Source: Alphaproteobacteria bacterium (GTDB lineage Bacteria; Pseudomonadota; Alphaproteobacteria; Rs-D84). From it: DNA of 64,000 bases. The stretch is taken from NCBI GenBank assembly GCA_017505705.1, contig JAFVOS010000003.1:1-64000 (forward strand). The letters are read 5' to 3'. Both the position numbers and the translations under genes were made by a program. The notes under the pieces were generated by a model. The model worked only from the letters and a program-made list of their open reading frames with translations, did no database searches and was not told where the DNA came from. Shown here piece after piece: positions 1 through 64,000 of this stretch; positions within the stretch are counted from its first letter, which is position 1, and every line of letters starts with the position of its first letter.

Positions 1-1812
1 AGAGGATATTATCGCACTGCTATCTTTTACATCGCCATTCTTAGCACGAATTTCCGTTAAGTATTCTCTTATGCCGATTTCTCCTGGTTGTAAACGTTCG
101 TCCTCGTCCTGGGTCACACTCGCACTGCCCATCTTTATGCTGCCAAACGATATCATCCCGGTCACGCGATATACGTCACCAGATTTTTGGGATACCAAGC
201 TGCCAGTACCGATAACTTCGTCTGCTGCGAACACGTTACAGTCGGTTGTCGAACCACAGATTTCCGCCATCTTGTTATCAACAATTTCTTGGCAATTATC
301 CAATGCACTGTTATCAATGTTCAAATATAATCCCATCAACATAGAATCCAAATCATCCATCGAGAATTTTGGATTATTTGCTTTACATACTACCAAACTG
401 TCAATTGGGCAAATATCATGGATATATTCATAATCCATACCAATACAATTTTCAAAGTTTTCACCGCAACGTGTTTCCGCAGTAAAGCATTCCTTGACTT
501 CCTGGGTACATGCGTCAACACGCATTGCTGCTAATTTATCAACAACATATCCCCAAATTAACGGTTCCATACGTTCACATGGGTCAATTTCAACCTTACA
601 GAAACTGCGGGCCATATCCGGACGTGACAAACACGCATCCATCGTATCAACCCCCTTACCCACAATATCATCCTTACACGCTTTCTGGATACATGTAGAA
701 ATGTTGGTCAAGCATGACTGACGCATTCTAGATTCTGCATTTGTTTCTGCCACCCTGATGGTTGGGGCCGCTTCACGCAGGAACGCCGGCCAGACATTAT
801 CACGAACCGCCACACAGTTATCCAACACACGTTCACAAATTATGCGCTTTGAATCCAAGATTTCCATTGTTGATGCTGTAATATCATATGTATTAATGGT
901 TTCAACCTTGGTCCCTGCAACACTTTTTGTTTTTTCATTTTGCATGTTTTCAGATGCAATCGTTGAAACACAGTTTTCCCAGTTTTCACCACATGCATCA
1001 TCGGTACGCATACATTTCTTGAATTCAACCATACACGTACCCAGATCGTACTTGTTTGCACTGTCAAAGCTTTCCTTCAACGCTGCACGCACCGCTGATT
1101 CAGCCGCAGTCATTGCCTTATCCGCCTCTAAATCTTTTGCAGCAATTGTATTTTCAAACGCTTTGCAATCTGAAACAATTTGACGCGAATACATTTGGCG
1201 CAACAATGTCAAATCAGCCTCGCACGATTCTGGCACCTGCTCTATACACAATTCTTCGGCTGCAGAAAACAATTCATCACCAACCAATTCAGATAAATCA
1301 ACTAAATCATCGCCTTCATCATCGCCATACCAATCGTTTTCGAACATTGCCAACAATTCTTTACGCTTTTTTTCCTTGTCATTCTGCTTTTGTTCTTCCA
1401 AGTCCGCAATCGTTCCATCTTCGTTATATTCACGCTTACCTGTAAAGATAATATCTGCATCTGCACCGGCCTGAACCCTTTCTACTTCTTCTGTTGCGAT
1501 ACGTTCAGCTTCTATCATCTTTTCCTGAACTTTGGCAAACTTTTCTTCATATTCAATGGACAAATCGCTGCACGCACAGCTGCCCCCATTTGATGTATCA
1601 GAAATACAGAACTGGTCCATACAGCCATAGAACGCCTCATAGCATTCTTGATCATACAAATTTGACGCTGTCACCTTGGCACGCACAGACGTTCCTTTTT
1701 GTATTGTCGACTGCTTAGAAGTCGAAGACTTTTTCGAAGCGGCCGCTGCATCACCTGAATACAAAACCAAGACCGACGCTAAAACACCACATAATGTAAA
1801 GATTTTTTTCAT
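1..1812 (-). CDS. Large cysteine-rich exported protein, CMD-motif family (partial)
   Basis: This open frame runs off the left edge; 604 codons are visible from the ATG at 1812. A signal peptide (MKKIFTLCGV... to about residue 25) and a short Ser/Thr/Lys linker precede a cysteine module with Cys57, 64, 69, 79 and 81, spaced C-x6-CMD-x-FC-x9-C-x-CS. Further cysteine pairs, such as CGENWENC and CGENFENC, recur through the visible part. The protein is most like the 41.6-44.6 kb protein and also resembles its two neighbours here. An AGAGAGAGAAC purine tract precedes the start. Only 23 bp separate it from the upstream gene, so the two are probably co-transcribed. Location is predicted as periplasm or cell surface. 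The family is not recognised and no function is claimed. Confidence 0.85.
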   Translation of the reverse strand, partial: MKKIFTLCGVLASVLVLYSGDAAAASKKSSTSKQSTIQKGTSVRAKVTASNLYDQECYEAFYGCMDQFCISDTSNGGSCACSDLSIEYEEKFAKVQEKMIEAERIATEEVERVQAGADADIIFTGKREYNEDGTIADLEEQKQNDKEKKRKELLAMFENDWYGDDEGDDLVDLSELVGDELFSAAEELCIEQVPESCEADLTLLRQMYSRQIVSDCKAFENTIAAKDLEADKAMTAAESAVRAALKESFDSANKYDLGTCMVEFKKCMRTDDACGENWENCVSTIASENMQNEKTKSVAGTKVETINTYDITASTMEILDSKRIICERVLDNCVAVRDNVWPAFLREAAPTIRVAETNAESRMRQSCLTNISTCIQKACKDDIVGKGVDTMDACLSRPDMARSFCKVEIDPCERMEPLIWGYVVDKLAAMRVDACTQEVKECFTAETRCGENFENCIGMDYEYIHDICPIDSLVVCKANNPKFSMDDLDSMLMGLYLNIDNSALDNCQEIVDNKMAEICGSTTDCNVFAADEVIGTGSLVSQKSGDVYRVTGMISFGSIKMGSASVTQDEDERLQPGEIGIREYLTEIRAKNGDVKDSSAIISS

Positions 1813-1835
1813 GTTCTCTCTCTTTATTTTATGTC

Positions 1836-4010
1836 TTACATATTAATATCTTCGCACGATTCAATTTCTTGGCAGAAATCTTGCTTGCCACCAGACAATG
1901 CGCCACCGATACCGGCACCAACGGCACCAACGATACCACCAATTGCAGTTCCCCATCCGGCACTGACCATCGTTCCAGCCGCCGCACCCGCAGACAATCC
2001 ACCAGCCGCTGCCTTTAATGCAGATGTTGCTTTGGATTCGCCACCTGTTTCGCAAACCTGTTGCATACGGCAAACATGGCAATTACGCAAATCTGGTTCA
2101 AACGTCACACTGCGGATATAGCTATAATTCTTATCAGACTTATCTGGTGTTTCAACCTTATATGTCTTATAGCAATTTGCCTCTGCTTCTTCTAAATCCT
2201 GTTGACGTGACAATTCAGCAATTTTGTTTTCCAACGCACGCAAAGCACGATTTTCAGCACCAATTCGTGCAATCATCTTGGCCGATGTAAACACAGTATC
2301 ACCCAATTTCTTCTGTCCCTTTGGCTTTTCACTGTCCATACATGCCGCAACCGTTGTATCTTGTTGGAACTGGGCAAAGAATTCATCAACAGCCGCCACT
2401 GAATTTGCTTGAACCTGGGCACGCAGTTTTGCAATACCATCTTCTTCATCCGGCAATTCAGTCAGCCCTTCTACCGTCGCATCCGCTGGCAAACACGCCA
2501 TATCTGTTCCACAGACCTTGCCCAATTGTTCACCAAAATAGTTCACACACCCCTGCATCAACTGGTAATCCATCTGCAACAACACAGCCTGAACTATGAT
2601 ATCAAATTGGCTCTCATTCTTACATGATGGGAACATATTTTTCGGGCACAGCGCAACTATATCAGATGTCTTTTTGCCAACACATTCAGGGGCGGTAAAG
2701 TTTTCACCACACTTATCCCGCAGACACGCATCAACGTCATTCTGACAGAATTGTGTACGCAAATAGAACAATTTGTCATTAACAACAGATTTCAACCCTG
2801 GGATAATTGCATCACATTCGTTAATAATCGGGCACACACCCGCGGCAACATTAACATCTGAAAGACACGCCGAATTAGTCGCCGTTGAACATCCGTCTTC
2901 CAAACACACCTGAATTTGCGCCAAACATGTCTGACGACGATATTTATCTGCGTACTTTGCCGCATCAACCAAAATTGCTTCTGATTCCGCTTTCCAGTCT
3001 TTTAACACATAATCACGTACAGCCATACATTGGTCCAGAACATTTTCACACGCACTGGCACGACGTCCCAACAGGTCTGCATCTAAACAGTTTTCAAAAT
3101 TAGATCCACAACCACCTTTGTCTGCAATACATGCACGATATGCCAACAAACATTCACCCTGGTTATACTTGTTTGTTGTATCCAGCATTTCCAAGCGGGC
3201 TTTTCGCACAGCCGCCTCAGCGGTACGTTTATTTGCCTGGGCATTTAATTTCTGTTCATTCAAATATGAATTAAACGCCTTGCAGTCTGCAGTAATCTGG
3301 CGTTCATACAACAATTCTTCCATTTCTGCCTTGGCACCACACGCTTCTAATTCTGCTGCACACTGTTCGGCTGCCATATCATACAACGCATCACCAATTT
3401 CTAAATCCTCGTCCAGTTCACCTTCTTCGTCATCACCAACACCACTGTTTGCCCATGCAGCAAAATCAAAACCAGAAAAAGCAGACTTTTTCTTAGCGGT
3501 TTCACTTTCACCAAACACCAATCGTGCTTTGGCCCCCAGCTGTTCACGCTCTACCCCTTCGGTATACAGCTTGTCCGCTTCCAGCTGAATATTTTGAATC
3601 TCTTGAATCAGACTTTTTGATTTTTCTATATTAGAAGAACACGCACAACGTTCGCCCTCAGATTCATCCAACAAACAGAACAAATCCATACATTCACGAT
3701 ACGCATCACGACAATTACCATTTACCACAGGTGTGCCATTACCACCTTCATCACCCGAATCGTCATCTGGGGTTGACTCTGTCTTATCTTCAAAATCTTC
3801 TGTCACAGAATCCTTAACATCTTCATTGTCTGCGGCTGGCAGCTTAACCGTCGACGAAACACCACTGCCCGCATAAGCCGTCAATGTTGGCATACGTGCC
3901 GCCGCATTAGATGCACGTCGCACCCCCGCCCGAGATTCATCACCACGTGACGCCGCCACAGATAATCCAGGCATCATACACAATAAAACAGCAAGAATTC
4001 TTAATTTCAT
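1836..4010 (-). CDS. Large cysteine-rich exported protein with C-terminal glycine zipper, CMD-motif family
   Basis: This is a 724-residue exported protein. The start at 4010 is chosen over an in-frame ATG at 4034: AGGATGG lies just upstream of 4010, and the promoter at 4038-4066 would begin RNA at about 4031, after the upstream ATG. A signal peptide (MKLRILAVLLCMMPGLSVAA) is followed by an acidic linker (residues 58-90) and the family module with Cys100, 107, 112, 122 and 124. A central helical region holds paired cysteines (CGSNFENC, CGENFTAPEC). Near the C-terminus a Gly/Ala-rich segment (AAAGGLSAGAAAG... to IGGALSGG) looks like a glycine-zipper membrane insert, followed by a short tail with two cysteines. 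It probably forms an operon with the next gene. Function unknown. Confidence 0.88.
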   Translation of the reverse strand: MKLRILAVLLCMMPGLSVAASRGDESRAGVRRASNAAARMPTLTAYAGSGVSSTVKLPAADNEDVKDSVTEDFEDKTESTPDDDSGDEGGNGTPVVNGNCRDAYRECMDLFCLLDESEGERCACSSNIEKSKSLIQEIQNIQLEADKLYTEGVEREQLGAKARLVFGESETAKKKSAFSGFDFAAWANSGVGDDEEGELDEDLEIGDALYDMAAEQCAAELEACGAKAEMEELLYERQITADCKAFNSYLNEQKLNAQANKRTAEAAVRKARLEMLDTTNKYNQGECLLAYRACIADKGGCGSNFENCLDADLLGRRASACENVLDQCMAVRDYVLKDWKAESEAILVDAAKYADKYRRQTCLAQIQVCLEDGCSTATNSACLSDVNVAAGVCPIINECDAIIPGLKSVVNDKLFYLRTQFCQNDVDACLRDKCGENFTAPECVGKKTSDIVALCPKNMFPSCKNESQFDIIVQAVLLQMDYQLMQGCVNYFGEQLGKVCGTDMACLPADATVEGLTELPDEEDGIAKLRAQVQANSVAAVDEFFAQFQQDTTVAACMDSEKPKGQKKLGDTVFTSAKMIARIGAENRALRALENKIAELSRQQDLEEAEANCYKTYKVETPDKSDKNYSYIRSVTFEPDLRNCHVCRMQQVCETGGESKATSALKAAAGGLSAGAAAGTMVSAGWGTAIGGIVGAVGAGIGGALSGGKQDFCQEIESCEDINM

Positions 4011-4037
4011 GACAATCCATCCTACAATTTTCATTTA

Positions 4038-4066
4038 ATTCTATCAAAATATCACAATCTGCACAA
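4038..4066 (-). promoter_or_regulatory. Promoter of the CMD-family operon
   Basis: On the minus strand, -35 TTGTGC (4061-4066) and extended -10 TGA-TAGAAT (4038-4043) are 17 bp apart. The predicted start, near 4031, supports the 4010 start codon of the downstream gene. Confidence 0.55.
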
Positions 4067-4081
4067 GAAAATAAAAAATTC

Positions 4082-4110
4082 TTGCATTTTTTTCGTCAAC
4101 ACAATATCAT
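4082..4110 (+). promoter_or_regulatory. infA promoter
   Basis: -35 TTGCAT (4082-4087) and -10 TATCAT (4105-4110) with a 17-bp spacer. It diverges from the minus-strand promoter at 4038-4066 and gives a leader of about 20 nt containing AAGGA. Confidence 0.55.
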
Positions 4111-4137
4111 TAGCCCGAAATTTAACAAGGATTACAA

Positions 4138-4383
4138 ATGGCAAAAGACGACGTAATTGTTTTTAGTGGCACAGTCGAAGACAAATTACCAAACACCATG
4201 TTTCGTGTAAAACTGGAAAACGGCCACGAAATTTTGGCAACTGTATGTGGCAAAATGCGCAAGGCACGCATCTGGGTAAACGTTGGCGAACGTGTACGGG
4301 TTGAAATGACGCCATACGATTTGGACAAGGGCCGAATAACATTCGTTGAACGTAACCGCCCATCCACAGAACAAAATTCATAA
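4138..4383 (+). CDS. infA: Translation initiation factor IF-1
   Basis: This is an 81-residue single OB-fold protein that binds the 30S A-site region during initiation. It carries the family start (MAKDDVI.FSGTVED.LPN.MF.V.LENGH) and the [15 protein letters not shown] core. AAGGA lies 7 nt before the ATG. Its length is slightly above the usual 72 residues because of a short tail (RPSTEQNS). It stands alone between two large exported-protein genes, far from secY-rpsM, with its own promoter and terminator. Confidence 0.97.
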
Positions 4384-4411
4384 TCCCCACCCCAGGTGGG
4401 ATTTTTTATTA
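4384..4411 (+). terminator. infA terminator
   Basis: CCCACC/GGTGGG stem with a three-base loop followed by ATTTTTTATT, directly after the infA stop codon. Confidence 0.8.
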
Positions 4412-4456
4412 GTATTTTTTGTAAATATTTGTTATCATATACACATATTTACAAGG

Positions 4457-7009
4457 ATGAAAAAGTTAATACTGTTTATCACAGCATGTTTTTTGTGCAT
4501 CAGCGGCGCTGATGCGGCTGTTCGTGACACCAACACAATAAACAGAAATACCAAAAGTCAACCATCGAACACTACTACTTCTCGCAATTCCAACAACTCT
4601 TCAAACCGAACAAATGCAAAAATAATCAGTCGCTCAACCACCCAGCGAACAGATACTCAAAATGTCACATCACGCACCACTGCGACAAAGGCAAATCAGC
4701 GTTCTGCCACAACTGTGCGCAGTGCAACAACACGCCCGACAATAAAAAGCCAGCAAACATCCAGATCTGTGGCCCGCTCTGGCAACACAATATCACGCAC
4801 AGCAACACCCGTATCACGCACAACACGTGCTGCAACGGTTGTCCCAGGCATGGAATCCAACACATTTGGCATTGGGTACAACACATGTCGTGATGCTTAT
4901 TTTACATGCATGGATCAATTCTGTGCGACCCAAAACGAAACATACAGACGTTGTTCTTGTTCGTCCAGGTTAAATGAAATTAAGCAACGTGAAAACTTAC
5001 TATCACAAACCGCCAATCAGTTACAAGACTTCCAAGATTTTAACCTTAGCGTAATCGACAAGAACAGTGCCGAAGTCACAGCCATGATATCCGCCAGCAG
5101 TGGCGAAGCCCTGGCATCAAAAAGCAAAGACAAATCTGAATCGGCCCAACAATTAACCAATATCTCGAATGTGTTAAGCAAAACCAAATCCCAGGCCCTA
5201 TCAACCGCTGGAACCCTGGATGCTGGCGGCGACATAAAGCAAATCTGGTCAACAACCGATTTAGCAGACGGTGCTAACATATCCAACCTGACAGGCGAAG
5301 CACTTTATAATGCCGTTCATTCTCAATGCGTTGCATTGATATCCCAGTCCTGCTCGTCCAACGCCACACTAAACATGGTTGTATCTGCGTACGGCATGTA
5401 CATTGAAAACGATTGTACCGCACTGGCAAATAACCTGGACAGCAAAATCAATGCCGCCAAGGGCAGCGTTCGTGATACAGAACGAGAAATGCACAATGCC
5501 CGCCTGGATAACTATAACGCCCATAATTCCACATATATAAACGAATGCGTTGCAAATGTACGCAAAGACTTGACCGCCCAGAATGCATGTGGTCCAAATT
5601 TTATACACTGTCTTGACGTGTCTGGACGTTATCTGAACCGCAACACAGGCCAGCCTATTTATTCACCACAATTTTATCAACTGGATGGTCAAATATCATT
5701 ATCTGGCGACGTATTATCAAACCAAACCAATCGTTTAATTATCGCTGAACTTAACCGCATGCGCGTTTTTGCAGCGGGCAGCCTGGACAAATGTCGCGAT
5801 TTATCCGAACAGGTATGGGAAGAATTTCTGCGCCAATCAGTGGCAGAAATATACCAAGAACAACAGGCACGCATCCGCCAGGTAAAAAATGAATGCCTGG
5901 ATGTTGTAAACACATGTTATGACGAACAAAACCAATCGTTAAAAGACTTTAGTAATATCAAAGAACAATTATTACTGGGGCAACGCCTGGAATTATCTGA
6001 AGAATTGTGCCAAGAAAAATTAGACGCATGCTCAAATCTGTACGGTGGCGGTGCAGATGGATTAAAAGAATTATTAATTGCGATGCATGAAATTACAGAC
6101 GCAAAAATCGCACAAAATTGCAAAGTCGCTCTGGAAGGATTCACACGCGACATGTGTTCTACCCCCAGCAATGATACACTGCACACATATCCATATGCAT
6201 GTCGTGTATATGCACCGGGTGAACAAAAATATGCCCAAAACGCAGAATGCAACCAACAAATTTGGGACAAATATAATTCTGGGAATCAGATGTACATCCC
6301 ATCTGCAAGCGACGATACATTTGCAGACCAAGAAACAATTATATTGGAAAACATGCCAAAAGATTACACATGCGCCGCAAAAGACATATGTTATGTTTCA
6401 TGCCAACCAAACTATTATTTAGCCGATGAAAATGGAAATGAAGCATGTGACGGCAAAGGTGCAACAGACTGCCCAGTATGCAAACCCTGCCCTGCCGATG
6501 CAACCGGCGGCTGTCCAGGCGGAACATATTGTCCAAGTTATCCAAGCGCTGATCAAAACCAGGATTTAATCGAAAATATGGATGATTTGCTGAACACTTG
6601 TGGCGAATACGCCGGCAGTATGTACCAACGATTGGTTCGATACGCCCTGCAAACATGCGTACGTCCATCAGACGCAAACAATCCTGAATACACAATATCT
6701 ATCGATGTATTACAAGACGTCAACGTTGTCATGGACCAATTACGCATAGACATGGGCAAAAACCTGGCCGAAGAATGTGACCGTCTGGGTGGTTTATGGA
6801 TCGATTCTGCATGGATTGACACAGTCAACATTAAATGCAGTACCACCGATGACGGCCAGGAAACCTGCGAAGAAGTCAGTGGTATGGATGGAAAACACGA
6901 TGTCACCGGTGACGAAGCATATAAACCATTCTATGATGAAACTGGCGCAAACACCCAATGGGGTTATTGCAGCAAAATAACAACAGAAACCACAGAAACA
7001 GAACAATAA
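4457..7009 (+). CDS. Large cysteine-rich exported protein, CMD-motif family
   Basis: This is an 850-residue protein from the ATG at 4457. The frame is open further upstream, but a signal peptide (MKKLILFITACFLCISGADAA) begins here. AAGG abuts the ATG with almost no spacing, so initiation may depend on a very short leader. A Ser/Thr/Asn/Arg-rich linker of about 110 residues separates the signal peptide from the module with Cys144, 151, 156, 166 and 168. The middle is helical with scattered cysteine pairs. The distal part is dense in cysteine (around CPVCKPCPADATGGCPGGTYC) and looks like an EGF/TNFR-type disulfide region. It lies opposite its paralogues at 1-4010 and forms a unit with the next gene. 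No known function. Confidence 0.88.
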   Translation: MKKLILFITACFLCISGADAAVRDTNTINRNTKSQPSNTTTSRNSNNSSNRTNAKIISRSTTQRTDTQNVTSRTTATKANQRSATTVRSATTRPTIKSQQTSRSVARSGNTISRTATPVSRTTRAATVVPGMESNTFGIGYNTCRDAYFTCMDQFCATQNETYRRCSCSSRLNEIKQRENLLSQTANQLQDFQDFNLSVIDKNSAEVTAMISASSGEALASKSKDKSESAQQLTNISNVLSKTKSQALSTAGTLDAGGDIKQIWSTTDLADGANISNLTGEALYNAVHSQCVALISQSCSSNATLNMVVSAYGMYIENDCTALANNLDSKINAAKGSVRDTEREMHNARLDNYNAHNSTYINECVANVRKDLTAQNACGPNFIHCLDVSGRYLNRNTGQPIYSPQFYQLDGQISLSGDVLSNQTNRLIIAELNRMRVFAAGSLDKCRDLSEQVWEEFLRQSVAEIYQEQQARIRQVKNECLDVVNTCYDEQNQSLKDFSNIKEQLLLGQRLELSEELCQEKLDACSNLYGGGADGLKELLIAMHEITDAKIAQNCKVALEGFTRDMCSTPSNDTLHTYPYACRVYAPGEQKYAQNAECNQQIWDKYNSGNQMYIPSASDDTFADQETIILENMPKDYTCAAKDICYVSCQPNYYLADENGNEACDGKGATDCPVCKPCPADATGGCPGGTYCPSYPSADQNQDLIENMDDLLNTCGEYAGSMYQRLVRYALQTCVRPSDANNPEYTISIDVLQDVNVVMDQLRIDMGKNLAEECDRLGGLWIDSAWIDTVNIKCSTTDDGQETCEEVSGMDGKHDVTGDEAYKPFYDETGANTQWGYCSKITTETTETEQ

Positions 7010-7029
7010 TTAACACAGGGCGTACAAAT

Positions 7030-7725
7030 ATGAAAAAAACACTTATACTATCTTCATTATTAATTTTAACTGTACTGCCTGGTCACAGTGCCATAAAATG
7101 GTGGGAACAGGATACAATTTGCAGACTGGATCCATCAAATTGTTATACCGCTATGGGAATGGGGTTTGAACCAGAATACTGGGACCAAACATCTGAATGC
7201 TGGGGGCAAAAAATAATATGTGCTGCCGCCCAAACCCCTGCGTCATCAGAAAATAAAGCAATGACCAAAAAGGATATAACCGCACGCAAAAACATTAGTA
7301 ATGATTACGACATAACCGCTTTAAACGGCGACTGCTTTGGTGTGCGCAAAACATCATCAAACGGTTCAATGGCAACATACAACGGCAAATCAGTCAAGGT
7401 TTTCTGCAAAAATATCTTGGAAAACATTTTTCAAAATGACGAAATAGAATCCTTGACAAATGGCAGCATTTTATTGCGCAACACCGAACCCACATGTCAA
7501 GAATTAGCAGCACAAGAATACATAAATGTAAAAGACAAAAATTGTTATGGTAAAAAATACAGTCAATCAACCTACTATATTGATTGCGAAACAAGCGATT
7601 CCCCACGTCTGATAATACACAATAACGCAGATTATACCGCCCCCCAGGGCGATGCCCCAAAAACAATCGCAGATGCAGAAAGAATATTTAACACAATGTA
7701 CGACACAGCAAAATCGCTGCGATAA
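7030..7725 (+). CDS. Small exported cysteine-containing protein, function unknown
   Basis: This is a 231-residue protein starting at 7030; the frame is open upstream, but AGGG sits 10 nt before this ATG and a signal peptide (MKKTLILSSLLILTVLPGHSA) follows. The mature part starts IKWWEQDTICRLDP and has about ten cysteines but no CMD module. It lies 20 bp after the large CMD-family gene and before a shared terminator, so it is probably co-expressed and may be a partner. I recognise no family. Confidence 0.75.
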   Translation: MKKTLILSSLLILTVLPGHSAIKWWEQDTICRLDPSNCYTAMGMGFEPEYWDQTSECWGQKIICAAAQTPASSENKAMTKKDITARKNISNDYDITALNGDCFGVRKTSSNGSMATYNGKSVKVFCKNILENIFQNDEIESLTNGSILLRNTEPTCQELAAQEYINVKDKNCYGKKYSQSTYYIDCETSDSPRLIIHNNADYTAPQGDAPKTIADAERIFNTMYDTAKSLR

Positions 7726-7732
7726 AATTAAA

Positions 7733-7769
7733 AAAAAAAATCCCGCAACTGCGGGATTTTTTTTTAAAC
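7733..7769. terminator. Bidirectional terminator between convergent genes
   Basis: ATCCCGC AACT GCGGGAT hairpin flanked by A-runs on the left and T-runs on the right. It serves the 7030 gene and, in reverse, rplI. Confidence 0.85.
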
Positions 7770-7779
7770 AACCAGAAAA

Positions 7780-8364
7780 TTATTCTGCATCTGCTGCAGA
7801 TTCAACAGGAACTTCTTCTGTTTTTTCTTCTGCAACAACTTCGGCTTCTTCAACTTCTTCTACCTTTTTGGTACCGAATGTCAAAGTTTTACCGGCAACC
7901 AATGCGTTAATTTCATCCTGGGTCTGGGCTACATAAATCTTTACAGGAACAATAACGTCCGCATGCAATGCGATTTTTGTATCAAATGCACCAACAGACT
8001 TAATTGGCGCACCCAACATAACCTGTGCAGATTCAACAGATACACCGGCCACTTCTTTCAACATACGTGCGATATCACGTGTTGAAACAGAACCATACAA
8101 TTGACCTGTATCACCAGCCTGACGAATCATATGCAGCTTTGCATTCTTAACAGCATCTACATTTGCTTCTGCAGCCTTCTTTGCAGATTCCTGACGTGCT
8201 GTCAATTCTGCTTTCTTTGCTTCAAACAAAGCAACATTTTCACGTGTAAAGCGCATTGCTTTGCCATTTGGCAACAGATAATTACGTGCAAAACCAGTTT
8301 TTACTTCAACTGTATCGCCGATATTACCCAGTTTACTAATTTTTTCTGTCAAAATAACTTTCAT
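7780..8364 (-). CDS. rplI: 50S ribosomal protein L9
   Basis: This is a 194-residue protein with the N-terminal L9 signature (MKVILTE.I.KLG..GD.VEVK.GFARNYLLP) and the C-terminal 23S-binding domain. Beyond the usual end, it carries an acidic tail of about 30 residues rich in Glu, Val and Ala (VEEVEEAEVVAEEKTEE...), a common alphaproteobacterial extension. It is the last gene of rpsF-rpsR-rplI, 31 bp after rpsR. Confidence 0.96.
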   Translation of the reverse strand: MKVILTEKISKLGNIGDTVEVKTGFARNYLLPNGKAMRFTRENVALFEAKKAELTARQESAKKAAEANVDAVKNAKLHMIRQAGDTGQLYGSVSTRDIARMLKEVAGVSVESAQVMLGAPIKSVGAFDTKIALHADVIVPVKIYVAQTQDEINALVAGKTLTFGTKKVEEVEEAEVVAEEKTEEVPVESAADAE

Positions 8365-8395
8365 AATCTGTCCTTATTGTTTTATAAGTTAGGGA

Positions 8396-8623
8396 TTAAC
8401 CCAAATTGTTACGAACGAACGGCATCAAACCCAAATGACGTGCACGTTTAATAGCTGTTGCCAATGCACGTTGATCTTTCTGTGACACACCACTGATACG
8501 AGATGGTACAATCTTACCACGTTCTGTGATATAGTGAGACAATGTTTTGATGTCTTTGTAATCAATAACCTTACCCTTTAATGGGTTAGATTTTTTACGA
8601 TAAATTGCTGCACGAACTGCCAT
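8396..8623 (-). CDS. rpsR: 30S ribosomal protein S18
   Basis: This is a 75-residue protein ending in the conserved R.SG...K.QR.L..AIKRAR.LGL.PF core. Its ATG overlaps the rpsF stop codon as TAATG, so translation is probably coupled and keeps S6 and S18, which bind as a heterodimer, in balance. Confidence 0.96.
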
Positions 8624-8961
8624 TATTCTGCCTCCTCTGTATTTTTCTTCATCATAATAGAAGGTGTTGAAGCCAATTCGTCAACACGTACGTTCAAGAA
8701 ACGGATAACGTCTTCATCAATGCGTGAGCGACGTTCCAATTCTGTAATTTTTGAACCATCCAATTCGATATTCAGCATGACATAGTGTGCCTTGCGGTTT
8801 TTACGAATGATATAGGCCAAGTTCTTCAATCCCCAGAATTCTGTGGATTTAACATCACCGCCCAATTCTTTGATGATTTCTGTAAATTTAGCCGCTTTTT
8901 CTTTAACCTGCGACTCGGTCAAGTCCTGGCGAAAAACCAAGACGCTTTCATAGTAAGCCAT
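8623..8961 (-). CDS. rpsF: 30S ribosomal protein S6
   Basis: This is a 112-residue protein with the MAYYE.V.V.RQDL..SQV start and the [15 protein letters not shown].... core of S6. It is the first gene of the rpsF-rpsR-rplI unit. TAGGAAAATAAA precedes the ATG. The leader contains a possible autoregulatory hairpin, described separately. Confidence 0.96.
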
Positions 8962-8965
8962 TTTA

Positions 8966-9010
8966 TTTTCCTATGGTTTAATCAGCCGGCAACCCCATTG
9001 TCACCAGCAG
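8966..9010 (-). promoter_or_regulatory. Possible S6:S18-binding leader hairpin of rpsF
   Basis: In the rpsF leader the minus strand reads ATGGGGTT-GCCGGCTGATTA-AACCAT. This forms an ATGG..GTT/AACCAT stem whose loop contains a CCG triplet. The known rpsF autoregulatory motif presents CCG in a small structured leader. The match here is by eye and weak, because only one copy is available and the stem has a bulge. Confidence 0.3.
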
Positions 9011-9021
9011 GAACAGACACA

Positions 9022-9049
9022 ATTATGAACAAAAAAACACAAAAATCAA
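9022..9049 (-). promoter_or_regulatory. Promoter of rpsF-rpsR-rplI
   Basis: Minus strand -35 TTGATT (9044-9049), 16-bp spacer, -10 CATAAT (9022-9027). It leaves a leader of about 55 nt before rpsF. Confidence 0.4.
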
Positions 9050-9073
9050 GCAATTTTTACACCTAAAACATAC

Positions 9074-9102
9074 TTGTCCAAAGCCGTTAAATATGATAAA
9101 AT
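9074..9102 (+). promoter_or_regulatory. Promoter of the 9134 gene
   Basis: -35 TTGTCC (9074-9079), 17-bp spacer, extended -10 TGA-TAAAAT (9097-9102). The predicted start lies about 25 nt before the ATG at 9134. Confidence 0.45.
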
Positions 9103-9133
9103 TACATAGATTATGAACATAAGATAAAATATC

Positions 9134-10870
9134 ATGAATTGGGAATATAAAACTCTTTTATGTCTTTCTTTGTTTACATTGAATTCCACACATTCACATG
9201 CACTTTTATCCGCAATTCCACAATGTCGTGAAATCAGTTCAGCACTGGTCCAAGACATGATGTCAAATCCAAACAACGGATTTACAAATGATAATTTTAT
9301 AAAATTAAACAATGGAAATGCTTTTACATGCATCTCACCACACAGCAACAGCAGATACAACGGTACTGTTGCCCCAAACTCATGCAGCAATGGTCATACA
9401 ATAATCAAAACCCGCAACAATCGTATTTCAGAAATCATAAAATGCAGCGACAGTTTTTATAGCATACAATGGAACCAACTGCCAATATGCCACTTTGGAA
9501 ACGTTGCACAGCCAACCGCTTATTTCCCAGCATTTGACTATGGCGATGACAGATATATTTTAACACAAAGTCGTGAACCAGACACTTTCTACAGACGTCA
9601 AACAGCGGACAATCACACCGCTATTGTAATCGAATCATATGAATATGAGCTGTGTCGGGTAAATATTAACGACGTATGTGTCAGCCCTACAAACAACCGA
9701 TTTTTTCCTGCTGGATTTTCTGCGAATGTTTCATATAAAAAAGCAACCGAAATAAACCCACGGGCTGCTGCAACATTACAAACACCACGCCAAATAAAAA
9801 CTGTCACTGTATCATGCGAAAACATAAACGGTGGCAGCGTATGGCGCGAAAAAATTAACAAATGCATCGATGGCTATGAATTAAAAGACAGTAAATGCAT
9901 CAAAAAATCAACAGCACCAACCCCCACGCCAACACCAACCAAGCCATCACAACCAATACAAAAAATACCACCATTGCCCCATGGCCCAGAAATTGACACC
10001 CCTGGCGCAACCATACAAAACCCAATTGGTATTACAGTCCCAATAAATGCCGTCCCCCATACACCCGTATTGGATGACGATATTGAAATCCCAGACGATG
10101 ACATTGTAATCGAAGACGATTTGTTTAAAGACCTGGATTCAAACATCAATGTTCCATATCTGGATATCGATGGCAAGCCATGCAATTCTAAACCTGGGGC
10201 ATATTGGAATCATACAGAAAAGAAATGCGTGTGCACAGATTCAATAAATACCGAATGGAACGCATCTCGTACCGAATGCGTTGCAAAAACACATACACCC
10301 AACGCACCGGTTCTGCCTGTATTGGATGATGATATTGAAATCCCAGACGACGATATTGTAATCGAAGACGATTTGTTTAAAGACCTGGATTCAAACATCA
10401 ATGTTCCATATCTGGATATCGATGGCAAGCCATGTAATTCTAAACCTGGGGCATATTGGAATCACACAGAAAAGAAATGCGTGTGCACAGATTCAATAAA
10501 TACCGAATGGAACGCATCTCGTACCGAATGCGTTGAAACAGAACAGGCACGTCAAAAACGCCTTGCCCAAGAAGCAAAACAAAAATTAACACAGGCAAAA
10601 TCTGCAATCAGTCAATCTGTGTCTACATTATCGCACATCGCATCTGAAATAGACATCAGCAAATGGCGTACAGCGGACGGCACATTTAATACAGCCCGAC
10701 TGACATCTGATTCAATCGCTGGCGTTGTTCTGGGCACGACAGGTGGCCTTATAACCAGTCATATTGTAAAAAAGAATCAAATATCCAGTGGTTTTGAAGA
10801 TATAAAATGTACAATTGCTGGCCAATCTGTCGCCACATTTGGTGACGAGTTTAATGTTGGGATTAAATAA
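9134..10870 (+). CDS. Exported protein with acidic tandem repeat and C-terminal glycine-rich membrane domain
   Basis: This is a 578-residue protein. A signal peptide (about residues 1-24) leads to a cysteine-containing N-terminal domain, a Pro/Thr linker, and two nearly identical 72-residue repeats. Each repeat has an acidic strand (DDDIEIPDDDIVIEDDLF) followed by a four-cysteine, EGF-like part (CNSKPGAYWNHTEKKCVC). The C-terminus has a short amphipathic helix, a Gly/Ser/Ile segment (SIAGVVLGTTGGLITSHIVKK) and a closing motif IKCTIAGQSVATFGDEF. That closing segment resembles the one at the C-terminal side of the 19.8-21.9 kb protein, so the two share a terminal domain. The function is not known. 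The upstream purine signal (AAGAT) is weak. Confidence 0.82.
   Translation: MNWEYKTLLCLSLFTLNSTHSHALLSAIPQCREISSALVQDMMSNPNNGFTNDNFIKLNNGNAFTCISPHSNSRYNGTVAPNSCSNGHTIIKTRNNRISEIIKCSDSFYSIQWNQLPICHFGNVAQPTAYFPAFDYGDDRYILTQSREPDTFYRRQTADNHTAIVIESYEYELCRVNINDVCVSPTNNRFFPAGFSANVSYKKATEINPRAAATLQTPRQIKTVTVSCENINGGSVWREKINKCIDGYELKDSKCIKKSTAPTPTPTPTKPSQPIQKIPPLPHGPEIDTPGATIQNPIGITVPINAVPHTPVLDDDIEIPDDDIVIEDDLFKDLDSNINVPYLDIDGKPCNSKPGAYWNHTEKKCVCTDSINTEWNASRTECVAKTHTPNAPVLPVLDDDIEIPDDDIVIEDDLFKDLDSNINVPYLDIDGKPCNSKPGAYWNHTEKKCVCTDSINTEWNASRTECVETEQARQKRLAQEAKQKLTQAKSAISQSVSTLSHIASEIDISKWRTADGTFNTARLTSDSIAGVVLGTTGGLITSHIVKKNQISSGFEDIKCTIAGQSVATFGDEFNVGIK
10068..10534 (+). repeat. Two 216-bp near-identical direct repeats, 251-bp period
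   Basis: Copies span 10068-10283 and 10319-10534, within the 9134 gene. They differ by only a few bases, mostly at third codon positions, and are joined by a variable linker (AKTHTPNAPVLP). This points to recent duplication or ongoing gene conversion. Confidence 0.9.
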
Positions 10871-10876
10871 TCCCTA

Positions 10877-10906
10877 TTGACTTAAAGCAAAAAAATTTAC
10901 TATGAT
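10877..10906 (+). promoter_or_regulatory. Promoter of the MotA/MotB-like pair
   Basis: -35 TTGACT (10877-10882), 18-bp spacer, -10 TATGAT (10901-10906). It starts directly after the previous stop codon and gives a leader of about 25 nt. Confidence 0.6.
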
Positions 10907-10937
10907 TTTATCATAAGAATGGATGGGGACAAATCTT

Positions 10938-11720
10938 ATGACACGACACTTTCATGGTGCGCTTAACCGAATGGCCTTTTTTACTGCATTTATTGCAGCG
11001 TTGTTGATATTGTTTTATCCCCTGTTTATGCAGATTGCAATTTCTAACATTTGGCTAAACGGCATAATAATTGGCACAACACTGTTTGGTGTTGGCGCAT
11101 GCTTTGTTGAAATATTTCGGCTGATACCTGAATACAAGTGGCTATCTGGCTTCACCCATGGTAAACGCATTAAGAAATTACCACCACGTCTGTTGCGCCC
11201 TGTTGCGATCATGTTAACCGCACGTCCAAAACAGATATCTGCGACAACATTAAATGGCATGCTGGAAATGATACTATTGCGCATGGACGATTCGCGCGAA
11301 TCAACACGATATATAACAAACACATTAATATTTCTGGGGTTGCTTGGAACGTTCTGGGGATTAATTTTAACAGTTGGTGGATTTGCCGAATTAATTGGCA
11401 GCTTGAATTTTACTGACGAAGCAGTACTGGAATCTATGCAATCTGGTTTGGTTCGCCCCTTGTCTGGTATGGCAACAGCATTTACCAGTTCGTTAATGGG
11501 CCTGGCGGGCAGTTTGGTTGTAGGCTTCCTGGGTCTTCAGGTACAGTTGGCACAAAATGCGATATTTAATGAGCTGGAAGAATACCTGTCAACCCATACA
11601 CGTACATCTACCCCATCACCAGATGAAATCGTAGAAGTTTTGCCACAAATAAATCTTGCCACACGTGAACTGACACGAACGGTCAAGAAACTGACAAAAT
11701 CTGTTTCAGATTTAACATAA
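10938..11720 (+). CDS. MotA/TolQ/ExbB-like inner-membrane proton-channel protein
   Basis: This is a 260-residue protein from the ATG at 10938; an ATG at 10923 is also in frame, but GGGGAC lies better placed before 10938. Two N-terminal helices (about residues 12-60) and two more (about 125-150 and 175-200) match the four-helix plan of MotA/TolQ stators. The GLLGTFWGL and GMATAFTSSLMGLAGS segments correspond to the conserved third and fourth helices. Such proteins form a pentameric ring around a MotB/TolR-type dimer and turn proton flow into movement in the envelope. The partner follows 29 bp downstream. No flagellar or Tol-Pal genes are nearby, so the driven machine is unknown. Confidence 0.88.
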   Translation: MTRHFHGALNRMAFFTAFIAALLILFYPLFMQIAISNIWLNGIIIGTTLFGVGACFVEIFRLIPEYKWLSGFTHGKRIKKLPPRLLRPVAIMLTARPKQISATTLNGMLEMILLRMDDSRESTRYITNTLIFLGLLGTFWGLILTVGGFAELIGSLNFTDEAVLESMQSGLVRPLSGMATAFTSSLMGLAGSLVVGFLGLQVQLAQNAIFNELEEYLSTHTRTSTPSPDEIVEVLPQINLATRELTRTVKKLTKSVSDLT

Positions 11721-11749
11721 AGAAAGATAAGTAAGAGAGAGAAGACAAA

Positions 11750-12862
11750 ATGCTAAACATGCGATATCGGAATCAAACCAATCCTTGGCCTGGATTCGTA
11801 GATTTATTTTCGAATCTGGTAATCATATTGATATTTTTATTAATTGTGTTTGTTTTCCTGTGGACAACGACCAGTGTATTTAACAAATCCACTGGTGCAC
11901 GTGTTGTTGCCCAACTAAAAGAAACCAACGCCGCCCAGGCCGAACAAATCAACAAAATGACCATGGACGAAGAAGAAGCCAAACGTTTACTGATATTGGC
12001 ACGCAATGAATTAGAAACACTGGAAAAGAATAACATTGCATTAACCAATGAATTAACCGAAATGGACCTTAGTATCGAGGATTTGATTACCGCATACGAA
12101 AACAAAGTAAACGATTTGCAATCCCAGGGCATTGAAATGCAATCTGTTGTTGAATCATTAACCGAACAATTGAACCAAGCAACCCTGGACAAAGAACAGG
12201 CCAACGCACTGGAACAGGAACGTGCCGCGGTCCAAGAACAACTGGAAATCCAAAACATGGAATTGGCCCAACAGCTTGAAAAATTACAGGCCGCCCTGGA
12301 CGCCGCCGAAGAACGTTCACGTGCCCAAGAGGTTGAATATGTTGAAATGTCGACACGTCTGAACAAAGCCTTGGCGGACAAGGTTGCAGAATTAAATGAT
12401 ATGGCACAATACCAGTCTGCATTTTACAAAGCCATAAAAAATGCAATGGGCAATCGAACAACACTGCAGCCCGATGGCGACAGATTTATCGTATCCAGTG
12501 ACATATTATTTTCCAGTGGCGCATACAATCTGACATCGGCTGGAAAAAATCAGTTGCGCATCATTGCGAACGTAATCAAAGACATGGAAGAAAAAATCCC
12601 AACCGATATTAATTGGATTATTCGTGTTGACGGCCATACGGATAACAAACCTGTTATTGCTGGCACACGTGGATACCGCAACAACACCCAGCTATCTTTA
12701 TTGCGTGCGACAGCGGTGGTTGAAGAATTGGCAAAAAATGGTGTGTCACGTCGCAGATTATTGCCAACCGGGTTTGGTGACACATCCCCGGTCAGCCTGG
12801 GCAGCACACCATCAGACCTGCAGCAAAATCGCCGCATAGAATTACAATTAACCAATCGATAA
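11750..12862 (+). CDS. MotB-like stator protein with OmpA peptidoglycan-binding domain
   Basis: This is a 370-residue protein. Asp18 sits at the start of the only membrane helix (FVDLFSNLVIILIFLLIVFVFLW), as in the proton-carrying Asp of MotB/TolR. A long coiled coil (about residues 45-215) leads to a C-terminal OmpA domain with the VDGHTDNKP motif, LSLLRA helix and terminal NRRIEL. The domain should bind cell-wall peptidoglycan and anchor the stator. GAGAGAGAAG precedes the ATG; a second in-frame ATG lies at 11759. The coiled coil is much longer than in flagellar MotB, suggesting a wider span from membrane to wall. It forms an operon with the MotA-like gene. Confidence 0.9.
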   Translation: MLNMRYRNQTNPWPGFVDLFSNLVIILIFLLIVFVFLWTTTSVFNKSTGARVVAQLKETNAAQAEQINKMTMDEEEAKRLLILARNELETLEKNNIALTNELTEMDLSIEDLITAYENKVNDLQSQGIEMQSVVESLTEQLNQATLDKEQANALEQERAAVQEQLEIQNMELAQQLEKLQAALDAAEERSRAQEVEYVEMSTRLNKALADKVAELNDMAQYQSAFYKAIKNAMGNRTTLQPDGDRFIVSSDILFSSGAYNLTSAGKNQLRIIANVIKDMEEKIPTDINWIIRVDGHTDNKPVIAGTRGYRNNTQLSLLRATAVVEELAKNGVSRRRLLPTGFGDTSPVSLGSTPSDLQQNRRIELQLTNR

Positions 12863-12893
12863 AAAAACGGGGATATATTCCCCGTTTTTTTTC
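12862..12893 (+). terminator. Terminator after the MotA/MotB-like pair
   Basis: ACGGGGA TATAT TCCCCGT hairpin followed by eight T residues. Confidence 0.85.
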
Positions 12894-12894
12894 C

Positions 12895-12925
12895 TAGACA
12901 AAATCTTATTTTCATATGATATAAT
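12895..12925 (+). promoter_or_regulatory. Promoter of the YgiW-like gene
   Basis: -10 TATAAT (12920-12925) is a perfect match. A TAGACA -35 lies at 12895-12900 with a rather long 19-bp spacer. Confidence 0.5.
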
Positions 12926-12958
12926 AAAAATCAGAACATTATAACCAAAGGAACCAAT

Positions 12959-13330
12959 ATGAAAAAAATTTCATTAATTGCAATTTTATCAACCATTGTA
13001 ATTGCATCTGCAAATGCTGAGTTCCAGGCAACCACACCAACAAAAACGGGTGGTGGTTTTGTATCTGGTGCAGAAACCATATCAACAATTAAACAGGTAA
13101 TGGAAATGCGTGACGATGTTCCCGTTATTGTAAAGGGAAACATTGTACAACGTATGGGCGACGAAACATACCTGTTCGAAGACGCCACTGGTTCTATCAC
13201 TGTTGAAATTGACGACGACGAATGGCGTGGCCAAAGCATAACACCATCAGATACTGTTAAATTATATGGCGAGGTTGATCGTGGAATATTCAAAACAGAG
13301 CTAGATATAAATTACGTTGAAAAACTTTAA
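12959..13330 (+). CDS. Periplasmic OB-fold stress protein, YgiW/YdeI family
   Basis: This is a 123-residue protein with a cleavable signal peptide (MKKISLIAILSTIVIASANA) and one bacterial OB-fold domain. Diagnostic segments are FVSGAETISTIKQVMEMRDD..V.V.G.IVQR, Y.FEDATGSITVEIDDDEW and the closing V.LYGEVDRG. Family members in enterobacteria help tolerance to peroxide, metals and antimicrobial peptides; the role here is inferred only from the fold. AAAGGA precedes the ATG. It is a single-gene unit with its own promoter and terminator. Confidence 0.92.
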   Translation: MKKISLIAILSTIVIASANAEFQATTPTKTGGGFVSGAETISTIKQVMEMRDDVPVIVKGNIVQRMGDETYLFEDATGSITVEIDDDEWRGQSITPSDTVKLYGEVDRGIFKTELDINYVEKL

Positions 13331-13333
13331 AAA

Positions 13334-13357
13334 TTCCCCCGTTTGGGGGATTTTTTA
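13334..13357 (+). terminator. Terminator of the YgiW-like gene
   Basis: TCCCCC GTTT GGGGGA stem-loop followed by six T residues. Confidence 0.85.
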
Positions 13358-13619
13358 ATAAATTATTTTTTTATACGCCCCCGTCACACCCGGGCATAAA
13401 CAGCAAAAAAACAGTTTGTTTTTTTACACAAAAATACACATAACATATTATAAACACATAAAAAAATACAAAAAAACAACTGCCTAATCCAAACGGTCAG
13501 TTTTTTTCGTTACCTCTTGCCTTTTATTTTATCCCAGTTTTCTGGCACATGTCAACAGCAAAATAGTGCCGAATAAAAACCACCGTTTACATTGGCGGTC
13601 ACAAGAAACGGGGGATTTT
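13358..13619. other. AT-rich intergenic region with one terminator-like hairpin
   Basis: No gene is seen. An A-rich tract is followed at about 13475-13510 by an AACTGCC..GGTCAGTT hairpin and a T-run, resembling a terminator. The last 60 bp hold a small hairpin (ACCACCG..GGCGGT) and the GGGGGA ribosome-binding tract of the next gene. No convincing promoter was found. Confidence 0.4.
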
Positions 13620-14471
13620 ATGAAAAAAATTTTCATTTTATGTTCAGGGTTAATTTTATCGCCATCAATTGGGTCCGCAAGTTGTACAATAGATCTAACG
13701 TCTATGCCTTCTGGATATTTACAAACGGGGGGACCTATCTTCGATTTGTCAAACTGTAGCGGCACCAAAACGAATTATGCATGCGATAGCGAACTGGGAA
13801 CATCTGGTGTTTGTTATGCGTACACGATATGCACAGGTTGTAAATCGGGATATACAAAAACTACCCAAAGTAAGAACATTGATGGATGTGGTAATATAAC
13901 TACCAATCGTTGCTATGACCCCAATTGTTACGCAGGAACATATAAAAACAGTTCTGGTGCATGCATTTCATGTTCTGTGGGCACATATTCAAATTCAACA
14001 AACGCATCATCATGCACCACGTGCCCATCACTTAGTGGCGCATACGGCGATTCTGCCCGATCCAAGGCTGTTAACGTTGCAAATGGATATGTGACAACAG
14101 CTGGCACCGGATCAACATCTATAAATGATTGCTATATAAAAAATGCATCTTATTATTATGACACATCTGGCACCTTTTCCTTTGGTGGGACATGTGCATA
14201 TGACGGAACGGTGGTGGTAGATAAATGTCCGGCCTCGTCAATTAGTGGGGCTTGTTTAAGCAGCGGCGGCACCACTGGTGTTGTTATAGATGGTGAAAAA
14301 ACAAACGATATGACTGGGGCACATTGTTGGTGTAATATGAATGGAAAGACACGATATTATGGTGCGGTGGGAAATGGTACCGCAGCGGCATGTGCAAATA
14401 TTTGTACAGCTAGTGCGGCGTGTTATGGTTTGACCCAGGCTTCAACCCGAACAGAATTCGGTTGTGATTAA
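13620..14471 (+). CDS. Secreted cysteine-rich protein with EGF/TNFR-like modules
   Basis: This is a 283-residue protein from the ATG at 13620, 7 nt after a GGGGGA tract. A signal peptide (MKKIFILCSGLILSPSIGSAS) precedes about 24 cysteines with motifs such as CTGCKSGYTKTT, CISCSVGTYSNSTNASSCTTCP and CWCNMNGKTRYYG. A segment around INDCYIKNASYYYDTSGTF recurs in the 27.9-28.6 kb protein, so the two belong to one family. The composition, rich in Gly, Ser, Thr and Tyr with many disulfides, fits an extracellular or surface protein. Function unknown. Confidence 0.8.
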   Translation: MKKIFILCSGLILSPSIGSASCTIDLTSMPSGYLQTGGPIFDLSNCSGTKTNYACDSELGTSGVCYAYTICTGCKSGYTKTTQSKNIDGCGNITTNRCYDPNCYAGTYKNSSGACISCSVGTYSNSTNASSCTTCPSLSGAYGDSARSKAVNVANGYVTTAGTGSTSINDCYIKNASYYYDTSGTFSFGGTCAYDGTVVVDKCPASSISGACLSSGGTTGVVIDGEKTNDMTGAHCWCNMNGKTRYYGAVGNGTAAACANICTASAACYGLTQASTRTEFGCD

Positions 14472-14473
14472 TA

Positions 14474-14511
14474 AAAATCCCCCCCGGAAGGATAAGGGGG
14501 GATTTTTTTAA
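14474..14511. terminator. Bidirectional terminator between convergent genes
   Basis: TCCCCCC/GGGGGGA hairpin with flanking A- and T-runs. It overlaps the clpX stop codon and ends both clpX and the 13620 gene. Confidence 0.8.
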
Positions 14512-15779
14512 GCAGCCTTTTTGGCATCTTTCAAGATTTCGATGGGTGGTTTCTTTCCCGCCACGACATCTGCATCAATTACAATTTCTGTCAAATCATC
14601 ATTATCAGGTGCATCAAACATTGGTTGCATCAAAATCCGTTCCAAGATTCCACGCAAACCACGTGCCCCCGTCTTGCGTTCAACCGCCATTTTTGCAATT
14701 TCACGCAGGCCATCATCTGTTATATTTAATTTGACATTATCCATTTCCAGCATCGCTGTAAACTGTTTAACAACTGCGTTCTTTGGTTCTGTTAAAATCT
14801 TGACCAGTGCATCTTCATCTAATTCACGCAGTGTTGTAATCACCGGCAATCGTCCAACTAATTCTGGAATTATTCCAAACTTTACCAAATCTTCGGGCTG
14901 AACATCTGCAATAAAGCTTTTTGATTCACGTTCTTGCTTTGATTCAACATTTGCGCCGAAACCGATACCCCGACGTTCACAAGACCGATTTGCAATAATC
15001 TTGTTCAGTCCATCAAACGCCCCACCACAGATAAATAAAATCTTGCTGGTATCCAATTGAACTGTTGCCTCACCTGGGTGCTTGCGCCCTGCCCCACCGG
15101 CTGGCACATTCGCAACGGTTCCTTCGATTAATTTTAACAACGCCTGTTGCACACCTTCGCCAGAAACATCACGTGTCAAAGATGGATTTTCAGATTTACG
15201 TGAAATCTTGTCTATTTCATCGATATAGATAATACCACGTGACGCACGCTCCACGTCAAAATTCGCATTTTGCAGCAATCGGGTCAGCACGCTTTCCACA
15301 TCATCACCGACATATCCCGCTTCTGTCAGTGTTGTTGCATCAGCGATTGCAAACGGCACATCCAGTATACGTGCCAGCGTCTGTGCAAACAGCGTCTTAC
15401 CTGTACCCGTTGACCCCACCAACAGCACATTAGATTTTTGTATTTCTACATTTGACGATGCGGCCACACTGTGACGTTTATAGTGATTATATACCGCAAC
15501 AGACAGTGTACGTTTGGCTTCTTCTTGACCGATAATATAATCGTTCAAGAAATTATAAATCTGACGTGGGGTTGGCAACTTCGCATTATCACGATTGATA
15601 TCATTTTTAATATCATCTGCCATAATATCGTTGCACAAATTAATGCATTCATCACAGATGCACACATTGCGCCCACTGACCAGTTTTTTTACCTCATACA
15701 CAGCCTTGCCACAGAAACTGCAGAACTGATTATTATTATCTGCCACTGGTGGCACTGATGTTGTTTTATCGTCACTCAT
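14508..15779 (-). CDS. clpX: ATP-dependent Clp protease ATP-binding subunit ClpX
   Basis: This is a 423-residue AAA+ unfoldase that feeds tagged proteins into ClpP. The N-terminal C4 zinc finger (CSFCGK....[10 protein letters not shown], about residues 21-48) recognises substrates and adaptors. The Walker A loop is GSTGTGKT and Walker B is [10 protein letters not shown]. Pore and arginine-finger regions ([16 protein letters not shown]) and the sensor-2 GARGLR motif are all present. The ClpP-contacting IGF-type loop appears as [12 protein letters not shown]. It follows clpP by 16 bp in the usual clpP-clpX order. Confidence 0.98.
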
Positions 15780-15795
15780 TTGTACAAAACCTAAA

Positions 15796-16377
15796 TTATT
15801 TACGTTCTAAAATGCCATCGATAAGACCGAAATCTTTGGCTTCCTTTGGGCACATCCAGTTATCACGTTCCATTGCATCAAACAGTTCTTTTTCCTTTTT
15901 ACCTGTGAATTCAGACATCTGCTTGATTAATGTTTTTTTATTTTTCTGATACTGGGTCAAACGAATTTCCATATCTGTAATCTGCCCTTCGGCCCCGGCC
16001 AATGGCTGATGAATCATAATCTGGGTATTTGGCAGAACAAAACGTTTTCCTTTTTCCCCAGCAGCCAACAGCACAGACCCCATTGACGCAACCAGCCCCA
16101 TTCCAATTGTTGAAACAGGTGCCTTGATATACTGCATTGTGTCCATAATTGCCCAACCCGCCGACACATCGCCCCCTGGGCTGTTTATATACATTGAAAT
16201 ATCAGCGTTTGGATTTTCAGATTCCAAAAACAACAATTGCGCCACAATACTGTTTGCCATTGTTGGTTCAATTGCGCCGTTAACCATAACAATTCTGTCA
16301 CGCAACAGACGTGAATAAATATCAAACGAACGTTCACCACGTGGTGATTCTTCGATAACCATTGGTATTAATGCCAT
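15796..16377 (-). CDS. clpP: ATP-dependent Clp protease proteolytic subunit
   Basis: This is a 193-residue serine protease that forms the tetradecameric ClpP barrel. The ATG at 16377 is chosen: AAGGA sits 7 nt upstream and the product begins [25 protein letters not shown], like other ClpP. A TTG seven codons upstream would overlap that binding site. The catalytic triad is Ser98 (VASMGS), His123 (MIHQP) and Asp172 (MERDNWM), counting from this start. It is followed by clpX. Confidence 0.97.
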
Positions 16378-16403
16378 AACCAAATCCTTATTGTTCAAAA
16401 AAA

Positions 16404-16412
16404 ATTATACCA
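16404..16412 (-). promoter_or_regulatory. clpP promoter, extended -10
   Basis: Minus strand TGG-TATAAT (16404-16412). The -35 (TTAGCG, 18 bp away) is poor, so the extended -10 likely carries recognition. RNA would start about 10 nt before the AAGGA site. Confidence 0.45.
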
Positions 16413-16484
16413 TACAAAAGCCCGATTCGCTAACTTTACAACATATATAAAATCTTTTTAAATTTTTTCAAGTAAATACATAAA

Positions 16485-16518
16485 AATCCCCCCAGGAAGG
16501 AATGGGGGGGATTTTTCT
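16485..16518 (-). terminator. Terminator of the autotransporter gene
   Basis: TCCCCCC..GGGGGGA hairpin with A- and T-runs on both sides, between clpP and the autotransporter gene. Confidence 0.75.
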
Positions 16519-16535
16519 TACAAACATCTGTGTGC

Positions 16536-19304
16536 TTAGAAATCATATCTGAATTTCAGCAAACCAGTTTGCGATGTATAATCTTCATGCAAATCCAGTT
16601 CATAATTCAAAGATACTTCCAATCCACGATATTCTGCTGTCAAACCGATACCGAATTCACCACCAAAACGGCTCAAGTTTTCGATATCAACATAGTACGC
16701 TGCAGATCCTGGAACAACGATTGTTGCTGTTGAACCTTCGGACACGACGTCATATGTCATTGCCGCATGCAGTTCTGGGCGCAACGCCACAGCCCAATCA
16801 TTTTCAATTTCGAATGCATAGTTTACACCTGTGACCACAGACAAGAAATTTGTATCCATTTCTTTGATTGTGCGTCCCAATGCGTCACGATGTGCATCCT
16901 GGGAAACATGCAAATAGCGCATTCCCGCCATTGGTGTCACACCATTTTCGAAATCATATCCGAACATTGTCTGCATACCGAATGCATCTGCATCATATTC
17001 GTTATCCAGCGCAATACCGAATACATTTGCGGAATCTGCATATTCAGATGTTGTATAATTCAATGTTGCGTTTACGAACCATTCTGCTGGTTTATATTGA
17101 CCATATACGAACACAGAATTGCTTTCTACGCCTGTATCACGTCCTGCGGCATGCATATCTGTATTGTTATATGCGTAACCAACACCGATTGTGTAAACAT
17201 CATCGATGATTGTATCTGCACCCAACGCCAACCCACGTGTATAACCATGGAACTGGCCATTTAACTTAGACTTATTAAACAGTCCTTGTGCCCAGACACC
17301 TGCCCCTGTGACTTCGCCACCGGCACGTCCAGCGGATGCACCACCCACAGACGCCATACGTCCAGATGCAACGGTCAGAACCTGGCCCTGGACCGAAGAA
17401 GCCACCGAATGAGATACTGGTTTTTCTTCTGGGCCGACCTTTGCCAATTCTTTTTCAATAACAGCGATATCACCACTGCTCAAGGCATCTTGTGCAATCA
17501 ATGAAATTTGCTGTAATTTAGCATCTTTTGATGCAACCAGCGAAGATACTGCACTGGCCACCCCTGTTGACATACCTGTTTCAGCAACCAGCTTTTCTGT
17601 CGATTTTGCATTCACAACAACATCTGCACCATTTAAATCAACATCAAAAACAGTTCCTGCCGACACATTTTCAAAATCAGTAAACTTAATACCCGACAAA
17701 ACATCTTTATATTCACCAATTGTAGAAACCAGAATATTCAATGTTGAATTATCAGCACCTGTTACTGTACCATTTACTGCCAACTGGCCATAATTTGAGC
17801 TGTCTGTCAATGTAATATTCATAACAGAATTTTCTGCCAGTTCTAAATTATTTACTTTCAAAATTGTGCCAGCACCGATATTGATTTCCTTGAATTCCTT
17901 CAAAGTTCCAGCAATATCTACAGAAACATCATCCATATTAAATGTTGCGTCGCCTGCAACATGATATGCACGAACATCACCACCGACAAAGATATCACCG
18001 CCACCAAACATATTTAATGTTGTGCGACCTGTACTATCAATATCCGACGTTTTTTCTGGTTCTCTTTCACGACCACCTGCATTTATTGCACCAGCAATTT
18101 TAATCGTACCTGCTGTATTCAGGTTGATTTCTGCACTGTCAATATGAGCACCAGGTCTTTGTGCCCCAGCAATGATCCAACCATCTTTACCAGCAGAAAC
18201 CTCTTGTGCTGTTGCATCGGTATATCCGATAACTGTATCACCCAATACATCAATTTTTACATTACCTGCACTTGGATAAGAACCCGTTGCCAACAATTCT
18301 TCTTTAACAACAGAATCCTTGACCCGGATATTGATGTTTTCTGCCACATCGTACATATTGGCATTCCAATTCTGATAATCACCAGCATTAAAACTAACAC
18401 CACTAATTAAATTAACAGTTGAATTTTCTACATCAATATTAATATCGCCATTAATCCCAGATTTTGTCGTGCCGGTGGCTACAAACTGCTGCCCCAGGAT
18501 TTCGCCAATTTCAGAGTCTTCGACATCAATATTAATATTACCCGTCAAAACAGAATTTGTACCATTTGAACCGCCAACCTGTCCAACAACCTTACCCAAT
18601 GTGGCATTATCAATTTCTATATCGACATCTCCAACCATCGTGGTATTATTTGACATTGCATAAACAGTACCAATTGTTGAATCTTCAATATCAACATCCA
18701 GATTTCCATTTATTTCTTGACCACCATCAATTACAAATATTTCTGCCTTTGATAATGATTTATATCCTTTTAATTCAATATCATTATCTGCATCAGCTAA
18801 ATAAATGTTTGTTACTTTATTCACAACAGAATCCTGAGACAGCGCATTTCCATTTAAAAATACACTCGCTTGATTTGCTCCTGTAGTACTTGCAATTTTA
18901 ACTGTTTCATTGCCATCAAAGTAAAAGTATGCATTCCCATCCAGATTGAATCCATAATCAGAATCATAATTTTTGAAAACAAACTTTGGAACAGCATTTG
19001 GTCGACCAGTAACACCGTACTGCGTCCCAGTAAAAATCCCAGTAAAACCAGTAACATCCCCATTCAATACAACAGTGGTATCATTATACACACCATCAAC
19101 TTTACCTGGCAGCACCTGAAATTTACCTTCACCCGTCACAGCTCCTGTATAAGTTTCTTCTGCACCAGTTGCAACTTTAAAAGTTTTTCCACTTTCAATT
19201 TCAACAGGGGCTGAATAAGTTGCACCCATTGCGGGCATAACCAACAATGCTGGCAAAATACTGCAGACTTTCATCAGGTCCGCAAAATGTTTTGTATTGG
19301 ACAT
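16536..19304 (-). CDS. Autotransporter (type Va) with beta-helical passenger
   Basis: This is a 922-residue protein. The ATG at 19304 is preceded by AAAGGAG and begins a long signal peptide (to about residue 30, MPAMGATYS). Residues about 40-600 are a low-cysteine passenger of short Asp/Asn/Gly/Val-rich repeats (for example INIDVENSTV, INIRVKDSVV), typical of a beta-helix. A helical linker leads to a 12-strand autotransporter barrel over the last 270 residues. The barrel begins GVWAQGLFNKSKLNG and ends in Phe (KFRYDF), the BAM recognition end. It should display the passenger on the cell surface. Adhesin-like, with no enzyme motif seen. Confidence 0.92.
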   Translation of the reverse strand: MSNTKHFADLMKVCSILPALLVMPAMGATYSAPVEIESGKTFKVATGAEETYTGAVTGEGKFQVLPGKVDGVYNDTTVVLNGDVTGFTGIFTGTQYGVTGRPNAVPKFVFKNYDSDYGFNLDGNAYFYFDGNETVKIASTTGANQASVFLNGNALSQDSVVNKVTNIYLADADNDIELKGYKSLSKAEIFVIDGGQEINGNLDVDIEDSTIGTVYAMSNNTTMVGDVDIEIDNATLGKVVGQVGGSNGTNSVLTGNINIDVEDSEIGEILGQQFVATGTTKSGINGDINIDVENSTVNLISGVSFNAGDYQNWNANMYDVAENINIRVKDSVVKEELLATGSYPSAGNVKIDVLGDTVIGYTDATAQEVSAGKDGWIIAGAQRPGAHIDSAEINLNTAGTIKIAGAINAGGREREPEKTSDIDSTGRTTLNMFGGGDIFVGGDVRAYHVAGDATFNMDDVSVDIAGTLKEFKEINIGAGTILKVNNLELAENSVMNITLTDSSNYGQLAVNGTVTGADNSTLNILVSTIGEYKDVLSGIKFTDFENVSAGTVFDVDLNGADVVVNAKSTEKLVAETGMSTGVASAVSSLVASKDAKLQQISLIAQDALSSGDIAVIEKELAKVGPEEKPVSHSVASSVQGQVLTVASGRMASVGGASAGRAGGEVTGAGVWAQGLFNKSKLNGQFHGYTRGLALGADTIIDDVYTIGVGYAYNNTDMHAAGRDTGVESNSVFVYGQYKPAEWFVNATLNYTTSEYADSANVFGIALDNEYDADAFGMQTMFGYDFENGVTPMAGMRYLHVSQDAHRDALGRTIKEMDTNFLSVVTGVNYAFEIENDWAVALRPELHAAMTYDVVSEGSTATIVVPGSAAYYVDIENLSRFGGEFGIGLTAEYRGLEVSLNYELDLHEDYTSQTGLLKFRYDF

Positions 19305-19362
19305 ATTTTCTCCTTTTCTAAGAATTAATTCCAACTGGATATATTATTCGTAGCATATTATT

Positions 19363-19374
19363 TTGAATATTCAA
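19363..19374. promoter_or_regulatory. Perfect 12-bp palindrome upstream of the autotransporter gene
   Basis: TTGAATATTCAA is a perfect inverted repeat 59 bp upstream of the start codon, within AT-rich DNA where the promoter must lie. It could be an operator for a dimeric regulator. The promoter itself could not be assigned. Confidence 0.3.
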
Positions 19375-19409
19375 TAAAAATTTTATCCTATTTTTTATTG
19401 ACAATAATC

Positions 19410-19657
19410 AAAAAAAATATACCGCCAATGGAATTTGGCGGTCGGGTGGGTTAAGAAAATCATAATTTAGAATGACCCCGCCGGTCTTTGGACAACGCCT
19501 GTTGTATAACCGACAGCCCCCCGACCATGCGGGGAAATGACATAATAAACGGCACATCCTGTGCCGCAATATTACGCCTGCGGATTTGATATGCGATTCG
19601 CACATCAACTAAATTATGGACTTTCTTACGGCCCCGAAACCAAATCCCTTTGGGTTC
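19410..19657 (-). ncRNA. Candidate structured non-coding RNA, unassigned family
   Basis: A minus-strand promoter (TTGCGA-17-TACAAT) and a perfect terminator bound about 248 nt with no credible gene. Reading the minus strand, a 10-bp perfect helix pairs CATAATTTAG (19609-19618) with CTAAATTATG (19461-19470). It encloses four hairpins: GATGTGCG/CGCATATC at 19588-19606, GGCACA/TGTGCC at 19551-19565, CCCCG/CGGGG at 19519-19534, and a nested CGGT..ACCG with ACAAC/GTTGT at 19482-19512. Outside it, TCGGG (19633-19637) can pair with CCCGA (19442-19446). The only wobble in the first hairpin is G-U on the minus strand, as expected for RNA from that strand. It does not match tmRNA, 6S, SRP or RNase P consensus features I know. 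Confidence 0.6.
19411..19442 (-). terminator. Terminator of the candidate RNA
   Basis: Minus strand ACCGCCAA-ATTCCA-TTGGCGGT is a perfect 8-bp stem followed by ATATTTTTTT. Confidence 0.85.
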
Positions 19658-19663
19658 ACACAA

Positions 19664-19692
19664 ATTGTAAACCAAAATTATCCGAATCGCAA
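19664..19692 (-). promoter_or_regulatory. Promoter of the candidate RNA
   Basis: Minus strand -35 TTGCGA (19687-19692), 17-bp spacer, -10 TACAAT (19664-19669). Predicted start near 19657. Confidence 0.55.
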
Positions 19693-19719
19693 TATCAAGA
19701 TATTAAAACTACAAAACAA

Positions 19720-19750
19720 AAATCCCCCAACAATGGGGGGAATTTTTTTG
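19720..19750 (-). terminator. Terminator of the 19767-21857 gene
   Basis: TCCCCC AACAAT GGGGGG hairpin with an A-run on the left and a T-run on the right. It separates the exported-protein gene from the candidate RNA. Confidence 0.8.
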
Positions 19751-19766
19751 GACACCACATAGAAAA

Positions 19767-21857
19767 TTATTCGCATGCGCCATATGATTTCGCCACCGGA
19801 TAGTTTTCAACACACACACTGCCCGATGCAATACACGCCGACGGTATTGCCGTCACTGTTGGCGCCCCAGCTGGCTTATAATTAAACTGGGCCGATTTAC
19901 ATAAATTTAAATCTGTATATGCCGCACACATGCTTTTCCATGACGCACAATCGGTCACATGCGCAGTTGGCGATACGGTATCTGGCAATTGCAAATTCCA
20001 TTTGATATAGAAATCACGCAAATTACCAATTGAATACGATTTACCAAACGCAACCTGATCCAGACCATCACCAACACGACAATTAATATTATTGCGTTCA
20101 ACAAATGCAGTGATCGCTGTTGCCAAACCACCAGCCGCCGCACCAGATGCCGCACCAATTGCCGTTGTCTTGCCACGATTCGAATCGATACCCTTTTCAA
20201 ACATATTTGTTATATCATCTGAGAACACACGTCCCAAGCGTGCCAATTCCGTTCCGATTTGTTCACGACTCTGACATGCGTCTGTCCCAGAACAGTAAAT
20301 ACCTGTGCCATCTAATTTTGCCTGGTTAATGGATTTAAAACTGTTGCACTGCTGGCTGCTTGTACCATACAGCTTGTCCATTTCACCCAGCACCGTCTGT
20401 ACACAAACATTTACATCGGCGATATTTCTGTCAACACAAACCTGAAATTCTGGTTTCTGTGCCGCCGCCATTTTAAAGCATTCCTGGGCGACCTGGGCAT
20501 CTGTTGCAGATTCATCTGCATCCATTGCACATATCAGCAACAATTCACGCTTTACATCTGTTGCACTTTTACCACCACAATTATCTGCCGCTGTTTTTAT
20601 CTGGCGATACGTATCATACAACTTAACAATCTCGTTACACTGCGATTCTGAAACCACAGGATTAGTCGCCACAATACGTTCAGATTCAATCATATATTCG
20701 CCCAGAATCCCGATATTTGCATCACCACGCAACTCTTCGGTCAGCATTTCACGATGATTCTTCTTTGAACAATCAAACGTCTGATCACCATGTCCCGCCA
20801 TTGCACCAACCCCGGCACCCAACAGCGTTCCACCACCAACACCAACAACAGCCACTGTGCTGGTATCATTCAACAACGAAAATCCAAACAGCTCTTTATT
20901 ACAGCTGAACGTATCACCGGTTGCTTTCCATACTTCGGCTGGCTGATCATTGCCCAACGCACCGAACAACCAATTATTCTTAATATGTTCGTCTTTGTTA
21001 TATGCAGCAACACGAACAAAGCACGTTGCACTGGCCGCATCCCAACGGGCATAATGACCACGCTGTCCATCAACACCAGGATTTCCATCATTTACCTGAA
21101 CCCCTTGTGGTTTGTTCTTAACCAACACATTCCCCTGCTGGCTGTTATACGCCCCAACCTGTTGATTATATTCAGCCGTCACATTTCCTGAATTAGACAC
21201 AGCCGTAAAAGATGACCCATATGTATTTTTATCCAACAATCTGCATGTATTTTCCGCCTGGTTTGGTGTTAATCCCGTTTTACGCAGGACAAAACTATAA
21301 TATTCTGGCTGAACACGACGTGAATTAAAATCAATCCACACATCTGCAGCGCTGCGATAAACGTTTGCACAATCCTTGCGAACATCGGCGATACATTTGT
21401 CTGTCTGAACCGAACAAATTCCCATACCATTTTCAATTGCATTGCGCAAATCTTCGTTAAACAAATCATTCAATCCACCCGGCAACGCACCTGAATTTAC
21501 ACAGCGCAACACATCATCCATACAGTTTTCAACTGTATAACTTGAATTTTTTACACCACCATCTGGACATTCTGGTGCTGGCTGATCTGGGACAACTGGT
21601 TCATCTGGTTCATCCGGTGTATCTGGGACACTTGGCACATTTGGCATAACAACCGGCACACTGGGGACATTTTGTGATGTATTTCCAACCGCCATCCCTG
21701 GCAATGTCGGCATAGACGGCATACGCACAGTCGCACCATCTGCCACACGACCATATGCACCACGCCCAGTGGCGGCATGCACCGTTCCAACCAGCGCAAA
21801 CAGTCCCAATCCAACAGCGGACAATCCAAACAAACTTTTTAAACTTAGACGACGCAT
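19767..21857 (-). CDS. Large exported cysteine-rich protein with two glycine-zipper segments
   Basis: This is a 696-residue protein; GGGGGG lies 8 nt before the ATG. A signal peptide (to about residue 29) is followed by a Pro/Val/Asp-rich linker (residues 45-96), suited to crossing a periplasmic or wall space. The main body contains about 25 cysteines. Two Gly/Ala segments stand out: residues 335-356 (VAVVGVGGGTLLGAGVGAMAG) and 562-585 (GKTTAIGAASGAAAGGLATAITAF). The second is followed by a CRVGDGLDQVAFGKSYSI motif like the end of the 9134 protein. It lacks the CMD-x-FC module but shares the overall plan of exported, cysteine-rich, zipper-bearing proteins. Function unknown. Confidence 0.87.
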   Translation of the reverse strand: MRRLSLKSLFGLSAVGLGLFALVGTVHAATGRGAYGRVADGATVRMPSMPTLPGMAVGNTSQNVPSVPVVMPNVPSVPDTPDEPDEPVVPDQPAPECPDGGVKNSSYTVENCMDDVLRCVNSGALPGGLNDLFNEDLRNAIENGMGICSVQTDKCIADVRKDCANVYRSAADVWIDFNSRRVQPEYYSFVLRKTGLTPNQAENTCRLLDKNTYGSSFTAVSNSGNVTAEYNQQVGAYNSQQGNVLVKNKPQGVQVNDGNPGVDGQRGHYARWDAASATCFVRVAAYNKDEHIKNNWLFGALGNDQPAEVWKATGDTFSCNKELFGFSLLNDTSTVAVVGVGGGTLLGAGVGAMAGHGDQTFDCSKKNHREMLTEELRGDANIGILGEYMIESERIVATNPVVSESQCNEIVKLYDTYRQIKTAADNCGGKSATDVKRELLLICAMDADESATDAQVAQECFKMAAAQKPEFQVCVDRNIADVNVCVQTVLGEMDKLYGTSSQQCNSFKSINQAKLDGTGIYCSGTDACQSREQIGTELARLGRVFSDDITNMFEKGIDSNRGKTTAIGAASGAAAGGLATAITAFVERNNINCRVGDGLDQVAFGKSYSIGNLRDFYIKWNLQLPDTVSPTAHVTDCASWKSMCAAYTDLNLCKSAQFNYKPAGAPTVTAIPSACIASGSVCVENYPVAKSYGACE

Positions 21858-21888
21858 CTAAAATCCCCCCGTTAATATTATCCCTGTA

Positions 21889-21897
21889 ATTATACCA
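21889..21897 (-). promoter_or_regulatory. Extended -10 promoter of the 21857 gene
   Basis: Minus strand TGG-TATAAT at 21889-21897, about 30 nt before the start codon. No good -35 was found. It diverges from the promoter at 21940-21967. Confidence 0.4.
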
Positions 21898-21939
21898 CTA
21901 AATCCCCCATAAAAAAAGCCCTTTTTAGACAATTTTCTG

Positions 21940-21967
21940 TTGACAAACAGCACACATTGTCTATTAT
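21940..21967 (+). promoter_or_regulatory. Promoter giving a leaderless transcript
   Basis: Consensus -35 TTGACA (21940-21945), 16-bp spacer, -10 TATTAT (21962-21967). Only six bases separate the -10 from the ATG at 21974, so RNA should begin at or next to the start codon. Confidence 0.6.
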
Positions 21968-21973
21968 AAAACC

Positions 21974-22957
21974 ATGCAAAAAATATTTAATTTTTTTAAA
22001 ACACACAAATATGCCATCATATGGACCATCTGTTATGGAACAATGATGTATGTTATACTGGCCGCTTTGTTTAATTTTAATATGTTTTCTGGCATACAAT
22101 GGAATCAACTTTTTCACGCAAAATTACGTGGATTCCCTGGATTTGTATTTGGCATTTTAATTTTATCTGCACTGCCGATATATATTGCGACAACCACACT
22201 AATTGTACGCACAAAAAAACCTTTATTTTCTGTACCTGTACCAAATTTTATAAAAACAGTTTGGACACGTATGCAACCAACCTTGATAAATCCCCCATCC
22301 CAGGAAAATCAAGACACCCCACCCCCAGAAACAGAAAAAAAACCATCCGACGATTTACCAGCCGAACTTCCAACTGAATTACGCACCGCATACATACGTG
22401 CCCGTCTAAACATTACCCCAGAACAAAGATCTGCTTTCAACCACCCAACCCCAACAAATATTCCAGACACCCCCACCCCTGATCAGACACAGCCACCTGA
22501 AATAACGGACATTCCACTGCCAACTGATTTTGATGTCGCCCCATCGCCAGATGCCGAAACAATTTTTGCCGACACAGATTTCAGCGCAATGGCCGCCCCA
22601 ACATTCAGCGACATCAGCTTTGCAGACGACCAAGCATTTGAAAACGATATCACACAATACCTGGACACTAAATCAACTGCGTACAAGGTTGTTGACGACC
22701 TGGTCATTACAGACAAACACATAATCGCATCACACACAGACAAAGATTTTTGGATTTGCGAAGACGATGTCTGGTTTGCACCTGGCACACAACGCAAATC
22801 ACCGATACCCGAACTGATTCAAACAGCGAAACAAGAAAATCTGACCCCTGTTTTATATTTAGGTGCAACCAACATAATGAACCTGGATGAATTACGTACA
22901 AAATGGGAATCAATGGGGATAAAAATTATAACCAGCCCAGACCAAATATCTGAATAA
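21974..22957 (+). CDS. Two-helix inner-membrane protein with cytoplasmic C-terminal domain, unknown function
   Basis: This is a 327-residue protein. Two membrane helices (about residues 13-35 and 55-78) are followed by an acidic Pro/Thr-rich linker (about 100-215). The folded C-terminal domain (about 225-327) includes KVVDDLVITDKHIIASHTDKDFWICEDD and TPVLYLGATNIMNLDELRTKWESMGI. The last part reads like an alternating beta/alpha domain, but I recognise no family or catalytic motif. There is no ribosome-binding site, and the promoter predicts a leaderless mRNA. It diverges from the 21857 gene and ends at its own terminator. Confidence 0.8.
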   Translation: MQKIFNFFKTHKYAIIWTICYGTMMYVILAALFNFNMFSGIQWNQLFHAKLRGFPGFVFGILILSALPIYIATTTLIVRTKKPLFSVPVPNFIKTVWTRMQPTLINPPSQENQDTPPPETEKKPSDDLPAELPTELRTAYIRARLNITPEQRSAFNHPTPTNIPDTPTPDQTQPPEITDIPLPTDFDVAPSPDAETIFADTDFSAMAAPTFSDISFADDQAFENDITQYLDTKSTAYKVVDDLVITDKHIIASHTDKDFWICEDDVWFAPGTQRKSPIPELIQTAKQENLTPVLYLGATNIMNLDELRTKWESMGIKIITSPDQISE

Positions 22958-22986
22958 AAAACCCCGGCGACGCCGGGATTTTTGTC
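22958..22986 (+). terminator. Terminator after the 21974 gene
   Basis: CCCGGC GAC GCCGGG hairpin followed by ATTTTTG. It lies between convergent genes. Confidence 0.8.
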
Positions 22987-23021
22987 CAATATATGTTAGT
23001 TTTTAATTTTTGTTTTCGACC

Positions 23022-24035
23022 TTAGAACACAACATTAACACGTGCGCCAATTTCAGCCTTAACATCAGTGCCATTTTGTGACATCTGGTGTGCATCGTCG
23101 AATGTGTATTCACCGTACAGTGTGACCTGGGTCGCATCTGTCAATTGATATGAACCAGACAATGAAATGATGAATTCATCAAATCCATCGTTCATGTCCT
23201 CAAAGTCCGCCAACAAACCTTCAATCTGTGCTTGCACCGCAGGCGTCAAATCGTCTGTTGCCAAACCTTCGATTCCATTGTCTTCGTGGTGTTTGAATGT
23301 AAAGCCCGCACCAACCGACCAACGATCATCAATTTGATAAAATGTTTTCAACCCAGCATTAAATTCAGTTGTAGATTTCAAATCAACCGATAATTCCTGG
23401 GGAAAACCTTGTGCATCCAACATTGGTCTTGCAACAACCATTGGACCCATTTGTACGGACTTTAATTCGATTTCATTGTTGTCGTTGCCGAATGTTTGCA
23501 GTACTTCAAAGAATGCTGCACCGGTAAACTTAGACCAAGTTTTACCAACCTGTGATCCCACATGGAATCCCCAGCGACCATTTGAATAATTATCATATGT
23601 AAAGCCATTGGCAGCATACGACCCAGCCATACCACTGACCCCACCCAAATGTGCGTCGGCATAGACGTCCCACGCAAATCCATCTGTCGTTTCAAATGCA
23701 CGATATTTCAAACCAACACGTCCCTGATGCATACCCTTGCGGTCGATGTCGTCGTCGTGTGTATAGCCAACCTTGGCATACGCTTCCAGGCGGTCTGTAA
23801 TACCATAGCCCAAATCTTCATGCAAACGCCAGATTGGGAATTCTGTTGCGCCATCGTGTTCTTTCTTCACGTGTGCGATTGAATCATCTGCAACCTTGTA
23901 CATAACGCCAACAGATGTTTTTGAATAGATTTCATTCTGTTTTGGCATATACAGTGGGTTTTCCAGATTCGCCGCATATGCAGGTGCCGCAAATACAGAT
24001 AAAGCAACTGCTGCGTTTAAAGTTTTTTTCATCAT
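23022..24035 (-). CDS. Outer-membrane beta-barrel protein (porin-like)
   Basis: This is a 337-residue protein with a clear signal peptide (MKKTLNAAVALSVFAAPAYA) and alternating amphipathic strands through to a terminal Phe (GARVNVVF), the outer-membrane barrel signature. Aromatic girdle patterns (YGITDRLEAYAKVGYTH, RWSVGAGFTFKHHEDN, VTLYGEYTFDDAH) support 12-16 strands. The specific substrate is unknown. AAGGAG lies before two adjacent ATG codons, and either could be used. The leader is about 110 nt and holds a duplicated 17-bp element. Confidence 0.85.
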   Translation of the reverse strand: MMKKTLNAAVALSVFAAPAYAANLENPLYMPKQNEIYSKTSVGVMYKVADDSIAHVKKEHDGATEFPIWRLHEDLGYGITDRLEAYAKVGYTHDDDIDRKGMHQGRVGLKYRAFETTDGFAWDVYADAHLGGVSGMAGSYAANGFTYDNYSNGRWGFHVGSQVGKTWSKFTGAAFFEVLQTFGNDNNEIELKSVQMGPMVVARPMLDAQGFPQELSVDLKSTTEFNAGLKTFYQIDDRWSVGAGFTFKHHEDNGIEGLATDDLTPAVQAQIEGLLADFEDMNDGFDEFIISLSGSYQLTDATQVTLYGEYTFDDAHQMSQNGTDVKAEIGARVNVVF

Positions 24036-24069
24036 TTAACTCCTTCAGTTTTCGATGAATATTAACCAC

Positions 24070-24123
24070 ACCCCCATTGTTGGCAAGATGCGGGTTCATA
24101 CCCATACCGCCCATTCTTGGCAA
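24070..24123 (-). repeat. Duplicated 17-bp element in the barrel-gene leader
   Basis: Minus strand TTGCCAAGAATGGGCGG (24107-24123) and TTGCCAACAATGGGGGT (24070-24086) are direct repeats 37 bp apart, between the predicted RNA start and the ribosome-binding site. This could bind a regulator or a small RNA. Confidence 0.5.
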
Positions 24124-24153
24124 CAGTATGTTGTTCTGATATGAACATACATA

Positions 24154-24183
24154 TTTTTACACGACCCTAGGACATATGTCAAA
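24154..24183 (-). promoter_or_regulatory. Promoter of the barrel gene
   Basis: Minus strand -35 TTGACA (24178-24183), 18-bp spacer, -10 TAAAAA (24154-24159). Its -35 is 12 bp from a TTGACA on the opposite strand. Confidence 0.5.
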
Positions 24184-24195
24184 AAATCTTTTTTC

Positions 24196-24238
24196 TTGAC
24201 ACACCCCCCTTGAAAATATATGACGGGCGACCTATATA
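24196..24238 (+). promoter_or_regulatory. Promoter region of the 24289 gene
   Basis: Two overlapping options exist. One is TTGACA (24196-24201) with TATATG/TATGAC near 24217-24224. The other is TTGAAA (24210-24215), 17-bp spacer, TATATA (24233-24238). The second has better spacing. Confidence 0.5.
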
Positions 24239-24288
24239 TATTTCCTGGGGTGATGTGGCCGCGGGATTTTTAACCAAAGGGGTCCGAT

Positions 24289-25131
24289 ATGAACAACATT
24301 CAAAATTTATTACACAGCCCTGAAATTCAGGAAAAATTACACCTTAAATCTGCCCATATTAAATTAGATGCTGATAAAAAACGTCAATTGGGAAACGCAT
24401 ACCTAAAATTATATTTTGGTTTGTCATGTATGAATTGGACAGGCAAAAAAAATTTAGGCACAGCATGGCAAACTGCATTTACCCAGATGCAAAACATCAT
24501 TAATGCACGTGACGAAAAAAATCCAGCAACCCAATTTTTAAAAGTTATGCACGAAACGCACAAACAAACGTGGCCACGTCATATAATGACCCACCCCCAG
24601 CGTGACGCAACATTCAATGGCGATCCGACCCAGATACGTGAATACGCCATACGCAACATCCGTTCAGCCATGGGCGAAATAACATTATTAACATCCCAGT
24701 GTAAATTTGAAATGGATAAATCACAGCCCAAGGCAGCCGCAAAACAACCATTACAGGCCACCACACAGGACACCAACAAAAAACCTGCTATGTCATTGGA
24801 TGCCAAACACAAAGAAACAATTCCACAAACAAAAGATGGCGAACAAATTGCAGCGAAACCGGGCTTGAACTCTGACACTGCGCCACAACAAAAACATGGC
24901 ACGAACACAAAACAAATCGCCATGCGTCCTGTGGAAACACAGCGTTCTCTTTCCCAGGAACAACACGACAAGGAATTTGCAGCACGAATCAAAAAATCTG
25001 TGCAACAGCCGACAACACCAAAGAAACCTGATACAAAACCACAGTTTCAACAGGCCACTGCACGTATTGTAAACATGTCTGAAATAATTCGCATGCAAAT
25101 GCTAATTCAAGCGAATCAGAAAGTCGCCTAA
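24289..25131 (+). CDS. Predicted cytoplasmic protein, unknown function
   Basis: This is a 280-residue protein with no signal peptide or membrane segment. The N-terminal 145 residues look helical and folded (LDADKKRQLGNAYLKLYFGLSCMNWTG). A long Gln/Lys/Pro/Thr-rich, probably disordered region (about 146-250) leads to a short C-terminal helix (ARIVNMSEIIRMQMLIQANQKVA). AAAGGGG lies 8 nt before the ATG. It is a single-gene unit between a divergent barrel gene and a terminator. I recognise no family. Secretion without a signal peptide cannot be excluded. Confidence 0.75.
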   Translation: MNNIQNLLHSPEIQEKLHLKSAHIKLDADKKRQLGNAYLKLYFGLSCMNWTGKKNLGTAWQTAFTQMQNIINARDEKNPATQFLKVMHETHKQTWPRHIMTHPQRDATFNGDPTQIREYAIRNIRSAMGEITLLTSQCKFEMDKSQPKAAAKQPLQATTQDTNKKPAMSLDAKHKETIPQTKDGEQIAAKPGLNSDTAPQQKHGTNTKQIAMRPVETQRSLSQEQHDKEFAARIKKSVQQPTTPKKPDTKPQFQQATARIVNMSEIIRMQMLIQANQKVA

Positions 25132-25160
25132 ATAAAAAATCCCCAAATGGGGATTTTTTT
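25132..25160. terminator. Bidirectional terminator
   Basis: TCCCC AAAT GGGGA hairpin with an A-run before and nine T residues after, between convergent genes. Confidence 0.8.
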
Positions 25161-26573
25161 TTATTTTGCAAATACTCGATTAAACACTTTTTCATTAACA
25201 CGCACTGGATATTCTCGTATCAAGAAAGAATTATAATCATCCATAATTGTCACACCCGATGATGTTTCCAACCCTTTGCGCACATCTGCCATTTTCTTGG
25301 CATCTGGCTGTGGCGTTTTTTCTGACTTTATACGCAATACATAGAATGCATCCGCAGATGGCACAATTGTATTTGTTTCAACTGAATTATTAAATACAGC
25401 ATTCAACACATCAATTGGCGCACCTGTCGTACGTGAAACACTTGCAGATTTTGCACCACTTAACACACCATCCTTATTCAGATCAACCAGCAATTCATTA
25501 GCACGTACATACGCCTGCTTTTTCTGCGCATCACGTTTCCAATCTGCGACCAGTTCTTGCTTTACACTTTCAAATTCTTCGGTATGGGCTGGTATAATTT
25601 TGTCCACACGTGCAATTATGAAACCTTTTTTAGTTTCCACAATTTCACTTTCCACGCCTTCGTCCATATCCCAGAAACCCGCGACAATTTTATCTGACAG
25701 TACATCATCTGATGGGCGTTTATCCGAACTAAATGGTTTAACAGAAACATATTTTGCACCATGTTTTTTCGCCACATCTTCAAATGTTTCGCCGGCAATA
25801 ACATCGTCTTCTATTTTTATAATTGTTTCATACCCCTTGTCATAGCTGTCTGGTTTTTCCATTTCGGCTGGCACCAACACATATGAAACACTTCTAAATT
25901 CTGGCACAGTACGTGGATTCTGGGCATAGAACGCACGCAATTCTTCATCCGTCGGATTACCTGCCTTAAAATCACCAAACTTAACGGCGACAAAATCAAT
26001 ATCACGCAACGCATAATGCGCATTGTATACAGATTTTACGACAAATTCAGGAACCTTAACCGGTGCTACAACCGCCCCAAGAACCATCGTGCGCAATACC
26101 TGATTACGCAAAACAGCTGCAAATTGCGCTTCTGTGTATCCAGAATTATTCAAAACAGAATCAAACAGCAATGCAGAGAATTGCCCATTTTCTTGAAATT
26201 CAGGGAAAGACCGAATTTCACGTGCAATTCGTGCATCCGACACAACAAACCCCAAATCATCTGCACGATTTTCAGCCATACGCTGACTTGTCATATTCGA
26301 CAGCACCTTTTTGGCCAACTGGTCTGCAACCATTGGGTCTGCATAAAAAGCACGTTGTTGTTCACGTGTCATAGCCGCCATTTCACGATTACGTTCCAAC
26401 GAAAATTGTTGATATGTAATTTCTGCATCACCAACACGAATCAGTGTATTATCGCCTGCTACGTTACCAAAAATCCATTCAGCGACCCCCCATCCCACGA
26501 ACGAGAACGCCAACAAAGCAATTAAAAATTTCGCAACAGGTTTTTCTGCCGCATTACGTAAATATTCTAGCAT
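25161..26573 (-). CDS. ppiD: PpiD-like periplasmic chaperone / peptidyl-prolyl isomerase
   Basis: This is a 470-residue protein. The ATG at 26573 is preceded by AAGGGG; the frame is open further upstream. One N-terminal membrane anchor (about residues 12-32, AKFLIALLAFSFVGWGVAEWIFG) is followed by a SurA-type helical chaperone region (VGDAEITYQQF...). A parvulin-like domain (about 240-350: EFRSVSYVLVPAEM ... GFWDMDEGVESEIVETKKGFIIARVDKI) comes before the C-terminal helices. PpiD works at the SecYEG exit, helping newly exported proteins fold. Isomerase activity is uncertain. Divergent pairing with tpiA is common in alphaproteobacteria. Confidence 0.9.
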   Translation of the reverse strand: MLEYLRNAAEKPVAKFLIALLAFSFVGWGVAEWIFGNVAGDNTLIRVGDAEITYQQFSLERNREMAAMTREQQRAFYADPMVADQLAKKVLSNMTSQRMAENRADDLGFVVSDARIAREIRSFPEFQENGQFSALLFDSVLNNSGYTEAQFAAVLRNQVLRTMVLGAVVAPVKVPEFVVKSVYNAHYALRDIDFVAVKFGDFKAGNPTDEELRAFYAQNPRTVPEFRSVSYVLVPAEMEKPDSYDKGYETIIKIEDDVIAGETFEDVAKKHGAKYVSVKPFSSDKRPSDDVLSDKIVAGFWDMDEGVESEIVETKKGFIIARVDKIIPAHTEEFESVKQELVADWKRDAQKKQAYVRANELLVDLNKDGVLSGAKSASVSRTTGAPIDVLNAVFNNSVETNTIVPSADAFYVLRIKSEKTPQPDAKKMADVRKGLETSSGVTIMDDYNSFLIREYPVRVNEKVFNRVFAK

Positions 26574-26642
26574 TTCATCCCCTTTTGCGCTACCATAGCA
26601 AAACAAATTGCAATAAATCAATTAAAAAAAAGGAAAAAACAA

Positions 26643-27347
26643 ATGAAAATTATTGCTGGCAACTGGAAAATGAACGGCAGCCGTTCCGCATTAAAGGAAA
26701 TGGTTTCAGGATTACAATCCTTGGAAACAAACCACACCATTATTTTATGCGTACCATACACAATGCTGGGACTGGAATCTGGCCGTATAAACATTGGCGC
26801 CCAGGACGTCAGCGCCCACACCCATGGCGCATACACCGGCGAAGTATCGGCCCAAATGATTGCAGATACAGGGGCAAAATATGTAATTGTTGGTCACAGC
26901 GAACGTCGTGGATACCATAACGAAACCCACAACACAGTCCGCAACAAGGCATCCGCTGCTTTATCCAACGGCCTTATTCCAATTATATGCGTTGGCGAAA
27001 CGATGGAAGAAAAACAGGCTGGAAAAACCATGGCGGTAATTGAATCTGGGGTTCGTGAATCAATTCCATCAGATGTAAACACTCCTATTATTATCGCATA
27101 CGAACCACGTTGGGCAATTGGGGCGGGTTTAACACCAACAGACGCAGAAATCGCAGACGCCCACGCATTGATTGCCAAAACATTAAGTGAAATGGGCTTA
27201 TCTGGCACACCAATTTTATACGGTGCATCCGTCAAGGGTTCAAACGCCGCTGAAATTATGTCGATACCAAACGTAGACGGTGTCTTAGTTGGTGGTGCAT
27301 CCTTGAAATGCGACGATTTCATACCTATAATAACCAGTGTTAAATAA
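26643..27347 (+). CDS. tpiA: Triosephosphate isomerase
   Basis: This is a 234-residue glycolytic enzyme interconverting dihydroxyacetone phosphate and glyceraldehyde 3-phosphate. Asn7 and Lys9 (GNWKMN), His85 (VGHSERR) and Glu154 (AYEPRWAIG) are all in place. Phosphate-gripping glycines appear in YGASVKGSNA and VGGASLK. At 234 residues it is slightly shorter than the usual 250. AAAGGAAAAAAC precedes the ATG. It is followed by grpE after 32 bp. Confidence 0.97.
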   Translation: MKIIAGNWKMNGSRSALKEMVSGLQSLETNHTIILCVPYTMLGLESGRINIGAQDVSAHTHGAYTGEVSAQMIADTGAKYVIVGHSERRGYHNETHNTVRNKASAALSNGLIPIICVGETMEEKQAGKTMAVIESGVRESIPSDVNTPIIIAYEPRWAIGAGLTPTDAEIADAHALIAKTLSEMGLSGTPILYGASVKGSNAAEIMSIPNVDGVLVGGASLKCDDFIPIITSVK

Positions 27348-27379
27348 CATTATAATACGGCAACAAACGGATAGAAAAA

Positions 27380-27901
27380 ATGCAAGAAGACAAAAAAACA
27401 GAAGTCGCTGTTGAACCAGTGTCTGTTGACGACGCACCATCGAACGAAAACGTCACGCCCCCAGACACAGAAAAATTACAGGCTCAATTATCAGAAATGA
27501 ATGATAAATATTTACGTCTGGCCGCTGAACTTGAAAACACACGTCGCCGCAGTGCGCTGGACGCAGAATCACGTGCCCGCAATCGTGCGATGGGTGTTGC
27601 GGAAAAAATCTTGCCTGTTATGGATGCGGTAAAGGCTGCCCTGAGCCACAGTCCTGATGACGAAGGCATAAAATCAATGGCGCTGGCACTGGAATCTGCA
27701 TTCGCCCAAATTGGCATAACAAAAATAGAATCTGTTGGTACAGTATTAAACCCAATGTTTCATAACGCCATTCAAATAGTGGACAGACCATCTGATTGCG
27801 ATAAAGAAATGGCACCAAATACAATTGTCGAAGAAATGCAAACAGGATACATGTTTGGCGACACCGTTTTACGAACGGCAATGGTAATTGTATGCAAATA
27901 A
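27380..27901 (+). CDS. grpE: Nucleotide exchange factor GrpE
   Basis: This is a 173-residue cofactor that releases ADP from DnaK. An acidic, disordered N-terminus (about 1-30) leads to the long dimerising helix (KLQAQLSEMNDKYLRLAAELENTRRR) and a C-terminal beta-domain containing PMFHNAIQ and TGYMFGDTVLRTAMVIV. dnaK is not in the window. It is probably transcribed with tpiA. Confidence 0.97.
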   Translation: MQEDKKTEVAVEPVSVDDAPSNENVTPPDTEKLQAQLSEMNDKYLRLAAELENTRRRSALDAESRARNRAMGVAEKILPVMDAVKAALSHSPDDEGIKSMALALESAFAQIGITKIESVGTVLNPMFHNAIQIVDRPSDCDKEMAPNTIVEEMQTGYMFGDTVLRTAMVIVCK

Positions 27902-27930
27902 AAAATCCCCATGTTGGGGATTTTTTTTAA
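27902..27930. terminator. Bidirectional terminator
   Basis: TCCCC ATGTT GGGGA hairpin with A- and T-runs, between convergent grpE and the 27927 gene. Confidence 0.8.
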
Positions 27931-28601
27931 TTTGCATAATAACATTTGCCATTGGGTACAGTATAACTGCCTGTATCATCAGACCCACTGGTCATAGATA
28001 TATAACAATCCGTTATCATCAAAGCTCCAGCTACACTGGTTCCAGGTGCCGGACACAATGTACATGAACTTAACCCCCAATATCCTGCATCACATCTGGC
28101 AGAAGTTATCCCACCGCACGCACAGGTTCCTATACCATTAATAAACATCCCACACGTTGGCCTCGAACAGCTCTCTCCCCCAATAATTTCGGTACAACAA
28201 TCAATTTTCCCCACACAATCAAAATCTGTTTCACAACTAGGGGCAAGCGGCAGGTGGCCACCGCTGCCGCTGCCGCTGTCGTCGTCATCACCTCCACTGG
28301 ATACATCTTGTTCACAATATGTAATCGTTTTTGTACCAGAACAATTTGGGCTGGAATATGTTAAATTAGTTAACGTATATCCACTGTTGCATGCACTGCA
28401 ATATTTAATACACCCACCCCAATTTGTCGTGGCAAACGATTTACATCCCGTTATTGATGTCACAATTGTTGCCGATTCCGCTGCACTAGCAGTACAAGAA
28501 CCTCCAACACATGCGCTTGTTGATGCATATCCCCCTGAAATTGTTCCAAACACAAACATTCCGGCCATCACCGACAAAAACCCGACGTTTGTTTTAGGCA
28601 A
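27927..28601 (-). CDS. Secreted cysteine-rich protein, related to the 13.6 kb protein
   Basis: This is a 224-residue protein if it starts at the TTG at 28601; no ribosome-binding site precedes that codon. An ATG 33 bp downstream would shorten the signal peptide. Features are a hydrophobic N-terminus (to about residue 26), a CSACNSGYTLTN motif, an Asp/Ser/Gly linker (DDDDSGSGSGG), and a second cysteine block (CDAGYWGLSSCTLCPAPG). A MITDCYISMTSGSDDTGSY segment parallels INDCYIKNASYYYDTSG in the 13.6 kb protein. There are about 22 cysteines in all. Surface or secreted location is likely. Function unknown. Confidence 0.7.
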   Translation of the reverse strand: MPKTNVGFLSVMAGMFVFGTISGGYASTSACVGGSCTASAAESATIVTSITGCKSFATTNWGGCIKYCSACNSGYTLTNLTYSSPNCSGTKTITYCEQDVSSGGDDDDSGSGSGGHLPLAPSCETDFDCVGKIDCCTEIIGGESCSRPTCGMFINGIGTCACGGITSARCDAGYWGLSSCTLCPAPGTSVAGALMITDCYISMTSGSDDTGSYTVPNGKCYYAN

Positions 28602-28764
28602 TAATTAAGGGAGAAAAATATGCAGAAATCTGGGAATTTTACAAAAATAAAAAGGACGATTCTAAACGTCCCTTTATTTTAGGCAGGTATTTTTCCTGTC
28701 TATGTCATGTATTCTAATGCATTGCGACGATTTTAGCAATAAAAAAATCCCCACTTGGGGATTT
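28602..28764. other. Intergenic region with two terminator-like hairpins
   Basis: GGACG/CGTCC (about 28653-28670) and CAGG/CCTG (about 28683-28700) hairpins with T-rich flanks lie between two minus-strand genes. A TCCCC ACTT GGGGA terminator at 28748-28761 ends the 28765 gene. Confidence 0.5.
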
Positions 28765-29565
28765 TTAATACAAATCTGCTGTAATCTGAACTACACCATC
28801 CTGACTTATTGGTTTTAAATATTTAACCACTGTATCATGATATGCTTCCAATGCAACCGGCGCAGCATTGTACGTTTGCATACGATATGATTTTTCCTGG
28901 GCATCTTCATATGTATAATAATCCAAACCCCAATTCCCCGATTCAAATAACAGACCATTTTCATCGGATTTACACACATTGTGCGACATAACACAAACAA
29001 TCGAATTATCAGCCGAATGAAATATCCCATACATACGCGATAATGCCGAATAATCCGTTAAATCAGACACATCTATATGACTGGTATCTATCTTTGCCAT
29101 ATAGAACTCTCCATCTGACGTCTCTTTAAACTTTTCACTCACAGGGAAAATGTCATAATAAAATTCTGAACGACGTTCTACAACAATTGCATTATGATGT
29201 TTTACAATGTTTTTAACAAACTCTTCACAAAAAGTTTCCGCATCAACATCCGTCACAACAGGGGCGGTTCCATGAAACTGATCAACATCCACTGTATACA
29301 TTTTATTAACTTCTGTTTCCTGGTGTTCTAAAACATATTTACACGCAGGCAATAAAAAGCGCAATTCTATCACCCCACGACGTGTAATTAAATCAACGAA
29401 CATGCTTTCATCAAACAAATCTGCCGTCGACATTTCTTCACTTTCAGTACCCAAATTAGATATTGCTCTATCCACTGCATCTGGGGCAACACGCTTTTCA
29501 GCACCAAACACATTTCCAACAGAAATCAACAATCCAAGAAATACAACCAATAACTTTCTATTCAT
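28765..29565 (-). CDS. Exported protein, unknown function
   Basis: This is a 266-residue protein with a signal peptide (MNRKLLVVFLGLLISVGNVFG). The mature part is acidic, rich in Asp/Glu/Val/Tyr, with only four cysteines. It includes RRGVIELRFLLPACKYVLEHQE and DSTADNSIVCVMSHNVC-like segments (ADNSIVCVMSHNVCKSDENG). Its ATG follows the upstream stop codon after one base (TAA-A-ATG), so the two genes are translationally coupled. No known family. A periplasmic location is inferred. Confidence 0.78.
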   Translation of the reverse strand: MNRKLLVVFLGLLISVGNVFGAEKRVAPDAVDRAISNLGTESEEMSTADLFDESMFVDLITRRGVIELRFLLPACKYVLEHQETEVNKMYTVDVDQFHGTAPVVTDVDAETFCEEFVKNIVKHHNAIVVERRSEFYYDIFPVSEKFKETSDGEFYMAKIDTSHIDVSDLTDYSALSRMYGIFHSADNSIVCVMSHNVCKSDENGLLFESGNWGLDYYTYEDAQEKSYRMQTYNAAPVALEAYHDTVVKYLKPISQDGVVQITADLY

Positions 29566-29566
29566 T

Positions 29567-30493
29567 TTATTTCAGCGCCCCCTCGCACAAATCTGCAACC
29601 TCTGCGGCACGTTTAATCGCAGAAATCTGTGTTGCATTAAAGACCGTTGCAGCCCCAGATGCCAACGTTGTACCACCCGCCAATACATTCGATGCTTTGT
29701 TTAAATTCTGTTCTTTTTTATCATCTTTTAAATTATCTGAATTAGCTGTCGCAGACGTTATTGTTCCAACCAACCCCAATCCTGCGCCAACACCACTGGA
29801 TATTGTCGCCCCCTGGGCACGTTTATCAATGCTGGAAACATTAACTGTTTCCCACGCCCCACATTCGGCAATAATCTTTTCCGCATTCGCCAATTGAGCG
29901 TCATCCGCACTGCCATCCAAACGTGCCTGCATCCGCACACGTGACAATTCCGTCACACTTGCAATACAAGAATCTATTTTCTGTTGCAAATCACCCTTAA
30001 TACGATTTGTCCCAGCAACAACCGCACCCGCAATATTAGCAGCTGTTGATGTTGCCAACGTCCCTGTACGCACATTTCCCAACTTCTTAGATTTTTGTTC
30101 CAAAGCAGATAATTTTTCATTTGGATTTTCTAATTCTGCCAACACCACGTCATCAGCCGACAATCCATTTAAGTCCGCCATATTAATTTCTTCATAAACA
30201 ACCCCCGATGCCTTATCCTGGGCAGACATTGCATTCAAAACAGAACGCCAATGTGCAATTTGTGAATCAACATCGGCCTTGGCCATACCGGCACCAACGG
30301 CGACACCACCCGTCACTGTACCAACTGCAGAAACAGCCGTTCCAATACCTGCCCGCATTTTCATATCTGCCAATTCAACTGATATTGCGCCACACGAAGA
30401 ACGTACATTTGCAATCGCAATATCCAGTGGCGATACCGCAAACGCAGGCATACAGGATACCAACAACAAAATTCCAGAAACAAATACTTTCAT
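29567..30493 (-). CDS. Exported Ala/Gly-rich helical protein, unknown function
   Basis: This is a 308-residue protein from the ATG at 30493, with GGGGGA 8 nt upstream. A signal peptide (MKVFVSGILLLVSCMPAFA) is followed by several Gly/Ala/Thr segments: GIGTAVSAVGTVTGGVAVGAGMA, AANIAGAVVAGT, ISSGVGAGLGLVGTITSA and NVLAGGTTLASGAATV. Charged helical stretches separate these segments. They resemble glycine zippers of membrane-inserting or pore-forming proteins. Four conserved-looking cysteines are present. It is coupled to the 28765 gene, and the pair may act together. No family recognised. Confidence 0.78.
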   Translation of the reverse strand: MKVFVSGILLLVSCMPAFAVSPLDIAIANVRSSCGAISVELADMKMRAGIGTAVSAVGTVTGGVAVGAGMAKADVDSQIAHWRSVLNAMSAQDKASGVVYEEINMADLNGLSADDVVLAELENPNEKLSALEQKSKKLGNVRTGTLATSTAANIAGAVVAGTNRIKGDLQQKIDSCIASVTELSRVRMQARLDGSADDAQLANAEKIIAECGAWETVNVSSIDKRAQGATISSGVGAGLGLVGTITSATANSDNLKDDKKEQNLNKASNVLAGGTTLASGAATVFNATQISAIKRAAEVADLCEGALK

Positions 30494-30591
30494 AACCAAT
30501 TCCCCCACAAACCTAGAATGTAAAATATTTTATCATAAAAAGCAGTCACAACCAAACAAAACCATAAATATCTATGCATCAATACCCATTA

Positions 30592-33500
30592 TTATATCCC
30601 TAACTTATGTGACAACTTCATCATGAATACAGACTCGTTTCCAAAGGCATCTGTGTTATTTGGATTAATACGATAAATAAACCCAAATGCCCCATCTGTA
30701 AATTCACCAAACTTATAACGATATGTTCCCGACAAACGTGTTTCACGTACATCTGGCCGCATTGATAATTCTGCAACATGCGCATCACGTACCGCAATAT
30801 CATACATTCCATCGGCAATTTCAACGACATCATAATCAGCATATGCATACTGCATTGTTCCACCAACAACCGACAGCGGACAAGAAACTGCAAAATCAAA
30901 ACCACCAATATTGGCCCCAAACGCAAACGCATTTGATTCTATATCAGACATTCCCAACACCATGGCCCCCGTCGCATCAGATTCCGTACGGGCAAATGTA
31001 GCACGTGCACTGAACCCAATATTTTCATTCAAACTATACTGTGAAACGACATCCACATACGTTGTGGCCCCGCCCCCCAGATTTAACAGCCCATCTGTCA
31101 CAGCACCTAAAACAGTATCTGTTTCATTTGCCACACCAACAGATGCCACCAATTCAAATTTATTGCCAACATATGCCACATGCCCTTCTGCACCAGAAAT
31201 GCGTCCCAATTGTCCTGGCATAAACTGGGCAGAAACTGTCGGATCATTTTCTAACAGACTTTCATCTGTTATCAACCCCGAAAAGCCACGTCCACCCCAT
31301 GACCAATTCTTGTATTTATAATTCGCCCCCATATCAACAACATTCGATGCCATATTCAATACAGGATTTGCCAAACCTGTAAAACGCGACACCCCATCTG
31401 TAAAATAGCGCTGGAACGACGCCCTGGTTTCCCAATTTTCGTTTGAATATGTCAACGACAAATTATCCAAACCATTTAAATTATCTACATATGCACGTTC
31501 AGACACAGACATTGAAAACGCCAAATCACCAACATTAACAGTTGGCATAACATCATCACGTGTTTTCAAATCCCCCAAAACATCGCCCATGTACAAGCCA
31601 CGTTTGGACACATTACCCATTTGAAATTCTTGTTCCCACACACGTGGCATACGCATTGTCCCATCTGCGCTTTCCAAAACATCAAACACAGCCGTTCCAA
31701 CACGTGCCCCCGACAAATTCAATGCACCAGACGCCCGGAACTTAGTATTTGCCGCCGCACGCCAATATGCATTTGCACTTACCCCGTCTGCTGCAACAAT
31801 ATCTGTGCCATTATAATAATAGATTTTAGTTCCCGGTCTGGTTGCACGTTCCAGATTTATCATACCATATCCAAACACATCTTTAAACGCATCCAGGTAT
31901 TCATCATTGCGAATCCCAGAATATTCTGGTGGTAAATCATATTTAGACTGTAAATACGCAATCAAATCTTCTTCTGATGCCCAACCAGAGCCCGTTCCTG
32001 GATTTGTGCCCAAATATGGGCCATCTGCTGTTAATGCCAACAATGTAAAGATTTGCTTATTTGTAATTTGCTTGTCCCCGATTGTCATTGCGTTAAAAGC
32101 ACCCTGAACCGTACCAATTGCCCCCGCCATTGACGCCACCGCCATTTCAGCCGTCAACCCCGGCGCCGCAAAACACCATGGATCTAATCCACCACTTATA
32201 GACATTCCACATTTACGTGAAGAATAAATATGTTCATACGTATCATCGGTTGTAATGTCTGTTCCCTGGGTATCACGCCCTGTCCCCCACTTTGACAAAA
32301 CCAATTTACCATCAGACGATGCATAATTTGAAATATCTGTTATATCAGATGTACCCTCAGTATTTGTCACTGCAACAACTGTCACGAACAAATGTTCCAA
32401 ATCTGGATACAACACCGGCGCATAATTTTCAAATGTTGCCCCCAGCGCCTCTATTGATTTACCTTCTCCGACGCCATATTCATATGCACCGGTTGAATTT
32501 ACAATTATCTGATTTTGATAATTTCCAACAGTCGTATACAACGTATTCGCATCAACACTTGGTTTATTTACAGCCCCATCATCAGACGTATTCAAATTAT
32601 AATACTGATCAATATAATTCAAATACCCTGACAGTTTCAGTGCATCTGTCGACATTTGTGACGCCAGCGCATGATATCCACGTGCTGTCAGATATCCACT
32701 GTCTGACGCAGCCGGATTTTGTGAAATATTTGCAATCACATCCACCCATTGCACGCCCGAATCCATTATCTGGGTGGCATTTAACATTGCGCTAAAGTTT
32801 TTAACATCAATCACCTTCAGCGAATTTACATCGCCACCAAATTGCGCCTCATAATTTGTGCCACCCAGTGCAAAATTCAGCACATCCCCATTTACTGTTC
32901 CGGTTATTGTCTGGCTTCCAGTGGTTGCATCAAACGTATTATTATTTTCATTAATGGTCACTGTATACGTATCACCATCCAATGTAAATGTATCCTGACT
33001 GGCCCACGCTGTTGCATCTGTTGCATTTGTGACAGTCCCAACATTTTCATCAACCGCCATACCATTACCAGTACGATAAACTGTCAATTGTCCATTTGGC
33101 AAAAATCCATATGCATCACCGAATTCACGACCACCTGCTTCCCATCCACCGATAACCTTTATATTTAAATTTTCTGCATCAGACGCCGCCCCGAAAACAG
33201 TATCATGTCCAGAAAAATCAAATCCAGACTGCTCCGTCGTGTCATTAACATCCGACATATTTGTGCGATTATAAAATTTACGTGAAACCTTGGTCAGCGC
33301 CGCCAAAGCATTTTGACAATCTTCTGATTGCGCCCCTTTATTTGCGCATATTGATTGTGCATTTAAAATCTTGGTTCCATCAACCCACGTCAAAAATCCA
33401 TCACCCAAACTGCCGGTGGAATTTGCACCATTGGCTGTAATTGTTGCCACATTTATTGGCTTACCGCCCGACGGCACAGACCCCGGAAATGGCAACGAAC

Positions 33501-34236
33501 TAAGCTTAAACGGTGTATTTGCTTCTACCAGGCGAACTGTTTCCATCCCCAAATATCCACGTACAAACGCATTATACGCATACGCCATCATCAAATAGTT
33601 AAACCCAGACATGTATTCAAAATCACGCACACGTGCTTCTATGCTGCTGTCTGGCCCCCATTCTGACAAATCATTTGGACACGTTCCATCTGCGGCACAC
33701 GCCGGCCCAATCGGCAATTGAAACGCCGCTGTTGATCCAGATTCTCCGCCGCTGCCATCACCATTCCCCCCTGGCCTATTTCCATTTATCCCAGCATTTT
33801 GATTTTCATTACCCGGATCAAAAACATCTGTCAGCAACAACAGCCCCCCTACAACAACGGCGGCCCCCGCCGCCGTTAATGTCATGCTGTGGGCGGAAGA
33901 CAGCCCGCTGAACAATCCACCGCTTTTCTCTGGCTTTGTACGATTTTTGTATTTTTTAATTTGTCGATCACACTTTGACGCATCTGCCCCATACATCTGC
34001 AAAATCTGCGCAGCACGTGTATCATTGTTCATCAACGCAGTGCAAACAAGCGACAATCCCGTTGAATCAACAAAATTAACATCTGCCCCACTATTAACCA
34101 GGCTTTGCACCTGTTGAATATCGGCATTGCGTGCCGCTGCCAACAATTGTGCTGCAACCATAAAATCATTCTGCGCCGCCCGCAATCCCAACGGGGCAAA
34201 GAACACAGCCAACACTAAAAATCTGATAAACTTCAT
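30592..34236 (-). CDS. Giant autotransporter: ankyrin repeat, decayed subtilase passenger, beta-barrel
   Basis: This is a 1214-residue protein. The ATG at 34236 has AGAGAGAAA upstream and opens a signal peptide. Residues 26-88 form a short ankyrin repeat (LLAAARNADIQQVQSLVNSGADVN). Residues 118-138 are a Gly/Ala/Val membrane-like segment, followed by a Gly/Asn linker. From about 210 a subtilisin-like (S8) layout appears: AYAYNAFVRGYLG, FGAASDAENLNIKV, and YGMINLERATRPG at 790-802. The expected DTG, HGTH and GTSMAxP motifs are replaced (for example VEAN at 237-240 and APGLTAEMAVASMAG at 691-705), so protease activity is unlikely. The last 250 residues form an outer-membrane barrel. Confidence 0.85.
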   Translation of the reverse strand: MKFIRFLVLAVFFAPLGLRAAQNDFMVAAQLLAAARNADIQQVQSLVNSGADVNFVDSTGLSLVCTALMNNDTRAAQILQMYGADASKCDRQIKKYKNRTKPEKSGGLFSGLSSAHSMTLTAAGAAVVVGGLLLLTDVFDPGNENQNAGINGNRPGGNGDGSGGESGSTAAFQLPIGPACAADGTCPNDLSEWGPDSSIEARVRDFEYMSGFNYLMMAYAYNAFVRGYLGMETVRLVEANTPFKLSSLPFPGSVPSGGKPINVATITANGANSTGSLGDGFLTWVDGTKILNAQSICANKGAQSEDCQNALAALTKVSRKFYNRTNMSDVNDTTEQSGFDFSGHDTVFGAASDAENLNIKVIGGWEAGGREFGDAYGFLPNGQLTVYRTGNGMAVDENVGTVTNATDATAWASQDTFTLDGDTYTVTINENNNTFDATTGSQTITGTVNGDVLNFALGGTNYEAQFGGDVNSLKVIDVKNFSAMLNATQIMDSGVQWVDVIANISQNPAASDSGYLTARGYHALASQMSTDALKLSGYLNYIDQYYNLNTSDDGAVNKPSVDANTLYTTVGNYQNQIIVNSTGAYEYGVGEGKSIEALGATFENYAPVLYPDLEHLFVTVVAVTNTEGTSDITDISNYASSDGKLVLSKWGTGRDTQGTDITTDDTYEHIYSSRKCGMSISGGLDPWCFAAPGLTAEMAVASMAGAIGTVQGAFNAMTIGDKQITNKQIFTLLALTADGPYLGTNPGTGSGWASEEDLIAYLQSKYDLPPEYSGIRNDEYLDAFKDVFGYGMINLERATRPGTKIYYYNGTDIVAADGVSANAYWRAAANTKFRASGALNLSGARVGTAVFDVLESADGTMRMPRVWEQEFQMGNVSKRGLYMGDVLGDLKTRDDVMPTVNVGDLAFSMSVSERAYVDNLNGLDNLSLTYSNENWETRASFQRYFTDGVSRFTGLANPVLNMASNVVDMGANYKYKNWSWGGRGFSGLITDESLLENDPTVSAQFMPGQLGRISGAEGHVAYVGNKFELVASVGVANETDTVLGAVTDGLLNLGGGATTYVDVVSQYSLNENIGFSARATFARTESDATGAMVLGMSDIESNAFAFGANIGGFDFAVSCPLSVVGGTMQYAYADYDVVEIADGMYDIAVRDAHVAELSMRPDVRETRLSGTYRYKFGEFTDGAFGFIYRINPNNTDAFGNESVFMMKLSHKLGI

Positions 34237-34284
34237 AATATTTCTCTCTGTACAGGACATAATATCATACACACCCTTAACCTG

Positions 34285-34314
34285 TCCAGACAAAAAAAGC
34301 CCCAAACGGGGCCA
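34285..34314 (-). terminator. Terminator of the 34321 gene
   Basis: Minus strand GGCCCC GTTT GGGGC followed by seven T residues. Confidence 0.8.
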
Positions 34315-34320
34315 ATATAA

Positions 34321-34893
34321 TTATTTTGTGTAAGTATGTTGCGAACTGGCATACCCGACCAGAACCCGTCTAACACGTTTTGCCTGTTTAACAGTATCTG
34401 CCACCGCCTGGGGATAGTTATTAATTACAACATTATTAACAGTATTGTGATTACCAACAACCACCGCACCATTATTTTGTGAATCATCTTTTACAACAAC
34501 CTTTACACTTGGCTGCATCGCCACAGGTTTTGGCATATCCTGCTTTGGCTGTGGTTTTGGTTGAACCGGCACAGGCTGTGGCTTAGCCACAGGCTTCTTT
34601 TTTTCAACTGGCTTTTTAGCAGCTGGCTTCTTATCCTTGCATGGACAAACAACTTTCTTTTTTGCATCTGCACGTGCGCTTTCACACTCATCCAAACGTG
34701 CATTAACAACTGCCAAAGAATCTGTCAACCTACGGTTTTCGTTCAGCAAACTGTCTACAACAAAAACGACACGATCTGCCACAACTTCATCACCTGCATC
34801 TACTTCACCACGATTACGCCCCAGCAACAAAACAGCCACCGCTGCCACAGGCACAGCCGTTAAAGCCCACAACCATTTTTTAGATACTGCCAT
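34321..34893 (-). CDS. Membrane-anchored Lys/Pro-rich protein, unknown function
   Basis: This is a 190-residue protein with one N-terminal membrane helix (WLWALTAVPVAAVAVLLL, residues 7-25). A short coiled coil (about 45-75) and a CPC motif are followed by a Lys/Pro/Gln-rich stretch (about 85-135) of the kind that crosses the periplasm. The C-terminus is Asn/Val-rich (GNHNTVNNVVINNYP). AAAAAGGATTATAG lies before the ATG. The layout resembles TonB-like or wall-spanning linkers, but no TonB C-terminal domain is evident. It is expressed from a strong consensus promoter. Confidence 0.78.
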   Translation of the reverse strand: MAVSKKWLWALTAVPVAAVAVLLLGRNRGEVDAGDEVVADRVVFVVDSLLNENRRLTDSLAVVNARLDECESARADAKKKVVCPCKDKKPAAKKPVEKKKPVAKPQPVPVQPKPQPKQDMPKPVAMQPSVKVVVKDDSQNNGAVVVGNHNTVNNVVINNYPQAVADTVKQAKRVRRVLVGYASSQHTYTK

Positions 34894-34929
34894 CTATAAT
34901 CCTTTTTCATATGTACTATAAGTACGACA

Positions 34930-34958
34930 ATTTTAGACAAACAACATCTCTTTGTCAA
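34930..34958 (-). promoter_or_regulatory. Strong promoter of the 34893 gene
   Basis: Minus strand -35 TTGACA (34953-34958), 17-bp spacer, -10 TAAAAT (34930-34935). Near-consensus. It diverges from the 34987-35015 promoter. Confidence 0.7.
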
Positions 34959-34986
34959 ACAAAAACTTTTTTCACATATTTTCCCT

Positions 34987-35015
34987 TTGCAGAAGCCTGC
35001 TATTTTTGATATACT
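34987..35015 (+). promoter_or_regulatory. Promoter of the cysteine-rich three-gene operon
   Basis: -35 TTGCAG (34987-34992), 17-bp spacer, extended -10 TGA-TATACT (35010-35015). It gives a leader of about 10 nt that contains AGAGAGA before the ATG at 35032. Confidence 0.65.
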
Positions 35016-35031
35016 TACCCCTAAGAGAGAA

Positions 35032-35898
35032 ATGAAAACACAAACCATACTTTTATTTGCTATAATTGCGCTGATTCCTGGGGTTTCTGGGGCGGCGACG
35101 TCATGTTCACGTGCAAACCTGACCCGTTGTTTGGATTCTGCATGCGCCATCAACATATCGTCAAACCCGGCTGCCCGATGCCAATATTGCGGCACATCCA
35201 GTGCGGGCGAACCGACATCTGGCGGCATGCGCAGTGTATCTGTGGGCACATCTGCAAAATACAATATATCTGACAAGGATTTAAAAAAGGCCCCAACCGA
35301 ACCATCTGAACGTTATGCGTGGGCGGCAAAACAGTGTTTAAAAAAAGTATCTGGATGTACCGTTGATGATGTCTCCGACGTATACGACGAATTAATCGAG
35401 CAATCATGCAAGGCAGCCGGAATTTCTGCTGAGATGAAATCCCTGTCCAAGGAAGCTGCGCAAAAGCGAACAAATTCATCGTGTGCAGCGGAATTAAACG
35501 CATGCATTATCATGGACACACGTTGTGGTGCCGATTACAGCAAATGTAAAGAAGACGCAGACTTTAACAAATTCTTTGCGGCCTGTGGTGTCGAAGCAAC
35601 TGGTTGCGATGAACATATATCCAGCATTCGTGACAATCTGATTGCCGCACGTGACAATGCCATTGATAACGCAGAAGAATTACTGGCCAGCATTGTGTCT
35701 GCATACCAAAGTGCACGAACAAATTTAATTGCGAACACAAAAGATCAATGTGCTGACAATTCTGGGCGTGACGCATGCATTGAACGTGTCTGCGCAACCA
35801 ACATGATAAATAAATGTGCAGACGGATTTGAACAGGAACGTGCAATGGCGACCCAGCTGTGCAAATTCCACGACGTTGCATGTGCTACATTAAAATAA
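35032..35898 (+). CDS. Exported cysteine-rich protein, first gene of the mosaic-OmpA operon
   Basis: This is a 288-residue protein from the ATG at 35032. The signal peptide (MKTQTILLFAIIALIPGVSGA) is followed by a cysteine module CSRANLTRCLDSACAINI..NPAARCQYC (about residues 24-53). A helical body with paired cysteines (CAAELNACI, CGADYSKC, CDEH) follows, ending in CKFHDVAC. The body resembles parts of the CMD-family proteins in spacing (CG-[AS]-x-[YF]-x-x-C), although the CMD-x-FC module is replaced. It lies 14 bp before the next gene. Location is predicted as periplasmic. Confidence 0.82.
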   Translation: MKTQTILLFAIIALIPGVSGAATSCSRANLTRCLDSACAINISSNPAARCQYCGTSSAGEPTSGGMRSVSVGTSAKYNISDKDLKKAPTEPSERYAWAAKQCLKKVSGCTVDDVSDVYDELIEQSCKAAGISAEMKSLSKEAAQKRTNSSCAAELNACIIMDTRCGADYSKCKEDADFNKFFAACGVEATGCDEHISSIRDNLIAARDNAIDNAEELLASIVSAYQSARTNLIANTKDQCADNSGRDACIERVCATNMINKCADGFEQERAMATQLCKFHDVACATLK

Positions 35899-35912
35899 GG
35901 GCAAAACCAAAG

Positions 35913-38189
35913 ATGAAACAAGGCATGATTAGTTTAAAGAAATTTATTCCATGCGCAACATCTGCGATGATTGCAGTTTGCACTGTGCTGGTGATTGATG
36001 ATTGTCATGCTGTATCTGTTTCTGGGCGCACTGCCCCTGCCCGGGCCAAGGTGACATCCACAGCTGCCGTACGCACACCAACCGTAAAAACAACGAAAGC
36101 AACAACTGAAACATCTTCTGCACAAAAGCCTGTTGAAGCAGAAACCATAACTGTTGAAGAAACATTTGAATTTGAAGACAGAACAGGAATGTTTGACAGT
36201 GCAATTGGTGCCACAAACACATCTGCATCTGGCACAACATCTGATGGTGATTTGGCCGAAATGATTCGGAAACAGCGTGCTGCATTAAATGCAGCAGACG
36301 CCGCCACAACAACCCAGAATACAATGCGCACATCTATTGCATCTGGTCAAAATGCATGTGATATGGGGCTGCGAAAATGTATGCAATCAAAATGCGGTGC
36401 AGACTTTACCAAATGCAGTGGTGATACAGACACAACCTGGGGCGACAAAATGGATTCATGCCGTCGTGATTTGAAATGCACTGGCCATGAATACCAACTG
36501 TTCACAACAGAAATCAAGGCTGATCGTGATGTGAACGCCCAACTGGCGAACTATAATCGCATTATTGAATGTGGAAACCGATATAACAGCTGTATTGTAA
36601 GCGAGTGCGGCACAACATATTCAAAATGTCTTGGGAAAACAGCTGGCGATTTGGCAATTTCGAAATGTAAAAAAATACAGACAGAATGCACCCAAATGGA
36701 CAGCGGTTTGGCATCACGTACAATGAATGTTTTTGCCACCCTGCGCCAGGATGCAGAAAAACAAATTCAGCGTGATGAACAGCGCCTGTATGATTTGCGT
36801 GATGAAATGGAACGCACATGTCGCAGTTTGGGTGCAATGTTCGATCAAAGAAGTCTGGATTGCGTATACACAATTAATTTCTTTGCTGACAATAATACCA
36901 CCCCATACGCCACAAAAAAATCATACGCAGGCGGCACATTTGATTGTGAGCCAGGCTGGTTTGGCATTGACATAACAACATTCAAAGAAAACGCATATCG
37001 TGAAACCATTGCACAAAAATCTGCATCTGCTGCGATGCTGGGATCTGGGGTTGGGATGGCTGCTGGCGCAATAACATCTGGTGCAATGTCACGCGCATTA
37101 GAAACCCAGAAAGCAGAAAAAGCAATGGAAAGCGTAGAGAAAGAGGCCGAGAAAGAAGCAAAACAAGCTGAAAAAGACGCCAAGAAAGATGCCCGTCAAG
37201 AAAAGCGTGACGCAAAAAAAGCAGAAAAAGACGAAAAGAAAGCGGAAAACAAGGCCGAACGTGACGCTAAAAAGACAGAGAAAAAAGCGGAACGTGACGC
37301 TAAAAAAGCCGAAAAATCAGAAGAACGGGCAGAAAACAAGGCTGAACATGACGCTAAAAAGGCTGAGGAAAAAGCCGAACGTGATGCTAAAAAAGCCGAA
37401 AAATCAGAAGAACGGGCAGAAAACAAGGCTGAACGTGACGCTAAAAAGGCCGAGAAAAAAGCCGAAAAAGAAGAAAAGAAGCAACAAAATCAAATGAGTA
37501 AAGCTGCCTGTGATTCGGTTGGCGGCAATTGGCGCCCTGCGACCAAGCAATGCAGCTGCCAAGACATCAATGGCGACACCATTAAAACGTCTAATATTGA
37601 TGATTGCATTGTTCTGGTCGAAGAAGAAGAAATCGAAGAAAACGATGACCTGAACACAACACAAATTGTTTGTGAAGACAAAGGTGGCACTTGGTCTGAT
37701 GGTAAATGCAAATGCAAAAATGCAAAGGAACGCAACATAACAACCAAGAATCCAGTTATGGATTGCGTAAAACCATCAGAAACCACCAACGACGAAGAAT
37801 ATAACGACGACGAAGACGACGATCTGAACACAACACAAATTGTTTGTGAAGACAAAGGTGGTACTTGGTCAAACAACAAATGCAAATGCAAAAATGCAAA
37901 GGGACGCAACATAACAACCAAGAATCCGGTTATGGATTGCGTAAAACCATCAGAAACCACTAACGACAAAGAAGATATTACATATGACGACACTGAATCT
38001 GATGATTCAGATGAAGAAAATAGCGAAGACGACGATGGCAGTGGCCAAGCATATTCGTATACTGTGGGGCAAAAGCCCAAAGACTATGCGCCAGAAGCCA
38101 GTTGGGCAATTTATCACAATAACAAAATATTCCTAGAACAAGACGCTAAAGACAAATTTATCAACGAAAAAATTGCACAAGAATGCTAA
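35913..38189 (+). CDS. Exported cysteine-rich protein with Lys/Glu/Ala helix and duplicated C-terminal modules
   Basis: This is a 758-residue protein; AAGGG lies 11 nt before the ATG at 35913, and a second ATG at 35925 is possible. A signal region (to about residue 34) and Thr/Ala linker precede a cysteine body (CDMGLRKCMQSKCGADFTKC, CGTTYSKC). A Gly/Ala segment SAAMLGSGVGMAAGAITSGA follows. Residues about 396-528 are an uninterrupted highly charged helix of AEKKAERDAKK-type repeats. Then come a CDSVGGNW..CSCQD module and two 52-residue copies of a CEDKGGTWS..KCKCKNAK module separated by acidic runs. The helix could act as a long rigid spacer (inference). Function unknown. Confidence 0.83.
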   Translation: MKQGMISLKKFIPCATSAMIAVCTVLVIDDCHAVSVSGRTAPARAKVTSTAAVRTPTVKTTKATTETSSAQKPVEAETITVEETFEFEDRTGMFDSAIGATNTSASGTTSDGDLAEMIRKQRAALNAADAATTTQNTMRTSIASGQNACDMGLRKCMQSKCGADFTKCSGDTDTTWGDKMDSCRRDLKCTGHEYQLFTTEIKADRDVNAQLANYNRIIECGNRYNSCIVSECGTTYSKCLGKTAGDLAISKCKKIQTECTQMDSGLASRTMNVFATLRQDAEKQIQRDEQRLYDLRDEMERTCRSLGAMFDQRSLDCVYTINFFADNNTTPYATKKSYAGGTFDCEPGWFGIDITTFKENAYRETIAQKSASAAMLGSGVGMAAGAITSGAMSRALETQKAEKAMESVEKEAEKEAKQAEKDAKKDARQEKRDAKKAEKDEKKAENKAERDAKKTEKKAERDAKKAEKSEERAENKAEHDAKKAEEKAERDAKKAEKSEERAENKAERDAKKAEKKAEKEEKKQQNQMSKAACDSVGGNWRPATKQCSCQDINGDTIKTSNIDDCIVLVEEEEIEENDDLNTTQIVCEDKGGTWSDGKCKCKNAKERNITTKNPVMDCVKPSETTNDEEYNDDEDDDLNTTQIVCEDKGGTWSNNKCKCKNAKGRNITTKNPVMDCVKPSETTNDKEDITYDDTESDDSDEENSEDDDGSGQAYSYTVGQKPKDYAPEASWAIYHNNKIFLEQDAKDKFINEKIAQEC
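37100..37495 (+). repeat. Degenerate repeats encoding a Lys/Glu/Ala helix
   Basis: Short units encoding AERDAKKAEKK-type peptides repeat imperfectly, including two longer near-identical copies of KAEKSEERAENKAE around 37305-37440. Such tracts often vary in copy number between strains. Confidence 0.8.
37644..37973 (+). repeat. Two 156-bp direct repeats, 174-bp period
   Basis: Copies at 37644-37799 and 37818-37973 encode the CEDKGGTWS module. They are almost identical in DNA, with differences clustered around the SDG/SNN codons. Confidence 0.88.
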
Positions 38190-38204
38190 ATCGGTAACAA
38201 ACAC

Positions 38205-41105
38205 ATGAGAAAAATAATATTTGTAATTTTTAGTCTAATATATGCCATCCCTGCAATGGCATTAAATGTATCCGGTACAGTTGTTGACGAAAACAACGAA
38301 CCATTAATCGGTGCAACAGTTTACATGCCTGGTACAACCAAGGGGTTTTCAATCTACGATCCAAACGGCAAATTTTCTGAATCCATCGATGTGTCTGAAA
38401 CAGATCAACTTGAGGTATCTTTTATGGGATGCCAGCCTGGAATGTTCAGCGCGAACGAATTAAACGACAAACTGATTATATTAAATTGTACACAACAACT
38501 CGAAGCAATATCTGTCGAGGCTGTTTTTGTTTCACGTCCTTGCAATACGACTGAACTGACTGAACTAAATGCAACCGCTGGTTCTACCAAGAAACCAGAA
38601 TACTCTGACGATGGCACAAACGCATATTGTAATCCAACTGCTTGCAAATGTGGTTTTGATTTAAATAAAACTAATCCTGAAAAAAACACGTGTGATCCAT
38701 GGCCCAGTGATGGCAAAGAATGCAAAACCAGTGATGAACATGCATCACTGGGATATATGGAGTGTATAGACGACAAACCTGTTTGCAAAATAGAAAAATG
38801 CAAGGTTGGCTATAAACTTAATGGTGACAAATGCGTCGAAATAAAATGTCCATGTGGCCAAGATTTTGACGAAAAAACAAACGAATGCGTGGCGTGGACC
38901 GCTGATAAAAAATGCACAAAATTACCCAAGAATGCAAAATCTGGGAAACCAGTCTGTCGTGACGGCATTGAAATTTGCGAAATAACTGAATGTGACGGTA
39001 TTGAATTTGATCTGGACACAGAAAACAACCAGTGCAAAAAAACAACTGGCGACGAATGCACCAGCAACGATAAAAATGCCAAGAAAGCAAAACTGGAAAA
39101 ACGCAATAAAGAAATGATATGCGTTATTAAAACCTGCAACAAGGGCTATACCCCCAGTGACGATGGCTTAAAATGCGAACAAAGTGCCGGCGATTGTTCA
39201 TCCCAGGTTTCACAAATCGACCCTAATGCGACCAAGGGCGAATACAAAAAGAAAGAATGTCGTATCACAGAATGCAAGAATGGCTATGACGTTGACAATA
39301 ACAAATGCGTTCCAATCAGTGGCAATTGCAAAAAGCTGCCTGAAAACGCACTTCGTGGCACAATCAAATTTGACGATAAAACCCAATCTGAAATCTGTCT
39401 GGTATCCCACTGCAAGGCTGGATTTAAGCCCAGCGACGACAAAAAATCATGCATTGCTGACCAAGAAGAACAGAATAAAATGGACGAACTGCGTGATAAT
39501 TATGAAAAGACCAAAGCCAACGAACAATCATTGGCCAATCGCACATTGGGGGCCGCATCAATGGCAACAATGGGGCTGGGTGCAATGCAGGCTGCATCTG
39601 CCAAGGCTGAAAAAAATGTATACGAAGACGTGGAACAAGATATGGCATCATATCTGGCAACATTCCGCTGTGATTTTGGTACAGGTAAAAGATTCCAAGG
39701 CGGCGAAAAAAATATTCAAATCCCAGGTACTGCAGAATTAATACCACTGTATTCTGAATATGTTAACCTGGCCAATGATTTAAAGGCCCGCAAAGAACAA
39801 CTGGGGATGCGTGCCGGTATTGAATCTGAAAAGATACTGGATTCTGCAACAACGGGATTATATGACGATGTTTCCAGTGGGATTACATCAGGTGTATATG
39901 CATCACTGTCACGTGCATTGATGAATCCTGATGGCGAAGATGCAAAAAAATGGGCTGAAATGAAGGGCGAAACAGACAAACAGCTGAAACAAGGCCTGAC
40001 AGCGGTTGGTATCGGCGCAGTAGTGGGTGTCGCCGGAAACGCAATCATAAACCATGGCTTCAAAGAAAAAAGCCAAGAAATACTGAATAAATATAAAAAA
40101 ATCGGCAATGTATTCCAAGAAATCAAAAAATCTGAACCAGTACCAAAATGTTCAGATGTTGACGGTGCAACCGGTACAGACATAGAAAACTGCACATGTC
40201 GTGATAAAAACAAGGTATACCAAGGCAAAGAACTGGGGTGCGTCGCATGCGAAAATGGAAAAATACCAGAAAAGAACAAATGTGTATGCCCACCAGACAT
40301 GGTTGAAATCGGATCCAAATGCCAGAAAAAACAAGACGCCCCCGTCACACCAGACAACAAAACATGTGAATTAACGGGTCTGCGCATGGAAAAAGAATGC
40401 AAATGCGTTGAACACGCCACCGCAGATTCAAACGTATGTGAATGCATCGATGGATATGAAAATATTGATGGCGTGTGCACCAAAGAACCGCCACAATGCA
40501 ACCTGACGGGTCTGGTTGACACAACCACATGTAAATGTATTGAAAACGCAACACAAAATGGAACAAAATGCGAATGTTCGACACCTGGATATAAACATGA
40601 CGGTAACAAATGCGTTGCAAATAACACACCTGCTATTGCTGAAATCATTAACCCGAACAAACCAATGTTTTCAACACAGTTTAACTCTGACGCATTGTTT
40701 GAAAGTGGCAAAAGCACACTGACAGACCAAGGCAAAAGATTCTTGCAAAATTTCCAACAAAAATTAGATTCTGCATTGGCCGATGCCCAATCAGAAAATC
40801 CAGATATAACATTCAGCCTGGCCGATGTTGAAAATTACTGTATCAAAATTGTTGGACACACAGACCGAACAAAGTTTAAAAATGATCCAACAGACAGTAA
40901 AAACCAAAAATTGTCCGAAGATCGTGCAAACACAATCAAACAAATTTTAATCTCTGGCAAGAATATACCAGACAGCACAATTACAACCTCTGGCATGGGA
41001 CCATCACAATGCACTGTTGATTTATATCCAAAACGCAATGATCCAAAATGCCGTCGTGTTGACGTTGAATTCTGGGCTGGCTCATGTCAAAATTTAAAGA
41101 ACTAA
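38205..41105 (+). CDS. Mosaic exported protein: CarboxypepD_reg-like, EGF-like repeats, glycine zipper, OmpA domain
   Basis: This is a 966-residue protein. After the signal peptide (to about residue 19), residues 21-95 form a carboxypeptidase-regulatory-like domain (VSGTVVDENNEPLIGATVYMPGTTKG). This type is usual at the N-terminus of Bacteroidota SusC-type receptors. About six cysteine-rich EGF-like units (residues 140-450, for example CKVGYKLNGDKCV) follow. Next come a helical region, a TAVGIGAVVGVAGNAII membrane-like segment (about 605-622) and three more EGF-like units. The C-terminal OmpA domain (821-966) has the IVGHTDRTK motif, LSEDRA helix and CRRVDVEF end, and should bind peptidoglycan. 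It is the last gene of a three-gene operon. Confidence 0.88.
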   Translation: MRKIIFVIFSLIYAIPAMALNVSGTVVDENNEPLIGATVYMPGTTKGFSIYDPNGKFSESIDVSETDQLEVSFMGCQPGMFSANELNDKLIILNCTQQLEAISVEAVFVSRPCNTTELTELNATAGSTKKPEYSDDGTNAYCNPTACKCGFDLNKTNPEKNTCDPWPSDGKECKTSDEHASLGYMECIDDKPVCKIEKCKVGYKLNGDKCVEIKCPCGQDFDEKTNECVAWTADKKCTKLPKNAKSGKPVCRDGIEICEITECDGIEFDLDTENNQCKKTTGDECTSNDKNAKKAKLEKRNKEMICVIKTCNKGYTPSDDGLKCEQSAGDCSSQVSQIDPNATKGEYKKKECRITECKNGYDVDNNKCVPISGNCKKLPENALRGTIKFDDKTQSEICLVSHCKAGFKPSDDKKSCIADQEEQNKMDELRDNYEKTKANEQSLANRTLGAASMATMGLGAMQAASAKAEKNVYEDVEQDMASYLATFRCDFGTGKRFQGGEKNIQIPGTAELIPLYSEYVNLANDLKARKEQLGMRAGIESEKILDSATTGLYDDVSSGITSGVYASLSRALMNPDGEDAKKWAEMKGETDKQLKQGLTAVGIGAVVGVAGNAIINHGFKEKSQEILNKYKKIGNVFQEIKKSEPVPKCSDVDGATGTDIENCTCRDKNKVYQGKELGCVACENGKIPEKNKCVCPPDMVEIGSKCQKKQDAPVTPDNKTCELTGLRMEKECKCVEHATADSNVCECIDGYENIDGVCTKEPPQCNLTGLVDTTTCKCIENATQNGTKCECSTPGYKHDGNKCVANNTPAIAEIINPNKPMFSTQFNSDALFESGKSTLTDQGKRFLQNFQQKLDSALADAQSENPDITFSLADVENYCIKIVGHTDRTKFKNDPTDSKNQKLSEDRANTIKQILISGKNIPDSTITTSGMGPSQCTVDLYPKRNDPKCRRVDVEFWAGSCQNLKN

Positions 41106-41135
41106 AAAACGCCCGCCCAGTGGGCGTTTTTTTTG
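41106..41135 (+). terminator. Terminator of the cysteine-rich operon
   Basis: CGCCC AGT GGGCG hairpin followed by eight T residues, directly after the stop codon. Confidence 0.85.
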
Positions 41136-41527
41136 CACAGGCATTGTGTTTGATACATTCACAATTTTTCAGCCATCAGAACCAACTTAAACAACCATAT
41201 TAAGCATACCACAATCTGTTTCTTACACTGCGCAAACAATGCATCACAACAATCAAAACATGGCTTTAATAAAACCAGCCACATTCTAACACAATTCAAC
41301 AACCGAACAATATATCGCCCACATAAAATTTATATACACCCAATCCCCAACCAAACATAATAGATATGATATATAAATGCTGCACTATCACAACATCATA
41401 AATTAATATTTAAATAAACACCCTGCACTAATATTCAACCAAGAATAAATACAAGAATTATCTTACCTAAAAGGCAATCATCCCCACGACTAATATCCAT
41501 GACAATACATAAACAGCAGATAATAAA
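41136..41527. other. AT-rich intergenic region without a recognised gene
   Basis: About 390 bp rich in A, C and T on the plus strand, with many stop codons in all frames and no SD-preceded ORF. No hairpin, promoter pair or repeat of note was seen. Confidence 0.5.
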
Positions 41528-41553
41528 AAACCCGCCATTCGGCGGGTCTTATT
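41528..41553 (-). terminator. Terminator of the 41554 gene
   Basis: CCCGCC ATTC GGCGGG stem. On the minus strand it is followed by TTTTTTATT. Confidence 0.85.
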
Positions 41554-44500
41554 TTAGAATTGCAGCTCCTGCTTGTCAATCCTCCATTCGCCCCACTTCT
41601 TGTCTTTACACCTACGCTTTGAATCATTGTTATTATATTTAATATTATTGCAATCGCGGTGTCTTGTAAGAAGCGTACAGGTATTAGTCGATGGATTCCA
41701 TGTCGCCTCTCTCGATTCTTCATACAGCGTACCTTTCTTGTTAACAGAATAGTCTTGGATTGCCGTAAAACCTGTAATCTTTGGCTTATCACCAACAGAC
41801 GCCAAACAAGCATCTTTATTAACCGCATCAGCAGCCAGTTTTGCTTCATTCTTTGTCTTTTCTGTTTCTGCCTTGACTACTTCAATTTCAGCTTGCTTTT
41901 CTGCAATCAAAACTTCTGTTTCAGCCTTTTTCACCTCAAGTGTTTGTTGAACCTCCGCAATTTTTATTTGCGATTCTGCACGAATCTTTTCAATTTCTGC
42001 CTGGCTTTGTGCTAACTTAATCTGACGTTCTGTTTCTGCATTAATTTTAGCAATCTCAGCCTTGGTTTCCATTTCCATGCGCTGTTTGTCCATCTCCAAA
42101 GCATGCAACTCTTCTGCATGTGCCGCTTCAATTGCATCATATTCACTCATCTTTGATGCCAGATTTGCAATATCCTTGGCTTCTTTCAAACGCAATTCGT
42201 CAAACTTAGCATAATAGTTGTTACGAACCGTTGACAACACCGCATTTCCAACCATTGTACGTGCTGTTGATGCCAATTGTGGGAAACGTCCAGATCCGGT
42301 TAAATCTTCACGACTGTTATTAACCTTCATACCTTGAACCGTACGGCCACTGATACATTGTTTTACCTTTTCATCGGCTTCAATCGATGCAATCGTACTT
42401 GCAATCAACGCATCAATCTTTTCGATTTCAGAAACAACGGCTTCTGATGCATTACCTTTAAATGACAAATACTTCATGCCCTTGCTTGGTGTTGCAGCTA
42501 TCAATGCACCACCATCTTCATCAACAGTTGCCGTTTCTGCGACCAAATCAATATCACCCCATGGCATTTCACCACTGATTATACCGTCAAAGATGCGTCC
42601 CTTGGCCTCACCTGCCCCCAGCATATCTGAAGGAACCATTTCAGCATTTTCGAAGCATACCTGTTCGTTGTTCGCATCTGCCTTGGCACACATCTGATAT
42701 GACAATGTACGTGCACCCAACTCCTTGTCAATATTCAATCCCATGCAATCTTCTGTACCACCACAAACCTTGGTCACAGCGGCATCAATTGCATTTTGGC
42801 ATGCTGTATACATACTGTTATCAATATTCAACAGCAAACCTTGAATCAAATTTGCAATTTTGTCATATGTTTCTTCACCACCAACCTTGTCTGCACCATA
42901 TTCTTTTTGGCACCCAACCATTTTATCATATGGACACATACGGATAATGGTATCTGTATCCAAACCAATACAGTTTGAATAATCTGGACCACATCTATCT
43001 TCTGATTGGATACATTCCTTAACTTCTTTGGTACAAGAGTCTACACGCATTGATGCCAAACGTGCCAAAACATAACCCCAAATCGGACTCTGATCTGCGG
43101 CAGCTTCACTGGACGCATCAATACCACAAGAATTTAATGGAATCTTACATACATTCAACATTGTCCCTGGACGTGTCAAACACATATCGTATGTTGCATC
43201 TGGGTCATTTGGATCCATGCTTTCTTTACATGCCTTTTGGAAACAATCAGAAATTGTACCGATACAGTTCTGACGATTATTATTTTCAGCAATCAATTCC
43301 GCAGCCTTCATTTGGGGTGCTACTTCTTTTAAGAATGTATCCCAAACCTGACTTGCAACATTAACACAAGACTTTGTCACTGATTCACACAATGGTTTTT
43401 TAGACACCAACATATCATATGTCGACGCAGAAATTTCGATTGTTGTTGCCGCACCCTTAATCTGATATGCCTTTGACCCACGTGTTGTGCTTTTTGTCAC
43501 ATTTGTTGCATCCATTGCGGATACAGATGCACATCCTGCGAAATCTTCACCGCAACCACCTGTTGTCTGCATACACTTTTTAAATTCAACTGTACACTGA
43601 CCTAAATCATACTTATTTGCACTGCGATACTGATCCAGGGCTGTCTGACGCAACGCCTGTTCAGCCGCAGCCAATTTCTGTGCACTGGCATTCTTCTGCT
43701 GTTTCAGGGTGTTTTCATACGCTGCACAGTCTGAACGAACACGCTGTGAATACATAGCCTTTAACATATTCAATTCTTTTGCACATTCTGGCATCTGCGA
43801 TGCACAAATCTTAGCTGCTGACGTATGCAACGCATCACCTTCTTTACCTTCTATCGATTCGGCGATTGGATTTGATTCACCAAACACATCTTCTTCATCA
43901 TCAAAATTAACCGACGTATCCCACAGCGACAGATCTAATGTACGACGTGCTTTTTGTGTATTTTCTGTTGCTTTTTCAACCTTATTTCCCTCTGCAATAA
44001 TCGCATCTGCAACAGACTGGGCACTCTTCAACACCGCAGATGCATCATCACCCATCTCCAGGCGTTCTACACCAACCGTTGCCATTTTATAAGATTGTTG
44101 ATCTAACTTTTCAATTTCTGCCAAGATTGCATCAAATTCTGCATTCTTATCACTGCAAATACATCTTCCACCGGTTTCATTATCCAGCATACAGAACGCA
44201 TCCATACAACCTTCGTACTTTGCCTGGCACTCTTCACTGACCACCACATTTTTTGCAGCAGTTGCAACCTTGGTCCCTGTACCAATAACTTTCTGAGTTG
44301 TACCTGCACGTGCCGCCACTGGCTTGGCCGCTGTTGCGGTTGGCGTTGTACCAGAACGTCCACGAACCACTGTGTTTGCGGTCCCTGTTGACGTCGCAGC
44401 CGTTGCCGCTTTTGGCGCTGTACGTGCCCCTGTGGCCGCACGTGCCGCCACTGGTTTTGCACCACCTGTTGTACCAGATGCCGGCGCCGCCGTACCGCTG

Positions 44501-44583
44501 GAACGTCCACGACGCTGTGTCGCCGCATCAGCACTGTTAAACAAACCTGCTACTAACATACAGAAAATTGCTATTTTTTTCAT
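41554..44583 (-). CDS. Large cysteine-rich exported protein with C-terminal coiled coil, CMD-motif family
   Basis: This is a 1009-residue protein from the ATG at 44583, with GGGGAG 6 nt upstream. A signal peptide (MKKIAIFCMLVAGLFNSADA) and an Ala/Thr/Gly-rich linker of about 95 residues precede the module with Cys119, 126, 131, 141 and 143. The body closely follows the protein at 1-1812 (SDCAAYENT, NKYDLGQCTVEFKKCM, CGEDFAGC, CGPDYSNC). Residues about 790-930 form a long Glu/Lys/Ala/Ile coiled coil (IAKINAETERQIKLAQSQ...). A short cysteine-bearing tail ends the protein. It has a single-gene unit with its own promoter and terminator, distant from its three paralogues. Function unknown. Confidence 0.88.
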   Translation of the reverse strand: MKKIAIFCMLVAGLFNSADAATQRRGRSSGTAAPASGTTGGAKPVAARAATGARTAPKAATAATSTGTANTVVRGRSGTTPTATAAKPVAARAGTTQKVIGTGTKVATAAKNVVVSEECQAKYEGCMDAFCMLDNETGGRCICSDKNAEFDAILAEIEKLDQQSYKMATVGVERLEMGDDASAVLKSAQSVADAIIAEGNKVEKATENTQKARRTLDLSLWDTSVNFDDEEDVFGESNPIAESIEGKEGDALHTSAAKICASQMPECAKELNMLKAMYSQRVRSDCAAYENTLKQQKNASAQKLAAAEQALRQTALDQYRSANKYDLGQCTVEFKKCMQTTGGCGEDFAGCASVSAMDATNVTKSTTRGSKAYQIKGAATTIEISASTYDMLVSKKPLCESVTKSCVNVASQVWDTFLKEVAPQMKAAELIAENNNRQNCIGTISDCFQKACKESMDPNDPDATYDMCLTRPGTMLNVCKIPLNSCGIDASSEAAADQSPIWGYVLARLASMRVDSCTKEVKECIQSEDRCGPDYSNCIGLDTDTIIRMCPYDKMVGCQKEYGADKVGGEETYDKIANLIQGLLLNIDNSMYTACQNAIDAAVTKVCGGTEDCMGLNIDKELGARTLSYQMCAKADANNEQVCFENAEMVPSDMLGAGEAKGRIFDGIISGEMPWGDIDLVAETATVDEDGGALIAATPSKGMKYLSFKGNASEAVVSEIEKIDALIASTIASIEADEKVKQCISGRTVQGMKVNNSREDLTGSGRFPQLASTARTMVGNAVLSTVRNNYYAKFDELRLKEAKDIANLASKMSEYDAIEAAHAEELHALEMDKQRMEMETKAEIAKINAETERQIKLAQSQAEIEKIRAESQIKIAEVQQTLEVKKAETEVLIAEKQAEIEVVKAETEKTKNEAKLAADAVNKDACLASVGDKPKITGFTAIQDYSVNKKGTLYEESREATWNPSTNTCTLLTRHRDCNNIKYNNNDSKRRCKDKKWGEWRIDKQELQF

Positions 44584-44608
44584 TAGAAACTCCCCTTCTA
44601 TCCCTGTT

Positions 44609-44614
44609 ATTATA
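44609..44614 (-). promoter_or_regulatory. -10 element of the 44583 gene
   Basis: Perfect TATAAT on the minus strand, extended by TGA. The -35 (TTTTAT, 17 bp) is weak. Confidence 0.45.
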
Positions 44615-44676
44615 TCAAACAAAGGAATTTAATAAAAGTGCTTTTTTATAAAAAACCAATAAAAACATCGACAATA

Positions 44677-44704
44677 TTGATATTTTATGCATTTAACCTA
44701 TATA
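44677..44704 (+). promoter_or_regulatory. Promoter of the 44728 gene
   Basis: -35 TTGATA (44677-44682), 16-bp spacer, -10 TATATA (44699-44704). Confidence 0.45.
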
Positions 44705-44727
44705 AAGTATACGTGGGGGATAAAAAA

Positions 44728-45573
44728 ATGCTTAAAAAGATAGACACAAAAGTTGCAAAACAAGCATATACAAATGCCAGCGACAAAATTGCAGGCATGT
44801 ACGTATCACACCCAGACAACAGTCTGGCATATTCACACGCATATGTTATAAGCAATGAAAACCTGCGCTTTACAACCGGCCTGACACGTAATATGGCAAA
44901 AAAAGTTCTGACTATCACTGGCAGCGGGGATCAAGCGTTGTTTTATTCTCTGGCTGGCGCAACACACATCGATACATTCGATGTCACATACTGTGCCCAG
45001 GCAATATTTAACATCAAAACAGGCGCAATATCTAAACTAACATATGAAGAATATAGCGCATTACTATCCAACCTGTACAAAAATCCGCACAGCGCACGTG
45101 TCGAAAACATGGACAAGGTCATGCAAAACATCCCCACACAAACAAAACAGTTTATACAAGAAATGGATAATTATTACATATTTGCAAACGGCCTGTCACC
45201 AGAATCATACCCAAACAACATGTTAACCAAGGCCGAATTTGAAACACTGCAACACAGCCCAATCCAACCAATCAAATTCATCTGGTCAGACGCCATGCAC
45301 GTGCACGAACACCTGACGATTGAATACGATGTAATAAACCTATCTAACATTTTTGAATGGGTTCCAGAATCAACAATACCAACACTGGAAAGCCTGCGCC
45401 CGCACGTACGAATTGGTGGATATATAATTGCGCACACATCCAGTATACTGGCCCCTAAAAACGCCCAACAATTTAAGATGGCCCAAGAAAAATTTAAAGA
45501 CTGGGCCACACTTGGAATCGCCCGCGACAAAAATTCTGATGAAATCGCTGTTGTATTACAACGCACAAAATAA
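44728..45573 (+). CDS. DUF3419-like SAM-dependent transferase
   Basis: This is a 281-residue cytoplasmic protein from the ATG at 44728, preceded by GGGGGA; the frame is open upstream. The segment VLTITGSGDQALFYSLAGATHIDTFDV matches the SAM-binding Gly-rich loop and acidic strand end of Rossmann methyltransferase-like proteins. IFNIKTGAISKLTYEEY and VINLSNIFEWVP are typical of the DUF3419 group, which includes the BtaA betaine-lipid enzyme that transfers the aminocarboxypropyl group of SAM. Membership is by recalled pattern, and the substrate is unknown. BtaB, which would complete betaine-lipid synthesis, is not seen nearby. Confidence 0.65.
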   Translation: MLKKIDTKVAKQAYTNASDKIAGMYVSHPDNSLAYSHAYVISNENLRFTTGLTRNMAKKVLTITGSGDQALFYSLAGATHIDTFDVTYCAQAIFNIKTGAISKLTYEEYSALLSNLYKNPHSARVENMDKVMQNIPTQTKQFIQEMDNYYIFANGLSPESYPNNMLTKAEFETLQHSPIQPIKFIWSDAMHVHEHLTIEYDVINLSNIFEWVPESTIPTLESLRPHVRIGGYIIAHTSSILAPKNAQQFKMAQEKFKDWATLGIARDKNSDEIAVVLQRTK

Positions 45574-45600
45574 ATCCCCCAAATGGGGGATTTTATTTTT
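45572..45600. terminator. Bidirectional terminator
   Basis: TCCCCC AAAT GGGGGA hairpin with A- and T-rich flanks between convergent genes (44728 and rplQ). Confidence 0.8.
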
Positions 45601-45617
45601 CAATCTAAACACAAAAA

Positions 45618-46061
45618 TTATTCTGCATCTTTTTCTGCTGTGGTGTCCACTGCATTTTCTTCAACAACTGGTGCAACAGGTGCCTTCTTAGCATTTTCGT
45701 CACGATCAACCAATTCAATAATAGCCATTGGTGCTGCATCGCCATAACGGAAACCCGCTTTCATAACACGTGTATAACCACCTGGACGATTTGCATAACG
45801 CTTACCCAAAACATCAAATAATTTTTTTACAGTAGCCGCACTGCCGTTACCCAATTCAGACGCAGTCAAACGACGATTAGCAACAGTATCATTCTTTGCA
45901 CGAGTAATCAATTTTTCAACGACACTGCGCAAATCTTTTGCTTTTGGTAATGTTGTTTTAATCTGTTCTTTTTCAATCAAGCTTTTTGCCAGACCAATAA
46001 ACAAGGCCTTGCGTGCATTTGTGTCGCGATTGAATGTACGACCTGCTTTCATATGTCTCAT
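45618..46061 (-). CDS. rplQ: 50S ribosomal protein L17
   Basis: This is a 147-residue protein with the [11 protein letters not shown]...RKALF..L..SLI..E.I.TTL.KAK.LR signature and an acidic tail ([13 protein letters not shown]). AAAGGAG lies before the ATG. It is 337 bp from rpoA, far more than usual, and seems to have its own promoter in that gap. Confidence 0.97.
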
Positions 46062-46159
46062 CGATTACTCCTTTTGTTTTCTGCCCACCGTCTGATGGGA
46101 TCTTTCTTGAGACGTCCACAACCTAACTTGGTCAGTATTGCGGGATTAAAATTCGCTTT

Positions 46160-46187
46160 ATTGTATAGCGTTTTTCACATTTTGCAA
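46160..46187 (-). promoter_or_regulatory. rplQ promoter
   Basis: Minus strand -35 TTGCAA (46182-46187), 16-bp spacer, -10 TACAAT (46160-46165). Predicted leader of about 92 nt. Confidence 0.55.
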
Positions 46188-46224
46188 GTGAAAATCAAAT
46201 CCCCTATCTTCTCCTTGCCATGCG

Positions 46225-46314
46225 AAGAAATTAAATTATGTGCGACAAATGTTGACGTTCGCAGTTTTTGTCATCACATAAGCCCTTGCCTGGCAAGAAA
46301 TTAAATTATGTGAG
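46225..46314. repeat. Direct repeat pair and composite inverted repeat between rpoA and rplQ
   Basis: AAGAAATTAAATTATGTG occurs at 46225-46242 and 46295-46312, 70 bp apart, each preceded by a CTTGCC-containing block. The second copy also closes an inverted repeat, TCACATAA (46272-46279) with TTATGTGA (46307-46314), enclosing CTTGCC/GGCAAG. Confidence 0.7.
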
Positions 46315-46324
46315 GCTATTGGAA

Positions 46325-46375
46325 GTGTTCGCCGTTTCGTAGTGTACAGACGCTACATGAGAAACGGCGCAACAC
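46325..46375. repeat. Long-hairpin element, copy 1 (shares core with 54205-54263)
   Basis: Nested stems are GTGTT/AACAC, GCCGTTTC/GAAACGGC and GTAGTGT/ACGCTAC with loop ACAG. The core AGTGTACAGACGCTACATGA (46341-46360) matches copy 2 at 19 of 20 bases, while the outer stem sequences differ completely. Confidence 0.75.
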
Positions 46376-46398
46376 GACAAGAGCCCACAGAATTTAAT

Positions 46399-47427
46399 TT
46401 ATTTGTATGGGTCTTCGTATTTTTTGGCCAACTCTGCAATATTTTCTGGTGGCCAACCCGGAACTTCCATACCCAAACCTAAGCCCATTGCTTCCAACTG
46501 AACCTTGATTTCGTTCAAAGATTTGCGGCCAAAGTTTGGTGTTTTCAACATATCTGCTTCGGTCTTTTGAACCAATTCACCCAGCCAGTTGATTTTGTCA
46601 TTCTTTAGGCAGTTATTTGCACGAACTGACAATTCCAGTTCATCAACATGCTTTAACAACTTTGGATCAAATGGCAATGCGTCTTTTGCCTTTTCATCTT
46701 CGCTTGGTGCGCTGATTTGTGCAGGATCTTCAAAGTTGATAAATACAACCAACTGATCTGTCAAGATACGTGCAGCAAACGCAATTGCATCTTCTGGTGC
46801 AACTGAACCATTTGTTTTAACCGTCAATTCCAACTTGTCATAATCTGTTGACTGACCAACACGTGTTGGCAAAACTTCTGTTGCAACATTCAAGATTGGC
46901 GAGAAGATAGAATCCACAGGAATCACACCCAATGGCAAATCTTCTGCATGTTGTGACGCAGGAACATATCCACGACCTGTACCCAATGTAATTTCCATAT
47001 CCAGATTTGCACCCTTGTCCAGTGTGCAGATTTCAACGTCTTTGTTCATAACTTCGACGCCACCTGTTGTTTCAATCATACCTGCTGTGACAACTGCTGG
47101 ACCTTTAACTTTCAAATAAGCCTTATGCTGTCCTTCGCTCAATGCTTTAAAATAAACACCCTTTAAATTCAAGATAATATCTGTCACATCTTCACGCACA
47201 CCAGAAATGCTAGAAAATTCATGCTGTACACCATCGATTTTGATATAAATTGGTGCACATCCCTGTAACGAAGACAACAGAACACGACGCAATGCCGTAC
47301 CCAATGTCAAACCAAATCCCTTTTCCAGTGGTTCTGCGACCAATGTTGCAATATTTGGATTATGTTCATCTGTGTTGATTGTCAATTTTTTTGGCTTAAT
47401 CAACGTCATCCAGTTTTTTTCAATCAT
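46399..47427 (-). CDS. rpoA: DNA-directed RNA polymerase subunit alpha
   Basis: This is a 342-residue protein. The N-terminal assembly domain ([31 protein letters not shown]) dimerises and binds beta and beta-prime. The C-terminal domain ([44 protein letters not shown]) contacts UP elements and activators. AAAAGGAATAAAC precedes the ATG. It is preceded by tRNA-Gln rather than rpsK, which is the unusual point in this genome. Confidence 0.98.
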
Positions 47428-47511
47428 GTTTATTCCTTTTAGCTTAGTTTATCATTTTCGCCAAATGGCCTACAAACAGTGCGAACGTGTGACGTACTAT
47501 CCCATAAAAAA

Positions 47512-47585
47512 TGGTTGGGGCAGCTGGATTCGAACCAACACTGACGGAGTCAGAGTCCGGAGTTCTACCATTAAACTATGCCCCA
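47512..47585 (-). tRNA. tRNA-Gln (CTG anticodon)
   Basis: A 74-nt cloverleaf on the minus strand. The acceptor stem is TGGGGCA/TGCCCCA, and the discriminator A and CCA are encoded. The anticodon loop CTCTGAC gives CUG in the normal position after U33. The T-arm carries GTTCGAATC. The top anticodon-stem pair is mismatched (C-T). It lies upstream of rpoA behind its own promoter and is probably cut from a tRNA-rpoA-rplQ transcript. Confidence 0.92.
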
Positions 47586-47596
47586 ATGCGCCGCAA

Positions 47597-47625
47597 ATTG
47601 TAGAACTTTTCTTTACAAAATGCAA
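47597..47625 (-). promoter_or_regulatory. Promoter of tRNA-Gln-rpoA
   Basis: Minus strand -35 TTGCAT (47620-47625), 17-bp spacer, -10 TACAAT (47597-47602), about 11 nt before the tRNA 5' end. Confidence 0.6.
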
Positions 47626-47661
47626 GCAGAAAGTTTATATTCAAAAAACACCAACACAACC

Positions 47662-47689
47662 TTGTAAAATCTTTTGTTTATGCTATATT
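47662..47689 (+). promoter_or_regulatory. Promoter of the 47722 gene
   Basis: -35 TTGTAA (47662-47667), 16-bp spacer, extended -10 TGC-TATATT (47684-47689). Confidence 0.5.
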
Positions 47690-47721
47690 CACAGCAAAAT
47701 CAATACGCAAAAGGAACAAGA

Positions 47722-48675
47722 ATGTCTTATACACAAAAAACAAATAAAAAAATAATTCAATGCGACGAATCTAAGTTTGTGGTTTATATGACACACAATG
47801 CACACGCCTGTTTTTACACAACATGCGACAAGAATCTATTTCGCCATATAACATCCAGCAATATTCAATACGATTCCAAAATGCGCTTTATAACAAAACA
47901 AGGATATCATTTTATGATAGAGGTACCCGTTGCTTATAAAGACAGAATTTTATCTGTGATAAATTCAAACCGTCAAATCAATGCTGGTACAACGACAAAT
48001 CCAAATAAAAAAATAAAAAAAACATCTCAAAAACACATACATTATAACCGTCCACAAAAATCAAGAGAACTAGATTACTGTCACCCTGTACCTGGTCGAT
48101 CAGCGAAAAACACAGCTGCGAAACCAGCACAAAAAACATCCGCACCAATCACAATGCCACTGAACTTGGAACATCCAACCCCCACAACTATCAAAGAATA
48201 CAATATCAACGATTTAACCCCACAAATGGTTGAAAAGATATTGGGTGTAAAATGGGACGATTTGTGCGACACGTATTTTTTCTATTCTTATGATAACCCA
48301 TTACCAAAACGTTATGCACGTGAATTATTAAGCATGCGGAACGAATTTGAGCGTCACCCAATGTTCCATGGACGCAACATGGCATTTGCGACATACGGCA
48401 TTACAGATTTAGACAAAAATGAATACTATATGGAAAAACCCATACTGTACAATTCCAGCATTCGACGTACCCTAGAACCATATAGCATGTATGAATTATA
48501 CGGAACATTTATTTCATATAACCAGAAAACAAAACAGTTTGAAAAATATCCACGAGGTTGGATAAAACTGGATGACGACATAACAAATCCCGAAAATAGT
48601 TTAGCTAATTCTTTTTACCGCCATGCAAACAGAATCTTGTCTGCCTATGCTAACCAAAAACAAAAAAGACATTAA
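47722..48675 (+). CDS. Island family protein A (unrecognised three-member family)
   Basis: This is a 317-residue protein from the ATG at 47722, preceded by AAAGGA. It has no signal peptide. The N-terminal 90 residues (IQCDESKFVVYMTHNAHACFYTT) and a basic linker lead to a C-terminal domain (about 160-317). That domain has MVEKILGVKWDDLCDTYFFYSYDN and YGTFISYNQKTKQFEKYPRGWIKL. The latter aligns with matching segments of the 51980-52609 and 53065-53682 proteins. Those two also contain a [KR]-x-G ... Y-x-F start and a QKTGK/RKTGK ... P-x-x-W end. It is the only one of the three on the plus strand. Function unknown. Confidence 0.78.
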   Translation: MSYTQKTNKKIIQCDESKFVVYMTHNAHACFYTTCDKNLFRHITSSNIQYDSKMRFITKQGYHFMIEVPVAYKDRILSVINSNRQINAGTTTNPNKKIKKTSQKHIHYNRPQKSRELDYCHPVPGRSAKNTAAKPAQKTSAPITMPLNLEHPTPTTIKEYNINDLTPQMVEKILGVKWDDLCDTYFFYSYDNPLPKRYARELLSMRNEFERHPMFHGRNMAFATYGITDLDKNEYYMEKPILYNSSIRRTLEPYSMYELYGTFISYNQKTKQFEKYPRGWIKLDDDITNPENSLANSFYRHANRILSAYANQKQKRH

Positions 48676-48706
48676 CTACACCGCCCAATTGGGCGGTTTT
48701 AATTTT
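48676..48706 (+). terminator. Terminator of the 47722 gene
   Basis: CCGCCCAATTGGGCGG palindromic stem followed by TTTTAATTTTTT. Confidence 0.75.
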
Positions 48707-48731
48707 TTGATTTAAAAGCTTTACATTGTTA

Positions 48732-48740
48732 TGATATAAT
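48732..48740 (+). promoter_or_regulatory. Extended -10 promoter giving a leaderless transcript
   Basis: TGA-TATAAT (48732-48740) ends seven bases before the ATG at 48748. RNA should start at or one base before the start codon. Confidence 0.5.
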
Positions 48741-48747
48741 TCCATTT

Positions 48748-49275
48748 ATGATTATCGCACTTAAAACCATCATGGATTTTCATCACAAACGCACCCAGGC
48801 ACATATTGATTGCCTGAATTATTTTGCAGGCCTGCTGGGATACCATTTCCCTGAACATGATAACGACAAAAATTCTGGACAAATGCAAACAGGATACGCA
48901 TACATAAACTACGCTAATTACCACCCAGATTTTAAAATATCAAACGCACGCACCGAATTGTATCGTGAAATGCACGCTGAACACCATCGCATGCAATCAC
49001 ATCATATTGAACACTATACATCTGCATCTGATATTACAGACATAACCTTAATAGAAATGGTTTGCGATTGGCACAGTGCTAATTTTGAGCAAAACCATGT
49101 TATACACAACCCCAGTTCTACATCTGTTCGTGATTTTTTTGACACAATCATGCAACACAAAATGAATTGGTCTGAGAAACAAATCGCCCTGATTTATGAA
49201 GTAATTGATTTTTTATCTATATATGCGAATTATGATGACATTATGGCGATATGGCGCCCACTGCTGTCGCTTTAG
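48748..49275 (+). CDS. DUF5662-like histidine-rich protein
   Basis: This is a 175-residue cytoplasmic protein rich in histidine. The EHDNDKNS segment, MHAEHHRMQSHHIEHY and LIEMVCDWHSANFEQN follow the pattern I recall for the DUF5662 group, an uncharacterised helical, possibly metal-binding family also found in phages. There is no SD sequence, and the promoter placement predicts a leaderless mRNA. Assignment rests on recalled motif order only. Confidence 0.6.
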   Translation: MIIALKTIMDFHHKRTQAHIDCLNYFAGLLGYHFPEHDNDKNSGQMQTGYAYINYANYHPDFKISNARTELYREMHAEHHRMQSHHIEHYTSASDITDITLIEMVCDWHSANFEQNHVIHNPSSTSVRDFFDTIMQHKMNWSEKQIALIYEVIDFLSIYANYDDIMAIWRPLLSL

Positions 49276-49296
49276 TCATAGCTTCCTATGGATTAT

Positions 49297-49343
49297 CCAC
49301 CCCCAAAAATAAATAATTAATTCATAACAAAAAACTGGGGGGA
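49297..49343 (+). promoter_or_regulatory. Leader hairpin that could hide the ribosome-binding site
   Basis: ATCCACCCCCA (49295-49305) can pair with TGGGGGGAT (49336-49344), the SD of the hydrolase gene, across an A/T loop of about 30 nt. This could act as a translational switch. Confidence 0.4.
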
Positions 49344-49348
49344 TTGTT

Positions 49349-50428
49349 ATGAAACGAATAAATTTATGCGCTGTATTGTTATCATGCCTGGCACTGGTCA
49401 ACAACGCCGATGCATGTACAGGCATCACTCTAAAATCCAAAGATAATTCAGTTGTTGTTGCACGCACCATGGATTGGTCTGGTGCAGAAAATAATAATAT
49501 GTATGTTATTGTGCCACGTGGATTCAGCCAACGTTCTATGCTGCCAAACGGGAAAAGTGAAGGGCTGGAATATTCCGCCTTGTATGGATATGCAGGTCTG
49601 GCTGTTGAACAACCAGAATTCATAATCGACGGCACAAACGAAGCCGGGCTGTCAGCTGCCCTATTCTATTTTCCAAACTATGGTGAATACGAACCATACA
49701 ACGAAGCAAACAAAGACATATCATTGGCAGACTTCCAGGTGGTATCATGGATATTGTCCAGATTTGCAACCATTGATCAGGTAAAACAAGCCATCAATGA
49801 TGTTCGCATAATAAACATCGACCCATCTGCATCAACTGTTCACTGGCGTATCACTGACATGACTGGCCGCCAGGTCGTCCTAGAAATTGTAAATGGGGTT
49901 CCAAATTTCTATGAAAATGAAATTGGTGTTTTAACAAACTCGCCTGGTTTCCAATGGCACATGACCAACCTGGACAACTATGTAAACCTGAAACCTGGTG
50001 GGGCTGGTCCAACAGAATTTGGTCCAATTGATTTACGTGCATTTGGTTCCGGCGCAGGCTTTCTGGGACTGCCTGGTGATTTTACACCACCATCACGTTT
50101 TGTTCGTGCAGCATTCTTAAAAACATATTCTCTGCCCCAGCAAAATGCATATGACACAGTTATGCAATCATTCCATATATTGAATAACTTTGACGTTCCA
50201 TTGGGCGTACAATTCCCAGTGGGCAAAGCACCAAATAATATGCCAGCTGCAACCCAGTGGACAGTATCAACAGATTTAACGAATCGAACAATTTATTATC
50301 ACACAATGTACAATCGTACAATTCGAAGAATCGAAATGGATAAAATTGACTTTGCCAATATCCAGTTCCAATATCATCCACTGGACGAAGAAAAAACACA
50401 AACAATTATGAATGCAATCATTGATTAA
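49349..50428 (+). CDS. Choloylglycine hydrolase family enzyme (bile salt hydrolase / penicillin V acylase)
   Basis: This is a 359-residue Ntn-hydrolase that cleaves linear amide bonds. The signal peptide (MKRINLCAVLLSCLALVNNADA) ends exactly before Cys23, which becomes the N-terminal nucleophile. The family residues follow: R39 and D42 (ARTMDW), the NSPGF asparagine, and the RFVR arginine after GLPGDFTPPS. Export to the periplasm is expected. Substrate (conjugated bile salts, penicillin V or acyl-homoserine lactones) cannot be decided from sequence alone. It lies in the segment splitting the alpha operon. Confidence 0.93.
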   Translation: MKRINLCAVLLSCLALVNNADACTGITLKSKDNSVVVARTMDWSGAENNNMYVIVPRGFSQRSMLPNGKSEGLEYSALYGYAGLAVEQPEFIIDGTNEAGLSAALFYFPNYGEYEPYNEANKDISLADFQVVSWILSRFATIDQVKQAINDVRIINIDPSASTVHWRITDMTGRQVVLEIVNGVPNFYENEIGVLTNSPGFQWHMTNLDNYVNLKPGGAGPTEFGPIDLRAFGSGAGFLGLPGDFTPPSRFVRAAFLKTYSLPQQNAYDTVMQSFHILNNFDVPLGVQFPVGKAPNNMPAATQWTVSTDLTNRTIYYHTMYNRTIRRIEMDKIDFANIQFQYHPLDEEKTQTIMNAIID

Positions 50429-50429
50429 A

Positions 50430-50460
50430 ACACAATGCCCCCAATGGGGCATTTTTATCA
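50430..50460 (+). terminator. Terminator of the hydrolase gene
   Basis: ATGCCCC CAAT GGGGCAT hairpin followed by a T-run. Confidence 0.8.
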
Positions 50461-50462
50461 CA

Positions 50463-50491
50463 TTGCCTTTTTAAAACACACACGATATAAT
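50463..50491 (+). promoter_or_regulatory. Promoter of the DUF1015 gene
   Basis: -35 TTGCCT (50463-50468), 17-bp spacer, perfect -10 TATAAT (50486-50491). Confidence 0.6.
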
Positions 50492-50520
50492 TCCCATACG
50501 TTTATCAAAAAGGAGATTAT

Positions 50521-51759
50521 ATGAAAATCAAACCATTTGCCGGCGTACGTCCACCACGTGAAATTGCACACGACGTTGCATCACGTCCATACGACGTTCT
50601 TAATTCCGTCGAAGCAAAAGCAGAAGCAACAGAAAAATCATTACTGCACATCATCAAACCAGAAATTGATTTTGATCCAATTGCCGACGAACACAGTGAA
50701 CCAGTATATAACAAGGCTGTTGAAAATTTCAAACTGTGGCAGGAACGTGGCTGGCTAATCCAGGACAACGCTGAAATGTACTATATTTATGCCCAGACAA
50801 TGAATGGCCGCACACAATACGGTCTGGTCGCTGCCGCAAATGTTGATGATTATATGACTGGTAAAATCAAGAAACACGAATTAACCCGTCGCGACAAAGA
50901 AGACGATCGCATGATTCATGTCCGCATTCAAGATGCAAACATAGAACCTGTTTTCTTTGCATATCCAGACGTAGAAGAAATGAATAATATTGTTGAAAAT
51001 ATTGTTAAAAACACTGAACCAGAATATGATTTTGTTACACCTGATGGATTTGGCCATACATTCTGGGCAATTCGTGACGATGCCACAAATGCACGCATTA
51101 CCGAAATATTCAAAAGCATTCCTGCCCTGTACGTTGCCGACGGTCATCATCGCACAGCGGCGGCGGCACGTGTTGGCGCAGAAAAACGTGCACAAAACCC
51201 CAACCATACTGGCGATGAAGAATATAACTTTTTCTTGGCAGTAATCTTCCCAGAAAGCCAGTTAAACATTATTGACTATAATCGCTTGGTCACAGATCTG
51301 AACGGTTTAACACCAACCGAATTTTTATCTGCCCTGTCACAATCATTTGATATCACAGACCATGGTACAGAAATATATAAACCAAACGCACTACATAATT
51401 TTGGAATGTATCTGGATGGGAAATGGTATTCATTAACCGCCAAGCCCGGCACATACAATGACAATGATCCGATTGGCGTACTGGATGTGACAGTATTATC
51501 AAACCTGGTATTTGATAAGATATTAAATCTGGGCGATTTACGTACCAGCAAACGAATCGATTTTGTTGGCGGCATTCGTGGACTGGGCGAACTGCAAAAA
51601 CGTGTAGACAGCGGCGAAATGGTTGCTGCATTCGCATTATACCCCGTCACAATGCGTCAAATAATCGACATTGCAGATTCTGGGAACATCATGCCACCCA
51701 AGACGACATGGTTTGAACCAAAATTGCGCAGTGGCTTGGTTATACATAAACTGTCATAA
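50521..51759 (+). CDS. DUF1015 family protein
   Basis: This is a 412-residue cytoplasmic protein with the family landmarks. These are the start MKIKPFAGVRPPREIAHDVASRPYDVLN, the YYIYAQT...QYGLVAAANVDDY strand region, KKHELTRRDKEDDRM, and the ParB/Srx-like ADGHHRTAAA. The family is related in fold to ParB/sulfiredoxin and to free-serine kinases. An ATP-dependent phosphotransfer role is plausible but unproven. AAAAAGGAG lies before the ATG. Single-gene unit. Confidence 0.88.
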   Translation: MKIKPFAGVRPPREIAHDVASRPYDVLNSVEAKAEATEKSLLHIIKPEIDFDPIADEHSEPVYNKAVENFKLWQERGWLIQDNAEMYYIYAQTMNGRTQYGLVAAANVDDYMTGKIKKHELTRRDKEDDRMIHVRIQDANIEPVFFAYPDVEEMNNIVENIVKNTEPEYDFVTPDGFGHTFWAIRDDATNARITEIFKSIPALYVADGHHRTAAAARVGAEKRAQNPNHTGDEEYNFFLAVIFPESQLNIIDYNRLVTDLNGLTPTEFLSALSQSFDITDHGTEIYKPNALHNFGMYLDGKWYSLTAKPGTYNDNDPIGVLDVTVLSNLVFDKILNLGDLRTSKRIDFVGGIRGLGELQKRVDSGEMVAAFALYPVTMRQIIDIADSGNIMPPKTTWFEPKLRSGLVIHKLS

Positions 51760-51761
51760 AT

Positions 51762-51790
51762 AAAATCCCACCAAATGGTGGGATTTTTTA
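51762..51790. terminator. Bidirectional terminator
   Basis: TCCCACC AAAT GGTGGGA hairpin with A- and T-rich flanks between convergent genes. Confidence 0.85.
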
Positions 51791-51973
51791 TTTTTGCTTA
51801 CAGTTATCAATTAATTTCTGTAAATCATCACGCATCATATCAATATGCCGCAGCACAGATTTTAAATCATCAACAGTTAGTCTGGGCGACTGCAACATAA
51901 TTTTTATAAACTTTAAATCACCCATCAACGTATCGGATTTAGCCTTAGATAAAATTCTTGGTGGTCTTCCCAT
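51788..51973 (-). CDS. Small basic helical protein, unknown function
   Basis: This is a 61-residue protein starting MGRPPRILSKAK, with the rest a single Leu/Asp/Lys-rich helical stretch. Its ATG follows the upstream gene's stop after 6 bp, and the SD is weak, so it probably depends on coupled translation. A DNA- or RNA-binding role for the basic start is only a guess. It ends just before the shared terminator. Confidence 0.55.
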   Translation of the reverse strand: MGRPPRILSKAKSDTLMGDLKFIKIMLQSPRLTVDDLKSVLRHIDMMRDDLQKLIDNCKQK

Positions 51974-51979
51974 ACTTAA

Positions 51980-52609
51980 TTATCTTTGCCGTCTTTTTTT
52001 CATTTGCTTGTTATATTTACGCAAGACTTTTTGATAATTAGTATACGAAACATTATCCATACCAATGTGTGTTGGTTTATGTTCTTTAACCAGTAATTTA
52101 ACATCTGTCATTGGTATTGTTGTACGCCCAATCCCTGACAACAACTGTGGCATCGCTTCTGCAACAAATGCAGGATGGGGACAATTAGACAGCTTCATCC
52201 AATGCTTTGGATTGCGCAATTTCCCAGTCTTTCTATCACGCACAACCAGTGTTGCATACGCTAAACATTTTGCATCATGTGGCGTTGCAGGACTCGGCTT
52301 AAAAACCACCCGGTCTCCACCTACTAAGCGTGTTGCAATTCCAACAACCGCAGCCAATTCAATCTGTGGATAACAGCGTTCAATGGCTTGTTTCATCGCA
52401 CTGCAATCGACACCCGCTGACATAATACGCCGCCACAAATAATAATCCCTGTTCCATGTACATTTATCAAAATTATAAATCACAACATGATCCGCACATG
52501 CCCCCAGGATTTTATCCACCTTGTCATCTACAAACAGTTCTTTTTCAACCTCTGATGCTTTTGGTCCGAGCAATCGTTCCAAAAATTTCAGTTTTAATAT
52601 TGGACTCAT
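51980..52609 (-). CDS. Island family protein B (unrecognised three-member family)
   Basis: This is a 209-residue protein from the ATG at 52609 (GGGAT upstream). An ATG at 52642 overlaps the previous stop and would add a hydrophobic stretch of 11 residues. Key segments are DDKVDKILG...VVIYNFDKCTWNR, LAAVVGIA and CLAYATLVVRDRKTGKLRNPKHWMKLS. All have counterparts in the 53065-53682 protein, and the last also in the 47722 protein. A basic C-terminus (KQMKKRRQR) may bind nucleic acid or membrane. No known family. Confidence 0.75.
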   Translation of the reverse strand: MSPILKLKFLERLLGPKASEVEKELFVDDKVDKILGACADHVVIYNFDKCTWNRDYYLWRRIMSAGVDCSAMKQAIERCYPQIELAAVVGIATRLVGGDRVVFKPSPATPHDAKCLAYATLVVRDRKTGKLRNPKHWMKLSNCPHPAFVAEAMPQLLSGIGRTTIPMTDVKLLVKEHKPTHIGMDNVSYTNYQKVLRKYNKQMKKRRQR

Positions 52610-52632
52610 CGATAATATCCCAATCAAAATTA

Positions 52633-52959
52633 TTAATAACATTTAGCGCATGTTTGTGGTGCACGAATAATACGACGCTGCGACACACGCCCCACTGGCT
52701 GATAAACAGTGACTGGTTGATATAACTGATAGTGTTCAATGACTTCTGTATGCGTCTTTACACGTACTGGTTCGCTACGTTTTGCACATGGACGCTTATG
52801 TGGCACAACCTGGGCCGAAGATACATAGCGTGGCGCATCATAACTATATTCAACAACTTCTACTGTTGTGATTGTTTCTGTTTCGGTCACGACACCATCC
52901 GCTATACCAGCTGTAACAATACCCATTGCCATCACAGACGCAAATAAAATCTGTTTCAT
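52633..52959 (-). CDS. Small exported Val/Tyr/His-rich protein
   Basis: This is a 108-residue protein from the ATG at 52959, preceded by AAGGA; the frame is open upstream. A signal peptide (MKQILFASVMAMGIVTAGIA) is followed by a Thr/Val/Tyr-rich, probably beta or disordered sequence. That sequence has repeated YQPV and three cysteines near the end (CAKCY). It sits between two members of the island family. Function unknown. Confidence 0.75.
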   Translation of the reverse strand: MKQILFASVMAMGIVTAGIADGVVTETETITTVEVVEYSYDAPRYVSSAQVVPHKRPCAKRSEPVRVKTHTEVIEHYQLYQPVTVYQPVGRVSQRRIIRAPQTCAKCY

Positions 52960-53027
52960 ATTTTTATCCTTACTATTACTACACCCCACCCCACTGGTGA
53001 AATGATAATAGCATACAAATCCCGAAT

Positions 53028-53056
53028 GTCTATAAAAAATCGCCCATTTGGGCGTA
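53028..53056 (-). terminator. Terminator of the 53065 gene
   Basis: CGCCCA/TGGGCG stem followed on the minus strand by ATTTTTTATAG. Confidence 0.6.
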
Positions 53057-53064
53057 TATAAAAA

Positions 53065-53682
53065 TTATCGTTGTTGCGATATTAACAAATGCGCTCTTTC
53101 TCTAAACCAAGCTTCATTATAAACATTTCTTACAAATCTGGCCATTCCAACCTGGGTTAATCCATATGAATTCTCAAATTTATCAACACAAATCCAGTTT
53201 TTTGATGGCATTAATATTTTACCTGTTTTCTGACTTCTGCATACAAAATTTCCCACCAAACAATTTGCATATTTTTGATACACCGGATTTTCCATATATC
53301 GTCCCTTACCTGGGAACCCAACAGATGCCACCGGCATAACCACTGGCGCCAATAAATCCAATCCTTTTAATTTTCCCATCCAGCCCAAGGCTTGACGTAA
53401 ATCTCCCATATATTTTTCATCAATAAATTGATAATCTATATCCATCCCCTCCCAAGAGCATCTGTTCCATTCGCACGCATCAAAATCATAATACAACAAT
53501 CCTGACCAATTCGTTCCAAACATCTGCTTCATTTTATCATCCGTAATACATTCTTTAAATGATCCATAATGTGCCTGATCTAAAATCTGTGTCGCCGATG
53601 CATCATATTGAACCGCCCGTTTCAAGATATCATAATCAGATTTTTGTATTAAATAAGCATTTGATGGTTTTGGGTCTTTCAT
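53065..53682 (-). CDS. Island family protein C (unrecognised three-member family)
   Basis: This is a 205-residue protein, with AAAGGA before the ATG. The segments DDKMKQMFGTNWSGLLYYDFDACEWNR, RQALGWMGKLKGLDLLAPVVMP and YANCLVGNFVCRSQKTGKILMPSKNW match protein B in order and spacing. The WNR, ANC/LAY and K-T-G-K positions are the best conserved. No signal peptide or membrane helix is seen. It starts 25 bp after the rpsK terminator and has no evident promoter, so it may depend on read-through from the ribosomal operon. Confidence 0.77.
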   Translation of the reverse strand: MKDPKPSNAYLIQKSDYDILKRAVQYDASATQILDQAHYGSFKECITDDKMKQMFGTNWSGLLYYDFDACEWNRCSWEGMDIDYQFIDEKYMGDLRQALGWMGKLKGLDLLAPVVMPVASVGFPGKGRYMENPVYQKYANCLVGNFVCRSQKTGKILMPSKNWICVDKFENSYGLTQVGMARFVRNVYNEAWFRERAHLLISQQR

Positions 53683-53705
53683 ATTTTTTCCTTTGGTTAT
53701 GTAAT

Positions 53706-53733
53706 AAAAAAACCCGTCTAAACAGACGGGATA
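53706..53733 (-). terminator. rpsK terminator
   Basis: CCCGTCT AAAC AGACGGG stem. On the minus strand it is followed by TTTTTTT. It ends the ribosomal operon at the point where rpoA would be expected. Confidence 0.85.
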
Positions 53734-53738
53734 TTTTA

Positions 53739-54122
53739 TTACACTCTACGTACTTTCTTTGGACGACAACCGTTGTGTGGAATACGTGTTGTATCGGTAA
53801 TAGATTGAACGACCAGTCCTGCATTTGCCAAACCACGCACTGCAGATTCACGTCCTTGACCAATACCACGCATCAAAACATCAACTGTTTTCATACCCAT
53901 TTCTGCAACTTTCTTACCAACTGCGTCCGCTACCACTGTCGCAGCATATGGTGTAGATTTTTTTGCACCCTTAAAATTATTAGCCCCAGCGGTTGCCCAT
54001 GTCAAAACAGCACCCGACTGGTCTGTGATTGTAATACGTGTATTGTTATTTGTCGCAACAACGTGTGCAATACCATGCGACACTTTTTTTACGACTTTCT
54101 TTTTTGCTTTTGTTACTGCCAT
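53739..54122 (-). CDS. rpsK: 30S ribosomal protein S11
   Basis: This is a 127-residue protein with the GIAHV.AT.NNT.I.ITD..GA.L.WA.AG family core and the closing T.IPHNGCRP.K.RRV. It lies 162 bp after rpsM; that gap holds a long hairpin. It is followed at once by a terminator. Confidence 0.97.
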   Translation of the reverse strand: MAVTKAKKKVVKKVSHGIAHVVATNNNTRITITDQSGAVLTWATAGANNFKGAKKSTPYAATVVADAVGKKVAEMGMKTVDVLMRGIGQGRESAVRGLANAGLVVQSITDTTRIPHNGCRPKKVRRV

Positions 54123-54204
54123 TTGTTTTTACCTTTTTTAGATGTCTTCAATTAACTATGGTGTTAATCTCTACCTTATTAAAAAATTAAGATAATGTTG
54201 CAGG

Positions 54205-54263
54205 TATGTGTGTTGGGCGACGGGAGTGTACAAACGCTACATGACCAGAGCCCAACGCGCATA
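54205..54263. repeat. Long-hairpin element, copy 2 (shares core with 46325-46375)
   Basis: A 14-bp outer stem, TATGTGTGTTGGGC/GCCCAACGCGCATA, encloses AGTGT/ACGCT with loop ACAA. The core at 54225-54244 matches copy 1. The G-T wobbles in both copies favour the plus strand as the RNA strand, opposite to the ribosomal genes. Confidence 0.75.
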
Positions 54264-54284
54264 GATGCGGCATTAGATTAATTT

Positions 54285-54662
54285 TTATTTCCCTTTGGTT
54301 GCGGAACCTGCGACCACCACACGTTTACCTTTACGTGTACGTGCATTTGTCTGTGTACGCTGACCACGAACTGGCAAACGGTTACGATGACGGATACCAC
54401 GATATGCTTTCAAATCCTGCAAACGTTTGATATTCATCGTCACTTCACGACGAACGTCACCTTCTACCTTAAAGTTTTCTTCGATGTATTTTGAAATTTT
54501 AACAACATCTTCGTCCGTCAGATCTTTTGCGCGCAAACCATCTTTCAGTTTCAAAGCCTTGCAGATTTGTGCGGATTTGGCTGGGCCAATACCGTGAATG
54601 TACTGCAACGCAATTTCGATGCGCTTTTCTGTCGGAATATTCACACCTGCTATACGTGCCAT
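54285..54662 (-). CDS. rpsM: 30S ribosomal protein S13
   Basis: This is a 125-residue protein with [26 protein letters not shown] at the start and [24 protein letters not shown] at the end, both typical of S13. No adk separates it from secY, unlike in many alphaproteobacteria. A promoter lies in the 154-bp gap upstream. Confidence 0.97.
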
Positions 54663-54753
54663 TTTTCTTTTTCCTTGTTTTGTTTAACTGTCGAGATGTG
54701 TCCACCCACACCCCGGATTTATTTCCTGAACATTTAAAACAAAATGCCCAGTT

Positions 54754-54782
54754 ATTTTATTCTGCCGCAATATTTTATACAA
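54754..54782 (-). promoter_or_regulatory. Internal promoter before rpsM
   Basis: Minus strand -35 TTGTAT (54777-54782), 17-bp spacer, -10 TAAAAT (54754-54759). Confidence 0.5.
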
Positions 54783-54816
54783 AATGCAGCAAAAGTCAAA
54801 TTCTTTTGTCTCCGCC

Positions 54817-56157
54817 TTAGTTGCGAAAACGCCCTTTCTTACCAGCCTTTTTAATTGCGCCACTATATTGTTTTGCAACCAAATAAGACTGAACCTGGTT
54901 CATTGTATCCAACACAACCCCAGCAACGATTAACACACTGGTTCCACCAATTGCAACCGGTAATCCCATATGTGTATTCAGTATAATTGGCAATACACAG
55001 ATTACCAGCAAATACAAAACACCAATCGCTGTTGTTCTGGAAACCACACCATCTAAATACTGGATTGTCTGTTCACCAGGACGCACGCCCGGCACATATC
55101 CACCTGCATTTTTCAGATTATTACTGGTTTCTTCTGAATTAAATATAACAGCCGTCTGGAAATATGCAAAGAACGCAATTAATACAGTATAGATTAATAT
55201 ATACGACCATGTTCCATATGTGAACACACCCATAATATTTTGAACAATTAAGTTTTCACTCTGTACGAAACGTTGGACGAATGCTGGCAGCATCATAATA
55301 CTTGCTGCGAAAACTGGTCCCATAACCCCAGACATATTAACCTTGATTGGCAAATATGATGCATTTGTATTCATAACACCGTTTGCCATAACCTGGCGTG
55401 GATACAAAATCTGGATACGACGTTGCGCCTGTTCAAAGAACGCAATTAACGCAACGATACCAACAACAAACGCAATTGTCAGTGCCAACATAGCTGGCGA
55501 AATTTCACCAACTCCTGCACGTGACAACAACTGCATTGTGCCACCTGGTACTTCTGCAATAATACCCGCAAAGATTAACAAAGAAGCACCCTGACCAATA
55601 CCACGTGCTGTAATCTGTTCTGCCAACCACATAACAAATACAGTACCACCAACCAATGCGATAATTGCAGACAATTCAAATGCAAACCCTGGATTCACAA
55701 CCGCAGACACACCATTCACAGGTGCCATTGCTTGTAATCCACGTACAATTGCCCATCCCTGAATAATCGCCAGTACAACCGCCAAATAGCGTGTATACTG
55801 ATTAATCTTAACACGTCCAGATTCGCCTTCTTTACGTAAATCACTTAAAGACTTGCTGGTTGCTGTTAACAACTGCAACACAATCGATGCTGAAATATAA
55901 GGGAAAATATTCAATGCCAAAACAGACATACGTGACAACGAACCACCACTGAACATATTAAACATATCCATCATACCGCTGCCTTCACCACTAAACAGAT
56001 GCAATACTGCTGATGCATTAACACCTGGCAATGGAATAAAAGATCCGATACGATAAACAATCAGCGCACCCAACGTAAACAGAATACGTTTCTGCAGGTC
56101 CGTCAGATTTCCCAAATATTTTTTCAAGAATTTCATTGTGTTTTGATTTTTAACCAT
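54817..56157 (-). CDS. secY: Protein translocase channel SecY
   Basis: This is a 446-residue inner-membrane protein with ten helices, the pore of the Sec system. Landmarks are the start LQKRILFTLGALIVYRIGSFIPLPGVN, plug region GGSLSRMSVLALNIFPYISASI, and the cytoplasmic loop KEGESGRVKINQYTRYLAV. Also present are RGIGQGASLLIFAGI and the PGVRPGEQT loop. No strong SD precedes the ATG at 56157; an ATG seven codons later is possible. It carries the extensive export load implied by the exported proteins in this window. Confidence 0.97.
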   Translation of the reverse strand: MVKNQNTMKFLKKYLGNLTDLQKRILFTLGALIVYRIGSFIPLPGVNASAVLHLFSGEGSGMMDMFNMFSGGSLSRMSVLALNIFPYISASIVLQLLTATSKSLSDLRKEGESGRVKINQYTRYLAVVLAIIQGWAIVRGLQAMAPVNGVSAVVNPGFAFELSAIIALVGGTVFVMWLAEQITARGIGQGASLLIFAGIIAEVPGGTMQLLSRAGVGEISPAMLALTIAFVVGIVALIAFFEQAQRRIQILYPRQVMANGVMNTNASYLPIKVNMSGVMGPVFAASIMMLPAFVQRFVQSENLIVQNIMGVFTYGTWSYILIYTVLIAFFAYFQTAVIFNSEETSNNLKNAGGYVPGVRPGEQTIQYLDGVVSRTTAIGVLYLLVICVLPIILNTHMGLPVAIGGTSVLIVAGVVLDTMNQVQSYLVAKQYSGAIKKAGKKGRFRN

Positions 56158-56160
56158 TGA

Positions 56161-56189
56161 ACGGCATCTGGGCTTTGCCCAAATGCCGT
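56161..56189 (-). other. Intercistronic hairpin between rplO and secY
   Basis: Minus strand ACGGCATTTGGGC-AAA-GCCCAGATGCCGT: a 13-bp stem with one G-U pair, directly upstream of the secY start codon. Confidence 0.75.
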
Positions 56190-56196
56190 ATAAAGA

Positions 56197-56655
56197 TTAG
56201 TTATTTTTGATTGTGCCACCGGCTTTAACAATCGCTTCTTCTGCAGTTTTTGACCACTTTGTCGCAACAACATTAACAGCTGTTTTGATTTCACCTTTGG
56301 CCAATACTTTCAAACCATCTAACTTGCGATTGATAATTTTTGCATCAAACAAAGAATCAATTGTGATATCTTTTGATGCATCAATTTTGCCAGATGCAAT
56401 GAATTTTTCAATATCGCCCAAATTGATTGTCACATATTCCTTAGCAAAAGGATTGTTGAAACCAAATTTTGGGAAACGACGCAAGATTGGCATTTGTCCA
56501 CCTTGGAATGTTGCCTGCTTACGTGAACCGCTACGTGCTTTTTGACCTTTGTGTCCACGACCCGCTGTTTTACCATACCCAGATGCCATACCACGACCAA
56601 CGCGTTTTACATCTTTACGTGCACCAAAATTATCCATCAATGCATTTAATTTCAT
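56197..56655 (-). CDS. rplO: 50S ribosomal protein L15
   Basis: This is a 152-residue protein with the GRKDVKRVGRGMASGYGKTAGRGHKGQKARSG-type N-terminus and the FQGGQMPILRRFPKFGF core. An AAGGA-type tract precedes the ATG. It sits between rpmD and secY as usual. Confidence 0.97.
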   Translation of the reverse strand: MKLNALMDNFGARKDVKRVGRGMASGYGKTAGRGHKGQKARSGSRKQATFQGGQMPILRRFPKFGFNNPFAKEYVTINLGDIEKFIASGKIDASKDITIDSLFDAKIINRKLDGLKVLAKGEIKTAVNVVATKWSKTAEEAIVKAGGTIKNN

Positions 56656-56703
56656 TTTATCTTTCCTTTTTGTCCTAACGACTATTATATAGTCTTTTTT
56701 CGC

Positions 56704-56729
56704 ACACAGACAAGTCCCCTTGTCTGTGT
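56704..56729 (-). other. Intercistronic hairpin between rpmD and rplO
   Basis: ACACAGACAAG TCCC CTTGTCTGTGT: perfect 11-bp stem and four-base loop. Confidence 0.75.
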
Positions 56730-56745
56730 ACTCGGTTTAATTCTA

Positions 56746-56922
56746 TTAAGCAACAACTTCCACCAAATGAGAAACTTTTTCAATCATGCCACGTACTGCT
56801 GCACAATCTTCCATTTCTTTGGTTTTGCCGATACGTCCCAGGCCCAACGCTTTTACAACTTTGACCTGTGCTTCTGGACGACCGATTGTACTTTTAACTT
56901 GTTTTACAACTATCTTAGCCAT
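56746..56922 (-). CDS. rpmD: 50S ribosomal protein L30
   Basis: This is a 58-residue protein, MAKIVVKQVKSTIGRPEAQ..., with the VKQVKS.IGR and ALGLGRIGKTKEMED signatures of L30. TAGGAG lies 8 nt upstream of the ATG. Position between rpsE and rplO is standard. Confidence 0.95.
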   Translation of the reverse strand: MAKIVVKQVKSTIGRPEAQVKVVKALGLGRIGKTKEMEDCAAVRGMIEKVSHLVEVVA

Positions 56923-56949
56923 AATTCAAACTCCTATCAATTGTCCAGA

Positions 56950-57507
56950 TTATTTTGCTTCTGCGTCAGTCGCTTCTAATTTTTTACCATCACGACCAGC
57001 AATGATTTCCGCAACTGTTTTACCACGACGTGCCGCCACAGTTTTTGGAGAATTCATTTTATCAAATGCCAAGAACGCTGCACGAATCATGTTGTTTGGA
57101 TTATTAGAACCCTGTGATTTAACAACAACGTCCTGAACGCCCAAGCATTCAAATACCGCACGCAACGCACCACCAGCAATGATACCAGTACCTGGAACAG
57201 CACTGCGTACAACCAATTTGCTAGCACCGTATTTTGCAGCACTGTCGTGATGCAATGTGCGACCTTCTTTCAGTGGAACACGAATCATCTTTGCTTTTGC
57301 TGCCTTTGTTGCTTTCTGAACAGCGGCCTGAACTTCCAGTGCCTTACCCTTACCGAAACCAACACGACCAGCCTTGTCACCGACCACAACCAGGGCCGAG
57401 AAAGACATATTACGTCCACCTTTTACTGTTTTTGATACGCGGTTGATAGAAACTAACTTATCTACCAAATTATCCGTCTGTAATTTTTTATCATCAAAAC
57501 GTGCCAT
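56950..57507 (-). CDS. rpsE: 30S ribosomal protein S5
   Basis: This is a 185-residue protein with the N-terminal RNA-binding region ([37 protein letters not shown]) and the C-terminal domain ([25 protein letters not shown]). It takes part in decoding accuracy. Confidence 0.97.
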
Positions 57508-57531
57508 TTATATACTCCGTTATTCCTGATA

Positions 57532-57888
57532 TTAGATTCTTACACCACCTGCGCGGATTGCTTCGCACAGTGCTTTTACACGACCATGATAACGATAACC
57601 ACCACGATCGAAATAGCAGTTGTCTGCAATATTAGCTGCAACGACACGTTCAGCCAATGCCTTACCGACCAGTTCTGCACCTGCAACATTCCAGCCCTTT
57701 CCTGCAAAGCCTTTTTCTTTAGACGATGCAGCACAGATTGTGTGACCTTTAACATCATCAATTGCTTGAACTTCGATATGACGTCCAGAACGGAAAACTG
57801 ACAAACGAATCTTGCCAGGATTTTTTCTTTTCAACGCACTGCGATTTGCCAATGTACGTCTTTCTTCTGTAGATAAATGTTTCAACAT
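57532..57888 (-). CDS. rplR: 50S ribosomal protein L18
   Basis: This is a 118-residue protein. The ATG at 57888 is preceded by AAGGA; a TTG seven codons upstream overlaps that site and is rejected. Family motifs are RLSVFRS.RHI.VQ.IDD, and FDRGGYRYHGRVKALCEAIR.GG. It binds 5S rRNA in the central protuberance. Confidence 0.96.
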   Translation of the reverse strand: MLKHLSTEERRTLANRSALKRKNPGKIRLSVFRSGRHIEVQAIDDVKGHTICAASSKEKGFAGKGWNVAGAELVGKALAERVVAANIADNCYFDRGGYRYHGRVKALCEAIRAGGVRI

Positions 57889-57908
57889 TTTCTTTTTCCT
57901 TTTTTCCA

Positions 57909-57928
57909 ATCCCCGTAACAGCGGGAAT
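57909..57928. other. Intercistronic hairpin with TAACAG loop, copy 1
   Basis: CCCG-TAACAG-CGGG between rplF and rplR. It shares the CCG-TAACAG-CGG core with 59873-59892. Confidence 0.55.
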
Positions 57929-57938
57929 CAATTAACTA

Positions 57939-58490
57939 TTATTTCTTTTTACCTTCTTTACGACGGATTCTTTCGCCCTTATAGAAGATACCTTTTCCTT
58001 TATATGGATCTGCTTTACGAACCTTGTGGATTTTATCCGCAAATTGACCAACCAAGCATTTATCCATACCCATGACTGTAAATTCTGTTGGTGTTTCACC
58101 CATAACAACTGTCAAACCTGCTGGGATATCCATGATAACATCATGAGAATAACCCGCAACCAAAACCAACTGATTGCCTTTAACAGATGCTTTATAACCA
58201 ACACCCTTCATGTACATAGGTTTTGCAAAACCTTCGGATACACCTTGAACAGCACTGCGAACATTACGTGTCATTGTTCCCCACATTGCACGTGATGCTT
58301 TATCTTCTGCATCTTTTGGTGTAACAACAACCTGGCCTTCTTCGATAGCAATGTTAACCAAGTTTGCATTTTTTGTATCCAAGGCTAATTTCAATTCACC
58401 CTTTGGGCCTTTGACGACCACTGCGTTGTCCACAATTGCGACACTAACGCCATCTTTCAGTTTAACTGGATATTTTCCTGCACGAGACAT
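57939..58490 (-). CDS. rplF: 50S ribosomal protein L6
   Basis: This is a 183-residue protein with the MSRAGK.PV.L..GV start, the duplicated L6 fold, and a C-terminus carrying RKADPYKGKGIFYKGE.IRRKEGKKK. Standard position between rpsH and rplR. Confidence 0.97.
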   Translation of the reverse strand: MSRAGKYPVKLKDGVSVAIVDNAVVVKGPKGELKLALDTKNANLVNIAIEEGQVVVTPKDAEDKASRAMWGTMTRNVRSAVQGVSEGFAKPMYMKGVGYKASVKGNQLVLVAGYSHDVIMDIPAGLTVVMGETPTEFTVMGMDKCLVGQFADKIHKVRKADPYKGKGIFYKGERIRRKEGKKK

Positions 58491-58508
58491 AATTCAATCC
58501 TCACCTTA

Positions 58509-58907
58509 TTAGATAACCTTGCACAATACTTCGCCACCAACATTCATCAAGCGTGCCTTGTGATCTGTCATAACGCCATTTGGTGTAGAAACGATTGCAA
58601 TACCCAAACCGTTCAAAACTTTTGGCATTTTTGCACTGCCTGAATAAACACGACGACCAGGCTTTGATACAACAGAAATTTCCTGGATTGCACCGTTGCC
58701 ACCAACGTATTTCAATTCAATAACAATATTTGCACGATGTTCATCAATCTGTTCTTTACGGAAATCTGTGATGAAACCTTCTTCTTTCAATACAGACAAA
58801 ACTGCTGCACGCAGATTGCTGTTTGGTACTGTGACGAATTCTTTACCTGCATTCTGACCATTACGAATACGGGTCACCATATCGCCAATTGGGTGTGATA
58901 ATGACAT
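58509..58907 (-). CDS. rpsH: 30S ribosomal protein S8
   Basis: This is a 132-residue protein with the N-terminal IGDMVTRIRNGQ..G...V.VPNS.LR and C-terminal SKPGRRVY....MPKVLNGLGIAIVSTPNGVMTDH segments. In enterobacteria S8 represses the spc operon by binding mRNA; this control is not tested here. Confidence 0.97.
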   Translation of the reverse strand: MSLSHPIGDMVTRIRNGQNAGKEFVTVPNSNLRAAVLSVLKEEGFITDFRKEQIDEHRANIVIELKYVGGNGAIQEISVVSKPGRRVYSGSAKMPKVLNGLGIAIVSTPNGVMTDHKARLMNVGGEVLCKVI

Positions 58908-58984
58908 CTTATACTCCTTGTATCTGTGGGCGCACCCACATTACTTTAACCAACTGCATTGTCCACAGTTGGATTGTTCTTGTT
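58908..58984. other. Intercistronic gap with two hairpins (rpsN-rpsH)
   Basis: GTGGG CGCA CCCAC (58926-58939) and CCAACTG..CAGTTGG (58950-58973), both perfect stems. Confidence 0.6.
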
Positions 58985-59287
58985 TTACCAGCTGGATTTA
59001 CGTACGCCTGGCAATTTGCCTTCGGACGCCAATGTACGCAGCTGTTGACGGCACAAACCGAACAAGCGGGAAAATCCACGTGAACGACCTGTGACACTGC
59101 AACGATTACGCAGACGTGTTTTGTTTGCATTACGTGGCAACTTTGCCAACTTTTTCATTGCATCCATACGTTCATCTGGTGTTGCATTAACAGACATTTT
59201 TGCTTTAATCGCATCGTGCTTTTTTGCATACTGTGCGACCAGCTTTTCACGTCTTTTTTGTTTGTTTATCAACGCTAATTTAGCCAT
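58985..59287 (-). CDS. rpsN: 30S ribosomal protein S14
   Basis: This is a 100-residue, zinc-free form of S14 with [16 protein letters not shown] at the start and [32 protein letters not shown] at the end. Confidence 0.97.
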
Positions 59288-59304
59288 CTTTTTTTACCTT
59301 TTTA

Positions 59305-59850
59305 TTATTTCAAAACCAATGGCAAGCCGATTTTAGTCAGCAATGCACGTGCTTCTTCGTCTGTCTTCGCAGTTGTTGCAATTACAACGTCCATACCGCG
59401 AATTGCATCAATCTTGTCAACAGAAATTTCTGGGAAAATCAAATGTTCTTTGATACCAAATGCATAATTACCACGACCATCAAACTTAGATTTTGATAAA
59501 CCACGAAAATCTTTTACACGTGGCAATGCAACTGTAATCAATTTATCCAAGAAATCATACATACGTTTCCCACGCAAAGTCACCTTTGTACCAATGGCCT
59601 GACCTTCACGCAAACGATATGTTGCAATTGATTTTTTTGCACGTGTGATAACGGATTTCTGTGCTGCAATCGCTGTCAAATCAGCAACCGCACTGTCCAG
59701 TTTCTTTTTATCAGAAACTGCTTCGCCAACACCCATGTTTAATACGATTTTGGTCAGTTTTGGAACCGCCAATGCATTTGTGTATCCGAATTCTTTAACC
59801 AATTCAGGCACAACATTTTTTTCATAAATTTCACGCAATCTGCTTTGCAT
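59305..59850 (-). CDS. rplE: 50S ribosomal protein L5
   Basis: This is a 181-residue 5S rRNA-binding protein: [48 protein letters not shown], and FPEI..DKID..RGMDVVI.TTA are all as expected. Confidence 0.97.
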
Positions 59851-59872
59851 TTTTTATTCCTTAATGTTTTCT

Positions 59873-59892
59873 GTTTCCGTAACAGCGGAAAC
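59873..59892. other. Intercistronic hairpin with TAACAG loop, copy 2
   Basis: GTTTCCG-TAACAG-CGGAAAC, a perfect 7-bp stem between rplX and rplE. Confidence 0.6.
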
Positions 59893-59899
59893 CATTGAT

Positions 59900-60202
59900 T
59901 TATATTTCAGCACCAGATTTTTTTGCAATGCGAACTTTTTTGCCTGCGTCCATCTTGTAGCCAACACGTGTTGCTTTTTTAGTTTTTGGATCAACCAAAG
60001 CAACGTTGGAAACATGAATAGGTGCTTCACGGTCAATGATATGACCTGCTTGTTCTTGTGTTGGTTTGATGTGCCATTTACGACGATTGACACCTTCTAC
60101 TACAACGCGGGATTCAACCGGACGTGCTTCCAGCACTTTGCCTTTGACGCCTTTATATTTTCCCGAAATAACTACGACTTCGTCGCCCTTTTTAATTTTC
60201 AT
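59900..60202 (-). CDS. rplX: 50S ribosomal protein L24
   Basis: This is a 100-residue KOW-domain protein, [23 protein letters not shown], ending with [15 protein letters not shown]...[11 protein letters not shown]. It starts assembly of the large subunit. Confidence 0.97.
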
Positions 60203-60222
60203 TTTAGACCTTCCATCTGTTA

Positions 60223-60597
60223 TTAGATTACTTCTGGTGCCAAAGACACGATTTTCTGAACGTCATATTTACGACGCACTTCACGCGCAATCGGTCCAAA
60301 GATACGTGTACCAATTGGTTCAAAATTGTTCTTATTAATCAAAACAACTGCATTATCATCAAAACGGATAATAGAACCGTCTGGACGTTTTACAGGGAAT
60401 TTTGTACGAACGATAATCGCACGCTGTACTGTACCCTTTTGAACTTTACCACGTGGAATGGCTTCCTTAATTGCAACAACGATTTTATCACCAACTGTTG
60501 CATAACGACGATGTGAACCACCCAAAACCTTAATGCACATTGCTTTACGTGCACCAGAATTGTCGGCCACTGTCATAACTGTTTCATTTTGAATCAT
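60223..60597 (-). CDS. rplN: 50S ribosomal protein L14
   Basis: This is a 124-residue protein from the ATG at 60597 (AAGGA upstream), giving the standard start [27 protein letters not shown]. The frame is open further upstream but through the hairpin-rich gap. Ends IVSLAPEVI. Confidence 0.97.
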
Positions 60598-60617
60598 TTT
60601 ACTACTTCCTTGTCCTG

Positions 60618-60695
60618 CAAGCGGGGCACTCCCCCGCTGCTTTGTTATATGGTTCCGACTGCCCCCATCCATCCCATTGGGGCCTCAAAGAACCA
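60618..60695. other. Intercistronic gap with two hairpins (rpsQ-rplN)
   Basis: AGCGGGG/CCCCGCT (60620-60638) and a nested GGTTC..GAACC with inner GCCCC..GGGGC (60651-60695). Confidence 0.65.
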
Positions 60696-60705
60696 CCAGG
60701 TTTAC

Positions 60706-60972
60706 TTATTCAACATCAACCGCTTCGTCTTTGGATACACCAACGCGTCCTTTAACGACCCAAGCTTTTGTCTTGGAAATTGGACGATGTTCTTCGATTG
60801 CGACAATTTCACCAACCTTATATTCGTTGTTTTCATCGTGCGCTTTATACTTTTTGTTCTGCTTAACGAACTTACCATACAGCGGATGACGGAAACGACG
60901 TTCCACCTCAACAACAACAGTCTTGTCGTTTGCTGTACTTGTTACTGTTCCTTGCAGTATACGTCTTGGCAT
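60706..60972 (-). CDS. rpsQ: 30S ribosomal protein S17
   Basis: This is an 88-residue OB-fold protein with [12 protein letters not shown]...[17 protein letters not shown] and [24 protein letters not shown] lies upstream. Confidence 0.97.
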
Positions 60973-61086
60973 AACTTTGTCCTTACTATTTTTTCAATCC
61001 AGCCCAGATTTCTGCGACTTTTTGTATATTTTTTTGCCGCAAAAACCCTTGGACTAAATCCTTGTTTCATTAACTGAGTTCCGTAT

Positions 61087-61114
61087 ATGATAACTAATTT
61101 TTTAGAAATCTCAA
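61087..61114 (-). promoter_or_regulatory. Possible internal promoter before rpsQ
   Basis: Minus strand -35 TTGAGA (61109-61114), 16-bp spacer, -10 TATCAT (61087-61092) in the 162-bp rpmC-rpsQ gap. The same gap can form an AACTAAT/ATTAGTT hairpin. Confidence 0.4.
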
Positions 61115-61134
61115 CAAAAATCAGCAATTAGTTA

Positions 61135-61323
61135 TTATTTTTTTGCAGCATTCAGCTTTGTCTTTACACGTGCAATTTCACGACGGGTCTGACGCATAAC
61201 ATGTGTTTTTGGCATCTGACCTGCGGCCAACTGAAAGCGCTGATTCATTTGTTCTTTTTTCAAATCAACCAATTTGCTCTGCAGTGCTTCAGCTGTCAAT
61301 GCTTCATTGTTTTTTTCTGCCAT
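61135..61323 (-). CDS. rpmC: 50S ribosomal protein L29
   Basis: This is a 62-residue two-helix protein: L..KLVDLKKEQMNQRFQLA.GQ......R..RR.IARVKT. Position between rplP and rpsQ is standard. Confidence 0.95.
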   Translation of the reverse strand: MAEKNNEALTAEALQSKLVDLKKEQMNQRFQLAAGQMPKTHVMRQTRREIARVKTKLNAAKK

Positions 61324-61344
61324 TTTATATTACCTTCGCGTTAA

Positions 61345-61758
61345 TTAGTTTGCTTTACGTTCAACGATTTTTGTTTTAACTGGCAATTTTGCAGCAGCCA
61401 AAGCAAATGCTTCATATGCTACTTCTGGTTTTACACCGTCCAGTTCAAACATAATACGACCTGGTTTAACACGGCAGATCCAGTATTCAACCGCACCTTT
61501 ACCCTTACCCATACGAACTTCGGCTGGCTTAGAAGTAACAGGAACGTCTGGGAAAATACGAATCCACAGTTTACCCATACGTCTCATGTGACGTGTGATT
61601 GCGCGACGCGCTGCTTCAATTTGACGTGCTGTAACACGTTCTGGTGACATTGCCTTCAATCCAAAAGAACCGAATGCTAATTCACTGCCACCTTTCGCAA
61701 CACCGTGAATACGGCCCTTGTGCTGTTTGCGAAATTTTGTTTTATTTGGCATTAACAT
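61345..61758 (-). CDS. rplP: 50S ribosomal protein L16
   Basis: This is a 137-residue protein: [12 protein letters not shown]...G...[33 protein letters not shown] and [20 protein letters not shown]. It helps tRNA positioning at the peptidyl-transferase site. The ATG at 61758 follows AAGGG; an in-frame ATG two codons later is also possible. Confidence 0.97.
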
Positions 61759-61791
61759 GACTTAATCCCTTGTATTTATTATTTAACGTTA

Positions 61792-62493
61792 TTAGTGTTT
61801 TTTTCTTTCGCTGCTGCCGGCATATTCTGTTGGACGTGCCATTTCAGATGCCAACTTGTCTTTGTTAACAACGTCGCCAGTGTAAATCCAAACTTTTACA
61901 CCGATAACACCATATGTTGTTTTTGCCTGAATTGACGCATAGTCAATATCTGCACGCAATGTATGCAGTGGAATACGACCTTCACGAATTTGTTCGCTGC
62001 GGGCAATTTCTGCACCATTCAGTCGACCTGAGCACATAACCTTGATACCCTGGGCGCCTGCTTTCTGTGCGTTCTGAACTGCTTTTTTCATAGCACGTTT
62101 GAACGAAACGCGGCCTTCAATTTGCTGCGCAATGCTTTGGGCAACTAACTGCGCATTCAGGTCCGGACGACGAACTTCGTAGATATTAACTACGACTTGG
62201 TCATTTTTAACCAATTTTTTGATATCGTTACGCAATGTTTCGATATCGGCGCCGTTCTTACCAATAATCATACCCGGACGCGAGGTATGGATTGTCACAA
62301 CCACTTTCTTAGCAAAACGTTCAATAACAACTTTTGCCAATCCAGCTCTTTTTAACTTCTTTTCAATAAATTTGCGAATTTTAATATCTTCAGCCAACAG
62401 ATTTGCATAATCTTTTTTGCCTGCGATCCAACGAGAATCTGTAATCTTGTTGATAAATTCGCGCAATGAAATTGGTGATACTTTCTGTCCCAT
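61792..62493 (-). CDS. rpsC: 30S ribosomal protein S3
   Basis: This is a 233-residue protein with [10 protein letters not shown], the KH domain ([22 protein letters not shown]), and the C-terminal [11 protein letters not shown]...GA.GIKV..SGRL.GAEIAR. Forms part of the mRNA entry channel. Confidence 0.97.
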
Positions 62494-62510
62494 TTCTTTT
62501 TTCCTTAAAC

Positions 62511-62576
62511 TTTGTGAGGGCGTTCTTGAAGCATTTCTGCTTTATTCAGGAATTTTGTTCCATACCGCCCTTCACT
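62511..62576 (-). other. Intercistronic hairpin between rplV and rpsC
   Basis: GTGAGGGCG at one end pairs with CGCCCTTCAC at the other, with one bulge. It encloses a smaller GAAGCA/TGCTTT-type stem. Confidence 0.55.
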
Positions 62577-62585
62577 ATTCATTAC

Positions 62586-62987
62586 TTATTTTGCTTCTTT
62601 TTTTGTTGCTTTCTTAGATGGCGCTGCACCCGATTCTAAAACGATTGTCAAATTTGAAAATGGTTTCAAAATTGGACGTGCACTGCCACGTGGTCCCGGC
62701 ATAATGCGTTTCATTGTCAACGCCTTACCACACCAAATTTCTTTAACAAACAGTGTATCTGCTGCTAATTTTTTGTTGTGTTCTGCATTTGCAACGGCTG
62801 ACAATAAAGTTTTCAAAACTTCGCCGGCAACACGCTTCTTTGAAAATTTCAAGACATCAACTGCACGATCAACTGGCAAACCACGCACCATATCACAAAC
62901 CAGATTCAGTTTCTGGTGGCTGATGCGGATCATTTTATTGAACGCACGAACTTGATTATCTTTGATTCCATATCTTGCTGTTGTCAT
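62586..62987 (-). CDS. rplV: 50S ribosomal protein L22
   Basis: This is a 133-residue protein: RISHQKLNLVCDMVRG.PVD.A...L.FS.KR, SA.ANAEHN, and MPGPRG.A..I.KP.S..TI.L. A basic tail (KKATKKEAK) ends it. AAAGG lies upstream. Its extended loop lines the peptide exit tunnel. Confidence 0.97.
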   Translation of the reverse strand: MTTARYGIKDNQVRAFNKMIRISHQKLNLVCDMVRGLPVDRAVDVLKFSKKRVAGEVLKTLLSAVANAEHNKKLAADTLFVKEIWCGKALTMKRIMPGPRGSARPILKPFSNLTIVLESGAAPSKKATKKEAK

Positions 62988-63014
62988 AACTGTTACCTTT
63001 TGATATCAGAATTA

Positions 63015-63302
63015 TTATTTCTTACCAGCTGCGGCCTTTTTATTTGCAGCATGGCCTTTGAATGTACGTGTTGGTGCAAATTCACCCAGCTTGTGACCAA
63101 TCATATCTTCTACGATTGACACAGGAATAAATTTATTACCATTGTGAACTTCAAATGTTAATCCTACCATAGGTGGCACGATTGTGCTACCACGAGACCA
63201 AGTTTTAATTGGCTTATGGTCGTTTTTTTCGTTCGCCGCTGCTGTTTTCTTCAAAACAGAAGGATGAACATAAGGCCCTTTCCAAACTGAACGAGACATC
63301 AT
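63015..63302 (-). CDS. rpsS: 30S ribosomal protein S19
   Basis: This is a 95-residue protein: [30 protein letters not shown]...[19 protein letters not shown]. Two adjacent ATG codons follow CGGAG, and either may be used. Confidence 0.97.
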
Positions 63303-63318
63303 TTACTCCGTTTTTCTA

Positions 63319-64000
63319 TTATTTTTTCTTTGCCAAATGTCTGCTGCGGATAATCATCTTAGCAGTACGTTTATTGCTACGGGTACGATATCCCTTGGCT
63401 GGAATACCTGTACGTGATACCGGTTCGTGGCCCTTAGAATGACCATTACCACCACCCATTGGGTGATCAACTGGGTTCATCGCCATACCACGTACGGATG
63501 GGCGGATACCCAACCAGCGTGCACGACCAGCTTTACCCAAGTTGACATTACGTTGGTCAGGATTAGAAACACTGCCAACAGTTGCCAAACAATCGGAATG
63601 AACTTTACGCAACTCACCGCTGTTCATTTTAATCTGTGCATAAACACCGTCTTTACCCATCAACTGAGCATAGCAACCTGCACTGCGAGCCAACTGACCA
63701 CCAGCACCTGGTTTCAATTCAACGTTATGTACGATTGTACCGATTGGCATATTTTTCAATGGCATTGCGTTACCTGGTTTAATGTCTTCACGTTCACCAG
63801 AAATAACAACATCACCAGCCTTTAAATCACGTGGTGCCAAAATATAAGAACGCATACCGTCTGTATATTCAATCAATGCAATAAATGCAGTACGGTTTGG
63901 ATCGTATTCCAAACGAACAACAGTCGCTGGAACACCTGTTTTCTTACGTTTAAAGTCAATTAAACGATACTTACGCTTATGACCACCACCTTGGTGCATA
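63319..64000 (-). CDS. rplB: 50S ribosomal protein L2 (partial, N-terminus outside window)
   Basis: 227 codons are visible; the first 50 or so residues lie beyond the right edge. [12 protein letters not shown]-type N-terminal region, GGQLARSAG, and the C-terminal [19 protein letters not shown].....GHEPVSRTG....GYRTR, with the peptidyl-transferase-associated His, are all present. Confidence 0.97.

Follow-up and report, generated by a model that had tools for sequence, protein, structure and literature searches.

What kind of RNA gene occupies the strongly structured element between two protein genes on the minus strand of the 64,000 nt stretch of DNA analysed here (the window), and which genes might it control? 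According to a preliminary description, an orphan RNA of about 248 nt is delimited by its own promoter and terminator and held together by a long-range helix. We followed the element from its boundaries and fold to its relatives and possible targets.

Boundaries, fold and covariation of the RNA unit

Judged from the fold and an alignment of relatives, the RNA unit covers about 246 nt (19413–19658, minus strand); the claim of a discrete unit stands, with a slight correction of its length. It is located between a gene for a protein of 696 aa (19767–21857) and, downstream, an autotransporter gene with a signal peptide (16536–19304, minus strand; ATG at 19304–19302, SD sequence AGGAG at 19314–19310), which matches Pfam PF03797 with E 1.2e-26. 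The promoter proposed before is indeed present at 19664–19692 on the minus strand, with the -35 box TTGCGA at 19692–19687, a 17 nt spacer and the -10 box TACAAT at 19669–19664. Matches of this type are frequent by chance in the region (6 found, 4.9 expected); almost all of the 39 full-length relatives have a -10 box about 13 nt ahead of the element. From the -10 box and the conserved 5' end GAAUCC, the RNA probably starts near G19657. At the 3' end, the 8 bp terminator stem is confirmed at 19442–19421, as part of an intrinsic terminator (GACCGCCAAAUUCCAUUGGCGGU plus T run; 19411–19443, minus strand) of which 95% of the pairs are kept among the 39 relatives. A second, probable promoter (TTGAAT ... 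GCTACGAAT; 19346–19374, minus strand), similar to a motif at other autotransporter-linked loci, presumably belongs to the autotransporter gene; we take it to be a promoter by its likeness to alphaproteobacterial promoters. Between the RNA promoter and the upstream gene, a strong two-way terminator-like hairpin is located at 19718–19747.

The minimum free energy of the RNA is -114.8 kcal/mol, compared to -78.8 ± 5.0 kcal/mol for shuffled sequences (z -7.26), and none out of 200 shuffles was as low, in line with the earlier view that such an order is unlikely to arise by chance. The helix between 19461–19470 and 19609–19618 is a perfect 10 bp duplex (CAUAAUUUAG:CUAAAUUAUG), exactly as described. 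From the 5' end, the predicted structure consists of a hairpin GAACCC-AAAGGGAUUU-GGUUUC (19636–19657; 88% of cells paired, with two-sided changes), a mimic hairpin GGGGCC-GUAAGAAA-GUCC (19618–19635), the segment AUAAUUUAG (19609–19617), and the local hairpins UUGAUGUGCGAAUCGCAUAUCAA (19586–19608; known from the fold and variable in sequence among relatives) and GCGGCACAGGAUGUGCCGU (19549–19567; 96% of cells paired, with two-sided changes), all on the minus strand. The 3' half (19440–19526) forms a three-way junction resembling sRNA-Xcc1, supported by similarity to Rfam RF02221, covariation and fold, in which the stem Pa (19519–19526 with 19440–19446) encloses Pb (19478–19518) and Pc (19459–19477). 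Two segments of this core, both delimited by covariation and fold, are putatively antisense: loop b of Pc (UCUAAAUU; 19464–19471), which is variable, and strand a (UUUUCUUAAC; 19450–19459) between Pc and Pa. Strand a pairs with the loop of the mimic hairpin (19629–19622), an a1-like site, and loop b with AUAAUUUAG, a b1-like site that makes up most of the 10 bp helix. In predicted folds, the core on its own adopts exactly the three-stem form, while the full RNA prefers the form in which both segments are masked. The 3' strand of Pa (GACC) overlaps with the 5' arm of the terminator.

Covariation was evaluated in the 39 full-length copies from relatives. For the core together with the a1:a helix, 95.3% of the pairs are kept, with 139 two-sided changes versus 34 ± 7 in shuffles and a covariation score of 0.290 versus 0.150 ± 0.006; for the two long-range helices together with the terminator, the corresponding values are 129 versus 37 ± 6 and 0.412 versus 0.139, all of these contrasts with shuffles being inflated by the relatedness of the copies. 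Controls with the pairing partners slid out of register preserve this relatedness, and they destroyed the signal. The pairing of the a1 loop with strand a is kept in 98.5% and shows two-sided changes in four out of seven pairs; in the 10 bp helix this applies to all eight pairs counted. Because this covariation acts at the level of the RNA, a function at the RNA level is demanded. The most variable positions are the antisense segments themselves, which covary with a1 and b1, whereas the loop UAUACAACAGG..AAAG is strongly conserved. From one relative to the next, neither the frame nor the length of the longest open frame stays constant; thus, the frame across the unit is not a conserved protein. 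As originally suggested, the unit is predicted to be a discrete structured RNA that is non-coding and transcribed independently.

Relationship to sRNA-Xcc1 and to the phage C4 RNA

In a search of the window against Rfam only a tRNA reached its cut-off. At the element no match to tmRNA, 6S, SRP or RNase P RNA was obtained up to E 10, which agrees with their absence as noted before. A match below threshold was found to sRNA-Xcc1 (RF02221; 19432–19526, 35.1 bits, E 1.7e-4, curated cut-off 53 bits). Two relatives from the genus exceed this cut-off with 57.8 and 55.5 bits and, reciprocally, a model of the 3' core built from 50 sequences of the genus (R1) finds many RF02221 loci at the right place and over the full-length core with E down to 1.5e-7. 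Since genus loci pass the cut-off and R1 detects the RF02221 loci, the core is, by sequence similarity, homologous to sRNA-Xcc1 without reaching its membership score.

The RNA shares with sRNA-Xcc1 of Xanthomonas campestris a closing stem of the GGUCGGGG type, the inner loop UAUACAA..GAAAG, a second hairpin, a U-rich strand ahead of the closing strand and the placement upstream of a gene, which in Xanthomonas integron cassettes is symE (PMC12444791). It differs in the score of the window copy and in the genes behind the genus copies, which code for secreted proteins. sRNA-Xcc1 was mapped as an 88 nt RNA, and the Rfam model consists of this 88 nt core alone (PMC2996969), so that the 5' domain, which carries the mimic sites, is left out. 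Within a phylum-wide sample, RF02221 is present in 51 out of 397 genomes, and the loci that were read are located just ahead of Bro-N, P22_AR, KilA-N, Rha, SymE and unknown genes; upstream of the modelled part, a hairpin loop and the segment following it are complementary to the core. At a number of these loci (L064–L098, e.g. L064:2394-2580, L086, L093 and L094) RF02221 apparently covers only the 3' half of the whole unit, and a near-copy of the upstream mimic hairpin often lies around the downstream Shine-Dalgarno sequence, again outside the model. If true, sRNA-Xcc1, which is widely annotated with unknown function, would be the core of a larger antisense unit of the C4 type, and such a unit ahead of antirepressor and SymE genes would become a testable account of sRNA-Xcc1.

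Phage P1 silences its antirepressor by means of the antisense RNA C4. This RNA is excised by RNase P, and its a' and b' segments pair at a ribosome-binding site (PMC5320573); c4-a1b1 was listed as a separate motif by Weinberg et al. (PMC2864571). The P1 record annotates a1,b1 – c4 – a2,b2 – icd – ant in this order, and the C4 loci that we read in other genomes have the same upstream and downstream repeated segments. With the C4 RNAs of P1 and P7 (RF01695) our element has in common the succession of a1,b1, a three-stem core with a single strand and a P3 loop, and a gene. The antisense loop belongs to the third stem and the antisense strand precedes the closing strand, with UCUAAAUU and UUUUCUUAAC in the respective places; GUAAGAAA, in the loop, and AUAAUUUAG, which follows it, occupy the positions of a1 and b1, being complementary to the core through the two long-range helices. 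Rather than as a simple scaffold, the enclosing 10 bp helix is better understood as a mimic pairing of the a1/b1 type that involves the antisense strand and loop. Unlike in C4, an intrinsic terminator follows directly behind the core, each copy has a separate promoter, a significant match to sites of the a2/b2 type was not obtained for the window copy, and sequence models do not connect the two in either direction: RF01695 gave no match at the element with E up to 10 and none in this genome, and R1 misses the c4 of P1. Because no C4 model match was found, C4 is taken as the RNA that the unit resembles in its working, and not as the family under which it is filed.

A multi-copy RNA gene linked to secreted-protein genes

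By blastn, 51 out of 118 relative genomes, almost exclusively members of the same genus, were found to contain related copies, often several per genome, many of the matches covering the 3' half only. With R1, nine copies are found in this genome (E 0.1; weakest scores 28.9 bits) and matches in 39 out of 40 sampled genomes of the genus (E 0.001), where the five richest hold 52, 50, 45, 44 and 40 copies within about 1 Mb each; these counts rest on rough E-values, the weakest copies being less certain. The term orphan has to be abandoned in view of nine copies in the genome, a large genus-wide family, a remote relative in sRNA-Xcc1 and the plan of P1 c4. The genus takes in Candidatus Enterousia as well as gut and 'Rickettsiales' MAGs; Enterousia has genomes of about 0.75–1.0 Mb and belongs to the order Rs-D84 (PMC12306168). 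No match to the element was obtained by blastn in collections of phages and plasmids. A comparable multiplication is known from the C4-like Group 1 sRNAs of Acinetobacter baumannii, for which a high copy number in one genome and an adaptation to host targets were described and proposed, respectively (PMC5320573). These share with our RNA the C4-like character and the presence of many copies within a single genome, but are a different family by model, and the copies described here are linked to signal-peptide genes and number up to about 50 per 1 Mb.

Indeed, in two high-copy genomes signal-peptide genes are located downstream of 47 out of 56 copies, compared to 8 out of 46 upstream flanking ORFs (p 8e-12, with signal peptides called by a simple heuristic rule and paralogous copies that are not independent). 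Behind the nine copies of this genome are genes for the autotransporter, two further secreted proteins, a member of the PLD family, two small HTH proteins, a possible methyltransferase fragment and others. As in the wider family, regulator-type genes are part of this mixture. In most copies, the start codon follows the terminator after a few to about 45 nt. A group of autotransporter paralogs (19304–16536 in the window; L005–L010, L014, L021, L028 and L032) have in common both the RNA and a signal peptide (MSNxKHLADLxKVCSxLPAxxxMPAMA). For the autotransporter-linked copies, the rest of the aligned protein and the upstream gene are dissimilar, within flanks of about 1.5 kb only; RNA and signal peptide are possibly exchanged as one module. 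At the loci L013 (on G049:C2), L016 and L017, two elements in opposite orientation and about 0.9 kb apart each lead into their own secreted-protein gene. Two tandem copies about 500 nt apart (L137/L181; G014:C4:154-782) are located ahead of near-identical small proteins of 66 aa.

Taken together, the element is a multi-copy gene for a structured non-coding RNA that is related to sRNA-Xcc1 and has an architecture of the C4 type, and it is linked to secreted-protein genes. It would point to RNA-based regulation in Enterousia, a very genome-reduced gut bacterium, with up to about 50 copies per Mb ahead of genes for surface proteins, an obvious interface with the host.

Possible antisense pairing and alternative explanations

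In 41 loci from the whole phylum, strand a pairs with its own upstream mimic at -15.5 kcal/mol (permuted pairs -11.9 ± 0.4 kcal/mol) and with its own ribosome-binding site at -10.7 kcal/mol (permuted -8.8 ± 0.35 kcal/mol), values not reached in any of 20000 permutations in either case, although such p values are optimistic as related copies are non-independent. Within the genus, where strands a were aligned by model, a first pooled test against the adjacent ribosome-binding sites gave a mean percentile of 0.42 (KS p 0.008). The split into classes was made after this pooled test and hence is exploratory: the match is significant for short-spaced loci of the genome G049 (z 3.4) and for a mixed short-spaced set (z 3.2; both p < 0.001), whereas in the genome G014 it is no better than in permuted pairs (z -0.2), and loci more than 75 nt from the start codon, mostly autotransporters and including the window copy, give z 0.8 (p 0.20). 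For the window copy itself two scores were tried against the adjacent ribosome-binding site and neither was significant. The adjacent autotransporter gene is thus a candidate target by position only, and its probable second promoter would suit a trans-acting RNA whose target mRNA is initiated on its own.

We consider it probable that the element encodes a C4-like antisense RNA with a distant relationship to sRNA-Xcc1, and that it belongs to a large family linked to the secreted-protein genes of the genus. Its independent promoter would yield an RNA of about 245 nt ending at the intrinsic terminator, in which, according to the covariation, the a1/b1 mimic sites cover strand a and loop b. Folding of the 3' core by itself, or its release by a cleavage such as RNase P performs on the C4 of P1, would expose a and b. 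They may then pair with the ribosome-binding site of an mRNA and block translation, a step to which the matching in related copies lends support. As the 3' strand of Pa is common with the terminator, folding of the core may in addition tune read-through into genes directly behind. Judging from gene context, the system seems to have been co-opted in Enterousia from antirepressor or toxin-type genes to surface proteins. Antisense control, unmasking by processing and this co-option are what we infer from the data above.

The overlap of Pa with the terminator leads to a rather unlikely alternative, a cis-acting attenuator or riboswitch-like leader, in which the core would sense a ligand, a protein or a condition and choose between Pa and the terminator, thereby controlling read-through, with the mimic sites merely folding. 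The short distance between terminator and start codon in most copies, the double use of GACC, the conserved loop UAUACAACAGG..AAAG and the regulon-like set of secreted-protein genes would all suit such a leader. However, variable antisense segments which covary with a1/b1 and match ribosome-binding sites phylum-wide are expected from an antisense RNA and not from a ligand pocket, and in the autotransporter class the probable second promoter behind the terminator would bypass attenuation.

It is also quite improbable, in our opinion, that the RNA is a free-standing trans-acting sRNA with targets elsewhere, whose placement reflects duplicated units of leader and gene. Significant matching to adjacent ribosome-binding sites in other classes speaks against it, and a search of this genome with one strict, exact a'+b' pattern, in this respect a weak argument, returned the element, its complement and a single chance-like match of 14 nt. 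Its own promoter and terminator, the missing specific match for the window copy and for G014, and the autotransporters with dissimilar passengers behind a common RNA and signal peptide would nevertheless be compatible with such an sRNA. The recurrence of one RNA and one signal peptide ahead of different passengers, the up to about 50 dispersed copies per roughly 1 Mb and the oppositely oriented pair at positions 161692 and 162711 of G049:C2 might also be explained by a mobile element or recombination module, a dispersed repeat carrying or swapping the expression signals of variable surface genes. We regard this as very improbable, as the RNA-level covariation demands an RNA function and an incidental look at the alignments revealed no transposase, terminal repeats or target-site duplications.

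Returning to the C4-like antisense RNA, we tentatively envisage, as a rather doubtful extension, that C4 and sRNA-Xcc1 are two branches of a single, ancient type of antisense lock, which masks itself and keeps dangerous or foreign genes shut. Enterousia would then hold a third branch, with genome-wide, locus-specific locks on dozens of surface proteins, possibly switching the protein displayed to the host. At least two genomes of the genus have copies directly ahead of PLD-family genes (PF13091; L114, L115 and L162), and L114 and L162 have an unusual strand a, UCGAUCAA.
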